Shown piece by piece: positions 1 through 64,000 of a stretch of DNA of 64,000 nucleotides. The position numbers and the translations under genes were made by a program. Source of the stretch: an uncultured Bacteroidales bacterium. GTDB lineage: Bacteria; Bacteroidota; Bacteroidia; Bacteroidales; CAIWKO01. Under the pieces are notes generated by a model. It did not search any database, was not told the DNA's origin, and worked only from the letters and a program-made list of their open reading frames with translations. The stretch is from contig CAIWKO010000026.1 of assembly GCA_903913285.1 (NCBI GenBank), positions 1-64,000 of the forward strand, in the 5' to 3' direction. How positions within the stretch are numbered: the stretch's first letter is position 1; each line of letters opens with the position of its first letter.

Positions 1-144
1 ACATTAACCAAGAATGCACCCAGTTTTAACATCTGGTTTAAAAAGTATAAATACCACAATCTTTATGAACACATAGATATTCGGGCAAAATTGGCAAAAA
101 TTGAAATCATCTCTTTTCAACATCTGGTTTTAGCCCCTTTACAG

Positions 145-219
145 GGAGGAAGATGGGGTTCGAACCCACGACTTTCAGAACCACAATCTGACGCTCTAAC
201 CAGCTGAGCTACATCCTCC
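145..219 (-). tRNA. tRNA-His (anticodon GTG)
   Basis: On the minus strand the sequence folds into a full cloverleaf. The anticodon arm has stem tcaga/tctga around a loop ttgtggt, which gives anticodon GTG (histidine). The T loop is ttcgaac. The extra 5' G (G-1, base 219), opposite the C73 discriminator (base 145), is the hallmark of tRNA-His. The acceptor stem has one T-T mismatch at pair 6-67. The 3' CCA is not encoded. A TAATTTTG promoter element lies 14 bases upstream at 233-240. Confidence 0.95.
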
Positions 220-232
220 GTTTATTGAAGTG

Positions 233-240
233 CAAAATTA
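233..240 (-). promoter_or_regulatory. Bacteroidota -7 promoter element for tRNA-His
   Basis: Minus-strand TAATTTTG matches the Bacteroidota sigma-ABfr -7 consensus TAnnTTTG. It lies 14 bases upstream of the mature tRNA 5' end. Confidence 0.6.
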
Positions 241-323
241 AATATTTTTTCCTTGTTTCACCGAAAAATTAAATAATAATTTTTCAGATGCATAATTAGC
301 TGCAAATAAAAACGTTTTTATTT

Positions 324-331
324 TACTTTTG
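324..331 (+). promoter_or_regulatory. -7 promoter element, possibly giving a leaderless mRNA
   Basis: TACTTTTG matches TAnnTTTG and ends only 6 bases before the ATG at 338. Transcription normally starts about 5-7 bases after this element, so the mRNA may start at or next to the start codon. Confidence 0.6.
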
Positions 332-337
332 CATATT

Positions 338-1501
338 ATGGTTCAACAAAAATTAAAAGTTCTGTTTCTGTCGGCATGGTATCCCACACGGGTTAAGCCC
401 ACAAACGGAAATTTTGTTGAAAAGCATGCCGAAGCCGTTGCTCTTTATGCCAATGTGGATGTGCTCCACGTTTGTTTCGACAGCACAATGACAGCAAAAA
501 GTGAGTATGTTTTTAGCGAAAATAATGGCTTGCGAACACATATTATTTACCTGAAAAAGTCCGGAAAACAGATTCCTTTCATCTCGTTCCTTGTGAAATC
601 GATTAAGATCTTAAACGCCTACCGGCACGGTTTCGACAAAATTTATTCCGAAAAGGATCCCGATATCATTCACGGAAACATTTTGATTCCCTGTTCGCTG
701 ATCGCATTCTACTTTAAATTATTCAAGCGTATTCCCTTTATCATAACCGAACACTGGACGGGATATTTGCCCCAGGACCCCAACAAACCCGGCAAATCGT
801 TATTCCTATATCGTTATTTTGCCAAAAAAGCATCCTGTCTCGCCCCCGTCACTCACAATCTGGCCAAAGCCATGCAAAGCTTTGGGATCAAAGGAAACTA
901 TTCGGTGGTTCCCAACGTGGTGGATACGGATATTTTTAGGGAAAAGGATAAAAAGATCGACGACAGTTTCCATCTGCTGCATGTTTCATCGTTGCTCGAT
1001 GTACAGAAGAACTTCAGCGGAATTTTATTCGCCCTGGAGCAACTGGTAAAAAGCCGCGATGATCTTGTGCTGGAAGTTATCAGCGACGGCGACATGGAAC
1101 AATATCAGAAGAAAATAGAGCGTTTGGGCTTGTCGGAATATATTATCTTTCACGGCAGAAAAACTACTGAGGAAGTGGCCGCCATCATGAAATACTGCGA
1201 TCTACTTTTGCTTTTCAGTAACTACGAAAACTTTCCCTGTGTTATTGCCGAAGCATGGTCGTGCGGGCTGCCCGTATTGTCGACACGCATAGGCGGAATT
1301 GAAGAATACCTGAACGAAGAGAACGGAATGCTGACCGAACCCAACAATATAGAAGCCCTGCACGAAGCGCTCGAAAAAATGATGAGCTCAATTGACTTGT
1401 ACGATAGCAAAAATATAAGGACCTTTGCCCTCGACCATTTCAGCTATAATATAATCGGTTCACAGTTCGAAACCATTTATAAAACCGCACTAAAAAGATA
1501 G
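338..1501 (+). CDS. Glycosyltransferase family 4 protein
   Basis: This is a retaining GT-B fold glycosyltransferase of about 387 residues, probably cytoplasmic or membrane-peripheral, adding a sugar to a lipid-linked surface glycan. The N-terminal half has the acceptor-domain start LFLSAWYPTR and the glycine-containing segment NGNFVEKHAEA. The C-terminal half has the nucleotide-sugar part with the E-x7-E type region ENFPCVIAEAWSCGLPV and GGIEEYL. I chose ATG 338 because an upstream TTG at 329 falls inside the TACTTTTG promoter element. The next gene, a flippase, begins 4 bases after the stop, so the two are very probably one operon for surface polysaccharide. Donor and acceptor sugars cannot be read from the sequence. 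Confidence 0.9.
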   Translation: MVQQKLKVLFLSAWYPTRVKPTNGNFVEKHAEAVALYANVDVLHVCFDSTMTAKSEYVFSENNGLRTHIIYLKKSGKQIPFISFLVKSIKILNAYRHGFDKIYSEKDPDIIHGNILIPCSLIAFYFKLFKRIPFIITEHWTGYLPQDPNKPGKSLFLYRYFAKKASCLAPVTHNLAKAMQSFGIKGNYSVVPNVVDTDIFREKDKKIDDSFHLLHVSSLLDVQKNFSGILFALEQLVKSRDDLVLEVISDGDMEQYQKKIERLGLSEYIIFHGRKTTEEVAAIMKYCDLLLLFSNYENFPCVIAEAWSCGLPVLSTRIGGIEEYLNEENGMLTEPNNIEALHEALEKMMSSIDLYDSKNIRTFALDHFSYNIIGSQFETIYKTALKR

Positions 1502-1504
1502 AAT

Positions 1505-2800
1505 TTGTTTAAAAAGATATTCAAAACCTTCGGCGTTAAATTTTCATCAGCTATACTCAATTTATTGATCGCGGTGATCGTTTCGCAGTTTCTGGGTTCT
1601 GAAGGCAAGGGACAACAAGGTTTGATCATCACTACCATTGCTTTTATTCTCATCTTTTCGAACATCGTGGGCGGCGCTTCGCTGGTTTATCTCACCCCCA
1701 GGCTCCCCATAAAAAAACTGGTGCTCCTCTCCTATTTCTGGACCTTGCTTGGAAGCGCCATTTTTGCCGCAGTTCTACTACTGTTCCCTTTTAAGGATAT
1801 CGACCACCGTTACGTGCTTCATATTGCTGTATTGGCTGCCATCAATTCGTTTGCTTCGGTGAATTGCTCCATTTTGCTGGGAAAGCAAAACATCAAAGCC
1901 AACAATATCATCAGCTTTTTCCAGGTACTGATCACTGTAGTGACTTTATTAATCCTGTTTTTCGGAGGCTATCTGGTGAATATCTTTGGTTATATTTATG
2001 CGCTATATGTGGCCTACATTTGCTCATTCTTATTAAGTCTACTCTTCTTACTTCCATACAGAACCGAAAAAGGCAATCAAGAAATTTCATACATCAGCGC
2101 ACTTTCGATGCTGCTGCGTTTCGGTTTTTTGAACCAACTGGCACATATTGCCCAACTACTCAGTTTCCGTGTGAGCTACTATTTTCTCGATTCATATATA
2201 GGCGTAAAATCGGTGGGGGTTTATTCGAACGCGGTTTCCATCATAGAATCGGTGTGGATGATAAGCGGAAGTGTTGCGCTGGTGCAATATTCAAAGATCG
2301 CCAACTCCGACGACCCCAAAGAGAACCAGAGCCTGACAGCCGAATTGCTACGCATCAGTTTGCTGGTAACATTCCTGGTGTTGATCGTACTGGTGATTTT
2401 GCCCGCCTCGTTCTATTCGTTCGTTTTCGGGAAAGACTTCTCCGACATCAACCGCATCATGTGGTGCATGGCGCCTGGCATACTGGTGTTCGTGAACGCA
2501 CTCATACTGGGACATTATTTTTCAGGTAGCGGGAAATATCACGTGAACACCATCGGGTCGACTATAGGTTTGCTTATCACCATAGCACTGTCGATAATAA
2601 CCATTCCGCGCTTCGGGTATCTGGGCGCTGCCATCACGGCCAGCATCTCGTATTTGGCCACTTCGGTCTATGTTACCTGGTTCTTCTGCAAAGAGTCGAA
2701 GTTGCGGTTTGCGGCTTTGCTTCCCACACCGAAATATATCAGGGAGTACTACGGCCTGTTGAAACAGTTTTTGAATATCAATAAAAATACCCATGAGTAA
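1505..2800 (+). CDS. Oligosaccharide flippase family protein (Wzx-like)
   Basis: The 431-residue protein is almost wholly hydrophobic, with about 12 predicted membrane helices, and opens with the FGVKFSSAILNLLIAVIV type start of polysaccharide biosynthesis (Wzx/MOP) proteins. Members flip undecaprenyl-linked oligosaccharide units across the inner membrane. The start is a TTG only 4 bases after the stop of the glycosyltransferase, suggesting translational coupling. The end overlaps the following methyltransferase by 8 bases. The three genes probably form a small surface-glycan operon. A second, distant flippase occurs at 28305. Confidence 0.88.
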   Translation: MFKKIFKTFGVKFSSAILNLLIAVIVSQFLGSEGKGQQGLIITTIAFILIFSNIVGGASLVYLTPRLPIKKLVLLSYFWTLLGSAIFAAVLLLFPFKDIDHRYVLHIAVLAAINSFASVNCSILLGKQNIKANNIISFFQVLITVVTLLILFFGGYLVNIFGYIYALYVAYICSFLLSLLFLLPYRTEKGNQEISYISALSMLLRFGFLNQLAHIAQLLSFRVSYYFLDSYIGVKSVGVYSNAVSIIESVWMISGSVALVQYSKIANSDDPKENQSLTAELLRISLLVTFLVLIVLVILPASFYSFVFGKDFSDINRIMWCMAPGILVFVNALILGHYFSGSGKYHVNTIGSTIGLLITIALSIITIPRFGYLGAAITASISYLATSVYVTWFFCKESKLRFAALLPTPKYIREYYGLLKQFLNINKNTHE

Positions 2801-3593
2801 ACTTTCAAAAGCATTTAAAGCATTCGGGCTGATATTGAAAAAGCCGCATCTGCTGAACCTCATAAACGACAGTGAAGAAGCCATGCAGGAATATGTGGAA
2901 AAAAAATACGGACTGCCCGAAGGTTTAAAAACTGTGAGCATCGAACAATTCATAAGCCGGGAGGAAGAAATTGAACCCTACGGATTTCTGGAAGGGAGTT
3001 CGCTGCCCACCGACTTCGCCCTGCTGAGAAGCATCTGCAGGCAGAACCAGGTGGAAGATTATCTGGAAATAGGAACCTGGCGCGGCGAGAGCGCCGCCAA
3101 TGTGGCTCCATTGGTAAAGAATTGCTACACGCTGAACCTGCCCGACGACGAAATGCGCCGCATGGGCATGGAAGAAGCTTACATTGGGATGCACCGCTGC
3201 TTTTCAAAACAGGTGGAGAACATCATCCATCTGCAGGCCGATTCGCAGACCTTCGATTTCACGTCGCTGAACAAAAAGTTCGACCTGATATTTCTGGACG
3301 GAGACCATCACACCGAATCGGTGATGAACGACACCCGTAATGCTTTCCGTTTGCTGAAGGACGACAATTCGATGATAGTGTGGCACGACACCGGCGAAGG
3401 CACCGAAACCACCCGCTTCAGTGTGCTGGCTGGCATATTGGACGGTTGCCCACCGGAACATATCCCGCATCTGTATCGCGTGTCGAACAGCCTGTGTGCC
3501 ATTTTTACAAAAAAAGAACTTAAAGCCGAAATAGTGAAACCGAATTCAGTGCCTGAACTTTCGTTCAAGGTAAAGATCACGGTTTGTAAATAA
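2793..3593 (+). CDS. Class I SAM-dependent methyltransferase
   Basis: This 266-residue protein has the Rossmann methyltransferase signature. Motif I is DYLEIGTWRGES near residue 90, and the acidic strand-4 region FDLIFLDGDHHTESV is near residues 160-175, as in the Methyltransferase_24 group often found in glycan and antibiotic loci. It overlaps the end of the flippase by 8 bases, so it is co-transcribed with the two glycan genes. The likely role is O-methylation of a sugar or a nucleotide-sugar precursor; this comes from context only. The first 80 residues are not recognisable as a domain. Confidence 0.8.
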   Translation: MSKLSKAFKAFGLILKKPHLLNLINDSEEAMQEYVEKKYGLPEGLKTVSIEQFISREEEIEPYGFLEGSSLPTDFALLRSICRQNQVEDYLEIGTWRGESAANVAPLVKNCYTLNLPDDEMRRMGMEEAYIGMHRCFSKQVENIIHLQADSQTFDFTSLNKKFDLIFLDGDHHTESVMNDTRNAFRLLKDDNSMIVWHDTGEGTETTRFSVLAGILDGCPPEHIPHLYRVSNSLCAIFTKKELKAEIVKPNSVPELSFKVKITVCK

Positions 3594-3611
3594 TTTTAAA
3601 ATTAAAAGACA

Positions 3612-3806
3612 ATGGCAGACGGACAAAACCGTAACGAAATTGAACCCGGAATGGAAGTGGGCATCGTGAAGAAAGAAGACCAGCGCTCCGGGAAAATAAC
3701 CGAAGGCACTGTTAAGGATATACTCACCAAAAGTCCGTTCCATCCGCACGGCATCAAAGTGAGGCTGAATTCGGGCGAAGTGGGCCGTATAAAACTGTTC
3801 TTATAA
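3612..3806 (+). CDS. ywbE: YwbE family protein
   Basis: This 64-residue protein is recognisable as YwbE (DUF2196). Its whole length reads like a small SH3-like barrel: EPGMEVGIVKKEDQRSGK at the N-terminus, then KSPFHPHGIKVRL and SGEVGRIK. Its biochemical function is not established. It follows the methyltransferase by 18 bases and precedes the next gene by 12, so it is probably in the same transcript although functionally unrelated to glycans. Confidence 0.88.
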   Translation: MADGQNRNEIEPGMEVGIVKKEDQRSGKITEGTVKDILTKSPFHPHGIKVRLNSGEVGRIKLFL

Positions 3807-3818
3807 GTCGCCAAAGCC

Positions 3819-4295
3819 ATGAAAGCCGCAAGCCTGAAAGAACTGAAATCGGAACTCGAACTGCTGCCTCCCGCAGAGGTTTTAGACCTATGCATGCGGA
3901 TGACCCGCTACAAAAAGGAGAATAAAGAACTGCTCACCTACCTGCTGTTCAATGCCGGCGACGAACAGGCCTACGTGGAAGAGATCAAGGAAATGATCGC
4001 GCTGATGTTTGAGGAGATCAACCGCAGCAATGTTTATCTGGTAAAGAAATCGCTACGAAAGATATTGCGCACCGCCAACAAATTCATCAAATATTCGGGC
4101 TCGAAACAAACCGACGTGGAAGTGCGAATATTTTTCTGCACCCGCATGAAGAACGCCGGTTTGCCATTGCAATCAAGCACAGCCCTAAGCAACATCTATA
4201 CACGCCAGCTCATAAAACTCAACAAAACCTTAGCCATGCTGCACGAAGACCTGCAGTTTGATTATGCACAAGAGATGAAGGGATTGGTGGATTAG
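3819..4295 (+). CDS. Conserved hypothetical protein, helical
   Basis: I do not recognise a named domain in this 158-residue protein. It is rich in charged and leucine residues with no signal peptide or membrane segment, and looks all-helical. It opens with a repeated E-L pattern (SLKELKSELELLPP) and contains a basic patch KKSLRKILRTANKFIKY in the middle, which could bind nucleic acid; that is inference only. It is 12 bases after ywbE and is the last gene of this plus-strand run. Confidence 0.7.
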   Translation: MKAASLKELKSELELLPPAEVLDLCMRMTRYKKENKELLTYLLFNAGDEQAYVEEIKEMIALMFEEINRSNVYLVKKSLRKILRTANKFIKYSGSKQTDVEVRIFFCTRMKNAGLPLQSSTALSNIYTRQLIKLNKTLAMLHEDLQFDYAQEMKGLVD

Positions 4296-4315
4296 GAGGT
4301 GAAATGCGATTTGAG

Positions 4316-4350
4316 AAATTCTGACTTCTGAATTCTGAATTCTGAATTTC
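4316..4350. repeat. Short ttctgaat direct repeat
   Basis: Three to four head-to-tail copies of an 8-base ttctgaat unit lie in the spacer between two convergent genes. A related gattctgaattc string sits at 24990-25001 before rlmB. I see no hairpin strong enough to call a terminator. Confidence 0.5.
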
Positions 4351-4357
4351 CCCTCCC

Positions 4358-4582
4358 TCATTTCCACCGCAGCATCCACACATAAAGTTTTTCAACCTTT
4401 TCGCGTGCCCAGGGTGTTTTTCTCAGAAATGTAAGACTCGACCGTATGCTGGGATTGCTCTTGAAACAATTGATGTTTACTTTGTTTGCCAGTTCTTCCC
4501 ACCCGAAATGTTCCACCAGTTCATTCAGTATCATTTCCAGAGTTATGCCGTGCAGAGGATTGTTTTTTTGCTCCTGATCCAT
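4358..4582 (-). CDS. VF530 family protein (DUF2132)
   Basis: This 74-residue protein matches the VF530 family, described as a small helical DNA-binding fold. The key core is [20 protein letters not shown] followed by [24 protein letters not shown], which is characteristic of the family. A longer reading in this frame exists, but the family starts at the MDQEQKNN methionine encoded at 4582. The start lies 4 bases after the stop of the DEAD-box helicase on the same strand, so the two are probably coupled, linking it by context to RNA or nucleic acid metabolism. Confidence 0.85.
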
Positions 4583-4586
4583 AACT

Positions 4587-5933
4587 CTAGTAGCGTGTCT
4601 TGCCCGATTTGTTGTTTTTTTTGATGCGCTTGCCGTTCTTGGTGAATTTCGGATTGCGCTTGTAGGCGCTGCCGAGGTTGATCTTTTTGTTTTTCTCTTT
4701 CTTTTCGTGAAAAGCACCCTGTGAGTTTTTCAGATCGGGCGTTTTCAGATAATTTTTATCAAACAAACGCTCTGCTTTCTCTTCCTCATAAAAAGCATTC
4801 GAAATAACCAGATCGTCGGGCAAAGCTTCCATCGTTATTTTTTTCAGCATCAGAGTTTCCACAGCTTCTTTAAAAGGCATCTCGTCGGGCGTGATAAAAG
4901 CAATGGCTTCCCCGTCTTTGTCGGCTCTTCCGGTTCGCCCAATCCGATGCAAATAATCTCCGGGCACCTCGGGCATGTCGAAATTCACAACATGTGTAAC
5001 ATCGCTTATGTCCATGCCGCGGGCTATCACGTCGGTAGCGATCAGCAGCCTGAAATGGTCTTCCGAAAAATGCTTGAGGGCTACCAGGCGTGTGTTGTGC
5101 GATTTGTTCGAATGTATCACACCTGCTTGTTCGGGCATTCTTTTTTCGAGCATCTCGTGAAGGCGGTCGGCGAGTTTTTTCTTGCTGATAAACACCAGCA
5201 CTTTACTCATTTCTACATGATTTCTGAGCAACAGTTCCAGCAGGTTTACCTTGGTGTTGAAATTCGGGACATGATAAGCCGTTTGAACGATCTTTTCGAT
5301 GGGAGTTCCGTGCGGGGCTATTTCTATCGTATAGGGCAATGCTATCGACTTTGCAATAAAATCGTTTACATCGGCCGTCAGGGTAGCCGAAAACATTAGC
5401 GTTTGACGTTTGGCAGGCAGCAGCTCCAGCAAATTGATCAGTTCAAGCCGAAACCCGAGTCCGAACATTTTGTCAACTTCGTCGATAACCAGTTTCTGAA
5501 TACTTTTCAACCGCAACACTCCCGTCAGGGCCAGATCGGTCAAACGTCCGGGCGTTGCCACCACGATGTCGGTACCTTCAAAAACCATTTGTTTCTGACT
5601 GTTGATGTTGGTGCCTCCATAGATGCCTTCCGAACGCAGATTCGAGTATTTGATAAGCTTTTTCACTTCTTCCAGTATCTGCATCACCAGCTCACGCGTG
5701 GGAGCCACTATCAGTATGCGCGGATCTTTCTGTTTCGAAAAAGGCAACTGACGCAGCAAAGGCAGCAAATAGGCCAGGGTTTTTCCCGTTCCGGTTTGTG
5801 CTATGCCCACCACATTGCGGCCCGACATGATCACCGGAAAAGCCTTTTCCTGAATGGGCGTAGGACAATCATACTCCATATCGTCTAAGGCTTTTATCAG
5901 CGCGGTATTTAAATTCAGTTCGTCGAAAGTCAA
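4587..5933 (-). CDS. DEAD/DEAH-box ATP-dependent RNA helicase
   Basis: This 448-residue protein has all superfamily 2 motifs in order: Q motif PTPIQ (24-28), motif I AQTGTGKT (45-52), Ia PTREL (79-83), Ib TPGRL (127-131), motif II (151-154), motif III SAT (182-184), ARGMDIS (304-310) and motif [10 protein letters not shown] (329-336). Motif II reads DEVD rather than DEAD; the catalytic D and E are kept. A basic, Lys/Asn-rich tail follows residue 400 and probably binds RNA. The likely roles are ribosome assembly, RNA decay or cold adaptation. A TACCTTTG promoter lies at 5956-5963, and the VF530 gene follows in the same operon. Confidence 0.95.
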
Positions 5934-5955
5934 AATAAAGCTTTTATATTCGCTG

Positions 5956-5963
5956 CAAAGGTA
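5956..5963 (-). promoter_or_regulatory. -7 promoter element for the helicase operon
   Basis: Minus-strand TACCTTTG, a TAnnTTTG match, ends 22 bases upstream of the helicase ATG. Confidence 0.6.
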
Positions 5964-6034
5964 GTCAGAATCCGCGTAGTATAAGCTTAATTATTATTAA
6001 TCATCAATTATTCGATAAAACCAACCAATTAGCG

Positions 6035-6042
6035 TATCTTTG
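6035..6042 (+). promoter_or_regulatory. -7 promoter element
   Basis: TATCTTTG matches TAnnTTTG. It lies about 90 bases upstream of the 121-residue gene at 6132, which would therefore have a leader of about 80 bases. Confidence 0.6.
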
Positions 6043-6131
6043 CATACCCTCTTATTCCCGTTTGAAAATCTCCGCCTCAAACAGCGCCTTTTCAGGATAA
6101 GAAAAACAGTATTCATTAAAAATACAGCCCA

Positions 6132-6497
6132 ATGTTAGACGACGGACGATTTATGGTACTTTGGCAGAAATATGCCGCAGTGATCCACGTACTCTTAAAA
6201 AATACCGACAGCGATGTTCAGAAACTGCAGCTCTACAAACACGAATTTGATGTGCTCGGACAAAAACAAAAAGCCAACATGACCTTTAGTTTCAACCTCA
6301 TCAACGGGAGGGCCGTTAACATCGTGAGCGCTACGGGCATTGCCCGCGACCTGTGGCAGGTATTGGATACCAAACTGGCAACACGTCAGTTGCTCAAAGA
6401 TCGCAAAATAAAAGTAAGTGTCGGCAAATCCTACGAACTGCTATTCGAAAAAATACCCGAAGCAGTGGTTTGCGAAGAACTTATTGAACAGGTATAA
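6132..6497 (+). CDS. Conserved hypothetical protein (121 aa)
   Basis: I cannot name a family for this 121-residue soluble protein. It has no signal peptide and no membrane segment. The central stretch NMTFSFNLINGRAVNIVSATGIARDLWQ looks like a beta hairpin leading into a helix. It has its own TATCTTTG promoter and is divergent from the helicase. Its stop codon lies inside an inverted repeat, ggtata/tatacc at 6491-6507, which may help end transcription between this gene and the convergent T9SS gene. Confidence 0.7.
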   Translation: MLDDGRFMVLWQKYAAVIHVLLKNTDSDVQKLQLYKHEFDVLGQKQKANMTFSFNLINGRAVNIVSATGIARDLWQVLDTKLATRQLLKDRKIKVSVGKSYELLFEKIPEAVVCEELIEQV

Positions 6498-6507
6498 ACC
6501 GTATACC
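6491..6507. terminator. Possible bidirectional hairpin between convergent genes
   Basis: Six-base inverted repeat ggtata/tatacc with a 5-base loop, in the 13-base gap between two convergent genes and including the stop codon of the first. It has no clear U tract, so it is only a weak terminator candidate. Confidence 0.3.
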
Positions 6508-6510
6508 CTA

Positions 6511-7950
6511 TTATTCTTTCACAAACTTCCCGTCTTCAATAAACCTTCCTTTGTCCCAAATTTTGTAGAAATAAATTCCGCTTGCAAATTTATTGATATC
6601 AATAGTGTTGCTGCCCTGCCTTAACTTCGTTTCGGTTTGCAGTTGGCCGTTGATATTATAAATTTTAATGTCGATATCTTTATATAAACCCGTTTCGAAA
6701 TTAATTTGATCATTGGCAGGGTTGGGAAATACTAATATTTGTTTGTCGCTGATAATTTTGTTTTCGTTTATGCCGGTAATATCTCCGTCTTTATCTATTT
6801 TAATTAACCAAATTGTAGTAGAAGTATCCGTTGTAGGAGCTCCTTCCCATTCTAAAACACAACCACCATCATGTGTGGCCGCAATTGAACCATATGTGTA
6901 TGCCCCATTAAGGCTAACATATTTCTGCCAATAAATTAAACCATCTGGACTCAATTTGGTAACACCGATATAATTTCCCGAACCATAACCCGCTAAAAAA
7001 CAGTAAAACAAAGTATCGGGATTATTGAAGTTTAAAAAATCGTGCCATTGAACTACCCTGTTATCATCATAAGGCGTCGTAATCATTATGGAATCTTTTT
7101 TAACACCGTCTTTATTGTATTTATTTAAAAAAGTATAGGTTTTAATATAAAGTGGAGGATAATCATAAAACATATTTTCAAAATAAATACTGTCATTTAG
7201 TTTAACAGTGTTATTATACGAATTATAAATCACCATATATTTATTAGGAGAAAGGGTATCAATATTCGAAAAGTCATTATCGGTCTTTATAATCCATTTA
7301 TAGGATGTAATGATGTAGCTGCTGTCGGCTTTCATTTCAACAAAACCAACATTATTCATCATACAAAAACCGCAATTACCATCAGAAAAAAATGGATCAA
7401 TTTTTCTGAGCAATTGAAAATTTGTATCGGTTTCATAAATGGTAAAGTTCCACCAATTATTAGAATGATGAATTGTACCGCCCAAAAACACATGATTGCC
7501 CTTACTGTTGACAAGATGATTTAAAATGTAGGTACTGTCACCCATAGTATCGATTATTGCTTCCTTCACAACATTTAATGCAGTATCAAATATCTGTGCA
7601 TACAAATAGTTATGCGCGCTATCGTGTAATTTGCCTGCATAGAACATATTATTCTGGTAATTTTCGATATAAAAAAAGGAACCATAATTTTTCATTCCCA
7701 TTATATGTGTCAAATCCAAACTATCTCTTAAATTTCCATGTTCATCAACTTTATAAATTATTTGAAAGGAAGTATCATCGGTCAGCGCTTCATGTATAGT
7801 AGACAAATAAAAATAATGGTTGCAGCCCTCTTTAACTGTAAAACAATCGCAATAATGTTTGGTTGTAATTTTTTTTACAAACGTCTGCGCCTGTGTTCCC
7901 GATATCAGGCCGAATACGGAAATAAAAACAAATAAACTCAGCTTTTTCAT
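6511..7950 (-). CDS. Secreted protein with T9SS type A sorting domain
   Basis: This 479-residue exported protein has a signal peptide over residues 1-21 ending TQA. A long beta-rich middle part follows with repeated Trp/Tyr/Asn-rich strands resembling a propeller-like or delta-60-repeat fold. The C-terminus is a type A T9SS sorting domain: LVFPNPANDQINFE, IYNINGQL and FASGIYFYKI over the last 75 residues. It should be exported by Sec, carried across the outer membrane by the type IX system, and released or anchored at the surface. The ligand or enzymatic role is not evident. A TATATTTG promoter lies at 8057-8064, implying a leader of about 100 bases. Confidence 0.9.
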   Translation of the reverse strand: MKKLSLFVFISVFGLISGTQAQTFVKKITTKHYCDCFTVKEGCNHYFYLSTIHEALTDDTSFQIIYKVDEHGNLRDSLDLTHIMGMKNYGSFFYIENYQNNMFYAGKLHDSAHNYLYAQIFDTALNVVKEAIIDTMGDSTYILNHLVNSKGNHVFLGGTIHHSNNWWNFTIYETDTNFQLLRKIDPFFSDGNCGFCMMNNVGFVEMKADSSYIITSYKWIIKTDNDFSNIDTLSPNKYMVIYNSYNNTVKLNDSIYFENMFYDYPPLYIKTYTFLNKYNKDGVKKDSIMITTPYDDNRVVQWHDFLNFNNPDTLFYCFLAGYGSGNYIGVTKLSPDGLIYWQKYVSLNGAYTYGSIAATHDGGCVLEWEGAPTTDTSTTIWLIKIDKDGDITGINENKIISDKQILVFPNPANDQINFETGLYKDIDIKIYNINGQLQTETKLRQGSNTIDINKFASGIYFYKIWDKGRFIEDGKFVKE

Positions 7951-8056
7951 AATATTAATTTTAAATCAATAAAAACACCAAAAAAATACTCGTTTAATGC
8001 AGTTATTGCGCATTGCTTTCGTCCGACATTTTACTTCACTAATCTTTTCGCACCCA

Positions 8057-8064
8057 CAAATATA
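8057..8064 (-). promoter_or_regulatory. -7 promoter element
   Basis: Minus-strand TATATTTG matches TAnnTTTG, upstream of the T9SS type A gene that starts at 7950. Confidence 0.55.
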
Positions 8065-8217
8065 GGAAATTATTGCAGATCATACAAGAAAAATTTAATC
8101 AAAAAAGTTAACGGTAGCTTTTATCAAGTTAACGGTATAATTTGGAGGTTGGCAACCCTTCTGAATCTCCTTTAATCCTGTTTACACAATCTATTTTATA
8201 CTACCTCAATTACTTCT

Positions 8218-8616
8218 CATGTTGGTTGCAATACCATCCATTTAAACTCAATTCCCGACCATGTTGATTCAATTCCTGAAAATTCAAAATGAATTCCCGA
8301 TCATGCAAACTCAATTCCCAGCCATTCAAATTGAATTCCCGACCATGTTGATTCAATTCCCTGCCATGTTGGTCGAATTCCCGAACATGTTGACTCAATT
8401 CCCGAACATATTGACTCAATTCCCGACCATGTTGACTCAATTCCCGAGCATGTTGATCGAATTACTGAGCATGTTGGTCGAATTACCGGACATGTTGGTC
8501 GAATTACCGGGCATGTTGATCGAATTACCGAACATGTTGATCGAAATACCGAACATGTTGATCGCAATACCGAACATGTTGGTCGAAATACCGAACATGT
8601 TGGTCGCAATACCGAC
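8218..8616. repeat. 21-bp tandem array 1 (about 19 units)
   Basis: About 19 head-to-tail units of exactly 21 bp. Each has catgttg near one end and aattcccga or aattaccga at the other, with variable bases between. Left-hand units carry ttcaattcccga and right-hand units tcgaattaccga, so the array changes gradually along its length. No spacers separate the units. Because 21 is a multiple of three and the unit lacks stops in several frames, open frames arise on both strands, including one of 120 codons on the plus strand; these are best read as by-products. The array lies in the spacer between divergently transcribed T9SS genes. Confidence 0.92.
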
Positions 8617-8806
8617 CAATTAAAATCATTACAATCAACACAATTTAAGTAAATTAGATCAATAAAACAAGTTTCAGCTTGTTTCAAGCTTGTTTTTCTC
8701 CACGAACATCAAAACAACGCCTGCGTTTTGGCATTACTTTTCACTTCAAAATAGGTTTCCGGTAAATAACAACTAAGAAAATAGATGCTTCGTAAAAAAA
8801 CTCACC

Positions 8807-8884
8807 TCACAACCCCTTCACTTTTCTCCACATCAAATAATTCAGGTATCTCCACTCCATATCCTGCTCGCGGTGTCGGGCAGC
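8807..8884 (-). pseudogene. Remnant of an asparagine synthetase gene 3' end
   Basis: Read on the minus strand, these 26 codons give a peptide containing HREQDMEWRYLNYLMWRK and then a stop. The C-terminus of the intact asnB at 13514-15529 contains YREQDMAWRYLNYLLWRK. The DNA match is close over about 60 bases, including identical runs such as cgcgagcaggatatg. A TAG lies in frame just before the remnant, so nothing longer is readable. It is in the same orientation as the intact gene, which begins 4.6 kb away, and is best explained as a decayed duplicate or recombination scar. Confidence 0.8.
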
Positions 8885-9153
8885 CTAAGAATAAATTTTA
8901 AACATTGTATATTCCCGTTCAAACCATCCGCTGCATTATTCACCAGCTCAAAAAGCAAAACCATGTTGCGCAGTCAAAAAACAACTTACACAATAAAAAA
9001 AACTCACCAACCATCTTTTTACCTCAAAATAAAAAAAACAAACCCAATGCAAACATAGTTTTTTACGTTTACAATTCTAAAATCTTATAAAATAATTAAC
9101 AGCGTTTCAGAATAAAAAATTCCGCAAGCATTGTTAATTAGAAAAATATTATT

Positions 9154-9161
9154 TAATTTCG
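9154..9161 (+). promoter_or_regulatory. Variant -7 element before the CotH gene
   Basis: TAATTTCG differs from TAnnTTTG at one position and lies 26 bases before the ATG at 9188. Confidence 0.35.
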
Positions 9162-9187
9162 TCCTGCCATACCCAGAAATAATCTAG

Positions 9188-12100
9188 ATGAAAAAAAAAA
9201 TACTCTTTCTTTTCGGTTTTATTTTGTTAATCAACTGGGGAATCAAGGCCCAGGTTCTCATTAACGAATACTCCTGTTCCAATACTGCCACCATAACCGA
9301 CAACTTCGGAAATTATGAAGATTGGATAGAACTTTACAATCCAACCGCCTCAGCCGTTAGCCTCAACAACTGGTATGTGAGCGATAAAATTACCAATCCT
9401 CTAAAATGGCGGATCGCGACCGCGAGCATTGCCGCGCATGGCTATCTTATCATTTGGGCATCAGGAAAAAACATCACCTCTGGCATCCTTCATACCAATT
9501 TCAAACTCACCCAGTGCAAACTCGAAGACATAATAATTTCAAATGCAGCCGGTACTTCTGTCGACGTACTAACTATTAAACCTGCAATGGAAGGACACTC
9601 GCGTGGACGAACCACCGACGGTGCCGGCACCTGGAGCCTGTTTAAAACCCCAACTCCTAATTCAAGTAATATAAACTCATTTTCAGATTATGCCTCTATG
9701 CCTACCATGAGTGTAAGTCCGGGATTCTTTACAACTGCACAATCTGTTACCATAACATCAACCACTCCGGGAGTTACCATACATTATACTTCAGATGGCA
9801 CAACACCCACCGCAGCATCTACCTTATATACGGGTCCAATCACAATTTCGACAACCACGGTTTTACGTGCAATTGCCATAAGTACGGTTCCGTCCGTGCC
9901 CAATAGCTTTGTAGAAAGCAACACCTATTTCATCAACGAACCCCACACCGTAGGCGTAGTTTCAATCTATGGTGATGGAGTGATGGATCTGATGAACGGA
10001 ACCCAATCCGATCCCTATGCCGGAGTAGAATATTTTGATGAAACCGGAGTATTCAGAACCAAAAGCTATGGCAATGCCAACAAACATGGCAACGATTCCT
10101 GGTCGTATCCGCAGCGTGGTATCGATTTTGTGAGCCGCGACCAGTATGGATATAACTACGCCCTGCGCTATAAAATATTTAACACCAAAAGCAGAGACGA
10201 ATTTCAACACATCATCTTCAAAGCTGCTGCCAACGATAATTATCCGTTCGAAACCCCCGGCAGCGCTTACGCCTGGGGACCCAGTACTCAGCTTGGGGCT
10301 GTTCACCTGCGCGATTCATACGTCCATACACTATCTCAGAAAGCTCACCTGCATATGGATGAACGAACCTGGGCGCCCAGTATCTTGTATGTCAACGGGC
10401 AATATTGGGGAGTATACGATACACGCGAAAAAGTAGATGATTGCGACTTTACGGAATACTATCACAACACGCCCGAAGATTCGCTGCAAATGCTGAAAAC
10501 CTGGGGAAGTACTTGGAGCGAATACGGAGGAGCCCAGGCCCAAACCGACTGGAACAATCTGTCTACTTTTATCACTACCAACAGCATGGCCGTTCCGGCT
10601 AACTATGCTTATGTCGACACCATGTACAGCATTAAAAGTTTGACAGACTATGTCATCCTGAATTCATTTTGCGTCACATCCGACTGGCTCAACTGGAACA
10701 CCGAATGGTGGAGGGGCATAAATGTGGGCGCCGACAAAAGAAAATGGCGCTACTGCTTGTGGGACGAAGATGCCACATTCCACCATTACATAAACTACAC
10801 AGGGGTTCCCAGTACAGATGCTGATGCCGATCCCTGCGATCCCAATTCCCTGGTCGATCCGGGCGGAGAAGGTCATGTTCCGATATTAAATGCTTTGATG
10901 CAAAATCCAACGTTTTATCAATATTTCATCATGCGATATTTCGATTTGCTCAACGGTCCGCTTACCTGCAACCGTATGACTGCAATTCTCGACAGTATGG
11001 TAAATGTAATTCAACCCGAAATGCAGGAACATATCAACAGATGGGGTGACGGTGGCACTTATGCCGCCTGGTGGGCCAACTATCATGACCTGCGAAACTT
11101 TATACAAGACCGCTGCAACACTGTAATAAACCAGTTTATCGATTGCTGGCCGGTCACAGGTCCGTTTCCTTTAACAGTAAATGTATCGCCTGCCGGTTCC
11201 GGCACTATTGATCTGAATTCACTGAATCTGACAAGCTTTTTTTGGACAGGTAATTACCCGGGAAATATGACCATATTGATGACGGCTCATCCAAATAGTA
11301 ATTACTGCTTCGATCATTGGGAATTCCATCATCATACACCGTCTCCGAGCATAAACGACTCTTCCATTTCCTTTTTATATACCCAAAGCGACAGTATTAC
11401 TGCCTATTTCGCAAATGGAACTGCCCCCTCTGTAACAGCCTCCCCTTCTACAATATGTTCGGGCGACTCCAGTAATTTACAAGCAAGTGCAGGAAGTTTA
11501 TTTTCATGGAGTCCTTCAACAGGTTTAAGTTGCACAAATTGCGACAATCCAATAGCAACTCCTACCGCTACCACTACCTACACGGTTACAGTTTCTGGTG
11601 GTTGCGGCACCGGAACAGCTACTGTTACGGTTACAGTCTCACCTCCGGGAACGTCGACTCCAACAGTAACAGCAACCTATCCCACTCTTTGTGCCGGCGA
11701 TTCAACCCAGATACAAGTCAGCGCTGCATCAACATATTCATGGAGTCCATCAACAACATTAAGCTGCAATAACTGTCCGAATCCGATTGCCACACCAACT
11801 GCCACTACCACATACACAGTGTCGGTAACAGGTGGGTGCAGCATAGGAACAGGCACCATTACCATCACGATTGCACCTCCTCCAACTGTTGCAATGAGCG
11901 AAAATCCGACCATTTGCCCGCATGCCAGTATCCAACTAACGGCATCAGGAGCTGATGTATATTCCTGGTCGCCTGCAACCGGACTCAGTTGCAGCAACTG
12001 CTCCAATCCGTTTGCATCGCCTGATGAAACTACGACCTATACAATAATTGGCTCCAACGGAACTGGAATCAACTGTAAAGATACAGTCTCAATGACGGTT

Positions 12101-12388
12101 TTTGTGACAGATGTCTGTCCCGATATATATATACCCACAGGATTCTCGCCAAATCGCGATGACAACAACGATGTTTATTATATTTACGGTGAAATACAAT
12201 CACTCGATCTGGTTATTTACGACCGGTGGGGACATATCCTATTCGAAACCAAAGATAAATTACTGGGATGGGACGGAACCTGCCATGGAAAAGAAGTACC
12301 TTCCGGTGTTTACGGATATAAAATAAATGTTGTAGATTATAAAGGGACCGTTATTAACCAATCTGGAAATATTACTTTGGTCCGCTAA
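9188..12388 (+). CDS. CotH-family surface protein with lamin-tail and T9SS type B domains
   Basis: This 1066-residue exported protein has a signal peptide ending KAQ at about 22. Next is a lamin-tail-type domain (about 23-140, VLINEYSCSN...DWIELYNP), then a chitobiase/beta-hexosaminidase C-terminal-like domain (about 175-250, VTIHYTSDGTTPT). A CotH kinase-like region follows (about 255-650, with LYVNGQYWGVYDTREKVD and YCLWDEDATFHH). Three Cys-containing repeats follow at about 770-960 (SPSTGLSCTNC, SPSTTLSCNNC, SPATGLSCSNC). The end is a gliding-motility-type T9SS type B sorting domain (IPTGFSPNRDDNNDV, YDRWGHILFE, VPSGVYGYKI). CotH proteins are atypical protein kinases in spore coats; here the role is unknown but extracellular. 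A PorP/SprF gene follows 45 bases later, the usual partner of type B cargo. Confidence 0.93.
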   Translation: MKKKILFLFGFILLINWGIKAQVLINEYSCSNTATITDNFGNYEDWIELYNPTASAVSLNNWYVSDKITNPLKWRIATASIAAHGYLIIWASGKNITSGILHTNFKLTQCKLEDIIISNAAGTSVDVLTIKPAMEGHSRGRTTDGAGTWSLFKTPTPNSSNINSFSDYASMPTMSVSPGFFTTAQSVTITSTTPGVTIHYTSDGTTPTAASTLYTGPITISTTTVLRAIAISTVPSVPNSFVESNTYFINEPHTVGVVSIYGDGVMDLMNGTQSDPYAGVEYFDETGVFRTKSYGNANKHGNDSWSYPQRGIDFVSRDQYGYNYALRYKIFNTKSRDEFQHIIFKAAANDNYPFETPGSAYAWGPSTQLGAVHLRDSYVHTLSQKAHLHMDERTWAPSILYVNGQYWGVYDTREKVDDCDFTEYYHNTPEDSLQMLKTWGSTWSEYGGAQAQTDWNNLSTFITTNSMAVPANYAYVDTMYSIKSLTDYVILNSFCVTSDWLNWNTEWWRGINVGADKRKWRYCLWDEDATFHHYINYTGVPSTDADADPCDPNSLVDPGGEGHVPILNALMQNPTFYQYFIMRYFDLLNGPLTCNRMTAILDSMVNVIQPEMQEHINRWGDGGTYAAWWANYHDLRNFIQDRCNTVINQFIDCWPVTGPFPLTVNVSPAGSGTIDLNSLNLTSFFWTGNYPGNMTILMTAHPNSNYCFDHWEFHHHTPSPSINDSSISFLYTQSDSITAYFANGTAPSVTASPSTICSGDSSNLQASAGSLFSWSPSTGLSCTNCDNPIATPTATTTYTVTVSGGCGTGTATVTVTVSPPGTSTPTVTATYPTLCAGDSTQIQVSAASTYSWSPSTTLSCNNCPNPIATPTATTTYTVSVTGGCSIGTGTITITIAPPPTVAMSENPTICPHASIQLTASGADVYSWSPATGLSCSNCSNPFASPDETTTYTIIGSNGTGINCKDTVSMTVFVTDVCPDIYIPTGFSPNRDDNNDVYYIYGEIQSLDLVIYDRWGHILFETKDKLLGWDGTCHGKEVPSGVYGYKINVVDYKGTVINQSGNITLVR

Positions 12389-12433
12389 AAATATAGTGAT
12401 TAAGGTATTTTAAACGACAGATAACTTAAGAGA

Positions 12434-13468
12434 ATGTTGAGAAAAATAGTAATACTGATAATTGTTTTAATTGCTGCTTTCGGCTCGAAAGCACAAGACA
12501 TACATTTTTCTCAGCTCACACAAACACCCTTATTACTAAACCCTGCATCAGCCGGTGCTTTTAATGGTTATTACCGCGCCATCCTGAACTATAAGAGCCA
12601 GTGGGCCTCCATGGGAAAACCATATAGCACTTTTATGGGATCTTTCGATCTGCCTTTCGAAAAAAGAGGTTATTCGCAACGTGCATATTTTGGACTAGGT
12701 GCTAATGTGTTTTCTGATAAAGCCGGTGATGCTCATCTTGCCACAACGAGTGCCGATGTTTCCGTTTCATGTATTGTTTCCATGGGAAACTACCATAAAC
12801 TATCAGCAGGTTTAGCAGCAGGATTCACCTTGCGAAGTGTAGATATCTCTGCTATTAAATGGCCAAATCAATACAATGGCTCCAGCTACGATCCCTCACT
12901 TCCTTCAAATGAATCAAGTAAATTAGGTTCCTTTTATTATTTTGATATCGCCACTGGTCTGCATTATCAATATTTAAAGCCATTAAGCAGGTTCTATGGA
13001 CGTGACATCATTCATCTGACAATTGATGGTGCCATGTTTCATGCTGCCACGCTTTTCCACAGTCGCAGAGTCGGCATACCCGAAAAAGTATATCCGCGCT
13101 ATGTATTTAACTCTTCATTGCGCTATGATCTGCAAGATACACGTGTAGGATTGGTGCCATCTGTTCTTTACATGAAGCAAGGACCTTCATACGAGCTTGA
13201 TATCGGATTTCTTGTACGATTAAGAACCAGTAAGCAAACAATAATTACAGGGTTTCTGACAGAATCGGCTTTTTCTGCAGGCCTGGTTTATCGGTATAAA
13301 GATGCGATCATTCCTCAGGTCTTTTTCGAAATTGCTGATTTTGGAATAGGTATTTCTTATGATGTAAATGTTTCTTCTTTCTCGAAATCTACATTATACA
13401 AAGGTGGACTTGAATTTTCCGTGCGTTACTCCAGGCAGAAAGGCGCACTATATAAAAATAGGAATTAG
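12434..13468 (+). CDS. PorP/SprF family T9SS outer-membrane protein
   Basis: This 344-residue outer-membrane protein has a signal peptide ending SKAQ at about 20. It then has the hallmark PorP/SprF opening DIHFSQLTQTPLLLNPASAG, followed by beta-barrel-like strands to the C-terminus. SprF-type proteins are needed for surface attachment of particular T9SS type B substrates. This gene lies 45 bases downstream of the CotH type B protein, so the pair is very probably a dedicated cargo and partner unit. It is convergent with asnB. Confidence 0.93.
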   Translation: MLRKIVILIIVLIAAFGSKAQDIHFSQLTQTPLLLNPASAGAFNGYYRAILNYKSQWASMGKPYSTFMGSFDLPFEKRGYSQRAYFGLGANVFSDKAGDAHLATTSADVSVSCIVSMGNYHKLSAGLAAGFTLRSVDISAIKWPNQYNGSSYDPSLPSNESSKLGSFYYFDIATGLHYQYLKPLSRFYGRDIIHLTIDGAMFHAATLFHSRRVGIPEKVYPRYVFNSSLRYDLQDTRVGLVPSVLYMKQGPSYELDIGFLVRLRTSKQTIITGFLTESAFSAGLVYRYKDAIIPQVFFEIADFGIGISYDVNVSSFSKSTLYKGGLEFSVRYSRQKGALYKNRN

Positions 13469-13513
13469 TTTTTTGGATTATTATTAATAATTAAAACCCG
13501 CTGGCAAAAAATC

Positions 13514-15529
13514 TCAGATACGATTAATCTTTCTCCACAATAAATAATTCAGGTATCTCCAAGCCATATCCTGCTCGCGGTAGTGAGCAGCCGACGAAAA
13601 TATGCGTTCCCATTGCCCCATAATTTTGCTGCCGTCAATAAACTTTTCGCTGTCGTAGCCTTGCAGATCGGCTATCCTCAGCTTCATACGTGCGTTTTCG
13701 TTCATCAGCCATTTTGCTTGAGGTGTGGCAAAGCCCAGCTTGTCGCTCCGTTTATAAATAGTGTCGGGAAGCACATCTTTCATAGCATTGCGCAGCAAAT
13801 ATTTGCTCCATCCCTTATGAATTTTATACGTCGAAGCAACCGAAAAAACATATTCTATCAACTCAATGTCGTCGGCAAAAGGCGTGCGCGATTCTATTGA
13901 GTATTGCATAGAGCAGCGGTCTTCCCACCGCAACAGGTTCTTTAAATAATGTTGTGTAAAAAAATCGTGCAGCAGTTCGTTCATCGCTTTGCTGCTATAG
14001 TCGGTTGCCAGCGATATGTCGGAGAAGTTCTGCTGAACAAAATCCTTCGAAACGAAGTTGCTTTCGCGATGAGTTCGTTTATACAAACTGTTTCTCAGTC
14101 CACGCGGCAAACTTTCGTTCATCAGCACCTTGCCCATCGATCTAAAAAGCACAGAAGCATTCAGCGGAGCATGATTCAGGTGCATCCATTCCGTTGTAAG
14201 CATTCCAAACCGCATTTTTTTCAAAAGTTCGAAATAAAACGAAACATAAAAAGGCACGTAGCCAGCAAACAACTCATCCCCCCCCTGCCCGTCTAACAAA
14301 ATTGTTATGCCGTTTTCCTTCGCCAGTTTCATCACCGCATTTTGCGCATAGGTGCTGGTCGAAAACAATGGCGAATCCTGATAATAAATAATAGATTCAA
14401 GCTCTTCGAACATCTGTTGCGAGCTGCATTCGGTCGTATGCCATTGCAGTTGATTTTTATCCACCACCAGTTGTGCCCATTTCGATTCATCGCAGACATC
14501 CTCATCGTGTGTAGCCGTGAAAGCATGCAAACTGCCCTGCAATTGTTCCAGAGTCTGTCTGTCGTTAATCGATTTTGCCGCCCCGATTATCGAACTGCTG
14601 TCGATACCGCCGCTCAAACAAAAACCCACGGGCACATCCGAACGCAAACGAAGCTCAATCGATGCATAGATCTTTTCCCGCGTTTGTTCAACAATATCTT
14701 TGGCTTTAGTTTCATCAAACGCCTCGAAACGATGGTTCAAACTAAGCTGATAATAGCGTTTCACCTGAAACTGCCGTGCATTGATGTCGTAAATAAAATA
14801 ATGCGACGGCATAAGCTCTTTGATGTTGCTGTATAAACCTTGCTCATCAAGTTCAACTTTGCTGTTTACCAGATACTGATATGCAGCCCTCGGGTTGATG
14901 CCCGTTTCTATCGGCAAACTCAGCAGGGCTTTTTGCTCCGAAGCAAAAGCCAGCATGTCGTTTTCACGATAATAATAAAAGGGTTTCACGCCAAACCTGT
15001 CGCGGCAGGCTATCAAAAAGTTTTCTTTACGGTCGTATATCACAAACGACCACATGCCGTTCAACTTATCAAGAAATCTCATGCCCCAATACTCATAAGC
15101 CTTCAGTAGTACTTCAATATCGCTGCGTGTTCTAAATGTTATCCCGAACGATTCCAGCTCTTCGCGCAGTTCGATGTAGTTATATATTTCGCCATTGCAG
15201 GCTACCCAGATACTTTTATCGGCATTGCACATGGGTTGATGCCCTGCAGCCGTAAGGTCGATAACCGAAAGCCTGCGATGAGCCATCCCCAGAAAAACAT
15301 CTTCATTAAAGTTGGAAATATGATTTTTGGGAGAATACTCAAACGCATTGTTCCACGAATCGCTTTGCGTATCGTCGGCTCCGCATATAAATGAATCATG
15401 TGAATTAAAAAACACGTAACCCTCATCATCAGGTCCGCGATGTTTCAGTGTATCTGACATCTTTTTCAAATGCGGAGCTATAGAGCCCTCATTCGAATTA
15501 AAATCCATTATACCTGCTATTCCACACAT
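13514..15529 (-). CDS. asnB: Asparagine synthetase (glutamine-hydrolysing)
   Basis: This 671-residue enzyme makes asparagine, or amidates another carboxylate, from glutamine and ATP. The N-terminal glutaminase has the nucleophile Cys2 (MCGIAGIMD). The synthetase domain has the PP-loop SGGIDSSSI near residue 310 and the motif LLDGQGGDELFAGY. It is about 110 residues longer than the E. coli enzyme; the extra length includes an insertion around residues 45-75, typical of the longer forms seen in bacterial surface-glycan loci. It follows pcm by 37 bases on the same strand. A decayed copy of its 3' end lies at 8807-8884. Confidence 0.93.
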   Translation of the reverse strand: MCGIAGIMDFNSNEGSIAPHLKKMSDTLKHRGPDDEGYVFFNSHDSFICGADDTQSDSWNNAFEYSPKNHISNFNEDVFLGMAHRRLSVIDLTAAGHQPMCNADKSIWVACNGEIYNYIELREELESFGITFRTRSDIEVLLKAYEYWGMRFLDKLNGMWSFVIYDRKENFLIACRDRFGVKPFYYYRENDMLAFASEQKALLSLPIETGINPRAAYQYLVNSKVELDEQGLYSNIKELMPSHYFIYDINARQFQVKRYYQLSLNHRFEAFDETKAKDIVEQTREKIYASIELRLRSDVPVGFCLSGGIDSSSIIGAAKSINDRQTLEQLQGSLHAFTATHDEDVCDESKWAQLVVDKNQLQWHTTECSSQQMFEELESIIYYQDSPLFSTSTYAQNAVMKLAKENGITILLDGQGGDELFAGYVPFYVSFYFELLKKMRFGMLTTEWMHLNHAPLNASVLFRSMGKVLMNESLPRGLRNSLYKRTHRESNFVSKDFVQQNFSDISLATDYSSKAMNELLHDFFTQHYLKNLLRWEDRCSMQYSIESRTPFADDIELIEYVFSVASTYKIHKGWSKYLLRNAMKDVLPDTIYKRSDKLGFATPQAKWLMNENARMKLRIADLQGYDSEKFIDGSKIMGQWERIFSSAAHYREQDMAWRYLNYLLWRKINRI

Positions 15530-15566
15530 CTGGGTTACTTTATACTTTTAACTTTCAACTTCTAAC

Positions 15567-16217
15567 TCACTTATCGTCTGCTTTATTTTCGAGCAAGGGA
15601 ACAAAACGAAAAGTTCCGTGTTCGCGTTTTATCACTTCACCTGTTTTTGTTTTGGTGATGCTTATCATTTGTTGAATTCCGTTTGTGCCCACCGGTATCA
15701 CCATAATACCGCCGGGTTTAAGTTGTTCCACCAACAACTCGGGTATATCGGGAGCGCCCGCCGTAACAATAATTTTATCGAAAGGAGCAAAAGCAGGCAG
15801 GCCTTTATATCCGTCACCGAAAAACATCTTTGGCTGATACGAAATGGTAGGTAAAAAACTTTTTGTACTCATGTATAGGTTTTTTTGCCGCTCGATGGTA
15901 TAAACAATAGCGCCCATTTCTAACAGCACACAAGCCTGATAGCCAGAACCCGTGCCAACTTCAAGCACCTTATCGCGTTTTTTAATTTGTAAGAGTTCCG
16001 TTTGAAAAGCAACAGTATAGGGTTGAGATATCGTCTGCCCTGCCCCTATCGGGAAAGCTTTGTCTTCGTATGCATGATTTTGAAAGGTAGAATCTAAAAA
16101 AAAATGACGAGGAATTTTCTCAATAGCCAGCAGAACGCTTTCGTCTGTGATACCTTTTTTTTTTATCGTTTCAACGAGTTGCTTCCTCAGTCCTTTATGT
16201 TTATAAGAATCTATCAT
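15567..16217 (-). CDS. pcm: Protein-L-isoaspartate O-methyltransferase
   Basis: This 216-residue SAM methyltransferase repairs isoaspartyl residues in aged proteins. The family signature is clear: IPRHFFL, GAGQTISQPYTVAFQTELL (about 58-76), motif I VLEVGTGSGYQACVL (about 86-100), YTIERQ, DGYKGLPAFAPFDKIIVTA, and LKPGGIMVIPVG. Full length for the family. It is upstream of asnB on the same strand. A variant promoter element TATTTTCG (minus strand, 16290-16297) precedes it. Confidence 0.95.
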   Translation of the reverse strand: MIDSYKHKGLRKQLVETIKKKGITDESVLLAIEKIPRHFFLDSTFQNHAYEDKAFPIGAGQTISQPYTVAFQTELLQIKKRDKVLEVGTGSGYQACVLLEMGAIVYTIERQKNLYMSTKSFLPTISYQPKMFFGDGYKGLPAFAPFDKIIVTAGAPDIPELLVEQLKPGGIMVIPVGTNGIQQMISITKTKTGEVIKREHGTFRFVPLLENKADDK

Positions 16218-16321
16218 CGTAATTAAAGTTTATCTTTTTCAGCTTATTATAAAATAAAAAACCGTATAATCCATTGTTGATTTCTCTTGCGAAAATACGA
16301 ATTTGCGACTAATAAAAAATT

Positions 16322-16329
16322 TAATTTTG
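16322..16329 (+). promoter_or_regulatory. -7 promoter element
   Basis: TAATTTTG lies 17 bases before the ATG at 16347. Its position inside an apparent upstream extension of the reading frame argues for the later start. Confidence 0.6.
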
Positions 16330-16346
16330 TAAAAAACTATACAGCT

Positions 16347-17327
16347 ATGTTAAAAATAGGAGTTCTGGGCGCAGGTCATTTAGGCAAAATACACATCAAA
16401 TGCATAAAACAGATAGAAGATTTTGAATTGACAGGCTTTTTCGACCCCGACCATGAAGTGATGAAAGCAGTTGAAAGTGAATTCGGCATCAAAGCATTCG
16501 ACACCATCGATGAGCTTATTGATGCTGTTGAAGTGGTTGATATTGTCACTCCTACTGTATCGCATTTTGATTGTGCATCAAAAGCCATGAAAGGTTCTAA
16601 ACATGTGTTCATCGAAAAACCACTCGTCACCACCCTCGACGAAGCCAAAGAACTCATTGCCATTTCGGAAGAAGCCGGAGTAAAAGTTCAGGTTGGGCAT
16701 GTCGAACGGTTTAATCCGGCTTTTGCTGCTGCCTCTCCCTTCATCCAGCAACCCATGTTCATCGAAACCCATCGTTTGGCACAATTCAATCCGCGCGGCA
16801 CCGATGTGCCCGTGATCCTCGATTTGATGATACACGATATTGACATTGTGCTGAGCATCGTTAAATCGAATATCAAAAAGATAAGTGCAAGCGGGGTTGC
16901 TGTGGTGAGCGATACTCCCGACATAGCAAATGCACGCATCGAATTCGACAACGGATGTGTTGCCAACCTCACTGCCAGCAGAATTTCAATGAAAAATATG
17001 CGCAAGACGCGTTTATTTCAGCACGATGCATACATTGCTATTGATTTCCTTGAAAAAGATATCGAGATCATACGCCTGAAAAACATTACCGACGAATCGG
17101 AATTAAATCCTCTCGATATGATGATCGATTTGGGTGAAGGAAAAGGAAAGAAACAGATATTTTTCGAAAAACCAGAAATTGTTCCAATAAATGCTATTAA
17201 AACTGAACTTGAAGCTTTCTATTTCTCTATTGCAAATAACACTTTGCCGAATGTTACCATTATCGACGGCTATAATGCACTTGACGTTGCTTACAAGATC
17301 ATAGAAAAAATTAACATTCCTGATTAA
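16347..17327 (+). CDS. Gfo/Idh/MocA family oxidoreductase
   Basis: This 326-residue NAD(P)-dependent dehydrogenase has the N-terminal Rossmann motif IGVLGAGHLGKIH at residues 3-15. The conserved EKPLVTT lies near residue 95, and the VQVGHVERFNPA segment is characteristic of UDP-sugar 3-oxidase-like members. The frame stays open upstream to a TTG at 16287, but a TAATTTTG promoter sits inside that extension, so ATG 16347 is the better start. The nearby WbaP-type transferase suggests a role in making a modified nucleotide sugar; the substrate is not determined. Confidence 0.88.
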   Translation: MLKIGVLGAGHLGKIHIKCIKQIEDFELTGFFDPDHEVMKAVESEFGIKAFDTIDELIDAVEVVDIVTPTVSHFDCASKAMKGSKHVFIEKPLVTTLDEAKELIAISEEAGVKVQVGHVERFNPAFAAASPFIQQPMFIETHRLAQFNPRGTDVPVILDLMIHDIDIVLSIVKSNIKKISASGVAVVSDTPDIANARIEFDNGCVANLTASRISMKNMRKTRLFQHDAYIAIDFLEKDIEIIRLKNITDESELNPLDMMIDLGEGKGKKQIFFEKPEIVPINAIKTELEAFYFSIANNTLPNVTIIDGYNALDVAYKIIEKINIPD

Positions 17328-17393
17328 TTTTTTCATAATTCATACAATAATGAATTTTCTTTAGCGTTTAAAGAAAAGAATCAAAAAAAACAC

Positions 17394-18284
17394 ATGAAAA
17401 TTACTTCTACTCTGTTAAGGCGGATTATTAAAATTTTATTAAGTTTTTTGTGTTTTTCTGTTTTTATTTACTTCTCTTCCTGCAAAAAGAAGAACGATCT
17501 GGTTCCTGCTTATATTCACATCGATCGTATCAATCTCTCTACAAATTATGAAACCGATGGTTCCAACTCATGCAAGATTACAGATGCATGGGTTTATATT
17601 GATGATCAACTGATTGGTATTTATGAATTACCTGCAACTTTTCCCGTGTTAGCCTCCGATCAGCACGATGTAATGATACGTCCGGGTGTCAAACTAAATG
17701 GCATTTCCATGTCTCGAGGTTATTATCCTTTTTATCAGCCTTATTCAGTGAAAATGAATCTTACTCCTGACAAAATTGATACTATTAATCCCACAGTTAT
17801 TTATTATGCTGATAAAGTTCAATGGAAAGAAGATTTTGAAGAAGGCGGCGTAACTTTGTCAAAATACACAGGAAGCGATACAGCTTTTACCAAAACAGGA
17901 GATCCCGCATTGGTTTTTGAAGGAGCATTTTCGAGCCTGGCAAATCTTTCACCTTCTTATCCCTATCTTTTCGCAGTTTCAACCAATGATTATCATATTC
18001 CGCAAGATCTATCACCTGTTTTCTTAGAACTAAATTACAAAACAAATAATGAAATAAATATCGGATTGCTTGAAGAACTTTCTACAGGTGACCATGAAAA
18101 GGTTCAAACTATTACACTAAATCCAAATACCGAATGGAAAAAAATCTATATCAATTTAACTCTTACTGCTAATTACACAGTCAATGTACAATCGTTTAAA
18201 GTTTATTTCGAAGCGTATAAACCGGATTCTTTAGCAAATTCGGAAATTTATATTGACAACATCAAACTCCTATACAATTATTAA
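17394..18284 (+). CDS. Hypothetical lipoprotein
   Basis: The 296-residue protein starts with a basic and then hydrophobic stretch, followed by FSSCKKK, a plausible lipobox with Cys30 as the lipidated residue. The remainder is beta-rich with many Tyr and Asn residues, and no catalytic motif is visible. The C-terminal half (about 140-296, starting WKEDFEEGG) resembles a carbohydrate-binding-type jelly roll, by general look only. It ends 3 bases before the sugar-phosphate transferase, so it is probably co-transcribed with it and may be an envelope protein of the same pathway. Confidence 0.75.
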   Translation: MKITSTLLRRIIKILLSFLCFSVFIYFSSCKKKNDLVPAYIHIDRINLSTNYETDGSNSCKITDAWVYIDDQLIGIYELPATFPVLASDQHDVMIRPGVKLNGISMSRGYYPFYQPYSVKMNLTPDKIDTINPTVIYYADKVQWKEDFEEGGVTLSKYTGSDTAFTKTGDPALVFEGAFSSLANLSPSYPYLFAVSTNDYHIPQDLSPVFLELNYKTNNEINIGLLEELSTGDHEKVQTITLNPNTEWKKIYINLTLTANYTVNVQSFKVYFEAYKPDSLANSEIYIDNIKLLYNY

Positions 18285-18287
18285 ACT

Positions 18288-19703
18288 ATGAATAAAAAGC
18301 TGCAGGTTCTAAAATATGTTTTTTTCGATATATTTTCTGCAATACTTGCATGGACGCTGTTTTTTATTTATAGAAAATACAACTCAGGTACTGATATCTT
18401 TCATAACCCGGATTTGATATTTAACGATAGGAATCTCTATTTAGGGTTGGTTATTGTCACCTTCTTTTGGTTTACATTATATTTTGTTTCCGGCACGTAT
18501 CAAAAGATATATCGTAAATCAAGACTTAGAGAACTTAGTCAGACATTTATTTTGTCTTTCCTCGGATTGATAGTAATATTTTTTCTATTGATACTCGACG
18601 ATCAGGTAATTTCCTATAAATACTATTACCAATACTTCATCATCATCTTTGCGCTGCATTTTACATTAACTTTTGCGTTCAGATTTATTTTATCATCACG
18701 AACTGCCCACCGAATTCATAAAAAAATAATCGGGTTCAACACACTCTTGATCGGAAGTAACGGTAATGCCACTGCCATTTACAATGAAATTGAAAACGAA
18801 TGGAAATCTTCGGGAAATAAATTTGTTGGGTTTGTTGATGTTTTCAACGGCGACAATTATCCAATGAAAGAATATCTGCCTCATCTGGGAAATTACAAAG
18901 ATCTGAAAAACATTATTCTGAAATACGAAATTGAAGAAGTTATCATTGCCATCGACAAAAAAGAACATTCGTATGTTGAGCAAATAATATCATTTCTCGA
19001 AGACACCAATGTGGTGATAAAAATTATCGCCGACATGAAAGACTTTTTATTGGGAAGTGTAAAGATGACATCCATCTTTCATGCACCACTTATTCAGATA
19101 TCTCCTGAACTGATGCCTGCATGGCAACGTCATTTAAAAAGGTTTATTGATATTTTCGCTTCTATAACTGCTATTTTAATTTTACTACCTTTTTATTTAA
19201 TTGTAGCATTAGGAGTAAAACTATCATCGAAAGGACCTGTTTTTTATTCTCATGAACGGATTGGACTGCATGGAAAACCTTTTATTATGTATAAATTTCG
19301 TTCCATGTTTGTTGATGCAGAAGCTGATGGACCTCAATTGTCAAGCAAATACGATAAAAGGATCACGAAATTCGGAAAGTTTATGCGAAAAGTGCGATTA
19401 GATGAAATCCCCCAATTCTATAATGTGCTTAAAGGGAATATGTCTCTGGTTGGTCCTCGCCCCGAACGTAAATATTTTATTGATTTAATAGTTCAAACCG
19501 CACCCCATTATAAGTTATTGCACAAAGTTAAACCGGGCATCACATCTTGGGGACAGGTAAAATATGGCTATGCTGAAAATGTTGATCAGATGATAGAGCG
19601 TTTGAAATTTGACATACTTTACATTGAGAATATGTCGTTAGCAGTCGATTTTAAGATATTAATTTACACAGCTATTATAATTCTGCAAGGCCGCGGTAAA
19701 TAG
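18288..19703 (+). CDS. Polyprenyl-phosphate sugar phosphotransferase (WbaP/WcaJ type)
   Basis: This 471-residue inner-membrane enzyme starts surface-polysaccharide synthesis by moving a sugar-1-phosphate onto undecaprenyl phosphate. About four membrane helices occupy the first 135 residues. A Rossmann-like cytosolic domain follows at 150-260, then a reentrant helix near 290-310. The C-terminal Bac_transf catalytic domain shows MYKFRSMFVDAEADGPQ, RLDEIPQFYNVLKGNMSLVG and PRPERKYF. It ends flush against the convergent DUF4294 gene with no gap. Confidence 0.93.
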   Translation: MNKKLQVLKYVFFDIFSAILAWTLFFIYRKYNSGTDIFHNPDLIFNDRNLYLGLVIVTFFWFTLYFVSGTYQKIYRKSRLRELSQTFILSFLGLIVIFFLLILDDQVISYKYYYQYFIIIFALHFTLTFAFRFILSSRTAHRIHKKIIGFNTLLIGSNGNATAIYNEIENEWKSSGNKFVGFVDVFNGDNYPMKEYLPHLGNYKDLKNIILKYEIEEVIIAIDKKEHSYVEQIISFLEDTNVVIKIIADMKDFLLGSVKMTSIFHAPLIQISPELMPAWQRHLKRFIDIFASITAILILLPFYLIVALGVKLSSKGPVFYSHERIGLHGKPFIMYKFRSMFVDAEADGPQLSSKYDKRITKFGKFMRKVRLDEIPQFYNVLKGNMSLVGPRPERKYFIDLIVQTAPHYKLLHKVKPGITSWGQVKYGYAENVDQMIERLKFDILYIENMSLAVDFKILIYTAIIILQGRGK

Positions 19704-20291
19704 TTATAACTTTCCGCTTTCAATCATCAATACTATTTGCTCTATGTCTTTATCCTCGCCAGTCGGGTCATAAGTTGATTTTAAGTTGTAGCCATATAAA
19801 CGGCTGAATGATTGATAAAACGTAGCAACCAAACTCCCCCGAAAACTTTTTATCAGATCATAAGAAGAAGAACCTGTTTCACGATCAATTAGTTTTATTA
19901 AAATCATACCCTGAACATCATTCATATTTTTTACATCATCTTCAAAACTGGCTTTTAATTCATCTTCTGCCTTCTTCATCAATCGTTTCTTTTCATTTTT
20001 CGAACCAGCACTCGCTATTATCGAATTATATTCGTTGGCTTTAACTGCAACAACTTTTGCATAAGGATAAACAGATTTCACAATTGTTGCAAGTTTCGAA
20101 AATCTTAGAGCATCCATTTTATCAACAAAAATAAGCGGACTAAGGATAATAACCTCTTTCATCGCAACAACCGGCAAAGTATCACCATTCACTATTTCAG
20201 CCCTAGTTACAATACAATTTGTGTCTTGTGCTTTTGCCAATGAAAAGTTGCTAATAATTAACACTATAATATAGAAAGCTATTTTTCGCAC
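19704..20291 (-). CDS. DUF4294 domain-containing protein
   Basis: This 195-residue Bacteroidota protein has an N-terminal signal peptide (to about residue 21) and the DUF4294 region. Its conserved blocks include NGDTLPVVAMKEVIIL, KLATIVKSVYPYAKVVA, MLIKLIDRETGSSSYDLIKSFRG and FYQSFSRLYGYNLKSTYDP. Function is unknown; it is probably periplasmic. The start codon is GTG at 20291. It is transcribed after the NlpC/P60 gene on the same strand, 42 bases downstream. Confidence 0.88.
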   Translation of the reverse strand: MRKIAFYIIVLIISNFSLAKAQDTNCIVTRAEIVNGDTLPVVAMKEVIILSPLIFVDKMDALRFSKLATIVKSVYPYAKVVAVKANEYNSIIASAGSKNEKKRLMKKAEDELKASFEDDVKNMNDVQGMILIKLIDRETGSSSYDLIKSFRGSLVATFYQSFSRLYGYNLKSTYDPTGEDKDIEQIVLMIESGKL

Positions 20292-20333
20292 TTTTAATTT
20301 TAATTATTTGTTCAATTTTTGTGCCATTAATAA

Positions 20334-21113
20334 CTAAACAAATCGTCTAATAAATCTCAGTTTATGAGTATAGCGTTGCAGATCGTTATTAAAAATTCCT
20401 TCGTGGTCAATAGCATCTATGCGAACTTTCCCAGAAGAATGGATAATTGTGTGATTATTTATTATAATTCCCGTATGCACAATTTGATTTTCATTATTTT
20501 CAAAATAAACTAGATCGCCTGGCAAGGCTTCTGAAATAAAATCGACAGCAACGCCCTGTGTTGCTTGCTGTGAAGCATTCCTGAAAATAGGAATACCGCA
20601 TATTTTCATTACTATTTGAGTAAAACCAGAGCAATCTATTCCAAATGGAGTACGCCCGCCCCAAAGATAAGGTGAGTTGAGATATTTTAAGGCTACATCA
20701 ACAATGTCGTTGCCCGAAACAGATTTTGGAAGTCGAATACTATCCGGCTTTAATTCATATTCCACACGACTCACAAATAACGAACTAGCCTTCAGATCAG
20801 GCAAATTGCTTCCCATAACTATTTGTTGGGTGGAATTTGCTGTCTTATTATAAAGCGTCTGAACCAAATCACCAGCAAGGGTGTCATTATGATCTTTTAA
20901 ATAATCAAACTCCTCGTCGCATAATCTTTGTACCTGCTTAATATCCACCCATCCTTCGAACGAATCGAAAACCGTTCTGATTTTATACCATGTATCGTTT
21001 GTTTCCGTAATTTTATAAAGTTCGCCAAACAACAACTGTGAAATTAATTCCGATTTGTGTGTAGGTTCCATTCTTATTGGAACTATACTTAAGGTGCAGA
21101 TTCCTGAATCCAT
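20334..21113 (-). CDS. C40 (NlpC/P60) family peptidase with SH3-like domain
   Basis: This 259-residue cysteine peptidase is probably a cell-wall gamma-D-glutamyl-diamino acid endopeptidase. Residues 1-60 form a bacterial SH3-like domain (SIVPIRMEPTHKSELISQLL). The C-terminal catalytic domain has the nucleophile in FGIDCSGFTQ (about residue 161), the first His in VHTGIIIN (about 213) and a second His in IIHSSG (about 225). I chose ATG 21113 over the TTG at 21128 because family members begin close to this methionine. No signal peptide is visible, as is common for this Bacteroidota subgroup. Confidence 0.9.
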   Translation of the reverse strand: MDSGICTLSIVPIRMEPTHKSELISQLLFGELYKITETNDTWYKIRTVFDSFEGWVDIKQVQRLCDEEFDYLKDHNDTLAGDLVQTLYNKTANSTQQIVMGSNLPDLKASSLFVSRVEYELKPDSIRLPKSVSGNDIVDVALKYLNSPYLWGGRTPFGIDCSGFTQIVMKICGIPIFRNASQQATQGVAVDFISEALPGDLVYFENNENQIVHTGIIINNHTIIHSSGKVRIDAIDHEGIFNNDLQRYTHKLRFIRRFV

Positions 21114-21257
21114 CGTTTTTTTCAGCAAAATAACAAAATATTATTTAATCGGCAATCAATGGCGTAATTTCAACAGATTTTCCTTACTATCTCTCGATGA
21201 AAACAATTATAAGTATTCTTCGTATAAATACCAATTTCACCTTACCAAATCAATGTG

Positions 21258-23315
21258 ATGCGCAATTTACAAGAGCTGTCAAAAAAACGCCTTTCATATT
21301 TCTATAAAACAATATTTTTCTTAGCCACCATAACACTTATTGTTATAATATTCCCAAAAGAGTATAAATTCAAATATCAATTTCAGGCAGGCAAGCCATG
21401 GATGTATGACGACCTGATCGCACCTTTCGATTTTACTATTAATAAACTCAGTAATGAAATCAATACTGAAAAGGAAAATATTATTAAAGATACCAAGCCA
21501 TACTATATTTTCGACAGACCAAGTGTAATAATTAAAAGAAAACAACTGATTGATAATTTCAATAGGGAGTATCACGAAAACAATGCAACAATTAAAAAAC
21601 ACGATTTGAATCTTTGCCTTACAGTTTTTGATTCCATCTATAAAATCGGAGTAATCAGACTAAATGAATTTGAATCGGGAAACACAGCCGATAATATTAC
21701 AGTTTATATTATTCAGGATAATGTGGCCGTTGAAAAAACATTGAAAAATATTTTCAATATCAACAAAGCCTATCAATTTATTAGCAAAAAACTGGACGCT
21801 GAACACAACAATAAGCGGCCGATAATGCTAAACCTGCTAGAAAACTCACTCATTCAAAACATATATTACAGCAGCGATTATACCTACAAACAGCAATATC
21901 TGCGCATAAAAAATATTTCGCTGACCAAAGGTGTAGTTCAAAAAGATGAACGTATTATCTCAAAAGGGGAATTGGTTGACCAAAATCGCTTTCAAATCTT
22001 GCAATCTTTAAAAGAACAATACGAAGGATCTATAGAGAACCGGCAAAGTTTTTATTTTATACTATTAGGGCAAATTATTTTAATTTCGCTGGCTATCATT
22101 ATGCTGGTTCTTTTTTTACTGATGTTCCGAAGTGATATTATCGCGGATAACAAAAAAACGCTCCTCATACTTTCAGTTATTATGCTCATGGTGCTCACGA
22201 CCAGTTTTCTTATCAGGCGCTATGGCTACGAGTATATCTACATCTTACCTTTATGCATCGTACCGCTAATAATCCGCACCTTTTTCGACACACGACTGTC
22301 ATTGTTTGTACATCTGATTACTATCATTCTGATCGGTTTTTTGGTGCCTGACGGCTTCGAGTTTATATTTCTCCAACTGATAGCGGGGATTGTAACCATC
22401 ATCAGCATTGTCCGGATCGAAAAGCGGGCGCAATTCTTTGTAACTTCTCTCTATATTTTCTTGACCTATTCCTTAATATATATTGGAATGAGTATGCTTC
22501 AAACCGGAAGTTACACGGGAATTTCGTCTCAGCATTTTATTTATTTCGGTATCAATTCTATTCTAACGCTCCTGGCCTACCCCATGATTGTTCTGTACGA
22601 AAAACTCTTCGGATTTGTCACCAATATTTCATTGCTCGAATATTCGAACACCAACAACAAACTGCTGCGCGAAATGTCGCAAAAAGCAGCAGGCACTTTT
22701 CAGCATTCGTTGCAAGTTGCAAACCTTGCTGAAGATGCAGCCCACCGCATCGGTGCCAATGCATTGCTAATTCGCACAGGGGCTATGTATCATGATGTGG
22801 GAAAAATGGATATGGCTATGTTTTTCACCGAAAACCAGATTAACGGTTTCAACCCGCATGAAGGAAAAACAAACACTGAAAGTGCAGGCATCATATTGTC
22901 TCATGTGGAAAGAGGAATAGCTATTGCCCGCAAACACAATATTCCCGAACAGCTCATCGATTTTATCAGAACCCACCATGGAACCAGAAGATCGGAATAT
23001 TTTTACAAGATGCAGCAAATGCAGAACCCCGAGAATTTGAATGAAAAGGATTTTATGTATCCCGGGCCTTGTCCGTTCAGCAAAGAAACGGCCCTTTTAA
23101 TGATGGCCGATTCGGTGGAAGCAGCATCGAGAAGCCTGAAATCGCCCGACAAACAATCCATAAGCGAATTGGTTGAACGCATCATCGACGGCCAGATTGC
23201 CCAAAAACAGTTTAATAATGCCGACATCACCATGCGCGATATCACTCGTGTGAAAAACGTCTTCAAAAACAACCTGATGAATAAATATCACATCAGGGTT
23301 GAGTATCCCAAATAA
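21258..23315 (+). CDS. 7TM-HD phosphodiesterase (PgpH-like, likely c-di-AMP hydrolase)
   Basis: This 685-residue membrane enzyme has one N-terminal helix (18-34). An extracytoplasmic 7TMR-HDED-type domain follows (about 40-260, with LIAPFDFTI and GVVQKDERIISKGELV). Seven transmembrane helices follow (about 265-450). The cytoplasmic HD domain has FQHSLQVANLAEDAA (metal-binding His near 483), MYHDVGKM (His-Asp near 512-513) and IRTHHGT. Family members such as PgpH degrade cyclic di-AMP, so a role in osmotic or potassium control is likely. A GTG lies one codon upstream of the chosen ATG. It ends 2 bases from the convergent WbqC gene. Confidence 0.9.
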   Translation: MRNLQELSKKRLSYFYKTIFFLATITLIVIIFPKEYKFKYQFQAGKPWMYDDLIAPFDFTINKLSNEINTEKENIIKDTKPYYIFDRPSVIIKRKQLIDNFNREYHENNATIKKHDLNLCLTVFDSIYKIGVIRLNEFESGNTADNITVYIIQDNVAVEKTLKNIFNINKAYQFISKKLDAEHNNKRPIMLNLLENSLIQNIYYSSDYTYKQQYLRIKNISLTKGVVQKDERIISKGELVDQNRFQILQSLKEQYEGSIENRQSFYFILLGQIILISLAIIMLVLFLLMFRSDIIADNKKTLLILSVIMLMVLTTSFLIRRYGYEYIYILPLCIVPLIIRTFFDTRLSLFVHLITIILIGFLVPDGFEFIFLQLIAGIVTIISIVRIEKRAQFFVTSLYIFLTYSLIYIGMSMLQTGSYTGISSQHFIYFGINSILTLLAYPMIVLYEKLFGFVTNISLLEYSNTNNKLLREMSQKAAGTFQHSLQVANLAEDAAHRIGANALLIRTGAMYHDVGKMDMAMFFTENQINGFNPHEGKTNTESAGIILSHVERGIAIARKHNIPEQLIDFIRTHHGTRRSEYFYKMQQMQNPENLNEKDFMYPGPCPFSKETALLMMADSVEAASRSLKSPDKQSISELVERIIDGQIAQKQFNNADITMRDITRVKNVFKNNLMNKYHIRVEYPK

Positions 23316-23317
23316 AT

Positions 23318-23920
23318 TCAAAAACTTTTCAGATACGATAATGCCTCGGGCCCGCGGTTGAACAGCAGGTCAATTATACTCAGGTTCGGAATGAAACCGA
23401 ATTTATAGTCGAATACTTGTGTATAGGCCGGAAATTGAATGCCAGATTGTATTTTCGGGCTAATGCTTTCGCGAAAGTCATCTTCCTGCCCATATTCATG
23501 AATGTATTTTTCGGTTAATACAATTTTGGGTGAACAACGCAACAGTTTGAGACACTTCTGCAGTATTTCGCAATTAAAATCAAGTAGCCAAATATATTCT
23601 TTCTTAAAGAACATCTCCAATTCCGGCTGATAATACATAAAGAAAGGCGATTTGTTATATGCCGAAGCAATCGCTTTTAAATGCAGTTTATTCCACGGCA
23701 GGCTGTACGATATTTTAACTTCCTTCAACGGCAAATGGTTTCTCCGGCATTTATCAAGCGTAATACTCAAATCGAGCTTGCCACCCGAAGCATATATCGA
23801 ACAACGATTACGATAAGTTTGCTTCACAAAATTTTCGCACGACTCAATCACGATCCGGTCCGATTTAACAGCATGATAAAAATATTCAATAGGCGGAAAA
23901 TATGCCATCGAAAGGATCAT
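23318..23920 (-). CDS. WbqC family protein
   Basis: This 200-residue protein has the WbqC family hallmarks: AYFPPIEYFYHAVKSDRI, ESCENFVKQTYRNRCSIY with the N-R-C block, LPLKEVKI, and W-N-K-L-H near residue 80. The family is common in lipopolysaccharide loci, but its reaction is not well established. The ATG is directly preceded on its own strand by four GAAA repeats, so the translation initiation region is a short tetranucleotide repeat. Confidence 0.88.
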   Translation of the reverse strand: MILSMAYFPPIEYFYHAVKSDRIVIESCENFVKQTYRNRCSIYASGGKLDLSITLDKCRRNHLPLKEVKISYSLPWNKLHLKAIASAYNKSPFFMYYQPELEMFFKKEYIWLLDFNCEILQKCLKLLRCSPKIVLTEKYIHEYGQEDDFRESISPKIQSGIQFPAYTQVFDYKFGFIPNLSIIDLLFNRGPEALSYLKSF

Positions 23921-24078
23921 CTTTCTTTCTTTCTTTTTGCAAATTTCTGAAAATAATCTACAATCGAATAATTTTATAATACAATTTTACGTTTTAATAA
24001 AAGATCGTTCACACATCATCAACAAAAAAATTGCCTATGGTGTAAACCTTACCCTGCAACCAATTAAAACCATACGCT

Positions 24079-24957
24079 ATGAAAAAATCAATTTTTGTGA
24101 TGCTGTTACTGGTTTTTAGTGCCGGTATAAGCACAAAAGCAACCAATTCGATGAGCTTATTCGAAGCTGTCAAAAAGAAATTGGTAGAGGTTAAATTCTG
24201 TGGGAAAGGCTACACCGCCGAAAACACTTCCTATTATGGCAAATGTATTTCGCTGCAGATAAAAAACATCTGTTCGCAGAATCTCGAGCTAAATGTCGAA
24301 GCAGGGCGCCGCTTGCGATGCGTTTACGATAGCATTCAGGATATGATGATCTCGCATACTCAGATGTTCGCATTGGCACCCCATCAAAGCAGTGATTACA
24401 CGATCTACGCCTTTTGCACTCAAAAACACGACAGAGCCCCTAGCGAAACAAGTGTATTCAACCTCGACGGTATGTCCGAAGGATACCTTTATCAACTCGT
24501 ACAATTGATCGAAACACTCGGTTGTCAGGATAACACCGGTCAGCAGGCAGTTTGGGTACTTACCGACAGCATCTCCCCGAGTAACATCACAGGAACCGAC
24601 GAAGCCAAAGTAAAAAAACTAAAAGACTTTGTCGAATTTGCCGTTGCAAGCACGAAAAAAGAACGCTCTGCAGGTGTGATGCACGATTATTCATTCCCCG
24701 ACAAAACCAATAGTGGCTTTTCAATTAAAGGAGAGATAAACTGGAACATGCCCTACACCAGTTTTGTGAGCCTGACCATTTACGACAACAGTAACAATAA
24801 AATAATCACACTTTTCACCGAAAAGCCTTATAAATCGGGCTTACAATCTTACTATTATAGTTTATACAATACCGATTTCAAAGAAGGTGAACTCTATTGG
24901 CTGCGTGTGGAAGGCTGCGGAAAACGACTGAAAGAGGTTGCTATTAAAATGGAATGA
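24079..24957 (+). CDS. Exported hypothetical protein (292 aa)
   Basis: The signal peptide covers residues 1-21 (MKKSIFVMLLLVFSAGISTKA). I do not recognise the mature protein. The N-terminal half (about 25-120) contains five Cys residues and resembles a small beta-sandwich. The C-terminal half (about 205-290, SIKGEINWNMPY...VSLTIYDNSNN) looks like a second beta domain of the Fn3 or sorting-domain type, but without a clear T9SS C-terminal signature. Probably periplasmic or cell-surface. Confidence 0.7.
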   Translation: MKKSIFVMLLLVFSAGISTKATNSMSLFEAVKKKLVEVKFCGKGYTAENTSYYGKCISLQIKNICSQNLELNVEAGRRLRCVYDSIQDMMISHTQMFALAPHQSSDYTIYAFCTQKHDRAPSETSVFNLDGMSEGYLYQLVQLIETLGCQDNTGQQAVWVLTDSISPSNITGTDEAKVKKLKDFVEFAVASTKKERSAGVMHDYSFPDKTNSGFSIKGEINWNMPYTSFVSLTIYDNSNNKIITLFTEKPYKSGLQSYYYSLYNTDFKEGELYWLRVEGCGKRLKEVAIKME

Positions 24958-25012
24958 GGTATTTGGTATAACTCATGGCGGGCCATTCTGGATTCTGAAT
25001 TCCTTTTTATTG

Positions 25013-25020
25013 TATTTTTG
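25013..25020 (+). promoter_or_regulatory. -7 promoter element for rlmB
   Basis: TATTTTTG matches TAnnTTTG and lies 13 bases before the TTG start at 25034, supporting that start over the longer reading frame. Confidence 0.6.
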
Positions 25021-25033
25021 CAAAAAACAAATT

Positions 25034-25771
25034 TTGGAAAAAGACCAGTTGATATACGGAATCCGCCCGCTGATGGAGGCCATCACAGCCGGAAAAGATG
25101 TAGACAAAATATTAATCCAAAACGGATTGAAATCGGAATTGTTTCACGAATTTCGCAACATGCTTTCCGAGCGTAATATCCCCTACCAGTTCGTTCCCAT
25201 CGAAAAGTTGAACCGCGTAACCACCAAAAACCATCAAGGTGTTATCGGGTTTGTTTCAAACATTGTTTATTCGGAAGTTGAAAATATCATCCCCTTCGTG
25301 TTCGAACAGGGAAAAACGCCATTGATACTGATGCTCGACCGCATCACCGACGTGCGCAATTTCGGAGCCATAGCACGCAGCGCCGAATGTGCGGGCGCCG
25401 ATGCCATCGTGATACCCTATTTCAATTCGGTGCGCGTGAGCGCCGATGCTATCAAAAGTTCGGCGGGAGCTTTGCACAAAATTCCCGTTTGCCGAAGCCT
25501 GAGCATGATCAAAACCGTGGAGTTTTTGAAATCGAGCGGGCTGCAAGTTGTGGCCTGCAGCGAAAAAGCCCAACAGGCCTACTATCAATGCAACCTCACT
25601 CTGCCCACCGTCATCATCATGGGCTCGGAGGAAGACGGCATATCAGACATACTGCTGAAAGCTGCCGACCAAAAGCTAAAGATTCCGATGACGGGCGAAA
25701 TCCAGTCGCTGAATGTTTCGGTGGCGGCCGGCATTGTTTTGTTTGAGGTATTGAAGCAAAGAAGTGTTTGA
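25034..25771 (+). CDS. rlmB: 23S rRNA (guanosine-2'-O)-methyltransferase RlmB/TrmH family
   Basis: This 245-residue SPOUT methyltransferase probably 2'-O-methylates G2251 of 23S rRNA. The N-terminal substrate-binding domain starts LIYGIRPLMEAI. The three TrmH motifs are present: VRNFGAIARSAECAGADAIV, VIIMGSEEDGIS, and IPMTGEIQSLNVSVAAGIVL, which forms the knot. The reading frame is open further upstream, but homologues begin at this point and a promoter element sits 13 bases before the TTG codon at 25034. The start is therefore TTG, with residue 1 read as Met. Tandem array 2 lies downstream. Confidence 0.93.
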   Translation: MEKDQLIYGIRPLMEAITAGKDVDKILIQNGLKSELFHEFRNMLSERNIPYQFVPIEKLNRVTTKNHQGVIGFVSNIVYSEVENIIPFVFEQGKTPLILMLDRITDVRNFGAIARSAECAGADAIVIPYFNSVRVSADAIKSSAGALHKIPVCRSLSMIKTVEFLKSSGLQVVACSEKAQQAYYQCNLTLPTVIIMGSEEDGISDILLKAADQKLKIPMTGEIQSLNVSVAAGIVLFEVLKQRSV

Positions 25772-26250
25772 ATTAGGAGTGCCTAAAGTTGGAGTTGAAA
25801 GTTCAAAGTTTTGAGTTCAATGTTCAAAGTTTGGGGAAAAATTGACGTAATTGGATGAAATGATGATGAAGGATATGAATAAAATGATGAAATGGCAAAT
25901 TATTTTTTGAGTTTTAGGCACTCGCCTGACTTGGTTGGCATTTAGCCTATCTTGGTAACGAGTTAGCCTATCTTGGTGACGAGTTAGCCTAACTTGGTAA
26001 TGAGTTAGCCACACTTGGTAACGAGTTAGCCACACTTGGTAACGAGTTAGCCATACTTGGTAACGAGTTAGCCATACTTTGTTGGCAGTTAGCCTATCTT
26101 GGTTGAATTTAGCCATTGATAATTTGGATTTACCAATGTTTAATTTTTATTCAGATTTTAATTATGTTCAATTAACTCAATGTTGAATGTTCAGTTGAGC
26201 AACTGACAATAAGGAAAGTTAGTCTTTTATTGTTTTATCCACAGAGAATT
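25772..26250. other. Convergent spacer holding array 2
   Basis: Besides the 21-bp array, the spacer has an A/T-rich stretch with repeated ttcaaagt strings (about 25798-25834). It also has a short perfect inverted repeat tcagttg/caactga at 26192-26207 before the end of the convergent EamA gene, which could act as a weak terminator. No gene is visible. Confidence 0.55.
25924..26132. repeat. 21-bp tandem array 2 (about 10 units)
   Basis: About ten consecutive units of 21 bp (one of 20). Each begins gcc and contains cttggtaacgagtta or a close variant; the second to seventh units are the best conserved and the outer ones degrade. There are no spacers between units. The 99-codon minus-strand frame across this region, with repeats of the TRYQVWL kind, is a consequence of the 21-bp period. 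It sits between convergent rlmB and EamA genes. The unit sequence is unrelated to that of the other arrays in the window. Confidence 0.92.
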
Positions 26251-27147
26251 TTATTTTTTAAGTTTTACTTCTCTTTTCTTCCTGCTTTTCAAAATGGTAT
26301 AGACAACAACGGAGGTGAGGATGATAGAAGCGCCGGTATAGAAACCGGGCGACATGTGTTCGGATTGGCCGAAAATGAAGTAGGCGGCCAAAATGCCGTA
26401 GATGGGTTCGAGGTTGATGGCAAGTACAACATGGAAAGCGGAGAGTTTTTGCATGATGCGGACAGTGGCGGAAAAGGCGTAGGCGGTGCAAATGACGCCC
26501 AGCAATACTAAAAATATCAAATCGCGGATGCTTAGGCTAAAACGGATATCGGAATAATCTTTCACCAAAAACAGAAATACAGTGAGGGCCAAAAAGCCAC
26601 TGAGCATTTCGTAGAAAGTGATCACATCGGGCTTGTATTTGAGCGCAATTTGTTTGTTGAGCACGCTGAACAGGCTGGCAAAAAGCGCGGCAAAAAGGGT
26701 GAAGACTATGCCTAGCAGGTAGCGGGTTTCGAACTGAAAGATGATGTAGATTCCGAAAATTATAACCAGCCCGATGACGACTTCGAGTATGGATATGCGC
26801 CGGCGTTCAATTAAAGGTTCGATGAAGCTGGTGAAAAGTGTGGTAACGGATAAGCAGCCCAGCGTGACCGATACGTTGGAGACTTTGATGGCCTGAAAAA
26901 AACATATCCAATGGGTGGCTATAACCAAGCCAATGGCAGCAAGGCGGAGGATATCCCGTAAAGGCAATACGAGCGACTGGCGGCGGAAAGCGACTATGAG
27001 CAAGAGAGCGAGAACAGCAATAAGCATGCGATACCAAACCAGTTCGTAGGCAGGCAGGGAAATGAGTTTGCCAAGTATGGCGGTAAAACCCAGTATGATG
27101 ACAATGAAATGGAGCAGGAGATTGTTTTGGAGGAGTTCTTTTTTCAT
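26251..27147 (-). CDS. EamA/DMT family transporter
   Basis: This 298-residue inner-membrane protein has about ten hydrophobic helices arranged as two EamA repeats: residues 1-140, including PAYELVWYRMLIAVLALLL, and 150-298, including NLEPIYGILAAYFIFGQ near residue 250. The last residues are strongly basic, SRKKREVKLKK. Members export amino acids or other metabolites; the substrate is unknown. I chose ATG 27147 over an upstream in-frame codon because a TACTTTTG promoter lies at 27160-27167. Confidence 0.9.
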   Translation of the reverse strand: MKKELLQNNLLLHFIVIILGFTAILGKLISLPAYELVWYRMLIAVLALLLIVAFRRQSLVLPLRDILRLAAIGLVIATHWICFFQAIKVSNVSVTLGCLSVTTLFTSFIEPLIERRRISILEVVIGLVIIFGIYIIFQFETRYLLGIVFTLFAALFASLFSVLNKQIALKYKPDVITFYEMLSGFLALTVFLFLVKDYSDIRFSLSIRDLIFLVLLGVICTAYAFSATVRIMQKLSAFHVVLAINLEPIYGILAAYFIFGQSEHMSPGFYTGASIILTSVVVYTILKSRKKREVKLKK

Positions 27148-27159
27148 AGAATGAGTATG

Positions 27160-27167
27160 CAAAAGTA
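27160..27167 (-). promoter_or_regulatory. -7 promoter element for the EamA gene
   Basis: Minus-strand TACTTTTG ends 12 bases before the ATG at 27147. Confidence 0.6.
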
Positions 27168-27205
27168 AACACAATTTTTAAAATATGGATTTGCTAGTTT
27201 TTTTA

Positions 27206-27213
27206 TACTTTTG
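27206..27213 (+). promoter_or_regulatory. -7 promoter element for the sulfotransferase operon
   Basis: TACTTTTG ends 24 bases before the ATG at 27238 and overlaps a TTG that would otherwise open the reading frame. Confidence 0.6.
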
Positions 27214-27237
27214 AAACGGTATTATCTCCCAGTATTC

Positions 27238-28305
27238 ATGAAGCCTAATTCAGTCAACAGCCCATTGTTTTTCATCATTGGACGTCCGCGTTCGGGCACT
27301 ACCCTATTGAGTGTGTTGTTTGATGCGCACCCCAATGTGATTATTCCGGGCGAATGTAATTTTATGTTGGCTTTATCGCTCAAATATCAACATATAAAAA
27401 CCATCGATGCGAAAATAATCCGACAATTTATAATGGATTTGAAAAGCACCAAATTTTTTAAGAATATTGCCATCGACCTCAATATACTTGAACAAAATTT
27501 AATGACTCTGGCACCCCAAACCAATTTTCACGAAATTATTGGCATGGTGCATCTGTCGTTCACATCTGTGTATCCTAAAGGAGAAATACTATTGAGGGGC
27601 GATAAAAACCCCTCGTATTCCTCAGAACTATTTCATAAAATAATACATACGTATACCGATGCAAAATATATACATATGATACGCGATGTGCACGACCATA
27701 TTGGTTCTGTGCTTTCAAGTAGATTTCTGCTGCCCTCGGCCACCTATATGGCCATTGCCTGGAAAAAGTCTATCGAGCGACTGGCGAAATATAAAAAAAA
27801 GAAGCCTGAACAATTCTACACCCTCCGCTACGAAGATTTTGTAGAGAACCCGGAAAAACATACCCAAGACCTATGTAGTTTTTTAAATCTCCCCTATCAT
27901 CCCGAAATATTAAAATTCTATCTTAAAAAAGATGAGTATCAGTCGCACCAACCGTATAAAAATTTCGAGAACCATCATAAAGCCCTGTTCAACCCTATTA
28001 ATAAAAGCAGAATAGGCAATTGGCATGCATTATTAAAAGGAAACGATCTTGCTGCAGTGGAGTTAATAGCCGGAAAAACAGCTGCTCAGTTTGGCTATGA
28101 ATATAAGCAACACAAACTAAATGCGGGCATTATTTATTTGCTTATAAAATGGTATCTATATTATTTTTTAGTGATTATTCTAAGAGCTTTTGTATTTTCG
28201 CTTCCATTACGTAAACGATATAAAATTATCGGCAAATTAAAAGAAAACCGAATCATCATTAAATTGTTTCGCAAAATAAGCCGACGAAATGCATTAAAAA
28301 AATAA
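27238..28305 (+). CDS. Sulfotransferase family protein (first of two)
   Basis: This 355-residue protein has the PAPS-binding 5'-phosphosulfate loop FFIIGRPRSGTTLLS at about residues 9-23. The second nucleotide-binding region is IHMIRDVHDHIGSVLSS near residue 150. Later comes the YTLRYEDFVENPE block typical of protein-like and carbohydrate sulfotransferases. A hydrophobic segment near residues 305-325 followed by a basic tail suggests inner-membrane attachment. The likely role is to sulfate a surface glycan or lipid. Its stop overlaps the ATG of the flippase by one base, and a second sulfotransferase of the same layout follows that flippase. Confidence 0.88.
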   Translation: MKPNSVNSPLFFIIGRPRSGTTLLSVLFDAHPNVIIPGECNFMLALSLKYQHIKTIDAKIIRQFIMDLKSTKFFKNIAIDLNILEQNLMTLAPQTNFHEIIGMVHLSFTSVYPKGEILLRGDKNPSYSSELFHKIIHTYTDAKYIHMIRDVHDHIGSVLSSRFLLPSATYMAIAWKKSIERLAKYKKKKPEQFYTLRYEDFVENPEKHTQDLCSFLNLPYHPEILKFYLKKDEYQSHQPYKNFENHHKALFNPINKSRIGNWHALLKGNDLAAVELIAGKTAAQFGYEYKQHKLNAGIIYLLIKWYLYYFLVIILRAFVFSLPLRKRYKIIGKLKENRIIIKLFRKISRRNALKK

Positions 28306-29654
28306 TGGCCAGCGAAAAAAATATATTCTCCGAAATAGTCGGAGTATTCACCAGCAATATAGCTGCTACTATTTTTGGATTGGGCGCAGGCATCATACTG
28401 TCGCGTGTATTAGGCCCCGAACTTAAAGGCGTGTATACGTCCTTGCTTGTGATACCGGGCATGATAGCCAGTATTGCCGCCTTTGGAACACGGCAATCAT
28501 CCATATATCATATTGGCAAAAAGATATTCTCGAATCAGCAGGTTATTTCGGCATTGTTCTTTTTATTTGTCACCAGCAGTATCATCGGCATTTCATTATT
28601 TCTGTCGTATCACTATTTTCTACACAAAGGCAATTATACGCTGTTGATGGTGATGCTTGCCATGGTTTATTTGCCCATCAAATTACTGATTACCTATTCG
28701 GGTAGCATTTTTCTGGCCAACGTTCGCTTCAGCAAAGCAAATACGCTGAAATGGCTCACAGCATTATTAACGTTTATTGGGATATTTGTCAGTGTATTTG
28801 TATTTCGCATGTCGGTAGTAGGTGCTTTAATTGCCTTAATATCTGCTTCGTTCATTGTTTTGTTGATTGCTGTGTATACGATTGCCAGAGATTATGGCAT
28901 TAAAATACATTTCGATAAAAAAGTTATTTTCTCTATTTTTAATATGGGGATTATTTACGCGTTGGCTTTATTTATCATACAATTGAATTTCAGGATTGAT
29001 ATTTTGATACTTGATTTTCTTTCGACAAAAAAAGAAATCGGCTACTATTCCATTGGGGTGGCGGTTGCTGAAAAAATATGGCAACTACCGTTTGCAATCG
29101 GCATAGTTGTTATAAGCAGAAGCGCCAACACCAACAATATGCCCGAATTGATAAAGAATGTGAGCCGGTTGCTACGTCTTGGATTTTTAATTGTGCTGGT
29201 GGCTTCAGTACTATTGTATTTTATCGTTCCGTATGCCATCCCATTTATTTACGGAAAAGCATTTGATAAAAGCATTGAAGTGGTACAAAATATACTGCCA
29301 GGGATATTGTTTTTTGTTATTGTGCGTATATTGAGCAGCAGTTTGGCCGGATTAGGCAAACCTTGGATCATCATATTAATTTTCCTGCCCGCTTTGCTCG
29401 TTAATATCGGTTTAAATTTTTTATGGATACCTTTATACGGATGCATCGGTGCAGCATGGGCCACTAATGTCAGTTATATATCGGGCTCAATAGCATTGCT
29501 AATTGTTTATGCCCGAATAACTAAAGCACCTATTTCAACATTTATATTGTTTACACGCGAAGATTTTAACTTAATCAGAAATATCCGGGATGTTCGGAAA
29601 AGAAAAAGGCAATTGAAAAATTCGTTTGAAAGCATAGGTGATGAAAGCGAATAG
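28305..29654 (+). CDS. Oligosaccharide flippase family protein (second copy)
   Basis: This 449-residue Wzx/MOP-type membrane protein has about 12-14 helices and opens with SEIVGVFTSNIAATIFGLGAGIILSRVLGPE, typical of the family. It is coupled to the upstream sulfotransferase through a taatg overlap. The C-terminal tail is basic (VRKRKRQLKNSF). It presumably flips the lipid-linked product that the two sulfotransferases modify. Confidence 0.9.
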   Translation: MASEKNIFSEIVGVFTSNIAATIFGLGAGIILSRVLGPELKGVYTSLLVIPGMIASIAAFGTRQSSIYHIGKKIFSNQQVISALFFLFVTSSIIGISLFLSYHYFLHKGNYTLLMVMLAMVYLPIKLLITYSGSIFLANVRFSKANTLKWLTALLTFIGIFVSVFVFRMSVVGALIALISASFIVLLIAVYTIARDYGIKIHFDKKVIFSIFNMGIIYALALFIIQLNFRIDILILDFLSTKKEIGYYSIGVAVAEKIWQLPFAIGIVVISRSANTNNMPELIKNVSRLLRLGFLIVLVASVLLYFIVPYAIPFIYGKAFDKSIEVVQNILPGILFFVIVRILSSSLAGLGKPWIIILIFLPALLVNIGLNFLWIPLYGCIGAAWATNVSYISGSIALLIVYARITKAPISTFILFTREDFNLIRNIRDVRKRKRQLKNSFESIGDESE

Positions 29655-29673
29655 ACGAATCAACAAATAATAT

Positions 29674-29681
29674 TATCTTTG
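29674..29681 (+). promoter_or_regulatory. -7 promoter element
   Basis: TATCTTTG lies 16 bases before the TTG start of the second sulfotransferase. Confidence 0.55.
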
Positions 29682-29697
29682 AAATAAAAAACAGATT

Positions 29698-30753
29698 TTG
29701 CAACAAAGCATTAATCAAATACCGTTTTTTTTTATCATCGGTCGTGCCCGCTCCGGAACCACATTGTTGCGTTGTTTGCTAGATGCGCATCCCGAAATTA
29801 ATATTCCCCTCGAATGTGCTTTTATAGTTCATTTATATCCGAAATACGGCAAAACAACACTGTGGAGCGAACAAAAGATACGTTCGTTTTATTGCGATTT
29901 AATGTCGTACCCAAAGTTCCATTTTTGGATTATTGATGAAGAACAACTTGAAGCCGATTTATTGCAATGTTTTGGAGAAACTACGTATAGTCATCTCTGC
30001 AAAGTGGTGTATATGAATTTTAAATCCTTTTTCCTTAAAAGCGAAATTAAATTTTTGGGCGATAAAAACCCCTCCTATTCTTTTCATACAAAAAGAATCT
30101 TACAGCTTTTTCCGGAGGCACGCTTCATTCATATTACGCGTGATTATCGCGATAATATTATTTCGATGATTAATGCAAAGTTCGAAGCAAAAAATTATTC
30201 TTCGCTTGCTTATCGATGGATGTTTCACAACAAGCAAATGGTAAAACAAAAAAAGTGCACCCCCGAAAAGGTTTATACAATTCGCTATGAAGATATGGTT
30301 GCTGAACCCGAGATTTATTTACGTAAGATATGCCAATTTCTCAATATTAGCTTCAATCCTGATATGATGAATTACCATGTTAAGTTGGATGAAATGCGCA
30401 AAATCTATCCTAAAGAACTGATTAATCTGCATCATAAAAGTTTGTTTCAACCACTAAATGCAGATAAAGTTTATGCCTGGAAGCATCTGTTAACCAACAA
30501 ACAAATTCGGATTTGCGACACTGTTGTCGGGTCATTTGCCGAAAAGATGGGCTACGAACGCAGATATAAACGTAATTTTTTCGTTTACCTTTATTGTATA
30601 CCTGGTATTTTTTACGGAAGGATGATGTATTTTGTGATGAGCATTATTCACATGCTACCGTTAAAAATCAGAATGAAACTGATAAATGGGTTGGCAATAG
30701 TTTTTAAACACGATTGGAAAAAATATCAGAAGTCAGTAGTGACTCATAAATAA
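29698..30753 (+). CDS. Sulfotransferase family protein (second of two)
   Basis: This 351-residue paralogue-like sulfotransferase has the 5'-phosphosulfate loop FFIIGRARSGTTLLR (10-24). The second region is IHITRDYRDNIISMI near residue 150, and the later block is YTIRYEDMVAEPE. A C-terminal hydrophobic segment and basic tail are also shared with the copy at 27238. The start appears to be TTG, 16 bases after a TATCTTTG promoter; there is no ATG nearby. The 3' end overlaps the convergent GNAT gene by 10 bases. Having two enzymes suggests sulfation at two positions. Confidence 0.85.
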   Translation: MQQSINQIPFFFIIGRARSGTTLLRCLLDAHPEINIPLECAFIVHLYPKYGKTTLWSEQKIRSFYCDLMSYPKFHFWIIDEEQLEADLLQCFGETTYSHLCKVVYMNFKSFFLKSEIKFLGDKNPSYSFHTKRILQLFPEARFIHITRDYRDNIISMINAKFEAKNYSSLAYRWMFHNKQMVKQKKCTPEKVYTIRYEDMVAEPEIYLRKICQFLNISFNPDMMNYHVKLDEMRKIYPKELINLHHKSLFQPLNADKVYAWKHLLTNKQIRICDTVVGSFAEKMGYERRYKRNFFVYLYCIPGIFYGRMMYFVMSIIHMLPLKIRMKLINGLAIVFKHDWKKYQKSVVTHK

Positions 30754-31406
30754 ACTACCTCAAGTTTTTCTACCAGAATGCCAGGAGGCACATACGTCAT
30801 TATCTTTTCTACGCTTTCGCAGGTTCCATTTATTTTATCTATTTCATCGAAACACAAAAGAATTCGTTCGTTCGGAGGCAAATGACTTATCACTTGCTGG
30901 AGTTTCTCGGCTTTTTCTTCGAAATTGGCTAAAGTCAAGGTCATTAAAATACATTCCGTATCTTCTGCATCCTGTTTATGAGTATAACCCAAAGCCAAAT
31001 TGAATTCAATGGCTCGTTTATTCGATTTCAGCACTTTTATTGTTGTTGTATCCCAACCGATCAGGTAAAAAGCAATTTCTATCATTAGATAGGATACAAG
31101 CATAGGAACGATTGAATTTACATATCGTTGATCCCAAATAAACACCCCCCCTTCGGCTGTTTTCTTTTCCCAATCGATATTTTTATCATTAACCAAACCA
31201 ATTTTCTCTGATTTATATTCGATGATATAATAAAAATTATTGTCATTATTTATTGATTTATACCATGCTGACTGCATTTCAGGAGTGATATATTCGTGAT
31301 ACTGCATATACGCATTTACTTCGGCAGAATTGCGTTTGGTACGTACAAGTTCAAGGTCATCTTCGCGTAAACGGATGAGTGAAATGCCATACTTGCTAAC
31401 CCTCAT
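30744..31406 (-). CDS. GNAT family N-acetyltransferase-like protein
   Basis: This 220-residue protein resembles RimJ/RimL-type GNAT acyltransferases. It has the opening SLIRLREDDLELVRTKRNSAEV and the central strand pattern ending KVLKSNKRAIEFNLALGYTHKQ, the usual acetyl-CoA-binding end of the fold. About 45 extra C-terminal residues do not match the fold. It starts inside an ATGA overlap with the upstream GT2 gene. In this locus it may transfer an acyl group from ACP or CoA to an amino sugar; this is inference. Confidence 0.75.
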   Translation of the reverse strand: MRVSKYGISLIRLREDDLELVRTKRNSAEVNAYMQYHEYITPEMQSAWYKSINNDNNFYYIIEYKSEKIGLVNDKNIDWEKKTAEGGVFIWDQRYVNSIVPMLVSYLMIEIAFYLIGWDTTTIKVLKSNKRAIEFNLALGYTHKQDAEDTECILMTLTLANFEEKAEKLQQVISHLPPNERILLCFDEIDKINGTCESVEKIMTYVPPGILVEKLEVVYL

Positions 31407-32326
31407 AAAAGCTTTTGTTTTATAGAATAGGATGGTTTTTTATTCTGAACCATATAAATTCGAATGAGGTATTCACCAATAATGCCCAAACTAAAAATAA
31501 TTATACCTGTAGAAAAGAGAATGGCTACAATGATGGACGTATAACCGTGAGGAACATGCAAAAATATCTTTTTAACTATAAAATAAATGCCAAGCAAAAA
31601 CGAAAATAAAGCAACAAAAAAACCGCCATAAGTCATTAGCTTTAATGGAATCGCCGTGTAATATAGCATTAGGTTCAAACTAAGTTTAAACAGTTTTATT
31701 TTTGAATATCCCGACTTGCCTGACTTTCTTTTTTCGTGCTGAACTTTCACGAAAGATATATCGCCGGTATACCACAATAAAAGTTCATCCACATATACAA
31801 AGTTTTGCGAATGCTCTAAAATTTGTTGTCCAAGTTGCTTTGTTATCAATCGAAATGAAGAACCTTCACCCGGAGCATCAAACAACATCTTGGCAGACCT
31901 TTTAATAACTCGGCTGCCGAAATTCCGGAAAGGACTATGGCGTTTCTTCTTATAAAAACCATAAATTAAATCGGAAGCGGTTTCTTTGAACTTTTCAATG
32001 AGCTTTGGAATTTCTTCGGGTGGATGCTGCAAATCATCATCGATGGTAATAAAAAAATCGCCGGAAGCATGAGCAAAGCCACAGAAAACTGCGTTATGCT
32101 GACCGAAGTTCCGCACAAACCGTATGGCTTTAATGGTATCTGAATGTTGTCTATTAAGTTCGGTAAGTAATTTCCAACTGGTATCGGAGCTCCCATCATC
32201 CACAAAAATTACTTCGTAAGCTGTATTGAGTTTTGTAAAAGTTTGCTGCAACCTGCCGAACAACTCATGCAAGGTGGTGCTACTATTAAAAACCGGAACA
32301 ATAACCGAATAATCGATGTGCGACAT
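31403..32326 (-). CDS. Glycosyltransferase family 2 protein with two C-terminal TM helices
   Basis: This 307-residue enzyme is of the dolichol-phosphate-mannose synthase/GtrB type, which moves a sugar from NDP-sugar to undecaprenyl phosphate. The catalytic GT-A domain has SVIVPVFNSS, EVIFVDDGSSDTSWK and the metal-binding IDDDLQHPPEEIP near residue 95. Two membrane helices occupy about 230-255 and 265-290. A TACTTTTG promoter lies 19 bases upstream, so this gene and the GNAT gene may be transcribed separately from the ACP-KAS III-SDR set. Confidence 0.9.
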   Translation of the reverse strand: MSHIDYSVIVPVFNSSTTLHELFGRLQQTFTKLNTAYEVIFVDDGSSDTSWKLLTELNRQHSDTIKAIRFVRNFGQHNAVFCGFAHASGDFFITIDDDLQHPPEEIPKLIEKFKETASDLIYGFYKKKRHSPFRNFGSRVIKRSAKMLFDAPGEGSSFRLITKQLGQQILEHSQNFVYVDELLLWYTGDISFVKVQHEKRKSGKSGYSKIKLFKLSLNLMLYYTAIPLKLMTYGGFFVALFSFLLGIYFIVKKIFLHVPHGYTSIIVAILFSTGIIIFSLGIIGEYLIRIYMVQNKKPSYSIKQKLL

Positions 32327-32345
32327 GCTGACTTTTTTGCAGAAT

Positions 32346-32353
32346 CAAAAGTA
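32346..32353 (-). promoter_or_regulatory. -7 promoter element for GT2-GNAT
   Basis: Minus-strand TACTTTTG lies 19 bases before the GT2 ATG at 32326. Confidence 0.6.
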
Positions 32354-32380
32354 TAAAAAATTATTATGATTTAAGAAAAA

Positions 32381-33118
32381 TCACAAACTTCCACCCAAAG
32401 GAATATTGATTCCGGTTATCCAACGGGCAGCATCTGATAATAAAAAGCAAACCGGACCAGCCACATCTTCGGGATTTCCAATACCCAAGGGATGCAACAT
32501 TTCGAATTTCTTCATGGCTTCGGGCGAGGCATGTTGTTCGGTAGCTTCATACATGGGCGTACGCACAAAACCCGGAAGCAAACAATTTGAACGGATTCCC
32601 TTTGGCGCTAATTCTAATGCTAAAACCATTGAAAAACCCGAGAGGGCAGATTTCGAACTGATATATATAGAACCTCCGTAATACGGAAATTTTGTAGCTA
32701 TAGTTGAAAAGAATACGATGGAGGAATTATTTATTAACTTCTTTTTACTTAAAATACGTGTGGTGAGTAATACCGGTGCATGATAATTTATCCGCATCAT
32801 ATCGTCGATGTGGCGCGAACGAATAAATCGGACAGGGATGGGTGCTGTTATTCCGGCGCAATGAACTAATCCATTTAGTTGGGGAAGTTCGTCTGCAAGT
32901 TTTTCTATAGATTCATCTGTTGTGAGATCAGCAATGACTCGTTGATGCCCATCTCCGGAAAGCTTAGCAAAAGTTTCATTCAATCGTTCTGAATTTCTTC
33001 CCGATATAATAAGTTTTCCACCACATTCGCTGATGGTGATTGCACATTGCCTGCCGATGCCCGATGAAGCTCCGGTTACCAAAAATGTTTTCCCGCTTAG
33101 GTTGAAAAGGCTATGCAT
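32381..33118 (-). CDS. SDR family oxidoreductase (FabG-like)
   Basis: This 245-residue classical short-chain dehydrogenase has the cofactor loop VTGASSGIG (14-22), a variant NAG motif HCAGIT, a catalytic Ser, and Y-x3-K as YISSKSAL. The end of the fold, ITGINIPLGGSL, is typical of 3-oxoacyl-ACP reductases. It follows an ACP and a KAS III gene on the same strand with a 13-base gap, so it probably reduces the 3-oxoacyl-ACP made by that KAS III. Confidence 0.9.
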   Translation of the reverse strand: MHSLFNLSGKTFLVTGASSGIGRQCAITISECGGKLIISGRNSERLNETFAKLSGDGHQRVIADLTTDESIEKLADELPQLNGLVHCAGITAPIPVRFIRSRHIDDMMRINYHAPVLLTTRILSKKKLINNSSIVFFSTIATKFPYYGGSIYISSKSALSGFSMVLALELAPKGIRSNCLLPGFVRTPMYEATEQHASPEAMKKFEMLHPLGIGNPEDVAGPVCFLLSDAARWITGINIPLGGSL

Positions 33119-33131
33119 ACACTATTTTTTG

Positions 33132-34184
33132 TTATATTTCTATTAAGTCGGGACAGCAGATATTTTCCGTTTCGGCATATACCGAGCCCCATGACAAACC
33201 AACTCCAAAACCACAAAAGAGTAGTTTAAGTTTTTGGGTGGAGGCTTGTTGTTGTATTTGGGTGTTGATGGTGGCAGGTATAGATGCAGAACTTGTGTTA
33301 CCGAATTTGTTTAACGAATAAGGCACGCGTTCGGGTGACAGTTTTAGTTTTTTGCGCACCGACTCGTTTATTAAAAGATTTGCCTGATGAAACAGAAAAT
33401 AATCAATACTATCGATAGGGATATTAAATTGCTTGAGCAACGTATTTACATTCGGAGCCACTTCGCGCAGCGAGAAATTGAACACAGCATATCCATCTAA
33501 CGCAACCTGCAATTTATTGCGGATGATACCTTTTCCGTAGCTTTTGTATTCAAATGATTTTTTTGTTGGATAATTTCGCATGCCGCCATCGGGAATGATG
33601 ATGGCTTTGTGACCCGAACCATCTGATTGTAAATTGAAATACATGGGCGTTGCGTGTTCATCATATTCTAATGCCACGGCCGAACAGGCATCGCCAAATA
33701 ATGGATAGGCTGTTTTGTCGCGATACGATGCATGAGAAGTTACATCGCCTATCAACATAATTGCTTTTTTAATATCGCAATGGGCAACATAATTTGCTAT
33801 CGTGGATAATCCGTAGACAAATCCCGAACATCCTAAGTTAATATCAATGGCTAAGCATGTTTTGGGTAATCCAAATTGATCTTGAAGTATGCAGGCAGTG
33901 GCAGGCAACAAATATTCGCGCGACTGCGATACAAAAGCGATGAGTTCTATTTCTTCTTTATTCCAGTTGAGTGCATCTATAAGTTTTTTGCCGGCTTCTA
34001 AACAAAGGTCTGCGGCGGTCATGCCTTTGGTGACTATGCGTTTTTCCACCACACCCGTTTTGCGCATCAATAGTTCGCGTTCTTTAGCGCTGATCCACTT
34101 ATAATCTTTGTTTGCAACAATATTTTTTGGAACACAGGTACTGATGCCCGCTATGCGCGTGTATGGAATGCTGAAGAACGCCAT
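33132..34184 (-). CDS. 3-oxoacyl-ACP synthase III family protein
   Basis: This 350-residue thiolase-fold enzyme has the KAS III triad visible: Cys119 in DINLGCSGF, His266 in FLFHQANLLI and Asn296 in NKFGNTSSASIP. It condenses an acyl-CoA or acyl-ACP starter with malonyl-ACP. It starts with a one-base overlap (taatg) after the ACP gene and precedes an SDR, so ACP, KAS III and SDR form a dedicated acyl-making module rather than the main fatty-acid operon. Confidence 0.9.
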   Translation of the reverse strand: MAFFSIPYTRIAGISTCVPKNIVANKDYKWISAKERELLMRKTGVVEKRIVTKGMTAADLCLEAGKKLIDALNWNKEEIELIAFVSQSREYLLPATACILQDQFGLPKTCLAIDINLGCSGFVYGLSTIANYVAHCDIKKAIMLIGDVTSHASYRDKTAYPLFGDACSAVALEYDEHATPMYFNLQSDGSGHKAIIIPDGGMRNYPTKKSFEYKSYGKGIIRNKLQVALDGYAVFNFSLREVAPNVNTLLKQFNIPIDSIDYFLFHQANLLINESVRKKLKLSPERVPYSLNKFGNTSSASIPATINTQIQQQASTQKLKLLFCGFGVGLSWGSVYAETENICCPDLIEI

Positions 34185-34420
34185 TATTTTTGCAGCTTGG
34201 TTACAACAATATTATATAAATCTTGTATGGTTTTTGACTTTTGGAAATCATCGGCTACCAACATCACATCATATTCGCTATCGACAAGTGCAATCATGGT
34301 GAGAGCATTGACCGAATTCCAATCGAAAAGTTCACGAAACCGGCTTTCGGGCTTCAATTTGCCTGGTGTTAAATCTTCAAATTCGTTTTCAATTTTCAGT
34401 ATAAAATCTTCTATCTTCAT
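34184..34420 (-). CDS. Acyl carrier protein
   Basis: This 78-residue acidic helical protein has Ser36 in FDWNSVNALTMI as the expected phosphopantetheine site (DSL-like, here NSV). It is not the canonical AcpP, whose sequence around the serine is DSLD, but a specialised ACP of a kind found in O-unit and small biosynthetic loci. A TACTTTTG promoter lies at 34440-34447, and the KAS III gene follows with a one-base overlap. Confidence 0.88.
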   Translation of the reverse strand: MKIEDFILKIENEFEDLTPGKLKPESRFRELFDWNSVNALTMIALVDSEYDVMLVADDFQKSKTIQDLYNIVVTKLQK

Positions 34421-34439
34421 ATCTATGTTATAATATCTT

Positions 34440-34447
34440 CAAAAGTA
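34440..34447 (-). promoter_or_regulatory. -7 promoter element for ACP-KAS III-SDR
   Basis: Minus-strand TACTTTTG lies 19 bases before the ACP start at 34420. Confidence 0.6.
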
Positions 34448-34473
34448 GTATAATTTTGGGTAGCTGCCAAATT

Positions 34474-35994
34474 TCAATCAAAATATTGGTCGTGCGAGTT
34501 TTTGAGCTTTAAACGTGTCTGGAGTATTTTGTTGATAAATGAAATGGTATATAAAACCACGGTTGCCTCGATGGGATAGTTGAGATTTTTATGTTTGAAA
34601 CGCCAAATTACTATGCGATGAAATAGTATGCGCAGCAAAAATATGGGCGGCTGCATAAACCAACGCGCTTTACGATGCAGATAGGGATCAGCAAGGGGCA
34701 TATAAAAATCCATGAAACGCCATGCTTGCCGGCGGAATTTTGGATCGACCCAAGGCAACTGTATCTTTTTCCAGGTTTCGACCGACCATTCGTTAAGCGA
34801 TTGCGGGGGGGTGTAGCCCTTTTGCAAAGCCAGTTCCCACAAATCGGTGCCGGGATAGGGCGTGTAGAAACTAAACAATGCCTTGAACCTGTGATCGTAA
34901 AGTTTGGCATCCATAAGCAAATTGATAGTGGCGCGGAAATCTCTTTCAGGATTAATTGGAAAACATACCATTACGGTATAAAATGTTTGTATGCCGTATT
35001 TATTAAATATACGGGCGCACTCAATATTATCTTCTACTTGATTGTTTTTTGCAATTAAATCGAGCACCACCTGATCGCCCGATTCGGCACCGATTGATAT
35101 CATTACCGCGCCGGATTGGCGAATTACGGCAAAATCTTCTTCTTTAAAATGTTTTAATAAGTGTGAAGCATGTCCCTGGGTGAACCATTTGAGGTTCAAC
35201 TTGCGTTTGATCATTTCGCGGCATAATTCCATCACGAATTCGCGGTTGACGAAAAAATTATCGTCGTCGAATTTCACGCCATCTATATTGCCCACTTTTA
35301 TAAAGTACTCCAGCTCATCCATTATTTCGGGAATGGTTTTATGAAAGTAGCGGCGTTCGTAAATCATAGCTAAACTGCAAAACCCACATTTATAGGGGCA
35401 GCCCTGCGATGCAATATATCGTATCGATCTATTTGCATAGGAATTTTTGCCTATATATTTGTTCACATCAACCAGCGTGTAATCAATCTTTGGGAACGAA
35501 AACGCATCACGGTATTTGGCGCGCGGGTTGATGATTACCTTTCCGTCTTTTTTATATCCGATTCCTAAAACTGTGGCAACATCACCCTTGTTTATCAAGG
35601 TTAAAATCAATTGTCGAAAGGGTTCTTCGCCTTGGCCTATCACTGCATAATCTACTAAATCGCTTTCGAGGGTTTGATCGGGCAGTATGGTAGGATGCCA
35701 GCCGCCCCATACAATTGTTGCATCTGTGTGTGTGCGTATTAATGTGGAAAACGCAATGGCACCTTTTAGTTGATGCCCCGTCATGGTGCTCACACCAGCA
35801 AGAAAAATGCGGTTATAATATTTGCGTAAAATGGGTTTATAGTCGCGGTCGACAAATTCATCAATCAATACAATATTGAACCCCAAATCGCGCAGATTTC
35901 GCTCTAAAAATAAAATAGAATAAGGTATCCTAGCTTTCTTATTATCCCAATCTTTCGATAAAGGATGAAACAATACGATGGTATCTTTTTGCAT
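34474..35994 (-). CDS. B12-binding-type radical SAM protein
   Basis: This 506-residue protein has an N-terminal cobalamin-binding-like Rossmann region (about 1-135, with VWGGWHPTILPDQTL and YAVIGQGEEP). The radical SAM core has its cluster motif GCPYKCGFCSL (C-x3-C-x2-C) near residue 200. Members methylate or rearrange unreactive carbons in lipids, antibiotics and cofactors. The C-terminal part (about 400-490) is rich in Trp, Arg and Phe and may be a substrate domain. It is 53 bases upstream of the ACP promoter. The substrate may be the acyl chain or sugar of this locus, by inference. Confidence 0.88.
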   Translation of the reverse strand: MQKDTIVLFHPLSKDWDNKKARIPYSILFLERNLRDLGFNIVLIDEFVDRDYKPILRKYYNRIFLAGVSTMTGHQLKGAIAFSTLIRTHTDATIVWGGWHPTILPDQTLESDLVDYAVIGQGEEPFRQLILTLINKGDVATVLGIGYKKDGKVIINPRAKYRDAFSFPKIDYTLVDVNKYIGKNSYANRSIRYIASQGCPYKCGFCSLAMIYERRYFHKTIPEIMDELEYFIKVGNIDGVKFDDDNFFVNREFVMELCREMIKRKLNLKWFTQGHASHLLKHFKEEDFAVIRQSGAVMISIGAESGDQVVLDLIAKNNQVEDNIECARIFNKYGIQTFYTVMVCFPINPERDFRATINLLMDAKLYDHRFKALFSFYTPYPGTDLWELALQKGYTPPQSLNEWSVETWKKIQLPWVDPKFRRQAWRFMDFYMPLADPYLHRKARWFMQPPIFLLRILFHRIVIWRFKHKNLNYPIEATVVLYTISFINKILQTRLKLKNSHDQYFD

Positions 35995-36112
35995 CAGGAT
36001 GCGCCAATTTCGATAATAATTTGTTAAATGATCAGTATAATTATTAAAAACGTAAGAAAATTAAAATAATTGGGTACCCAATAAAAAGAATTTTGAACGA
36101 GTGTAAAAACCA

Positions 36113-36529
36113 CTATCGTACAAAGGATTCGATGGCCAGTCGATACGAATCAAGTCCGAAACCCGAGATCACACCTCTGCAACCCGCAGCTGTCAATGAA
36201 ATATGCCGGTAATCTTCCCGAGCAAAAATATTGGAAATGTGTACTTCAATTACCGGAGTTGCTATAGCTTTCACTGCATCTGCTATTGCAACTGAAGTAT
36301 GTGAAAAGCCTCCTGCGTTTAAAATGATACCATCATAAGTAAAACCTGTCTCGTGAAGTTTATTAATGATTTCACCTTCAACATTGCTTTGAAAACATTC
36401 AAGATGATGACCTTTAAATTTGACTACCAATTCTGCAAAGAATTCAGTAAAAGTTTTCTCTCCGTAAATATTTTTCTCCCTCACTCCTATCAAATTAAGA
36501 TTGGGTCCATTAATGATAATTATTTTCAT
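36113..36529 (-). CDS. aroQ: Type II 3-dehydroquinate dehydratase
   Basis: This 138-residue enzyme catalyses the third step of the shikimate pathway. It has the family opening IIIINGPNLNLIGVRE, the catalytic Tyr region in NIYGEKTF, the NAGGFSHTSVAIADAV block with its substrate-binding Asn, and EVHISNIFAREDYRH with catalytic His and Arg. Full length for the dodecameric family. A TAAATTTG promoter lies at 36591-36598. Confidence 0.96.
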   Translation of the reverse strand: MKIIIINGPNLNLIGVREKNIYGEKTFTEFFAELVVKFKGHHLECFQSNVEGEIINKLHETGFTYDGIILNAGGFSHTSVAIADAVKAIATPVIEVHISNIFAREDYRHISLTAAGCRGVISGFGLDSYRLAIESFVR

Positions 36530-36590
36530 ACAGCTTTGCTTAAAACATAGTCGGATTAATTGTCAGTATAAATTAGGATACTTTTCTTTA

Positions 36591-36598
36591 CAAATTTA
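36591..36598 (-). promoter_or_regulatory. -7 promoter element for aroQ
   Basis: Minus-strand TAAATTTG matches TAnnTTTG about 60 bases before the aroQ ATG. Confidence 0.5.
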
Positions 36599-36641
36599 CA
36601 CTTTTTAACTTCTAAAAAGAACTTGGCTTTACAAAAAACAA

Positions 36642-36649
36642 TACTTTTG
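36642..36649 (+). promoter_or_regulatory. -7 promoter element upstream of the TPP riboswitch
   Basis: TACTTTTG matches TAnnTTTG. Transcription would begin about 6 bases later, immediately before the riboswitch aptamer. Confidence 0.6.
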
Positions 36650-36659
36650 CAATAGTTTT

Positions 36660-36742
36660 CTTAATAGGGGTGCCTTAATAAATACGGGCTGAGATCAAAC
36701 CCTCTGAACCTGATCTGGGTAATGCCGGCGTAGGGAGTAAGG
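36660..36742 (+). promoter_or_regulatory. TPP riboswitch aptamer (THI element)
   Basis: The thi-box consensus is present in order: ggggtgcc, gggctgaga, accctctgaacctgatctgg, gtaatgccggcgtaggga. These form the pyrimidine-sensing and pyrophosphate-sensing arms of the thiamine pyrophosphate aptamer. It lies between a TAnnTTTG promoter and a TonB-dependent receptor gene, so TPP is expected to repress that receptor. Confidence 0.95.
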
Positions 36743-36743
36743 G

Positions 36744-36789
36744 TAAACTTTAATGGGTGGCCAGTGCCTCTTAAGCCATCCGAAGTTTA
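36744..36789 (+). promoter_or_regulatory. Putative expression-platform hairpin of the TPP riboswitch
   Basis: A long stem-loop follows the aptamer directly: outer stem taaactt/aagttta, inner stem gggtggc/gccatcc with one G-U pair. It ends 18 bases before the receptor start codon and has no U tract after it. It therefore looks more like control of translation or of RNA processing than an intrinsic terminator. Confidence 0.5.
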
Positions 36790-36807
36790 ACAAAACAAAA
36801 ACACATC

Positions 36808-39201
36808 ATGAAAAAAGTTATTTTTAGTTTGGTAATTCTACTCGCATTACCTTTTATGAGCCTTGCTCAGTTTACGATTTCGGGACACATAATCGACAAA
36901 AATTCAGCACAAAAACTTTCCGGCGCTTCAATTACTGTTGAAGGACTTTTTGTAGGAACAGTAAGCGATGATAATGGCGATTTTATCATTAAAAACATTA
37001 AGAAAGGCACCTATCAGTTGAAAGCCACTTTTATGGGATACACTGATTTCAATAAAACGGTCGGAGTTACTCAAAACACAGTTGTAAACATCGAACTGAC
37101 CAGGAACACTATTCTTCAGGAAGAAGTAATCATCAGTGCCACCCGGGCTTCCGAAAATCAACCATCCACCTTTACCAATGTAACAAAAGCCCAAATCGGC
37201 GAATTAAACCACGGTCAGGATCTGCCTTATTTATTAAACACCACACCTGCTGTTGTTACAAATTCAGATGCAGGGAATGGTGTCGGATACACCGGCATAC
37301 GTATCCGTGGCAGCGACCTGACCCGTATCAATGTTACTATTAACGGCATCCCTGCTAACGATGCCGAATCGCAGGGTGTTTTCTGGGTTGATATGCCTGA
37401 TCTGGCTTCTACTATCGATAATGTACAGATCCAACGCGGCATCGGAACTTCAACCAATGGTTCGGCAGCTTTCGGCGCCAGTATCAATTTTCAAACAACA
37501 AAACTCAACCCAAAACCTTATGCCATTTACGACATGGGGTATGGTTCGTTCAACACTTGGAAAAACACTTTCATGGCCGGAACAGGATTGATTGCCAACC
37601 ATTGGGCTTTTGATGTGCGATTATCAAAACTCAGTTCCAACGGGTATATCGAAAGAGCTACCTCTGATATGAAATCACTGTTTTTCAGTGGAGGATATTA
37701 TGGCAAAAAAACGATCCTGAAATTTGTGATATTTACCGGTAAAGAAAAAACCTATCAGGCATGGAACGGCGTTCCTAAAGATTCGCTGAAGACGAACCGC
37801 AGATTTAACTCGTTTACTTATGCAAATCAAACCGACAATTATCAACAGGATAATTATCAGCTATTATTCTCGAAGGAGATCGGTAAAAGGTTTTTGATAA
37901 ACGCTGCTGTGCATTATACATACGGACGCGGCTATTACGAAGAATACGAAGATGTAAATAATTCTGATGATGTAACCAATTTTGCTTCTTATGGACTTCC
38001 AAACCCCATTATTGGAAATGACACCATTAATGCTACTAATTTAGTTCGCCAGCAATGGCTCAAAAACTATTTCTATGGCTTTACGTTTTCAGGGGCTTAC
38101 GACAACCACAAAAATCTAAATATTACCATCGGTGGCGCAGGCAACAAATATCAGGGCGGTCATTATGGGAATATTATCTGGGCGCAATATGCATCTGAAA
38201 TTCCCATAAATTATCAGTGGTACGATTACAATTCCCTGAAAAGCGAAATAAGCTTGTATGCAAAGGTCGATTATAACCCTGTAAAAAAGATCACAACCTA
38301 TCTCGACCTGCAATACCGCACTCTTAATTTCAGTCTGAAAGGACAGGATGCCAAACTGCGCGATATTACTCAATCGCATGGATTTGGTTTCTTCAATCCA
38401 AAAGTCGGCGTAACGTATGATATCAGTAAAAAACATCGTGTTTATCTTGCTCTGGCCATATCGAACCGTGAACCCAACGGAAACAACTTTTCCGATGCCA
38501 ACCCACAGAAACCTTTGCCAAAACCCGAAACCATGTATAATGCCGAACTGGGCTATACCTTCAGCAGCAAATATGTAACCACCACCATCAACGGATATTA
38601 TATGTATTACAAAGACCAGTTGGTTTTGACAGGCGAAATAAACGACGTGGGTTATGCTATCATGACCAATGTTCCGAAAAGCTATCGCGCAGGTATTGAG
38701 TTTAGCGGAGCCGCTCATCTGTTGAAGCATTTTAATTGGGAAATGAATGCCTGTTTCAGTAAAAATAAAATTCTCGGGTTTACAGAATATGTGGATGATT
38801 GGGACAATGGCGGACAGATACAAAACAATCTTGGCACCACCAACATTGCTTTTTCACCAACTGTTGTAGCCTCAAATACTTTTGCCTATAACTTTATCGA
38901 AAACTTCAACATTTCGCTCATCACCAAATACGTGAGCCGCCAATATGCTGATAACACCTCAAGCATCGACCGTTCTTTGAATCCGTATTGCGTTTCCGAT
39001 ATTATTGTGGATTATACATTCAAACTCGGCGCCATCAAAGAAATAAAAGTATCGCTCATGCTCAATAATATCTTCAACATGCAATACGAAAACAATGCCT
39101 GGGTATATCGCTATTATTATAATGGAGTCTACAACATAATGGATGGGTATTTTCCGCAGGCGGGCATCAATTTTCTGGCCGGTTTGAAGGTCAGATTTTA
39201 G
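36808..39201 (+). CDS. TonB-dependent outer-membrane receptor, predicted thiamine uptake
   Basis: This 797-residue outer-membrane transporter has a signal peptide ending LAQ at about 21. A CarboxypepD-regulatory-like domain (about 22-105, GHIIDKNSAQKLSGASITV) comes next, then a plug domain (about 110-230, IRIRGSDLTRINVTINGIP) and a 22-strand-type barrel to the C-terminal aromatic end. The gene is preceded by a TPP riboswitch. Riboswitch-controlled receptors of this kind are known in Bacteroides as the thiamine outer-membrane transporter, so thiamine or a derivative is the probable substrate. No thiamine kinase or PnuT-like permease follows; the next gene has its own promoter. Confidence 0.9.
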   Translation: MKKVIFSLVILLALPFMSLAQFTISGHIIDKNSAQKLSGASITVEGLFVGTVSDDNGDFIIKNIKKGTYQLKATFMGYTDFNKTVGVTQNTVVNIELTRNTILQEEVIISATRASENQPSTFTNVTKAQIGELNHGQDLPYLLNTTPAVVTNSDAGNGVGYTGIRIRGSDLTRINVTINGIPANDAESQGVFWVDMPDLASTIDNVQIQRGIGTSTNGSAAFGASINFQTTKLNPKPYAIYDMGYGSFNTWKNTFMAGTGLIANHWAFDVRLSKLSSNGYIERATSDMKSLFFSGGYYGKKTILKFVIFTGKEKTYQAWNGVPKDSLKTNRRFNSFTYANQTDNYQQDNYQLLFSKEIGKRFLINAAVHYTYGRGYYEEYEDVNNSDDVTNFASYGLPNPIIGNDTINATNLVRQQWLKNYFYGFTFSGAYDNHKNLNITIGGAGNKYQGGHYGNIIWAQYASEIPINYQWYDYNSLKSEISLYAKVDYNPVKKITTYLDLQYRTLNFSLKGQDAKLRDITQSHGFGFFNPKVGVTYDISKKHRVYLALAISNREPNGNNFSDANPQKPLPKPETMYNAELGYTFSSKYVTTTINGYYMYYKDQLVLTGEINDVGYAIMTNVPKSYRAGIEFSGAAHLLKHFNWEMNACFSKNKILGFTEYVDDWDNGGQIQNNLGTTNIAFSPTVVASNTFAYNFIENFNISLITKYVSRQYADNTSSIDRSLNPYCVSDIIVDYTFKLGAIKEIKVSLMLNNIFNMQYENNAWVYRYYYNGVYNIMDGYFPQAGINFLAGLKVRF

Positions 39202-39249
39202 GCCTCATAAAAAAAGATCTTTTATTCCCTTTCACAAGCAATAATGACC

Positions 39250-39257
39250 TAATTTTG
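39250..39257 (+). promoter_or_regulatory. -7 promoter element
   Basis: TAATTTTG matches TAnnTTTG, 40 bases before the SDR ATG at 39298. Confidence 0.6.
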
Positions 39258-39297
39258 TATGGTTATTTTAGCTTTTATTTTTATTGGAGATAAAATT

Positions 39298-40086
39298 ATG
39301 AACAAAACAGCATTGATCACAGGGGCATCCAACGGTATCGGAAAAGAACTTGCCATCATACATGCCAAAAACAAAGGCAACCTGGTGCTCGTGGCACGTC
39401 GCGAAAATCTTTTACAGGAATTAAAGACCGAACTTGAACAAAAATACAGCATCTCTGTTACTATTATTGCCAAAGATCTTTCATTGCGAAATGCGGCAAA
39501 AGAGATTTTTGATGAAGTTAACGCAAAAGGAATACAGATCGATTATCTCATTAACAATGCCGGTTTCGGCGGTTACGGCAAATTTCATGAAAGAAGCATT
39601 GAAGATGATATTTCGATGATAGATGTGAATATTGTTGCATTGACCATGCTCACAAAATATTTCCTTCCCGAAATGGTTAAAAGGAATTCAGGAAAAATAT
39701 TAAACGTGGCATCCACTGCTGCCTTTATGCCAGGACCGCTCATGGCTGTTTATTTTGCTACCAAAGCATTTGTAATTTCGTTGAGTCAGGCCATTGCTGA
39801 AGAACTTTCCGACAGCAATGTTACTGTTACTGCACTATGCCCGGGTCCTACCGAAACCGGCTTCGCAAAAAAAGCCAATGTAGAAGACACTGACCTTTTT
39901 AAACACTCAGCAGCAGCTGCTGTTGTTGCACAAAAAGGATACAATGCCATGCTTAAAGGCAAGATGGTTATTATAACCGATGGCCCTCAAAAATTCATGA
40001 TCAAAGCATTGATACCTTTTGCTCCTCAGAAGATGGTCTTAAAACAGGTGAGAAGAATGCAGGAGAAGAAAGTTCCTTCGTTCTAA
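39298..40086 (+). CDS. SDR family oxidoreductase (DltE/YqjQ-like)
   Basis: This 262-residue short-chain dehydrogenase has the cofactor loop ALITGASNGIGKEL at residues 4-17, the NNAGFGGYG block, a catalytic Ser in VASTAAFMPGP, Y-x3-K as YFATKAFV, and CPGPTETGF. The substrate is unknown. The frame is open upstream to 39259, but a ggag stretch 10 bases before ATG 39298 and the start of the cofactor fold point to the later codon. Confidence 0.9.
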   Translation: MNKTALITGASNGIGKELAIIHAKNKGNLVLVARRENLLQELKTELEQKYSISVTIIAKDLSLRNAAKEIFDEVNAKGIQIDYLINNAGFGGYGKFHERSIEDDISMIDVNIVALTMLTKYFLPEMVKRNSGKILNVASTAAFMPGPLMAVYFATKAFVISLSQAIAEELSDSNVTVTALCPGPTETGFAKKANVEDTDLFKHSAAAAVVAQKGYNAMLKGKMVIITDGPQKFMIKALIPFAPQKMVLKQVRRMQEKKVPSF

Positions 40087-40138
40087 TATGATCGGGGAAT
40101 GTGAGAGTGTTCAAAAAAGTGTGTCAGATTGCCTGTTT

Positions 40139-40198
40139 TTATAGAGATTTCTCATAACGTGCTCTAAATTTATCAACGAGTTCCTTCTGTACAGGCAT
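40139..40198 (-). pseudogene. Possible C-terminal remnant of an unknown gene
   Basis: Minus-strand codons read MPVQKELVDKFRARYEKSL and then a stop. Its composition looks like a real charged helix, and the frame continues upstream only into the degenerate edge of array 3. There is no promoter or start context. It could be the tail of a gene that the array or a deletion destroyed, or coincidence. Confidence 0.25.
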
Positions 40199-40200
40199 CC

Positions 40201-40368
40201 AACTAAGTGTTATTGTATGCCAACTTAATGATTGTGACAACTATTATAATGATTGTTTAAACTATTATAACGATTGTTTAAACCATTATAATGATTGTTT
40301 AAACTGTTATAATGATTGTTTAAACCATTATAATGATTGTTTAAACTGTTATAATGATTATTAACCAG
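40201..40368. repeat. 21-bp tandem array 3 (about 8 units)
   Basis: About eight adjacent 21-bp units. The central ones share ttataatgattgtttaaac, with the last base alternating c/t. The first base alternates a/g over the better units, which gives a hint of a 42-bp higher-order unit. The first two units and the last are degraded. There are no spacers. It is A/T-rich, unlike arrays 4 and 5, and lies between two genes on the same strand. Confidence 0.92.
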
Positions 40369-40559
40369 TATGCTCCAACTCTTAAATTATATTGTTCAAT
40401 TGCTGCTATTTACGCTCTTACATCATGATTTGATGGAAGGATAATTGTAAAAGCACGAAGACGCTTGCTATGGCTATTTATAGCTCATGGCTAAATCAAA
40501 AAAAAAGGAGTATCTCGCAAAGTGTGTAAGCTTAAAAAGTTATTATGAAAAATTTTTCG

Positions 40560-40567
40560 TAGGTTTG
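40560..40567 (+). promoter_or_regulatory. -7 promoter element
   Basis: TAGGTTTG matches TAnnTTTG, 20 bases before the ATG of the serine hydrolase. Confidence 0.55.
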
Positions 40568-40587
40568 TCTTTCCAAAACCATCCATC

Positions 40588-42120
40588 ATGAAAGTAACCT
40601 TAAAAAATATCGGAATCATAAGCCTGCTATTACTCGGCAGCTTGTTCGTTTATGCACAAAAAGCGCCTTCCTTTGTAGCCGATAGTCTCGACAACTATAT
40701 CAACAAAGCGCTTAAAGATTGCAAAATTCCGGGTGTTGCTGTTTGTATCGTTAAAGACGGTAAAGTAATTATCAGCAAAGGCTATGGTGTATGCGAAATG
40801 GGCAAGAGCGACAAAGTGAACGAAAACACCTTATTCATGATCGGCTCCAACACCAAGGCTTTCACTGCAACTTCAATGGCAATGATGGCACAGGAAAAAA
40901 AATGTACGCTCAACGATAACGTAAAAAAATGGGTACCCGATTTTATCACCAAAGACCCTTGGATAGCCGAAAATGCCACCTTAACAGATATCATGTGTCA
41001 TCGTTTGGGAACGGAAACGTTTCAAGGCGACTTCACATTTTTCGATTCCGACCTCAGCAGTAAAGAAATCATCGCCAAATATGGCAAACTCACTCCTACC
41101 TATGGCTTCCGCACAACATGGGGATACTGCAACACGGGTTTTTTGCTTGCCGGTACCGCATTGGCCAACATCAGCGGCATGAGTTGGGATGAATTTATCC
41201 GTACCCGTATTTTCGAACCCCTGCAAATGAAGCACAGTCTCGCGCTGGTATCCGAAATAAACGCCGCTACCAACAAAGCCTCAGCTCACACTATAGTCGA
41301 TAACAAACTTATAGTGATACCCTATGGCAATTTCGATGCCCTGGCCCCTGCCGCAAGCATTTCGTCTTCGGCAAACGACATGAGTCATTGGGTGATGGCT
41401 TTACTCGATAGCGGCAACTACAACCATAAAAATGTAATCCCTTACAGTGCTATTCTTGCAACCCGCCAGCCAAAATCCATACTCGGCAATGCTCGTCATC
41501 CGTTCAACAAGTCAATCTTCTCACTCTATGGTCTTGGGTGGGAGTTGCAGGATTACGAATCCCACGAAATTGTGATGCACACCGGTGGCGTTGATGGTTT
41601 TGTAACTTCCGTGACGCTGGTCCCCGACCAAAATCTTGGCATCGTCGTCCTCACAAACACCGATCAGAATTATTTTTACGAAGCTCTCAAATGGGAAATA
41701 CTCGATGCATACCTTAACCTGCCATATCGCAACTACAGTAAAATTTATAATAATTATTTCAAACGCAACATGGCAAGCGACAATTATGAAATTAAAACCT
41801 GGCGCGATTCTGTCGCACTAAAAACTGCTTTGCCTTTGCCTGCTTCTGCTTTCGAAGGCACTTACCAGAACGAAGTATATGGAACCATAACTGTTTCTAA
41901 AGATGGCGATGCATTTAAATTAGGTTTCGAGCATCATAAAGATCTCTCTGCCAAACTCGAATATATCGCCAATAACCGTTTTTTATGCACCTACAGCAAT
42001 CCATTATTTGGCATAAAAGTATTTCCCTTTGTGATAAACGGTAGCGAAGTAACATCATTCAAACTTAGCGTGGCCGATTTCCTCGAATACACTTCTTACG
42101 AGTTCATAAAGCAGAAATAA
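40588..42120 (+). CDS. Serine hydrolase (beta-lactamase/class C fold) with DUF3471-type tail
   Basis: This 510-residue exported enzyme has a signal peptide ending YAQ at about 24. The beta-lactamase-related domain has S-x-x-K as Ser87-Lys90 in GSNTKAF, Y-x-N as Tyr180-Asn182 in WGYCNTGF, and the third motif HTGGVDGF near residue 330. The C-terminal 100 residues form a DUF3471-like beta domain. Relatives are D-aminopeptidases, esterases or penicillin-binding peptidases; true beta-lactamase activity is not implied. Confidence 0.92.
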   Translation: MKVTLKNIGIISLLLLGSLFVYAQKAPSFVADSLDNYINKALKDCKIPGVAVCIVKDGKVIISKGYGVCEMGKSDKVNENTLFMIGSNTKAFTATSMAMMAQEKKCTLNDNVKKWVPDFITKDPWIAENATLTDIMCHRLGTETFQGDFTFFDSDLSSKEIIAKYGKLTPTYGFRTTWGYCNTGFLLAGTALANISGMSWDEFIRTRIFEPLQMKHSLALVSEINAATNKASAHTIVDNKLIVIPYGNFDALAPAASISSSANDMSHWVMALLDSGNYNHKNVIPYSAILATRQPKSILGNARHPFNKSIFSLYGLGWELQDYESHEIVMHTGGVDGFVTSVTLVPDQNLGIVVLTNTDQNYFYEALKWEILDAYLNLPYRNYSKIYNNYFKRNMASDNYEIKTWRDSVALKTALPLPASAFEGTYQNEVYGTITVSKDGDAFKLGFEHHKDLSAKLEYIANNRFLCTYSNPLFGIKVFPFVINGSEVTSFKLSVADFLEYTSYEFIKQK

Positions 42121-42214
42121 ACGCGTTCAACTCTTTAGTCAATATCTGAGCATCCCTAAACAAATATGCTGCTTGATTTCTATCAGGTATAGCAATCCAT
42201 TGGAAAAAGATTCC

Positions 42215-42222
42215 TATCTTTG
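42215..42222 (+). promoter_or_regulatory. -7 promoter element for EF-G
   Basis: TATCTTTG matches TAnnTTTG and leaves a leader of about 105 bases before the EF-G start. Confidence 0.6.
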
Positions 42223-42333
42223 CAAAAAATTTGACACTTTTCGCCTAAAGCATTATTTCTCTAGGATTTAAACCAATTTATCGGATTTTAATAAAACCCA
42301 GAACTTCTAACACAAAACTTTTAACTAACACAA

Positions 42334-44415
42334 ATGATCCTTACAAAACTCAGAAACATCGGCATTGCAGCTCATATTGATGCCGGAAAAACTACCGTAA
42401 CCGAACGCATACTTTTTTACACAGGTGAAACCCGCAAAACCGGTGAAGTTCACGATGGACAAGCAACAATGGATTTTATGAAACAGGAACAGGAACGCGG
42501 TATCACCATAGCTTCTGCCGCAATAACTTGTCATTGGAAAGGCTCGCAAATCAATATTATCGACACACCCGGCCACGTTGATTTCACCGTTGAAGTTGAA
42601 CGCTCTTTGCGAGTGATTGATGGAATGATAGCTGTTTTTTGCGCTGTGGGTGGAGTGGAACCTCAAACCGAAACCGTGTGGAATCAGGCCGACCGCTATA
42701 AAGTTCCCCGCATCGCCTTTGTAAATAAAATGGACCGCACCGGTGCCGACTACAACGAAGTGCTCAGCATGATGAACAAATATCTCGATGCAAAAGCCGT
42801 TTCATTTCAGTTGCCCATGGGTTCTGAAGAAGATTTTCACGGCATTGTTGATATAATAGAACGCAAAGCTTATACATTTAAAGACGCTGAAAGCATTGAG
42901 ATCGCTATCCCCGACGAATACAAACAAGCTGTTGAAGATGCACGCATGTTGCTGGTTGAAAAACTTGCCGACTTTGACGAAGAAATTATGGAGCTTTATT
43001 TCGACGAAAAAGAAGTTTCTGTTGAATTACTGAAAAAAGCAGCCCGAGATGCATCGCTCAAACTGCTTATCACTCCTGTTTTTTGCGGAGCTGCCTATAA
43101 GAACAAAGGTATTCAATTATTGCTCGATGCTGTTATAGATTATCTTCCCTCTCCTATCGATGTGGGAGCCATAGTTGGTATTGATTGTGATGATCCCGAA
43201 AAAACCCGCAGCCGCATCCCTTCACCAAAAGAACCTTTTGCAGCGCTTGCTTTTAAACTTATCAACGATCCGTTCGTGGGTCAGCAAACATTTATCCGTA
43301 TCTATTCCGGAACAATAACCAGCGGCATGCAAATACTCAATTCTACTAAAGGAAAGCACGAACGCACGGGTCGTATTTTAAAGATACATGCCAAAGACCG
43401 TGAAGAGATCAGCGAAGCAGGTCCCGGCGATATTGTTGCTCTGATTGGAATGAAGTTGACCAAGACCGGCGACACCCTCTGCGATAATGATCACCCCCTA
43501 TTCCTCGAATCCATTCACATACCGCCAACGGTAATAGAACTTAAGATCAATCCTGCAAAACGCAAAGATCAGGAAAGGATGATAGAATCGCTGCGAAAAC
43601 TGGCCAACGAAGATCCTTCGTTCAACATGCGCTACGACGACGAAACCAGCGAAACCATTGTTTCGGGCATGGGCGAACTCCATTTAGAGATTATAATCGA
43701 CCGTTTGCGCCGCGAGTTTGATGTGGAAGTGGAAGTTGGGCAACCTTCAGTTGCATTCCGCGAAGCCATTACACACGAAGCTGATTACGATCTTAAATAT
43801 GCCAAACAAAGCGGCGGTAAAGGACAATTTGCCCGCACTGTTCTGCGCATCGAACCCAACGAAGGCAAAGGCTACGAATTTGTTGACAAAATCAAAGGCG
43901 GTGTTATTCCAGCCGAATACGTGGTATCTGTCAATAAAGGCATTTTAAAAACCCTCGATGCAGGCATCATTGCAGGCTTCCCTGTGGTTGATGTAAAAGT
44001 AACGCTGCTCGACGGCAGCTACCATCCTGTCGATTCTTCAGATATGGCTTTTCAAACTTGTGCTTCGATGTGTTTCAAAAATGCTTTCCTGAAAGCCAAT
44101 CCCGTTTTGCTCGAACCTGTGATGAAAGTTGAAGTGAACACACCCGACGAATATATCGGCGAAATTGTGGGCAATTTAAACCGCCGTCGTGGCAAGATAG
44201 AAGCCATGCGCCGTTTCCGCAAAGGTTCGCAAAAGCTCAACGGTTTTGTTCCTTTGATGGAAATGTTCGGTTATGCAACGCAATTGCGCAACATTTCGAG
44301 CGGCCGCGCCAACTATTCGATGGAATTTCATCAATACGAAGCCGTTCCGCGTGCCATTCAGGAAGAAGAACTGAAGAAAATAGCCGAAAAGAAACGTCTG
44401 GAAAGAAATCAGTAA
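42334..44415 (+). CDS. fusA: Translation elongation factor G
   Basis: This 693-residue translational GTPase catalyses ribosome translocation. G1 is AHIDAGKT (13-20), G2 RGIT (55-58), G3 DTPGH (77-81) and G4 NKMD (131-134). The following domains are all present, including the domain IV tip [13 protein letters not shown] near residue 570. It is a full-length canonical EF-G and not the divergent EF-G2 type. It is not next to rpsL, rpsG or tuf genes, so it may be the only copy moved elsewhere or a second copy; the window cannot tell. Confidence 0.95.
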
Positions 44416-44646
44416 TTATATCTGCTTTTTTTTACGAATATCCTGACATTCATCATCCTTTTTAACAACTTCATTACATTGATTTTGTAACCTTTTTTCC
44501 GTAAATTTGTATAACAAATTTATTGTAAACTGAAAAGGCTGGTAAAATTCTTTACTAAACCATACAAATCATGCCTTAACCTTGCTGTTTTCGGCGGGGT
44601 TAGGATCCGTCTCCGGTCTGCATGCTTCCGGGGCATCAGGAATTTT
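44416..44646. other. Leader region of the 869-residue gene, G/C-rich and structured
   Basis: A TAAATTTG promoter at 44502-44509 would start a leader of about 130 bases. Its second half (about 44570-44635) is much richer in G and C than the surroundings. It can pair as an outer atgcc/ggcat stem closing two hairpins, one with ccttaacc/ggttagg arms. It resembles a structured 5' leader, but I cannot assign it to a known riboswitch or leader class. Confidence 0.4.
44502..44509 (+). promoter_or_regulatory. -7 promoter element
   Basis: TAAATTTG matches TAnnTTTG, upstream of the G/C-rich leader of the 44647 gene. Confidence 0.55.
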
Positions 44647-47256
44647 ATGTGTATATTCAACCTAAGCAAAAACTATCCTTTTGATAAACTCCCATTAAAA
44701 AAACTAGTAACTCCAGCCTTGCTTCTGCTGCTTTTAATGTCGCAACCGGTTGTGACTTCGGCTCAAAAAATCGACGATGCTAAGAACAATGCCGCTAGCG
44801 ATAAGAACAAAAAAGGATTCGACGAATGGAAAGAAATATTTAAATTGCGTGCTGATTTCAACAAGAACCAGTTTGGCAGCCGCTACGTGTTGGGTGTTTT
44901 CGATGGCAGGTTCATTGGCCCAAACGATGAAGATAATTACGGTATCAGAACCTATACCACCGCCTGGGATTATCTGATATTCGGCAACAGTTTGCTGTCG
45001 ATGCTGGTCAATTTCGGGTACACTTCCGATGAGATCAATTTCCTTTCGAGCAACAACATCGAGAACCACCATCCTTTTTATTTGGGCTGCATCTGGCATT
45101 ATTCCATTTCGCAGGAAAAGAACTGGGTTGATTCGTCGTATAACCAAACCATCGGTAAAAATGTGGCCGTCGATAAGCCTTTCAAAGCTTCGGTGCCGAA
45201 GCTGGGTATCGATTCAGGTCAGGTGAAAGCCGATCTGGCAGGCTTTTACACCAAGAAAAAAGTAGACAAGAAAACCGTTTACGACACCATCATCTTTCCG
45301 CAAATTGAAGGAAGCGGCTCGTGGAAAGATGCCAACAACTTCGATCTGGCTTACGAGTGGTTCGAAATATTTTTCACGCAATACGGTGACAGCATTGATA
45401 TTTCGAAGCGGCAATTCTCTAAAAAAACACCCACCGATATCCAGCAATGCATACTGCAGCGTTTCAACACCAAAAAATATCTGGAAGCAAATAACCTGAA
45501 CGAAAACCAGCTTCAGTATAAACTGTTCGACACGTACAGAAATGAGGTGTTCGACCTGCTTCATCAGCCCAACGAAAAGGTGCTGCGCATGGGGCAATAC
45601 GAGATGTTCAGGTATTTCAACGATGTGTATTGGAGAGATCTTAACGAAACCGTCGTGATGAAAGGCAGAGGCAAAAACGCCGCTGGCGAGTTGGAAGATT
45701 ACGCTTATGTTTGGAAACCCAGCGACAAAAAGAACCCCGTGTGGCATTGCGCTTTTCAATATGATAAAGATAAGGAAATAAACCCCCGTTCGGGGCTGAT
45801 CAATTATCTGATGGTACCCTACGGCACAAAAGGCAGAAAAATGCCCACGGTGATACCGAACGATCTGCCGCCTTTTTCGCAGTTCGAGGGAGTGGTTATT
45901 TGGAGCGACAACTGCAAAAAGCAGTCGTATTCGAACAAGGACGACCTTTGGCTCAACACCCTGAACGGAAGAATGATCGACCGCAACTTTTTTTGCTATC
46001 AGTATGAGGTAGGCATCCTGCCCCTCAACGACGACGGCACCGTGGACGGCATTTATAAAATATATGTGTGGAAAGACGACAAGGAATATTGGGCCTATAT
46101 CTTTTGCGGAAAGCATGCCGGCATCCGCAACGGGAAACCCGGAAAATCTTTCGTCGATCAGGTGGATAATTTCAGGAAGAGCTACGACTTTTCGGACTAC
46201 TGGTATTTTTATAAAAATGCCAATTTCACAAAAGATGTAGCCGACAATATGCCGGGTTTTATTGCGAAACTGGAAAATCTGCAAAAGAAAGTAACCGGTG
46301 TCGGGGGCAAAACGCTGCCAAAGATCGAGATTCCCATCGTGACACCCAACGACAAAAATCCAAAGAAACCCAAGGTTGATAATTATTATTTGTGGCTCAA
46401 CGGCGATAATACCGGCACGCTTTATCCCGACAAGATCAACGTGACCTGGAAGATCGACACGTATGACGATTACGTGAACAACATCCTGGTAAAGAAAAAA
46501 TCGGTTATCATAAAAGTGGGCACAGAGGAAGTGCCGCTCGATAAGTTTGATGAGTTTGTAAAAACCAACAGTTTCAGCGGTTCGCAGATCCGAAAAGCCA
46601 ACGAGCAGTTTGAAGTTGACGAGAAGATAGCCAAAAAGAAAGAGCCCGTGGTGAACCTGAATGCCGCCTATAACGGTCATATTTACAATCTGGGCAACTC
46701 GGACCAAACCAAAAATCTAATCGATCTAGTGAAAGAAGATTTGGCTGCCGCGCGCTACGAATTGCCCAAAGCCGAACGCACCCTCGAACTGAGCCAGGAA
46801 GCCAACGGCGATAAGATCAAGGAACTGAAAAACAAACTTACCGAACTGGAACTGGCCAAAAAAACCAAGAAACAGATATACACCGACACCAAAGATGAAT
46901 ACGACAAGGTGAAAGAACTGGTTGATAAAAAGCTTTTCAACTACAACAAACTGGTCGACAAAGAAGCCATGCTGGTTGAAATGCTGCAAAAATGCAACGA
47001 GCGCTTAGACATCAACCTCGACAACGATTTGGCAGTGATGAATTCGCGTATCGTGTTTCTGGATGGTGAGAAAAAGAAATACGAAAGCCAGCTCGCGCAA
47101 CTGAAAGCCGATGGCAAAACCAACACCGAAACCTATCAGCAGGTGCAAACCTCTATCACCAACAAAAAACAAGAGCTCATCGAGGCCGAAGACAAACGCG
47201 ACCGCATTCAGCAAATGATAGAGTTTCAGAAAAAGTTGCAGTCGGAAAAAGAGTAG
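44647..47256 (+). CDS. Large exported protein of unknown family with C-terminal coiled coil
   Basis: I do not recognise this 869-residue protein. The N-terminus has a basic stretch and a long hydrophobic helix ending SAQ at about residue 40, a signal peptide with an extended n-region. The first part (about 60-560) has many Tyr, Trp, Lys and Asp residues. The region at 570-640 has NYYLWLNGDNTG and may be a small beta domain. From about 690 to the end it is a long Lys/Glu-rich coiled coil. No T9SS tail, lipobox or enzyme motif is visible. GldL/GldM-type partners are absent nearby. Confidence 0.75.
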   Translation: MCIFNLSKNYPFDKLPLKKLVTPALLLLLLMSQPVVTSAQKIDDAKNNAASDKNKKGFDEWKEIFKLRADFNKNQFGSRYVLGVFDGRFIGPNDEDNYGIRTYTTAWDYLIFGNSLLSMLVNFGYTSDEINFLSSNNIENHHPFYLGCIWHYSISQEKNWVDSSYNQTIGKNVAVDKPFKASVPKLGIDSGQVKADLAGFYTKKKVDKKTVYDTIIFPQIEGSGSWKDANNFDLAYEWFEIFFTQYGDSIDISKRQFSKKTPTDIQQCILQRFNTKKYLEANNLNENQLQYKLFDTYRNEVFDLLHQPNEKVLRMGQYEMFRYFNDVYWRDLNETVVMKGRGKNAAGELEDYAYVWKPSDKKNPVWHCAFQYDKDKEINPRSGLINYLMVPYGTKGRKMPTVIPNDLPPFSQFEGVVIWSDNCKKQSYSNKDDLWLNTLNGRMIDRNFFCYQYEVGILPLNDDGTVDGIYKIYVWKDDKEYWAYIFCGKHAGIRNGKPGKSFVDQVDNFRKSYDFSDYWYFYKNANFTKDVADNMPGFIAKLENLQKKVTGVGGKTLPKIEIPIVTPNDKNPKKPKVDNYYLWLNGDNTGTLYPDKINVTWKIDTYDDYVNNILVKKKSVIIKVGTEEVPLDKFDEFVKTNSFSGSQIRKANEQFEVDEKIAKKKEPVVNLNAAYNGHIYNLGNSDQTKNLIDLVKEDLAAARYELPKAERTLELSQEANGDKIKELKNKLTELELAKKTKKQIYTDTKDEYDKVKELVDKKLFNYNKLVDKEAMLVEMLQKCNERLDINLDNDLAVMNSRIVFLDGEKKKYESQLAQLKADGKTNTETYQQVQTSITNKKQELIEAEDKRDRIQQMIEFQKKLQSEKE

Positions 47257-47310
47257 AGGAAGCGACTTGAGTGACTGGAACTGGGAGTTATTCGGTTTCG
47301 GGTTTCTTTT

Positions 47311-47355
47311 TACCACAGTGAACGCAGAGGAAAAACAGAGATGCACAGAGAAATT
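47311..47355. repeat. Short intergenic dispersed repeat (ccacag / cacagagaa type)
   Basis: The stretch carries ccacagtgaacgcagagg followed by aaaaacagagatgcacagag. I know this type of string as a common dispersed repeat in unrelated bacterial genomes. It is seen once fully here; a fragment, tccacagagaattt, lies near 26236. Confidence 0.4.
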
Positions 47356-47422
47356 ATTCTGCATTCAAAAAAATTATTTTCACTTTTTTTACAAGAAACT
47401 TTACTTTTCTTAATTTATTTCT

Positions 47423-47430
47423 TATATTTG
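47423..47430 (+). promoter_or_regulatory. -7 promoter element of the small RNA candidate
   Basis: TATATTTG matches TAnnTTTG, about 290 bases before the next gene and about 135 bases before an intrinsic terminator. Confidence 0.5.
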
Positions 47431-47436
47431 TTCTGC

Positions 47437-47586
47437 TAATCAAAAAACAAATAAACCCGATGATCTATCGTTCTGATATATCATGTTCTGAAAGGCCTAT
47501 TTCCGTAGGGGGGGGGTATTTTTAACCTTTTACTATTTCATTGCAATCTAACTTCTAACGTAAACAAAACCAAGGCTTGGTTTTTT
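47437..47586 (+). ncRNA. Candidate small RNA or attenuated leader
   Basis: A TAnnTTTG promoter and an intrinsic terminator about 150 bases apart define a transcript with no credible reading frame. It contains a short hairpin ccta/tagg directly before a run of nine G bases (47508-47516). It could be an independent small RNA or an attenuator for the 174-residue gene that starts at 47722. Confidence 0.35.
47566..47586 (+). terminator. Intrinsic terminator
   Basis: Stem aaaaccaa/ttggtttt with a 3-base loop ggc, merging into a run of six T bases at the 3' end. Confidence 0.65.
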
Positions 47587-47721
47587 ACGCAACTTTTTCG
47601 GTTATCGGGCACTTGCCTTGCCCATACTTTTTATTTTTTACTTTACGCAGTGGTTTTTTTCACACCAAAGAGAAACAATTTCATAATTAATTAAATTCAT
47701 AAACCAAAAAAAGTAAAGCTT

Positions 47722-48246
47722 ATGCCATTAGACAATTTAATTTCAATTTCGTTCACTGCAGCAGAAGTAACAACTTTAGAAACTTCGTTAGCTGCCATCG
47801 AAGCCATTATCAACCCCAAAGTGGTGAACCTCACTCCCAAAGAAAGGCAACGCTACGGCAAAATGGGCGACGAAACCGAAAATTTTGCCGTAAAAACCGT
47901 TACCTACACCGAGCAAAACCCCCAAATTGTTCCGTTTTTTCTCGATGCAGCCGAATTAAAAATTGATATCGAAGCCAGAAAAGTGATTGATCCTATTTTA
48001 AAACGGATCAGCATTATTTTTGAAAAACTTGATGATACTCATAAAGTGATTGGTTTTGATCTGTTTAACCAGGTTATTTCTATTTATCGCAACGTTAAAA
48101 TGCTATCGAAACAAAACGTGCCGGGTATAACGGTGATTTATGAAGATCTGAAAAAACAGTTTCCGCATGTGGTGCTTCCGGTGGTTAATTTCACCCCCGA
48201 TCCCGCATTGGATGCCACTGTTAATGACGGAACAACTCCTTCGTAA
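47722..48246 (+). CDS. Conserved hypothetical protein (174 aa)
   Basis: This 174-residue soluble protein has no signal peptide and no recognised domain. It begins MPLDNLISISFTAAEVTTLE and has the block VVNLTPKERQRYGKMGDE near residue 38, then two or three amphipathic helices (about 55-150) and an acidic, proline-containing tail. I have the impression that similar small proteins occur in other Bacteroidota, but I cannot name a family. It may be expressed through the attenuator-like region upstream. Array 4 follows. Confidence 0.7.
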   Translation: MPLDNLISISFTAAEVTTLETSLAAIEAIINPKVVNLTPKERQRYGKMGDETENFAVKTVTYTEQNPQIVPFFLDAAELKIDIEARKVIDPILKRISIIFEKLDDTHKVIGFDLFNQVISIYRNVKMLSKQNVPGITVIYEDLKKQFPHVVLPVVNFTPDPALDATVNDGTTPS

Positions 48247-48298
48247 TTAACTAAAAACCACGTTCATTGCAACAATAAAAAGGCTTATGCAGTTTAGC

Positions 48299-48512
48299 AA
48301 CGGCCTGCAGGCAGTCGGTCGACGGTATGCAGGGCGTTAGCCAACGGGCTGCAGGCAGTTATTAACGCCCTTCAGCGCGTTAACCAACGGCCTATAGGGT
48401 GTTCATCAACGGCCTGCAGGCCGTATACTAACGGCCTGAAGGGAGTATACCAACGGCCTGAAGGCCGTTATAAAACAACATCGATGGCGTTAGCAGACTG
48501 CCTGCTGCAAAA
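48299..48512. repeat. 22-bp tandem array 4 (about 9-10 units)
   Basis: About nine to ten adjacent units of 21-23 bp, mostly 22, each starting aacggcctg or a variant such as aacgggctg. Several units are themselves near-palindromic, for example acggcctgcaggccgt. It is strongly G/C-rich in an otherwise A/T-rich spacer. The right edge runs into the apparent start region of the following PAS gene, where gcgttagcagactgcctg is still repeat-like. There are no spacers. Confidence 0.88.
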
Positions 48513-48558
48513 AACTAACAGAATTGATGCAAAACAAATAAACGAATATACTCATCCG

Positions 48559-49788
48559 ATGACTAAGCGGAATAGAAACACAAAGTCGGCGGATGAGTTT
48601 TTTTTTTTGGCTGAACACTATCAACATATTAATTTCAATTTAAAGGCTGCACTTATGAATAACCGGACAAAAACCAAAGAAAACCCCTCATCTGAGCTTC
48701 TGATATTGCATGAGCAATACGATACTCTTAAAACAACTTACGATAACAGTATCGTTTGGCAAAAACAGATAGAACAAGAGTTGATTTCTACTTTTGAAGA
48801 ACTTTCGTTCGAAACCGAAGAAAAAGGAAAACGGGCTGCCGAGTTAATAATTCTCAATTTAAAAATCAAATTTGAAGACGCAGAAAAAAAGCAGCGGGCA
48901 GAAGAACTTATTATTGCCAATATCGAACTGGTTTTTCAAAACAAAGAAAAAGAAAAACGGGCTGCCGAACTCATCATTGCAAATAAAGCTCTTGCCTTTC
49001 AGAAAAATGAAAACGAAAAGCTGGTTGCCGAACTGATAGTGGCCAATAAAGAACTTATGTTTCAGAATGAAGAAAAAGCAAAACGGGCTGCCGAATTGGT
49101 TATTGCCAACAAAGAACTTGCTTTTCAACAAAATGAAAAAGCAAAACGGGCTGCCGAATTGGTTATAGCCAAAAAAGAACTTGCTTTTCAGAACGAAGAA
49201 AAAACAAAACGAGCCAAAAAACTGAAAACAGCCAATAAAAATTTAGTTGAGGAAACCGAACTGTTTATGAGAGCAGAACAACAATTGAAAAAAGCCTCCC
49301 AAAACTGGATAGATACCTTTAATGCCATTCGCGATGGGATAGCATTGCTTGATAAAGACCAGAAAATTATGGAAACCAATCAAGCATTTTTGGATATTAT
49401 AGGCAAAACCCGCGAAGAAATTATCGACCAACATTGCTATTCTGTGGTTCAAGGCACCGAATGCCCGATAAATAATTGCCCGGTGGTTCGTTCGCAAAAA
49501 AGCAATAAGAGAGAAACAAAAGAACTGGTAATAAACGACAGTATATATGAATTGCTGGTTGACCCGATATTGGACCAAAACAATAAATTTGCCGGGGCAG
49601 TTCATATCCTGGCCGACATAACCTCACGTAAAGAAATAGAGGGCGCCAAACAACGGAATTTAGACCAACTGCAATATTTTCACAACATCACCGTTGGGCG
49701 CGAAATTAAAATGCAGGAACTGAAAAAGGAAATAAACGACATACTTATCAGGCTTGGCGGTACAGCAAAATACGACATTTTCACTTAG
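48559..49788 (+). CDS. PAS-domain protein with long repeated coiled coil
   Basis: About 409 residues from the chosen start. An N-terminal segment is followed by a coiled coil of roughly seven 21-residue repeats (each like KRAAELIIANKELAFQNEE), a PAS domain (about 265-385, with AIRDGIALLDKDQKIMETNQAF and ILADITSRKEIEG), and a short helix. There is no histidine kinase or output domain, so it is a sensor fragment that may act by partner binding. The frame is open to ATG 48484, but those first codons are derived from array 4, so ATG 48559 or 48655 is more credible. An 11-base T run at 48598-48608 lies in the coding region between them. Confidence 0.78.
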   Translation: MTKRNRNTKSADEFFFLAEHYQHINFNLKAALMNNRTKTKENPSSELLILHEQYDTLKTTYDNSIVWQKQIEQELISTFEELSFETEEKGKRAAELIILNLKIKFEDAEKKQRAEELIIANIELVFQNKEKEKRAAELIIANKALAFQKNENEKLVAELIVANKELMFQNEEKAKRAAELVIANKELAFQQNEKAKRAAELVIAKKELAFQNEEKTKRAKKLKTANKNLVEETELFMRAEQQLKKASQNWIDTFNAIRDGIALLDKDQKIMETNQAFLDIIGKTREEIIDQHCYSVVQGTECPINNCPVVRSQKSNKRETKELVINDSIYELLVDPILDQNNKFAGAVHILADITSRKEIEGAKQRNLDQLQYFHNITVGREIKMQELKKEINDILIRLGGTAKYDIFT

Positions 49789-49798
49789 CCGGAAAAAA

Positions 49799-49818
49799 GG
49801 ACACGAAATATCGTGTCC
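49799..49818 (+). terminator. Hairpin after the PAS gene
   Basis: Perfect 8-bp stem ggacacga/tcgtgtcc with loop aata, preceded by an A run and followed by a T-containing stretch (ctgctttt). It is likely a terminator for the PAS gene. A related degenerate copy, gcacagaatatcgtgc, lies at 51723-51738. Confidence 0.5.
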
Positions 49819-49847
49819 CTGCTTTTAACTTTAAGTACTTTAGTTCA

Positions 49848-49869
49848 CCTGCCTGTCCGGTCAGGCGGG
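49848..49869 (-). terminator. REP-like hairpin after the dehydratase gene
   Basis: Near-perfect inverted repeat cctgcctg/caggcggg with a 6-base loop (tccggt), just downstream of the minus-strand dehydratase stop at 49872. The G/C content is far above the surroundings, so it may be a REP-type palindrome as well as a terminator. Confidence 0.45.
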
Positions 49870-49871
49870 TT

Positions 49872-51650
49872 TTAGGCACTTCCTTTAACGTAATTCACCA
49901 AACCCTTAGCCTTAAAAATATTCATAAGCTTATCGGGCAGAGCGTTGAAAGTGTATGCTTTTCCGGCAATGGTGATGGTTCCTTTGGCCATATCAACCTG
50001 CACACTGTCGCCTTTTTTGTAGTTATCAACGGCTTCGGGCACCACCAAAATGGGCAGCCCCTGATTCACGGCCGAGCGATAAAAAATGCGGTTCACCGAT
50101 TTGCATATAACGGCCTGCACCCCTGCAAACGACAATCCCACGGCCGGATGCTCGCGCGATGAGCCGCAACCGAAGTTCATGCCCGCAATAACGATGTCGC
50201 CTGCCTTCACATTTTCGGCAAAACTTTCGTCGACGCCTTTAAACAAGTAAGGCATAATTTTGTCGCCTTCCGAACTGTTGATATTATAGGTAAGATTTCC
50301 GGCAAACATCTGGTCGGTGTTCATATTGTCGATATCGCCGTAGCCCCAAACGCCCTTATCGAAACGCTGTTCACCTTTTTCAACCTGCACCGTGTGGCTT
50401 TGTTCTTTCCCATAAGGGAACTTGTCGCTGGCCGCGATGCCTCTCGGGTCGGTTATTTCGCCTTTCAGTGCCGAATATGCCACTGTGGCAGGCGATGCCA
50501 GGTATATACTGGCTTTTTCGTTACCCATGCGCCCCAGAAAATTGCGGTTGGCTGTCGATATCACGTTGATTCCGTCGGCAGGTATCCCCTGCCCTGTTCC
50601 CAGACATGGTCCGCACGAGGGCGAAAGAAAAATAGCGCCGCAATTCAGCAGATCCATCACCAGTCCTTCGTTCATAGCTTGTTTGTATATCTCCATCGAA
50701 GCGGGTATCACCTGAAGTTGAAATCCCGCGGGTATTTTTTTCCCTTTCAGTATGCTTGCCGCGATGCGAATATCTTCGATACGGCCGTTGGTGCATGTGC
50801 CCACCAAAGCCTGGTTGAGTTTGGTGCCCTGCACTTCGGAAACCGCCCTAACATTATCAACATGATGCGGAGCAGCCACCACGGGGAAAAGCTCGCTCAG
50901 ATCGATGGTGAATTCTTTCAGATAGCGGGCATCGGCATCGGCCCAAATGCCCTGTGTTTTAGCGCCGATATAATCCCACAGCACCTCGTCGGCGGGGAAC
51001 ACAGCATTTTTAGCGCCCATTTCCGAAGCCAGGTTGGCCATCGTCATGCGGTCGGCAATGTTGAGTGTCTTCACTCCTTCGCCGTGATATTCTATCGACA
51101 TATAATCGGCTCCGTCGGAACCTATCATACCAATGATCCACAAAGCAACGTCTTTGGCATACACACCGGATTTCAGTTTGCCGTTGAGCGTGATCTTCAC
51201 CGATTCAGGCACCCGAAACCAGGTTTCTCCCTGTTTCCAAAGGCCTGCTGTTTCGGTGCGGTCTATTCCGGCTGCAAAAGCGTTAAAGGCTCCTGCCGTG
51301 CAACTGTGGCTGTCGCTCCCCACAATGATCATATTGGGGCGTGCATACAACGACATCAACTGATGGCAGATGCCATTGCCCACATCGTGAAACTTTTTGA
51401 TACCTTGTTTGGCAACAATGTCGCGTATTTTCTGATAATCGTTGGCAAGTTTGGCGTTGGTGGGCGGAGCGTTATGATCGAGCACAATGAGTAACTGATC
51501 GGGATCGGCAACCTTATCGCCTCCCATTTTGGTGAAGGTAGCATGAATGCTGGCTGTGTTATCGTGCGAAAGCACTATGTCGGGACGTTTAAAAACGATA
51601 CTGCCGCAATCGGCTCCCAACACTTTTTCTGCAAATGTTTTTCCTGGCAT
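49872..51650 (-). CDS. Aconitase/3-isopropylmalate dehydratase family protein, fused large and small subunits
   Basis: This 592-residue 4Fe-4S hydro-lyase is of the isopropylmalate/homoaconitate/aconitase superfamily. The large-subunit part (about 1-430) contains the cluster cysteines in LVGTCTNGR and SPSCGPCLGTG, and SDSHSCTAGAF. The small-subunit swivel domain (about 455-592) has NFGCGSSREHPAVGL and the following NQGLPILVV. Fusion of both parts in one chain is less usual for LeuC/LeuD, which are normally separate. Aconitase, isopropylmalate or homoaconitate activity cannot be separated by reading alone. A TAACTTTG promoter lies at 51674-51681. Confidence 0.88.
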   Translation of the reverse strand: MPGKTFAEKVLGADCGSIVFKRPDIVLSHDNTASIHATFTKMGGDKVADPDQLLIVLDHNAPPTNAKLANDYQKIRDIVAKQGIKKFHDVGNGICHQLMSLYARPNMIIVGSDSHSCTAGAFNAFAAGIDRTETAGLWKQGETWFRVPESVKITLNGKLKSGVYAKDVALWIIGMIGSDGADYMSIEYHGEGVKTLNIADRMTMANLASEMGAKNAVFPADEVLWDYIGAKTQGIWADADARYLKEFTIDLSELFPVVAAPHHVDNVRAVSEVQGTKLNQALVGTCTNGRIEDIRIAASILKGKKIPAGFQLQVIPASMEIYKQAMNEGLVMDLLNCGAIFLSPSCGPCLGTGQGIPADGINVISTANRNFLGRMGNEKASIYLASPATVAYSALKGEITDPRGIAASDKFPYGKEQSHTVQVEKGEQRFDKGVWGYGDIDNMNTDQMFAGNLTYNINSSEGDKIMPYLFKGVDESFAENVKAGDIVIAGMNFGCGSSREHPAVGLSFAGVQAVICKSVNRIFYRSAVNQGLPILVVPEAVDNYKKGDSVQVDMAKGTITIAGKAYTFNALPDKLMNIFKAKGLVNYVKGSA

Positions 51651-51673
51651 ATTGATTAGTTTTTTTAGTGGTG

Positions 51674-51681
51674 CAAAGTTA
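51674..51681 (-). promoter_or_regulatory. -7 promoter element of the dehydratase gene
   Basis: Minus-strand TAACTTTG matches TAnnTTTG, 23 bases before the ATG at 51650. Confidence 0.6.
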
Positions 51682-51782
51682 TATCAATTGTTTTTATTTT
51701 GGGTTTTTAGCGTAAAAAAACCGCACAGAATATCGTGCCTTATAAATATATGTACCTTTACAGCAAATTACGCAACACCACC

Positions 51783-54308
51783 ATGAAGAAAACACTGCTC
51801 ATTTTACTGCTCATTATCACTATTACTGTTTCGGCAAATGCCCAACCCTGGATGAAGCCTCCTTATCTGAACAAAGCCAAAAGTGAAGCCACATTTTTCG
51901 ACATACAACATGCTTTTTATGCCTATTGGGGAAACAAACCCTACTTACGCAGCAAAGGCTACAAACAGTTCAAACGCTGGGAATATGATATGCGCCCGCA
52001 ATGCTATCCCGACGGCCGCTTTCCCGACCCTATGCGCTATTTTAACGAATACCATAAATTTCTTTCGCAAACTGTAGATACAAAAAGCAGTAAAACTCTT
52101 TCTACATGGCTGCCCCTCGGTTTAAGCTCGTGGGTGAATGGCAACAGCGGCTACAATCCCGGCAATGGAAGATTGAACGCCGTTACAGTCGACGTGCAGA
52201 ACCCCGCTAATATCTATGTGGCCTCACCTTCGGGCGGCATCTGGAAAAGCAACGATGGAGGCGGTTCGTGGAACACCACCTTCGACACCATGGCCGTATT
52301 GGGAACTTCATCTATTGCCATACATCCCACCAACCATAATATAATTTACATCGGCACCGGCGACCGCGACGCATGGGATACCAAAGGAACCGGAATTTAT
52401 AAATCTACCGACGGCGGCACCAACTGGAACGCAACCGGAATGCATTTTGGAGCAACTTACCGCAACTTCAACAAAATTCTTATCAATCCGCTTAACCCTA
52501 ACCGTATTCTTGCTGCATCTAGCGATGGGGTTTACAGTTCGAAGAACGGCGGCACCACATGGACTCATGTATATAGCAGCAACGAGGTAAAAGATTTGAA
52601 ATACAAACCTAACGATACAACTATTATTTACGGAAGCGGCGCCTATTTTGTGCGCTCCACCAACGGCGGAACCACATTTGCACAGGTCACCACAGGTATT
52701 CCGAGCGATACAGTGCGAATAGAGTTCGACGTTACCAAAGCCAACGCCAGCTATGTATATGCGGTTGTTTCGAGACCCGACAATACCTTTGAAGGCGTGT
52801 ACCGCTCTACCGACTCCGGATTAACATTTACGGCACGCACCCACTCACCTAATATTTTGGGTTATTCTGAAGATGGTGCTGATTCGAGCGGACAGGCATG
52901 GTACGACCTGGCTTTGGCTGTTTCGCCGTCCAATGCCAACGAAGTTTTTGTGGGTGGTGTTAATGTTTGGAAATCGACAGACGGCGGACAGAACTTTACC
53001 GTGAACACCATGTGGTATACGGGCAGCACGATCAACTATATCCACTGCGATATACATTCGCTGAATTTCTATGGCGATTCACTCTATTGCGGCAGCGATG
53101 GCGGAATCTTTCTTACTACCGACCATGGCAATTCGTGGATAGATCTGAGTGCGGGATTAGGTATTTGTCAGTTCTACCGATTGGGAAGCAGCGAATCGGC
53201 TCCCTACGAAATAGCGGCAGGTGCACAGGATGTAGGTTCCAATCTTTTTAAAGACAGTTTTTGGACACATGTTTATGGTGCCGATGGTATGGAAGCCATA
53301 GTAGATAATTTCGACCCACAAACCATTTATGTTACTTCGCAGGGAGGAAACATCCTTAAATCTACAGATGGTGGATTCACATTCAACGGGGCCACTCCTT
53401 TCGACACACTTTCAGGAAACTGGGTTACACCATACGTGATGGATGCCAACAACGGAGAAATGCTTTGGGCAGGATATCAGGAAATATATAAAACCACCAA
53501 CGGCGCCGGCTCATGGTCGCAATTGACTACCGACCTCACGGGCGGCAATAACATCGATAATTTGATAGTGGCTGCTTCCAACAACAACTATATCTACGCA
53601 TCAAGTACGGAATATTTATACGTTTCAACCGATGGTGGAACCAACTGGAACACATACGACCCTGCCCCGGGGCAATTTATTTCGTATATCACAAATGACC
53701 CTCTGAATGCTTCCAGAATATGGATAACAATTACCTCCAATGGTTCAGACAAAGTTTTATACTCTAAAAATGCAGGCAATACATTTACTAACATTACGGG
53801 TAACCTCACCAATATGGGATTCAACTGCATTGCCTATCAGAAAAACGCGAACGATGCATTGTATCTGGGAACTGAGATCGGGATGTTCTATAAAGACACT
53901 ACCATGACAAATTGGGTAACATTCAACACCGACCTGCCGAATGTAAAAGTAAATGAGTTGGAAATAAACTACGGCATCGGGAAAATTCGTGCAGCTACTT
54001 ACGGACGTGGAATTTGGGAAGCACCTTTATACAACAGTAACGGTATTGAAGAGAACTTTGCCGCGAACTTCGAAATATATCCAAATCCCGCCAAAGGAAT
54101 ATTGAACATCCAAACCGATAAATCGATGAGCGGAAATATGGAAATAAAACTTTTTACGATTATTGGTGCATTATCCAAACAAATGCAGGTAAAGGCAAAC
54201 GGACAATTGATCTCTTTAGATGTATCAAATCTGGTAGCAGGTTCTTATTTCTTACGGATCTCAAATGACAAAGGAAGTTTTACCAAAAAAGTGGTGATTG
54301 CCAACTGA
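51783..54308 (+). CDS. Secreted BNR/sortilin-type repeat protein with T9SS type A domain
   Basis: This 841-residue exported protein has a signal peptide ending NAQ at about 21. The middle is a series of propeller-like repeats with S-x-D-G-G-x-x-W motifs (KSNDGGGSW, KSTDGGTNW, STNGGTTF, STDGGTNW), as in sortilin/BNR and photosystem-stability-like folds, which often bind carbohydrate. The last 75 residues are a type A T9SS sorting domain (FEIYPNPAKGILNIQ, LVAGSYFLRI). ATG 51783 was chosen because it starts the signal peptide; the frame extends further upstream. It ends directly against a convergent PAS gene. Confidence 0.92.
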   Translation: MKKTLLILLLIITITVSANAQPWMKPPYLNKAKSEATFFDIQHAFYAYWGNKPYLRSKGYKQFKRWEYDMRPQCYPDGRFPDPMRYFNEYHKFLSQTVDTKSSKTLSTWLPLGLSSWVNGNSGYNPGNGRLNAVTVDVQNPANIYVASPSGGIWKSNDGGGSWNTTFDTMAVLGTSSIAIHPTNHNIIYIGTGDRDAWDTKGTGIYKSTDGGTNWNATGMHFGATYRNFNKILINPLNPNRILAASSDGVYSSKNGGTTWTHVYSSNEVKDLKYKPNDTTIIYGSGAYFVRSTNGGTTFAQVTTGIPSDTVRIEFDVTKANASYVYAVVSRPDNTFEGVYRSTDSGLTFTARTHSPNILGYSEDGADSSGQAWYDLALAVSPSNANEVFVGGVNVWKSTDGGQNFTVNTMWYTGSTINYIHCDIHSLNFYGDSLYCGSDGGIFLTTDHGNSWIDLSAGLGICQFYRLGSSESAPYEIAAGAQDVGSNLFKDSFWTHVYGADGMEAIVDNFDPQTIYVTSQGGNILKSTDGGFTFNGATPFDTLSGNWVTPYVMDANNGEMLWAGYQEIYKTTNGAGSWSQLTTDLTGGNNIDNLIVAASNNNYIYASSTEYLYVSTDGGTNWNTYDPAPGQFISYITNDPLNASRIWITITSNGSDKVLYSKNAGNTFTNITGNLTNMGFNCIAYQKNANDALYLGTEIGMFYKDTTMTNWVTFNTDLPNVKVNELEINYGIGKIRAATYGRGIWEAPLYNSNGIEENFAANFEIYPNPAKGILNIQTDKSMSGNMEIKLFTIIGALSKQMQVKANGQLISLDVSNLVAGSYFLRISNDKGSFTKKVVIAN

Positions 54309-54647
54309 TCACTTTCTGATAAAATGAGGCATCTCCAGAGGTAATTCGATCGATAGTTCTATTAATCCTTTAAAATTACCATCTTCAAACCAGGGAGTTT
54401 GGTGTATGAGTTTTTTTATCCCGTTCTTTTCGATGGTGTATGAATTTTCTCTGTGCGACTTAAACATTTCCCTGATAATGGTGTTTGCAGGTTCAGGATG
54501 ACAGTCAAAAAGGCTGGTACCAATTAATTTCAATCCTCCGTCTTTTTCGAAAGTCTTTGCCGATTTATCATTCATAAAAATAATAATACCGTCTTCATTG
54601 CAAATTGTAATTGCAAACCGGGTTTCTTTAAAATAATTCATGGTCAT
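54309..54647 (-). CDS. Small stand-alone PAS-domain protein
   Basis: This 112-residue single PAS domain has FAITICNEDGIIIFMNDKSAK at the N-terminus, then the core helix GTSLFDCHPEPANTIIREMF and the last strands DGNFKGLIELSIEL. A Cys-His pair in the DCHPE segment could bind heme or another ligand; that is inference. It is coupled to nth through an ATGA overlap and probably acts as a small sensor, but no output partner is adjacent. It lies back to back with the T9SS gene with no gap between stop codons. Confidence 0.8.
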   Translation of the reverse strand: MTMNYFKETRFAITICNEDGIIIFMNDKSAKTFEKDGGLKLIGTSLFDCHPEPANTIIREMFKSHRENSYTIEKNGIKKLIHQTPWFEDGNFKGLIELSIELPLEMPHFIRK

Positions 54648-55291
54648 GATTTTGTACTTTTTTCGTAGAATTTACAAATTGAAGATATTCCGCATTGCTT
54701 GCATAATGGTTTTCGCGCCATACACACATAACGTCCGTGCAATATCAACCAATGATGCGCAATCGAAATCTTGCTCACAGGTATATTCCGAACCAATTGT
54801 TTCTCGGTTTCTATGGGTGTTTTAGCTTTGTTCGTTAACCCGATTCTGGCAGCAACTCTGAATACATGCGTATCGACAGCCATAGTGGGTTTGTTATAAA
54901 CAACTGCCGCAATCACATTTGCTGTTTTACGTCCAACACCGGGCAGTTTTTGCAATTCATCAACATCATCAGGAACAATACCTTTAAAATCATGCTCCAG
55001 CATGGATGACATTCCTATCAGATGTTTTGTTTTATTATTAGGATATGAACACGTTCTGATCAGTTCAAAAACTTCTGTTTCTTTAGCTTTCGAAAGAGAT
55101 TTGGCATCAGGAAATCGTTTAAAAAAATCCGGAGTGATCATATTCACCCTTTTATCGGTGCATTGAGCAGATAATATCACTGCAACTAAAAGCTGATACG
55201 GAGTTTTATAAACAAGTTCTGTTTCCGCTTCCGGCTGATGAATTGAGAAATATTCAATAAAAAACTTATAGCGTTCTTTAACAGAGATCAT
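54644..55291 (-). CDS. nth: Endonuclease III
   Basis: This 215-residue DNA glycosylase/AP lyase removes oxidised pyrimidines. The helix-hairpin-helix LPGVGRKTA contains the catalytic Lys, and VDTHVFRVA carries the catalytic Asp. The C-terminal 4Fe-4S cluster cysteines are spaced C-x6-C-x2-C-x5-C over VCMARKPLCKQCGISSIC. I chose the ATG at 55291; a longer reading exists. It is the first gene of a two-gene unit with the PAS protein. Confidence 0.96.
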   Translation of the reverse strand: MISVKERYKFFIEYFSIHQPEAETELVYKTPYQLLVAVILSAQCTDKRVNMITPDFFKRFPDAKSLSKAKETEVFELIRTCSYPNNKTKHLIGMSSMLEHDFKGIVPDDVDELQKLPGVGRKTANVIAAVVYNKPTMAVDTHVFRVAARIGLTNKAKTPIETEKQLVRNIPVSKISIAHHWLILHGRYVCMARKPLCKQCGISSICKFYEKSTKS

Positions 55292-55316
55292 AATTACTAT
55301 TTTCAACAAAAATAAA

Positions 55317-55340
55317 AAAAAGCTCCGACGGGGAGCTTTT
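55317..55340 (-). terminator. Intrinsic terminator after the 89-aa gene
   Basis: Stem aaaagctcc/ggagctttt with a short loop, followed on the minus strand by a long T run. It ends transcription of the 89-residue gene before nth. Confidence 0.85.
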
Positions 55341-55345
55341 ATTAA

Positions 55346-55615
55346 TCAGTTTTTGATTATGGTTTTCAAATCCTGCTCATCAACATTCATGACTGCAAGT
55401 GATTTGGAATACGAAATAATCTCTTTTACTACTGAATCCGGTGGGTTTACCATGGTTTTCTCTATCTCGTTCCTCACATCGCTCATCCGAAGATATTCCT
55501 TATAAAGAATGTTTTCGGCTTTAATAGCTTCTTTGATAGAACTTTTAGCAGACATGTCGGTAATTTCATCGTAAACAAATAGTAGTAAATCGTCAAGAGT
55601 AATGGTTTTTTGCAT
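55346..55615 (-). CDS. Hypothetical protein (89 aa)
   Basis: I do not recognise this 89-residue protein, which looks all-helical and acidic (ITLDDLLLFVYDEITD, NPPDSVVKEIISYSKSL). It has no signal peptide. It is followed by a strong terminator and lies between the sigma factor and nth on the same strand. Its position next to an ECF sigma factor gene is like that of small anti-sigma or regulatory proteins, but it has no membrane segment or zinc motif, so this is only a thought. Confidence 0.65.
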   Translation of the reverse strand: MQKTITLDDLLLFVYDEITDMSAKSSIKEAIKAENILYKEYLRMSDVRNEIEKTMVNPPDSVVKEIISYSKSLAVMNVDEQDLKTIIKN

Positions 55616-55683
55616 AGGCCAATTTAAATTAGTTTTACAATCTGATTTAAAAACGACTTACAAAAAGTATTATTGTATCAGGG

Positions 55684-55716
55684 CAAAAAAAAACCGGAAA
55701 TTTCTTCCCGGTTTTT
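55684..55716 (-). terminator. Intrinsic terminator of the sigma factor gene
   Basis: Stem aaaaaccgg/ccggttttt around a 10-base loop, followed on the minus strand by a nine-base T run, starting 16 bases beyond the sigma factor stop. Confidence 0.85.
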
Positions 55717-55732
55717 ATCTTCTGTAAATTAA

Positions 55733-56320
55733 TCATGCAGTTAAGATCAATTCCTTTTCTTCAATCAATTTCCGCATATTGATCAGTGCATATCTCATTC
55801 TGCCTAAAGCAGTATTAATGCTGACATTCGTCGATTCAGCAATATCCTTAAAACTCATATCATAATAATGACGCATAATGAGAACTTCTTTTTGCTCTGC
55901 AGGCAAATAATCGATCAAGGCTCTCACATCACTATGTATCTGATCGCGCACCATTTTGTCTTCAATAGAATAATCAAAAATTCGTAAAGTATCAAAAATA
56001 TCATGCTCCTCACTGTTTTCAACCAACGGAATTCTTTTTGACTTTCTAAAATGGTCAATGATCAGGTTATGAGCAATACGCATAACCCATTGTAAAAACT
56101 TACCTTCCTCCTTGTAAGCTCCGGTTCTAAGAGTATTAACCACTTTTACAAAAGCATCCTGAAAGATATCTTCTGCCAAATGGGTATCTTTAACAACCAT
56201 TAGGATGTATGTAAAAACTCTTTTTTTGTGTCTGTTGATGAGTACTTCGAGACAAGAATGATTACCGTACAAATAACAATCAATTAACTCCTGATCGCTG
56301 GTCAATTGCTGCATAGGCAT
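55733..56320 (-). CDS. ECF-type RNA polymerase sigma-70 family factor
   Basis: This 195-residue sigma factor has region 2 at about 25-95 (EDIFQDAFVKVVNTL, FLQWVMRIAHNLIIDHFRK) and region 4 at about 135-190 (LPAEQKEVLIMRHYYDMSFKDIAES). An upstream TTG would add 21 residues, but ATG 56320 is preceded by a perfect Shine-Dalgarno sequence and matches the usual start of the family. It has its own promoter at 56453-56460 and a strong terminator. It is not next to a typical anti-sigma factor. Confidence 0.92.
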   Translation of the reverse strand: MPMQQLTSDQELIDCYLYGNHSCLEVLINRHKKRVFTYILMVVKDTHLAEDIFQDAFVKVVNTLRTGAYKEEGKFLQWVMRIAHNLIIDHFRKSKRIPLVENSEEHDIFDTLRIFDYSIEDKMVRDQIHSDVRALIDYLPAEQKEVLIMRHYYDMSFKDIAESTNVSINTALGRMRYALINMRKLIEEKELILTA

Positions 56321-56323
56321 ATT

Positions 56324-56331
56324 ACCTCCTT
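56324..56331 (-). promoter_or_regulatory. Perfect Shine-Dalgarno sequence of the sigma factor gene
   Basis: On the minus strand the start is preceded by aaggaggtaat, with aaggaggt at 56324-56331, 3 bases before the ATG at 56320. It is fully complementary to the anti-Shine-Dalgarno core ccucc. This is exceptional here: other starts in the window lack such a site, as expected in Bacteroidota. Confidence 0.85.
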
Positions 56332-56452
56332 TTTTAAATACAATTTTTAAAGGTAAATGTCTAGTCCGATAAATGTCCTCCAAGTTTTAGTTAAACAATA
56401 AAATCCAACTAATTAATGTAATAATCTATGGTAATATTCTTATTACAGAGTA

Positions 56453-56460
56453 CAAAGATA
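56453..56460 (-). promoter_or_regulatory. -7 promoter element of the sigma factor gene
   Basis: Minus-strand TATCTTTG matches TAnnTTTG. It leaves a leader of about 125 bases before ATG 56320. Confidence 0.6.
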
Positions 56461-56493
56461 CATAATTTTTCAAAAAAAGCAAAACAATTTTTA

Positions 56494-56501
56494 TAATTTT
56501 G
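56494..56501 (+). promoter_or_regulatory. -7 promoter element of uvrA
   Basis: TAATTTTG matches TAnnTTTG, 43 bases before the uvrA ATG. Confidence 0.6.
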
Positions 56502-56544
56502 AAAAAAATATCACTTACTCTATCTAACTTATTAATATCTACTA

Positions 56545-59370
56545 ATGAAATTTCCTGATATAGAATCATTTAGTTCTAAAGACCATATTATTATAAAAAA
56601 TGCCAGAGTTCATAACCTAAAAAATATTGATCTGGCAATTCCCAGAAATAAATTTATTGTTATTACCGGTTTATCCGGCTCCGGAAAATCATCTCTGGCA
56701 TTTGATACCATTTATGCAGAAGGGCAACGTCGTTATGTTGAAAGCTTAAGTTCTTATGCACGTCAATTTCTGGGGCGTATGCCGAAACCGGAAGTCGATT
56801 ACATCAAAGGTATTTGCCCGGCAATCGCCATTGAACAAAAGATAAAGACTCATAATCCCCGCTCAACCGTTGGCACTTCAACAGAAATTTATGATTTCAT
56901 CAAGTTGTTGTTTGCAAGAGTGGGCAAAACATATTCACCAGTTTCAGGAAACATTGTAAAAAAAGACACCATTACCGATGTTGTCGAATATATTTTATCG
57001 TTAAAAAAAGATAGTCAGGTTTTCGTTGAATGTCCCATGCTGATGGTAAAACAACGCAGTTTGGAAGAACAGCTTCAGATCATTCAACAGCAGGGATTCA
57101 GAAGAATTGTGGTAAACGGTGAACAGAAAAAGATCGAAGAATTCCAAATTCCGAAGAAGAAAGAGCTTAAGGATTTAAAAATAAATATTGTTATCGACAG
57201 GATCATCGTTTCGGACAAAGTTGCTGAAAGCCGCGACCGCATAACGGATTCTGTTCAAACTGCTTTTTATGAAGGCGGTGGAAAATGCATTATTGCCTCA
57301 GAAATTAAAGAAGAAAAAACCGAAAAGATCTATTCTGACAAATATGAACTGGACGGATTGGAATTTGAAGAGCCGTCGGTAAACCTGTTCACCTTCAATA
57401 ATCCTTTCGGAGCCTGCAAAACTTGCGAAGGTTTCGGAAGCATTATTGGCATTGATGAAGACCTTGTTATACCCAATAAAAACCTATCGATTTACGATGA
57501 AGCGGTTGCATGCTGGAAAGGTGAAAAAATGAGCGAATGGAAAGACCAACTTATAGCAACAGCCTATAAATTCGACTTCCCGATACATAAACCTTATTTT
57601 GAACTTACAGATGCCCAAAAAGAATTGCTTTGGACCGGCAACGAATATTTTAAGGGAATCAACGATTTTTTCAAGTTCGTGGAGGAGCAAACCTATAAAA
57701 TTCAATATAGGGTGATGCTTGCCCGCTATCGTGGGAAAACCGTTTGCCCCGATTGCAGGGGAACACGCCTGCGCAAAGATGCCACTTATGTGAAAATTGC
57801 AGGCAAATCAATCATAGATTTGGTTTTGATGCCGGTTAGCGGAGCTATTAAGTTTCTGGAATCAATTGAATTTAATGCTCACGACAGCCAGATCACGAAA
57901 AGTGTTTTGCCCGAAATCATCAATCGCCTGCAATTTCTGATGGATGTCGGATTAGGGTATTTGTCGCTGAATAGGGCTTCCAATTCGCTGTCGGGTGGTG
58001 AATCGCAGCGAATAAATTTGGCTACGGCACTCGGAAGCAGTTTGGTTGGATCTATGTATATTTTGGATGAACCCAGCATTGGTTTGCATCCGCGCGACAC
58101 CCAACGACTAATAAAGGTTTTGAAACGGCTGAGAAACATCGGTAATTCGGTGATTGTGGTTGAACATGATGAGGAGATCATTAAAGCCTCCGACCAGATA
58201 ATTGATATCGGCCCTCTTGCAGGCAGACACGGTGGTGAATTGATCTTTCAGGGAAATTTTAAAGAACTGATTGAAAATTCGGATTCGCTGACCTCGAAAT
58301 ATCTGAATAAAATCACTTCCATCCCACCTCCGAAATTCAGGAACCCGTGGAAACTTTTTATCGAAGTTACCGGTGCACATGAGCATAATTTGAAAAATAT
58401 AAATGTCAAGTTTCCGCTGCAGGTTCTTACGGTTGTTACCGGGGTTAGCGGTTCGGGCAAAACAACTTTGGTGAAGAAAATATTGTATGCCGCCCTGAAA
58501 AAGATCTATGGCGGATATTCGGATAAAACCGGGAAACATGCATCGCTCAAAGGAAATATCGAACGAATAGCCAATATTGAATATGTTGACCAAAATCCCA
58601 TTGGGAGGTCTTCGCGATCGAATCCCGTTACTTATATCAAAGCCTACGACGAAATCCGCAACCTGTTTGCTGAGCAGCAATTATCAAAGGTCAGGGGATT
58701 TAAGCCGGGATACTTTTCATTCAACATTCCGGGCGGCCGCTGCGAAGAATGTCAGGGCGACGGATTTGTGGTGATAGAGATGCAGTTTATGGCCGACATC
58801 AACCTGGTTTGCGACAATTGCCAGGGAAAACGATTTAAGGATGAGGTACTCGATATTATGTGGAACGGGAAAAATATTACCGATGTGCTCGACCTGACCA
58901 TAGACGAGGCATTGGTTTTTTTCGACCGGCCCGGTAAAAAACATACTACCGAAGAACGTATCGTTGAAAAATTGCGACCGTTGGCTGATGTGGGGCTTGG
59001 TTATGTGAAACTCGGGCAACCGTCGAGCACGCTGAGCGGCGGCGAAGCACAACGATTGAAACTGGCTACATTTCTGTCGAAAGGAAGCGTTGATAAACCT
59101 ACCCTGTTTATTTTCGACGAACCCACCACGGGACTTCACCTCCACGACATTCATAAACTTTACGAAGCTTTTATTGCACTTATTGAAAAAGGACATACCA
59201 TTATTGTGATCGAGCATAATATTGAACTGATAAAATGCGCCGATTGGATCATTGATATGGGCCCCGAAGGCGGCGATGCCGGAGGCAATATTGTTTTTGA
59301 AGGAATCCCGGAAGACCTGGTGAAATGTCAAGATTCGTTTACGGGAAAATATCTGGCGGAAAAGCTGTGA
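56545..59370 (+). CDS. uvrA: UvrABC excision nuclease subunit A
   Basis: This 941-residue ABC-type ATPase finds bulky DNA lesions and loads UvrB. Two ATPase modules are seen, with Walker A GLSGSGKSSL near 44-52 and GVSGSGKTTL near 640. Their signature sequences are LSGGESQRINLA and LSGGEAQRLKLA. The third zinc module (CEECQGDG, CDNCQGKRF) is intact. The first zinc module keeps CKTCEGFG, but its other CxxC pair is replaced by YSDKYELDG, a change I believe is common in Bacteroidota UvrA. It is divergent from the sigma factor gene. Confidence 0.97.
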   Translation: MKFPDIESFSSKDHIIIKNARVHNLKNIDLAIPRNKFIVITGLSGSGKSSLAFDTIYAEGQRRYVESLSSYARQFLGRMPKPEVDYIKGICPAIAIEQKIKTHNPRSTVGTSTEIYDFIKLLFARVGKTYSPVSGNIVKKDTITDVVEYILSLKKDSQVFVECPMLMVKQRSLEEQLQIIQQQGFRRIVVNGEQKKIEEFQIPKKKELKDLKINIVIDRIIVSDKVAESRDRITDSVQTAFYEGGGKCIIASEIKEEKTEKIYSDKYELDGLEFEEPSVNLFTFNNPFGACKTCEGFGSIIGIDEDLVIPNKNLSIYDEAVACWKGEKMSEWKDQLIATAYKFDFPIHKPYFELTDAQKELLWTGNEYFKGINDFFKFVEEQTYKIQYRVMLARYRGKTVCPDCRGTRLRKDATYVKIAGKSIIDLVLMPVSGAIKFLESIEFNAHDSQITKSVLPEIINRLQFLMDVGLGYLSLNRASNSLSGGESQRINLATALGSSLVGSMYILDEPSIGLHPRDTQRLIKVLKRLRNIGNSVIVVEHDEEIIKASDQIIDIGPLAGRHGGELIFQGNFKELIENSDSLTSKYLNKITSIPPPKFRNPWKLFIEVTGAHEHNLKNINVKFPLQVLTVVTGVSGSGKTTLVKKILYAALKKIYGGYSDKTGKHASLKGNIERIANIEYVDQNPIGRSSRSNPVTYIKAYDEIRNLFAEQQLSKVRGFKPGYFSFNIPGGRCEECQGDGFVVIEMQFMADINLVCDNCQGKRFKDEVLDIMWNGKNITDVLDLTIDEALVFFDRPGKKHTTEERIVEKLRPLADVGLGYVKLGQPSSTLSGGEAQRLKLATFLSKGSVDKPTLFIFDEPTTGLHLHDIHKLYEAFIALIEKGHTIIVIEHNIELIKCADWIIDMGPEGGDAGGNIVFEGIPEDLVKCQDSFTGKYLAEKL

Positions 59371-59487
59371 CAGACAACGATTATTTTTTCTGAAATATTT
59401 TTAAAATAAAAAATTAGTTGGGATTTATTCCGTATTAAAGGACAACAAGAATAAATTAAAAAACAATAAAAACAGTTTTTGAGGTTT

Positions 59488-59967
59488 TGCTCCGGGAATG
59501 CTTTTTTTAAGTTCGGGAATACTATTTTTGGCTCCGGTGACATTTTGGCAGAAAAAACCTTGCGTGGCGACCTTCCGCGGTTGCATGGAGAGCTTCCGGG
59601 AATACTTTTTTGGGTTGCGGGATTACTAAGGGAGCTTCCGCGAATACTTTTTGCCTTTCGGGAATACTGAGCGAGCTTGCGGGAATACTTTCCGACCTTG
59701 CGCGAACACATTGAAAGCCTCCGGGAAAGCTTTTTTTTGTTCCGATTTTAAAAAGAGATCGTTGCGGGTTACTAATTTGCCTTAGGAGATTACTTAGAAA
59801 GCTTCCGGGATTACAAAGAGGGCTTCCGAGATTACAAAGAAAGCTTCCGCGATTGTAAAGAGAGCTTTCGGGATTGCAAAGAATGCTTCCGGGATTGCTA
59901 ATTTTGCTTCCGATTTTACTTTTTTTGGTTCCGATTTTACTTTTTTTGCTTTCGGGATTGCTAATTT
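59488..59967. repeat. 21-bp tandem array 5 (about 22 units)
   Basis: About 22 units of 20-22 bp, mostly 21, each starting ttccgggatt, ttccgggaat or a variant and containing acaaagaaagc, actttttgcc or similar. The right half (about 59780-59960) is regular with period 21. The left part has irregular unit lengths and internal decay. There are no spacers. It is the longest array in the window and lies in the uvrA-rimO convergent spacer. Confidence 0.88.
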
Positions 59968-60147
59968 ATGGATTGAGAATTAAATTAGTTTGTTGAATAA
60001 CTGTATTTTATAATTATTTTGAAAAATCGGGATTTTAAAGCAAGGATTTTGAAATGAAAATGAAGCAATTTTAGAGGGTTTGTTTTATGCAGGAAAATTG
60101 TATTGTATGCCAAAATGGCATGATAAGGGAATTATTATATGGTTTTA

Positions 60148-60178
60148 GTCGGGGCATGACTTGGAGTCGCACTCTGAC
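60148..60178. repeat. REP-like palindrome
   Basis: A 31-base imperfect palindrome has two arms, gtcggggcatgact and agtcgcactctgac, around a 3-base loop tgg. Most mismatches become G-U pairs in RNA, leaving two true mismatches in a 14-bp stem. Such a pattern, with compensating transitions, suggests a transcribed or REP-type element; it lies 34 bases beyond the rimO stop. Confidence 0.5.
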
Positions 60179-60211
60179 TGCTTTTGGTGAAAAATAAATC
60201 TCAATTAAAAT

Positions 60212-61522
60212 CTAAAAGATCTCTCCGAATAAATCGTACTGCTCCGCTTTATTAATCTTGACCCGGTAGAAATCACCTACCACGAGTTTATAGGTTGCAG
60301 GAATTAAAACTTCGTTATCAATTTCGGGCGAATCGAATTCGGTGCGCGCCACATAAAAATCATTTTCGAGCCTGTCGACCAAAACTTTCATTGTTTTGCC
60401 TACCATATCCTGATTCAGCGAAAATGAAATTTCCTGCTGCCACTCCATCAGCTTATTCATGCGCGCAATTTTGGTTCGCTCGCTGATTTGGGGTTTCAAC
60501 AAAGCCGCCGACGTTCCTTCTTCGGCCGAAAAATTAAAAACACCCATACGTTGGAAGCGCTGTTCGCGAACGAAATCGACCAATTCGTTGAACTGAGATG
60601 TGGTCTCGCCCGGATATCCCACAATGAAAGCTGTGCGCAGATGAATACCGGGGATTCTCTCCCTGATTTTCCTCAGCAAACTTCGGGTTTCGTTGCTGGT
60701 GATGGAGCGGCGCATCGATTCGAGCAGCGTATCGTTGATATGCTGCAACGGGATATCAAGGTATTTGCAGATATTGGAACGGCTTCTGATCACATCGAGC
60801 ACATCTTCGGGAAAACCGGCAGGAAACGCATAATGCAGCCGTATCCATTCGAATTGTTTGATATCCGAAAGTTTTTCAAGCAGCGTTGCCAGCATCCTTT
60901 TTTTATAGATATCAAATCCGTAGTAGGTTGTATCCTGCGCCACCACTATCAATTCCTTCACTCCTTTTTCGGCAAGCTGGTGGGCTTCTGCCAAAACCTT
61001 TTCGAGCGGGTAAGAAACATTTTTTCCGCGAATGAACGGAATGGCGCAAAAAGAGCAAGTACGGTCGCAGCCTTCGGCAATTTTTAGATAGGCATAATGG
61101 CTTGGGGTTGAAATAATCCGGTTGTCGCTAAGGTCGAAGGTCGAATTTGTAATGGTTTTAATCAGCTCCGGAATTTCCGAAAAGCCATAGATGCCATCCA
61201 ATTCGGGAATCTCATTTAAAAGGTCGGTTTTATATCGCTGAGCCAAACAACCCGTCACAAAAACTTTCTTTACTTTATGCTGCTTTTTGGCTTCTACATA
61301 TAACAACATGGTATCGATAGATTCCTGCTTCGCATCGTTGATAAATCCGCAGGTGTTTATGAGAACGATGTCGGTAAATTTGTCGGAATTATGATAAACT
61401 TCGAAACTCCCCAAAGGGATATTCCCCATAATTTTTTCGGAATCCACAATGTTTTTAGCGCATCCCAATGTAACAACATTGATGCTTTGCCTTTTAATTT
61501 TGCCTGAAGATGAAGAAATCAT
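60212..61522 (-). CDS. rimO: Ribosomal protein S12 methylthiotransferase
   Basis: This 436-residue radical SAM enzyme thiomethylates an aspartate of ribosomal protein S12. The N-terminal UPF0004 domain has the auxiliary-cluster cysteines in VTLGCAKNIVDSE, INTCGFINDAK and VTGCLAQRY. The radical SAM motif is EGCDRTCSFCAIP near residue 160, and a TRAM domain (about 365-436) ends the chain. It starts in an ATGA overlap with ftsY. Confidence 0.95.
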   Translation of the reverse strand: MISSSSGKIKRQSINVVTLGCAKNIVDSEKIMGNIPLGSFEVYHNSDKFTDIVLINTCGFINDAKQESIDTMLLYVEAKKQHKVKKVFVTGCLAQRYKTDLLNEIPELDGIYGFSEIPELIKTITNSTFDLSDNRIISTPSHYAYLKIAEGCDRTCSFCAIPFIRGKNVSYPLEKVLAEAHQLAEKGVKELIVVAQDTTYYGFDIYKKRMLATLLEKLSDIKQFEWIRLHYAFPAGFPEDVLDVIRSRSNICKYLDIPLQHINDTLLESMRRSITSNETRSLLRKIRERIPGIHLRTAFIVGYPGETTSQFNELVDFVREQRFQRMGVFNFSAEEGTSAALLKPQISERTKIARMNKLMEWQQEISFSLNQDMVGKTMKVLVDRLENDFYVARTEFDSPEIDNEVLIPATYKLVVGDFYRVKINKAEQYDLFGEIF

Positions 61523-62475
61523 GAATTGTGGAAAAAGGAATCGACAAACTCAATGCGGTTGAAAATCTGTAACTGGTCGATTTTTTCACCTACACCGATG
61601 TATTTGACCGGAATCTTGAATTCATCGGAAATACCCAACACTACACCACCCTTTGCAGTTCCGTCGAGTTTGGTTAATGCCAGTGCGCTCACGTCGGTTG
61701 CAGCTGTGAACTGGCGGCATTGCTCAATGGCATTCTGACCAGTCGAAGCATCCAGCACCAGTAATACTTCGTGTGGTGCTTCGGGCATCACTTTTTGAAT
61801 GACTTTACGTATTTTCGACAGCTCGTTCATCAAATTTATTTTATTGTGCAAACGCCCGGCTGTGTCGATGATTACCACGTCCATATTCCGTGCTTTGGCG
61901 GCCGTAACTGTGTCAAAAGCTACCGAGGCCGGGTCGGCGCCCATTCCCTGACTGATGATAGGCACTCCGACCCTTTCCGACCAAATTGTAAGTTGGTCGA
62001 CAGCAGCAGCACGAAATGTGTCGGCCGCTCCCATCATCACACTATAGCCTTTGTTCTTCAATTGGTAGGCTAGTTTGCCGATGGTAGTAGTTTTACCAAC
62101 CCCATTCACACCAACAACCACAATCACATAAGGTTTTTGTGTTTCGGGAATTTCAAAATCGTTAAGGTCCTGTATATTGTTTTCGGCAAGCAGCGCAGCA
62201 ATTTCTTCTTTCAAAATGGTGTTCAATTCCTGGGTTCCGAGATATTTATCTCGCGAAACACGGCTTTCAATGCGTTCGATGATTTTCAGTGTAGTTTTCA
62301 CTCCCACATCCGACGATATCAAAATCTCTTCCAAATTATCCAAAACTTCATCGTCAACTTTCGATTTACCAATAACAGCTTTCGACAATTTCGAAAAAAA
62401 ACTCTCCTTGGTTTTCGACAAACCCTCATTCAGGCTCTCTTTTTTATCTTTAGTGAAAAAGCTAAATAAGCTCAT
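61519..62475 (-). CDS. ftsY: Signal recognition particle receptor FtsY
   Basis: This 318-residue SRP-type GTPase targets ribosomes making membrane proteins to the translocon. The NG domain has G1 VVGVNGVGKTTTIGKLA near residue 115, DTFRAAAVDQL, the DTAGRLHNK block, ALTKLDGTAKGG and a final GVGEKIDQLQIF. The acidic A domain is very short (about 20 residues), as is usual for Bacteroidota. It is coupled to rimO. A variant promoter TAATTTCG lies at 62499-62506. Confidence 0.96.
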   Translation of the reverse strand: MSLFSFFTKDKKESLNEGLSKTKESFFSKLSKAVIGKSKVDDEVLDNLEEILISSDVGVKTTLKIIERIESRVSRDKYLGTQELNTILKEEIAALLAENNIQDLNDFEIPETQKPYVIVVVGVNGVGKTTTIGKLAYQLKNKGYSVMMGAADTFRAAAVDQLTIWSERVGVPIISQGMGADPASVAFDTVTAAKARNMDVVIIDTAGRLHNKINLMNELSKIRKVIQKVMPEAPHEVLLVLDASTGQNAIEQCRQFTAATDVSALALTKLDGTAKGGVVLGISDEFKIPVKYIGVGEKIDQLQIFNRIEFVDSFFHNS

Positions 62476-62603
62476 ATAAAGTTAATTATTTGGTACTGCG
62501 AAATTAAATTAAATTCATGAGGAAACCGAAACTGTTTTATTCTAAAATAATTTATCATTTTTCGAAGTATTAAAAAAGCTTTCAGTAATAGTACCCTATA
62601 ACA

Positions 62604-62634
62604 AATCAAGCTTTCCGGGCGGGAAAGCTTGATT
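62604..62634 (-). terminator. Long hairpin after the DUF4295 gene
   Basis: Perfect 13-bp stem aatcaagctttcc/ggaaagcttgatt with a 5-base loop, between the DUF4295 stop (62657) and ftsY. The U tract is weak (tttgttat on the minus strand), so this is a probable rather than certain terminator. Confidence 0.6.
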
Positions 62635-62656
62635 GAATACAGAAACGATAAAAAAT

Positions 62657-62812
62657 TTATCTTTTTGCCAGATATTCTTTAACAACGTCGTTGGCAACAA
62701 TTTCTTCTTTAAATGTGTAAGCACCGGTTTTAGGCGATTTCACCAAGCGGATCACTTTTGCATAATCCTTTCCGGTTGATGTTTTCAGTGTTGCAATTAC
62801 TTTCTTTGCCAT
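62657..62812 (-). CDS. DUF4295 family small protein (ribosome-associated)
   Basis: This 51-residue basic protein begins MAKKVIATLKTSTGKDYAK and ends NDVVKEYLAKR. It matches the Bacteroidota-specific DUF4295 family, which sits next to rpmG. As I recall, a Bacteroidota ribosome structure assigned a protein of this type to the large subunit (bL38); I hold that with moderate confidence. It follows rpmG by 8 bases and is below the length cut of many gene finders. Confidence 0.88.
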   Translation of the reverse strand: MAKKVIATLKTSTGKDYAKVIRLVKSPKTGAYTFKEEIVANDVVKEYLAKR

Positions 62813-62820
62813 GGTTAAAA

Positions 62821-63009
62821 CTATTTAATTTCTTTATGAACAGTAACTTTTTTCATGATCTTATTATACTTCTTCAACTCAAGACGTTCGGGAGTATTTT
62901 TCTTGTTTTTAGTGGTGATGTAACGGGATGTGCCCGGCAATCCACTGTTTTTATGTTCAGTGCACTCCATTATAACCTGTACACGTGCATCTTTACTCTT
63001 CTTTGCCAT
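62821..63009 (-). CDS. rpmG: 50S ribosomal protein L33
   Basis: This 62-residue protein is recognisable as bL33: [38 protein letters not shown] and a basic C-terminus. The usual partner rpmB (L28) is not upstream; a glycosyltransferase gene occupies that place. A TATCTTTG promoter lies at 63036-63043. The order rpmG, DUF4295, ftsY, rimO is the usual Bacteroidota arrangement. Confidence 0.95.
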
Positions 63010-63035
63010 TTTGCCTGATTTTATTTTTGAGGGTG

Positions 63036-63043
63036 CAAAGATA
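63036..63043 (-). promoter_or_regulatory. -7 promoter element of rpmG
   Basis: Minus-strand TATCTTTG matches TAnnTTTG, 26 bases before the rpmG start. Confidence 0.6.
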
Positions 63044-63106
63044 TAGAATATTATGAAACAAACAAATATTCAGCAGTAATTATTTTAGAATCTTGTGTAC
63101 CGAAAC

Positions 63107-64000
63107 TTAAAGATTTGTTTTTTTATCTATTTGGTATTTATTTCTGTCGTTCGAGGTGCGGGCAATCATTTCGGCTAAGAACCCCGTCAAAAAAAGCATA
63201 GTACCCAAAAGCATCGCGGTTAACCCAATATAAAAATACGGGCTGTTTGTCACAAGAGGCGCTTTACCACCGATGTTCAGAATATAAATTTTCTGTATGC
63301 CGATCACCATAGCGGCAGCAAAACCGATCAGAAATAAAATAAATCCAAGCGAACCGAACAAATGCATGGGACGTTTCCCGAACTTCGAAACAAACATGAT
63401 CGACATCAAATCGAGCGGACCGTTCACAAAACGGTTAATCCCGAACTTGGTAACGCCATATTTGCGTTTGCGATGCTCCACCACTTTTTCGCCTATCTTT
63501 TTAAATCCTGCCCATTTGGCAATTACAGGAATATAGCGATGCATTTCGCCATACACTTCTATGCTTTTAACAACATTTTTGCGATAAGCTTTCAATCCGC
63601 AATTGTGATCGTGGAGTTTCACCCCCGACATTTTACTGGTCATCCAGTTATAGAACTTCGAAGGGATATTCTTGGTAAGCGAAGGATCATGACGTACTTT
63701 TTTCCAGCCCGAAACCATATCGAAACCACCTTCTTTTATCATCCTGAAAAGTTCAGGTATTTCATCGGGGCTATCCTGTAGATCGGCATCCATGGTAATA
63801 ACCACATCGCCCTGCACGGCTTCGAACCCCACATTGAGCGCTGCCGATTTACCGTAGTTCCTTCTGAATTTAATTCCTTTAATATTCGGATTTTCAACAG
63901 CCAACCTCTCTATTTCTTTCCACGAGTTATCACTGCTGCCGTCGTCAACCATCACAATCTCGTATGTTATTTTATGCTCATCTGCCACTCGCTGAATCCA
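63107..64000 (-). CDS. Glycosyltransferase family 2, 5' end beyond the window
   Basis: The readable part is 297 codons and runs off the right edge; about 30 N-terminal residues are missing. It is a GT-A fold enzyme of the polyprenyl-phosphate sugar synthase kind, with YEIVMVDDGSSDNSW, ITMDADLQDSPDEIP (the DxD-like motif) and KYGVTKFGINRF. Two C-terminal membrane helices follow (FILFLIGFAAAMVIG and MLLGTMLFLTGFLAEM), and it ends with a basic tail. The product is probably a lipid-linked sugar for surface glycan. It resembles the GT2 at 31403. Confidence 0.88.
   Translation of the reverse strand, partial: WIQRVADEHKITYEIVMVDDGSSDNSWKEIERLAVENPNIKGIKFRRNYGKSAALNVGFEAVQGDVVITMDADLQDSPDEIPELFRMIKEGGFDMVSGWKKVRHDPSLTKNIPSKFYNWMTSKMSGVKLHDHNCGLKAYRKNVVKSIEVYGEMHRYIPVIAKWAGFKKIGEKVVEHRKRKYGVTKFGINRFVNGPLDLMSIMFVSKFGKRPMHLFGSLGFILFLIGFAAAMVIGIQKIYILNIGGKAPLVTNSPYFYIGLTAMLLGTMLFLTGFLAEMIARTSNDRNKYQIDKKTNL

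Follow-up and report, generated by a model that had tools for sequence, protein, structure and literature searches.

A conserved leader RNA that probably hides the Shine-Dalgarno site and start codon of an ECF sigma factor gene in Bacteroidia

Bacteroidia are described in PMC9976891 as hardly using Shine-Dalgarno (SD) sequences, apart from rpsU, rpsR and certain other genes of ribosomal proteins. Most Flavobacteriales have a single SD gene per genome. According to PMC9976891, the SD of rpsU in F. johnsoniae is read by ribosomes with an exposed anti-SD, which lack the protein bS21, ribosomes deficient in bS21 favour strong SDs, and the bS21 residue that was mutated is tyrosine 54 (PMC9976891). 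The word 'sigma' occurs once in the main text of that paper, as a supplier name only. The gene considered here comes from an uncultured Bacteroidales bacterium and lies in a 64 kb stretch of DNA, which was analysed as a whole (the window). A first-pass annotation had singled it out as the gene of an ECF sigma factor with a perfect SD, which might be translated only by ribosomes lacking a protein that covers their anti-SD. Our analysis suggests that this SD probably forms the 3' arm of a hairpin that would occlude the start, within a conserved 5' leader RNA of the sigma factor gene (Table 1). The leader looks like a so far undescribed conserved cis-regulatory RNA of Bacteroidia, situated before one ECF sigma factor.

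Table 1. Features of the sigma factor locus, in positions of the window
Feature	Position	Strand	Basis or remark
Predicted -33 promoter box TTTG, 19 nt upstream of the -7 box	56480..56483	minus	
Predicted -7 promoter box TATCTTTG (TAnnTTTG)	56453..56460	minus	
Whole conserved leader	56318..56387	minus	covariance model R1, 55.3 bits; the sequence itself is in the training set
Distal SD-like GGAGGA, with its GGAG ending 7 nt upstream of the AUH triplet	56376..56381	minus	
Conserved, mostly unpaired block TTATCGG with AUH triplet ATC (56370-56368; H is A, C or U)	56366..56372	minus	
Hairpin 5' arm core TTTACCTTT, internal anti-SD-like stretch	56349..56357	minus	
Hairpin 3' arm AAAGGAGGTAAT, holds the SD and abuts the start codon	56321..56332	minus	fold and co-variation
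Proximal SD AAGGAGGT	56324..56331	minus	motif match; -13.6 kcal/mol pairing
ECF-type sigma-70 factor gene, 195 aa	55733..56320, including the stop codon	minus	Sigma70_r2 and Sigma70_r4
Small ORF, 89 aa, directly 3' of the sigma gene	55346..55615	minus	no relevant family match

Both Sigma70_r2 and Sigma70_r4, i.e. regions 2 and 4 of sigma-70, were detected in the 195 aa product, while its top NCBIfam match, PRK12513, scores under the cut-off of that family. Orthologs of the gene are present in 171 of 198 genomes of the order and in 105 of 119 genomes of the class. The minus strand around the start reads ...TTTAAAAAAGGAGGTAATATGCCT... (longer stretch: AAGGAGGTAATATG), and the first ATG, at 56320, is the likely start, because the third codon, also ATG here, is ATT in the closest relative (L004). 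Neither Pfam nor NCBIfam gives a relevant match for the small ORF downstream. At a similar downstream place, 12 of the 17 ortholog loci inspected have an ORF of 58-89 aa, and several of these small ORFs share a similar C-terminal stretch, e.g. NYSxAL. No anti-sigma partner adjoining the sigma gene was recognised in the window, with only the 89 aa ORF downstream. Membership in the EcfO-Reo system, whose Reo component is reported to span every compartment from the cytoplasm to the surface (PMC13114119), was considered and rejected, as the neighbour in the window is only 89 aa long and no large envelope-spanning anti-sigma gene adjoins.

The first-pass annotation placed the SD three bases before the ATG, and this is correct: AAGGAGGT (56331-56324) is separated by AAT from the ATG at 56320. 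Across both strands of the 64 kb, the exact AAGGAGGT has this single copy; with at most one mismatch there are 40 matches, compared with 32.8 expected. Among the 48 window ORFs of at least 150 aa, called mechanically from the first ATG and uncurated, the sigma ORF shows the strongest pairing with the 16S tail (-13.6 kcal/mol; next -8.8, median -2.35 kcal/mol). The 16S 3' tail (ASD) used for the pairing energies is an assumed sequence, and the program differs from that of PMC9976891; a search of this assembly for the 16S 3' end (CCUCC tail) gave no match, and the rRNA operon may be absent from the assembly.

In the whole genome, AAGGAGGTNNNATG was found twice, and AAGGAGG-N2-9-ATG matched 48 times versus 39 times for the reversed pattern, so that such sites barely exceed the background. 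By reading, 13 or 14 of these 48 sites were judged to precede plausible genes besides the sigma gene, and the sigma SD is therefore rare, not unique; the gene is not the sole SD gene of its genome, as would be the case in most Flavobacteriales. Several of these other likely genes pair equally or more strongly. Five likely genes (L037, L051, L035, L054 and L001) have SDs about equal to or stronger than that of the sigma gene, their kinds being cytochrome bd subunit II, Na/H exchanger, a Pfam-less ORF, Band_7 and CarboxypepD_reg. The pairing energies of strong sites in this genome include -17.6 kcal/mol for cytochrome bd subunit II, -15.6 kcal/mol for the Na/H exchanger, -13.4 kcal/mol for the Band_7 protein and -12.2 kcal/mol for an S30AE-family hibernation factor; the gene of the latter (L050, C23:20695), with the SD AAAAGGAGGAATTATG, is located about 1 kb from rpsU. 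The rpsU gene itself (C23:19514) is without GGAGG (AAAGAAAGAGAG, -9.6 kcal/mol), and the SD pairing of rpsR amounts to only -2.2 kcal/mol.

The upstream regions of orthologs were read in three sets: 110 loci of the order (30 best matches and 80 more), 80 loci of named genomes (the best of 576, including Pedobacter and Mucilaginibacter) and 40 loci from other families of the class, chosen from the 105 class genomes with a sigma match. GGAGG lies within 20 nt of the sigma start in 53 of the 110 order loci and is absent there in the remaining 57; of the 78 further ORFs in these loci that have 150 aa or more, 0 carry it. In the set L162-L221 it is found in 4 of 60 loci (L165, L170, L189 and L215), none of them from Pedobacter or Mucilaginibacter. 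Of the non-redundant order leaders, 42 of 90 have a calculated proximal pairing of -11 kcal/mol or lower, as have 1 of 10 non-redundant leaders of L162-L221 and 10 of 34 class leaders; for mock windows placed further upstream the counts are 2 of 90, 0 of 10 and 0 of 34. The level of -13 kcal/mol is reached in the order by 15 of 90 and in the class set by 8 of 34, the value for the gene studied here being -13.6.

Most leaders share the pattern GGAGGA..YUAUMGA....UYUACYCUUUU, followed by a loop and by a start-adjoining strand complementary to the 5' arm, which is AAAAGGAGGU(AG) or AAAAGGGAGGC in the SD-bearing lineages and AAAAGUAG or similar elsewhere. The search for the core of this pattern was lenient: a score of 9 is reached by 31% of shuffles, and one of 11 by 2.2% of them and by 92% of the selected leaders. 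Leaders without an acceptable core were omitted (10 of the 190 in the order and named sets, 6 of the 40 in the class set); 11 of the 190 are absent from the arm-swap test before thinning to 109, and 12 of the 110 were left out of the arm test of the order loci. In Prevotella sp. oral taxon 299 (L283), the start region ATGAAG is by eye complementary to the 5' arm CTTCAT; if translation begins at the first in-frame ATG, the AUG would thus lie inside the hairpin.

Evidence for the hairpin comes from exchanging its arms between orthologs. Among 109 non-redundant leaders (<85% protein identity), the energy of arm pairing rises from -6.12 kcal/mol for the true partners to -4.60 kcal/mol for the swapped ones (z -9.6). 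The true partner remains better by 0.99 kcal/mol when swaps are confined to the five nearest relatives (better in 77 of 109, p 1.5e-6), a test in which two decoy arm pairings had no effect; in a third decoy, which sets the upstream block against the 5' arm, pairing was weaker than expected (+0.30, p 0.0017). The class leaders, fetched after the hairpin hypothesis was formed, behave in the same way: the 34 usable of 40 gave -6.52 versus -4.60 kcal/mol, with 0 of 20000 permutations as low and relatedness uncorrected, and the 33 that are left without L247, which repeats an earlier genome, gave -6.55 versus -4.60, again with 0 of 20000 permutations and relatedness uncorrected. The arms match both in leaders with GGAGG (n=60, -7.39 versus -6.39 kcal/mol) and, as a group, in those without it (n=83, -5.36 versus -3.61 kcal/mol). 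On this comparative evidence the leader arms are shown to co-vary as RNA, also in orthologs without an SD, and the SD and the hairpin appear to be partly separable among orthologs.

Counting of base pairs agrees in part. In 33 sequences, 82.3% are paired, a level reached by 0 of 500 shuffles and compared with 57-67% in slid registers; 21 cells are changed on both sides versus 11.5 in shuffles, and the covariation is 0.192 versus 0.067-0.165 in slid registers. The number of pairs with two-sided changes in this set, 5, is not unusual, being matched by 94 of 500 shuffles. In 87 sequences fitted to the model, 77.6% are paired, with slid registers +1 and +2 coming close (74.6% and 73.3%); 49 cells are changed on both sides versus 30.0 in shuffles, and 8 of 11 pairs show two-sided changes, which is not unusual, since 167 of 500 shuffles reach 8. 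RNAalifold found no consensus structure on the MAFFT alignment (A1), single-sequence folds surpass shuffles only slightly (mean z -0.9 over 180; 45% below -1), and the hairpin is poor in some orthologs, e.g. L086, L110, L119, L127, L271 and L277. For the leader studied here, the predicted unpaired fractions at 37 C are 0.09 for the SD, 0.09 for the start codon and 0.72 for the AUH block. Two alternative pairings, one between the upstream block and the 3' arm and one between the GGAG block and the 5' arm, found no support.

The leader is found almost only at this gene. In 149 genomes of the order, all 57 matches of covariance model R1 at E<0.01, of which at least 21 were training sequences, lie directly upstream of the sigma gene, and the first match away from it has an E-value of 0.028 (G097). 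With model R2, 22 of 24 matches at E<0.01 in 119 class genomes are at the sigma gene, 11 of the 24 being training sequences. The models overlook many leaders: any match at E<=1 was obtained in 79 of 149 genomes with R1 and in 46 of 119 with R2. Nine non-sigma matches were inspected, of which eight resemble chance matches and one may be a second leader; the latter (L284:166-234, plus strand, R2 E-value 0.003) is leader-like and precedes a 153 aa ORF in a distant class genome, possibly a second gene of this kind. No second copy was found in the genome studied here, either by the motif pattern or by the leader model, and the bare core pattern shows no excess in 60 genomes (116 matches versus 211 for the reversed control). 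An Rfam search of 55200-57000 returned 14 weak matches, none at the gathering score. No description of the leader was recognised in the literature, judged mostly by titles and the openings of abstracts; the leader of an ortholog could be among the 64 structured 5' regions reported for F. psychrophilum (PMC9723704).

In 77 of the 110 order loci, the sequence TAnnTTTG, given as the -7 consensus of Bacteroidetes in PMC7366714, occurs at a distance of 80-200 nt before the start; the reversed control gives 17 such loci and shuffles give 13.4. Because this box is situated further upstream, the conserved block presumably belongs to the 5' UTR, which would be about 125 nt long here. Comparison across genomes thereby shows the leader to be conserved in Bacteroidales and other Bacteroidia, nearly exclusive to the sigma gene and placed inside the predicted transcript.

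The upstream part of the leader resembles an initiation site. A distal GGAG is present in 77 of the 109 non-redundant orthologs, 33-95 nt upstream of the start, and in 66 of these 77, counted without core scoring, an AUN triplet follows exactly 7 or 8 nt past it, with C (37), A (28), U (1) and never G as the third base. Over 143 leaders the triplet is AUA in 79, AUC in 59, AUU in 5 and AUG in 0; it is preceded by U in 140 and followed by G in 138, counts that follow a search favouring those letters. Distal SD pairing of -8 kcal/mol or lower was calculated for 59 of 90 order leaders, against 3 of 90 mock windows. Few class leaders have a distal GGAG (4 of 34, all at 7-8 nt), and the YUAUHG block is kept in orders without it. 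The 5' arm starts 10-13 nt past the A of AUH in 140 of 143 leaders, the search having allowed 9-14 and favoured 11; judged by the toeprint distance, this is close enough for a 30S subunit to reach. Initiation of the infC type takes place at AUU, AUC or AUA. These same triplets, AUA, AUC and AUU, are discriminated against by IF3 as starts (PMC4611024). A conserved two-codon ORF (AUH-Gnn-stop) was considered but not adopted, the third triplet being a stop in 57 of 143 leaders versus 44.2 expected from the column frequencies.

The mechanism we propose has two states. With the hairpin closed, the SD and the start codon would be hidden and the sigma factor hardly translated; an occupied upstream block would hold the 5' arm open, exposing the start site and allowing synthesis of the sigma factor. 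The freed strand would be an extended SD in the SD-bearing lineages and would favour ribosomes with an exposed anti-SD. The occupant of the block could be a protein, or a 30S subunit placed on the distal SD and the AUH triplet with a footprint reaching the 5' arm downstream. The first of these possibilities, that a ribosomal or other RNA-binding protein on the unpaired YUAUHG block stabilises or opens the hairpin and that the ribosome is not the sensor, is a serious if tentative one, to which we give somewhat less than even chances. A dedicated protein fits the retention of the block in orders that lack the distal GGAG, and the block is also kept from pairing with the 5' arm; the fixed spacing of 7-8 nt between GGAG and AUH and the absence of AUG would, however, be unexpected for a generic protein site. 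It is exactly this spacing and the lack of AUG that a ribosome at a decoy start fits. In this form, which we regard as rather improbable, the leader would be a sensor of ribosome state: GGAG-N7/8-AUH-G would be a decoy initiation site, and a 30S subunit parked on it would open the hairpin and turn the sigma factor on. Having no AUG, the decoy would be held only by initiation complexes that escape checking, through a bS21-free anti-SD or through little IF3.

Control by the SD alone, through which ribosomes with an exposed anti-SD (no bS21) would act on the sigma gene as the first-pass annotation had it, we consider unlikely, although part of that proposal stands. The SD is rare, strong and recurrent in orthologs, the bS21 of this genome carries tyrosine 54 (residue counted by hand), and the pairing of -13.6 kcal/mol goes beyond the -13 given for rpsU in PMC9976891, where another program was used. 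In L248, L260 and L278 the 3' arm is complementary to the 5' arm without GGAGG, so that complementarity does not demand an SD, and the SD seems to have been selected additionally. Other findings speak against it: more than half of the order loci lack GGAGG, only the minority of order leaders counted above reach -13 kcal/mol, the arms match without an SD too, further genes of the genome have equally strong SDs, and rpsU itself is without GGAGG here. As the SD and the start codon are predicted to lie in the hairpin, exposure of the anti-SD alone need not suffice. The bS21 idea is compatible with the leader but unproven, and the SD-less orthologs are beyond its reach; a bS21 link could act at either of the two SD-like sites.

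An RNA thermometer, in which the A/U-rich hairpin would melt on warming and free the start, is still less probable. The stem over the start is weak, and the SD and the start are predicted to be paired at low temperature; the predicted opening is gradual over 15-50 C, with the SD unpaired at 0.02 at 15 C, 0.09 at 37 C and 0.15 at 50 C, so that a sharp thermometer is not favoured, and a thermometer would not need the conserved upstream block. Finally, conserved blocks upstream of ECF genes are often autoregulatory promoters, but that the block works at the DNA level as such a promoter, recognised by its own sigma factor and with no RNA element, is very improbable in view of the TAnnTTTG box further upstream, the single occurrence of the motif in its own genome, the lack of excess of the core in 60 genomes, the model matches lying nearly all before the sigma gene and the co-variation of the arms as RNA.

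If the leader with its start-occluding hairpin works as we propose, it would provide translational control of a transcription regulator without a recognised adjoining anti-sigma factor, and a second natural kind of mRNA for asking when ribosomes use their anti-SD. The sigma factor is present in most sampled genomes of the class, and in many lineages its leader has SD-like sites that are placed with start-codon precision and then, as predicted, hidden. Should the ribosome-sensor form of the mechanism be true, a transcription programme would be coupled to faulty or immature ribosomes.

Among described systems, EcfO-Reo (PMC13114119) has in common with this locus an ECF sigma factor of Bacteroidales. 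With infC-type initiation (for IF3, PMC4611024) the leader shares an SD at the optimal distance from AUA, AUC or AUU, with AUG unseen, but its site precedes a hairpin and not a coding sequence, and a conserved frame behind it was not found. Like SD-occluding leaders such as RNA thermometers and translational riboswitches, it possesses an anti-SD-like 5' arm that covers the SD and the start codon, whereas it stays below Rfam thresholds, its sensor block is short and unpaired, and it belongs to an SD-poor phylum. The autoregulation of rpsU (PMC9976891) differs in concerning another gene, and the sigma leader in having its SD in a hairpin, an SD that is dispensable among orthologs, a conserved upstream block and several SD genes in its genome; the two share a strong SD in a group that avoids SDs and the predicted reading by ribosomes with an exposed anti-SD.
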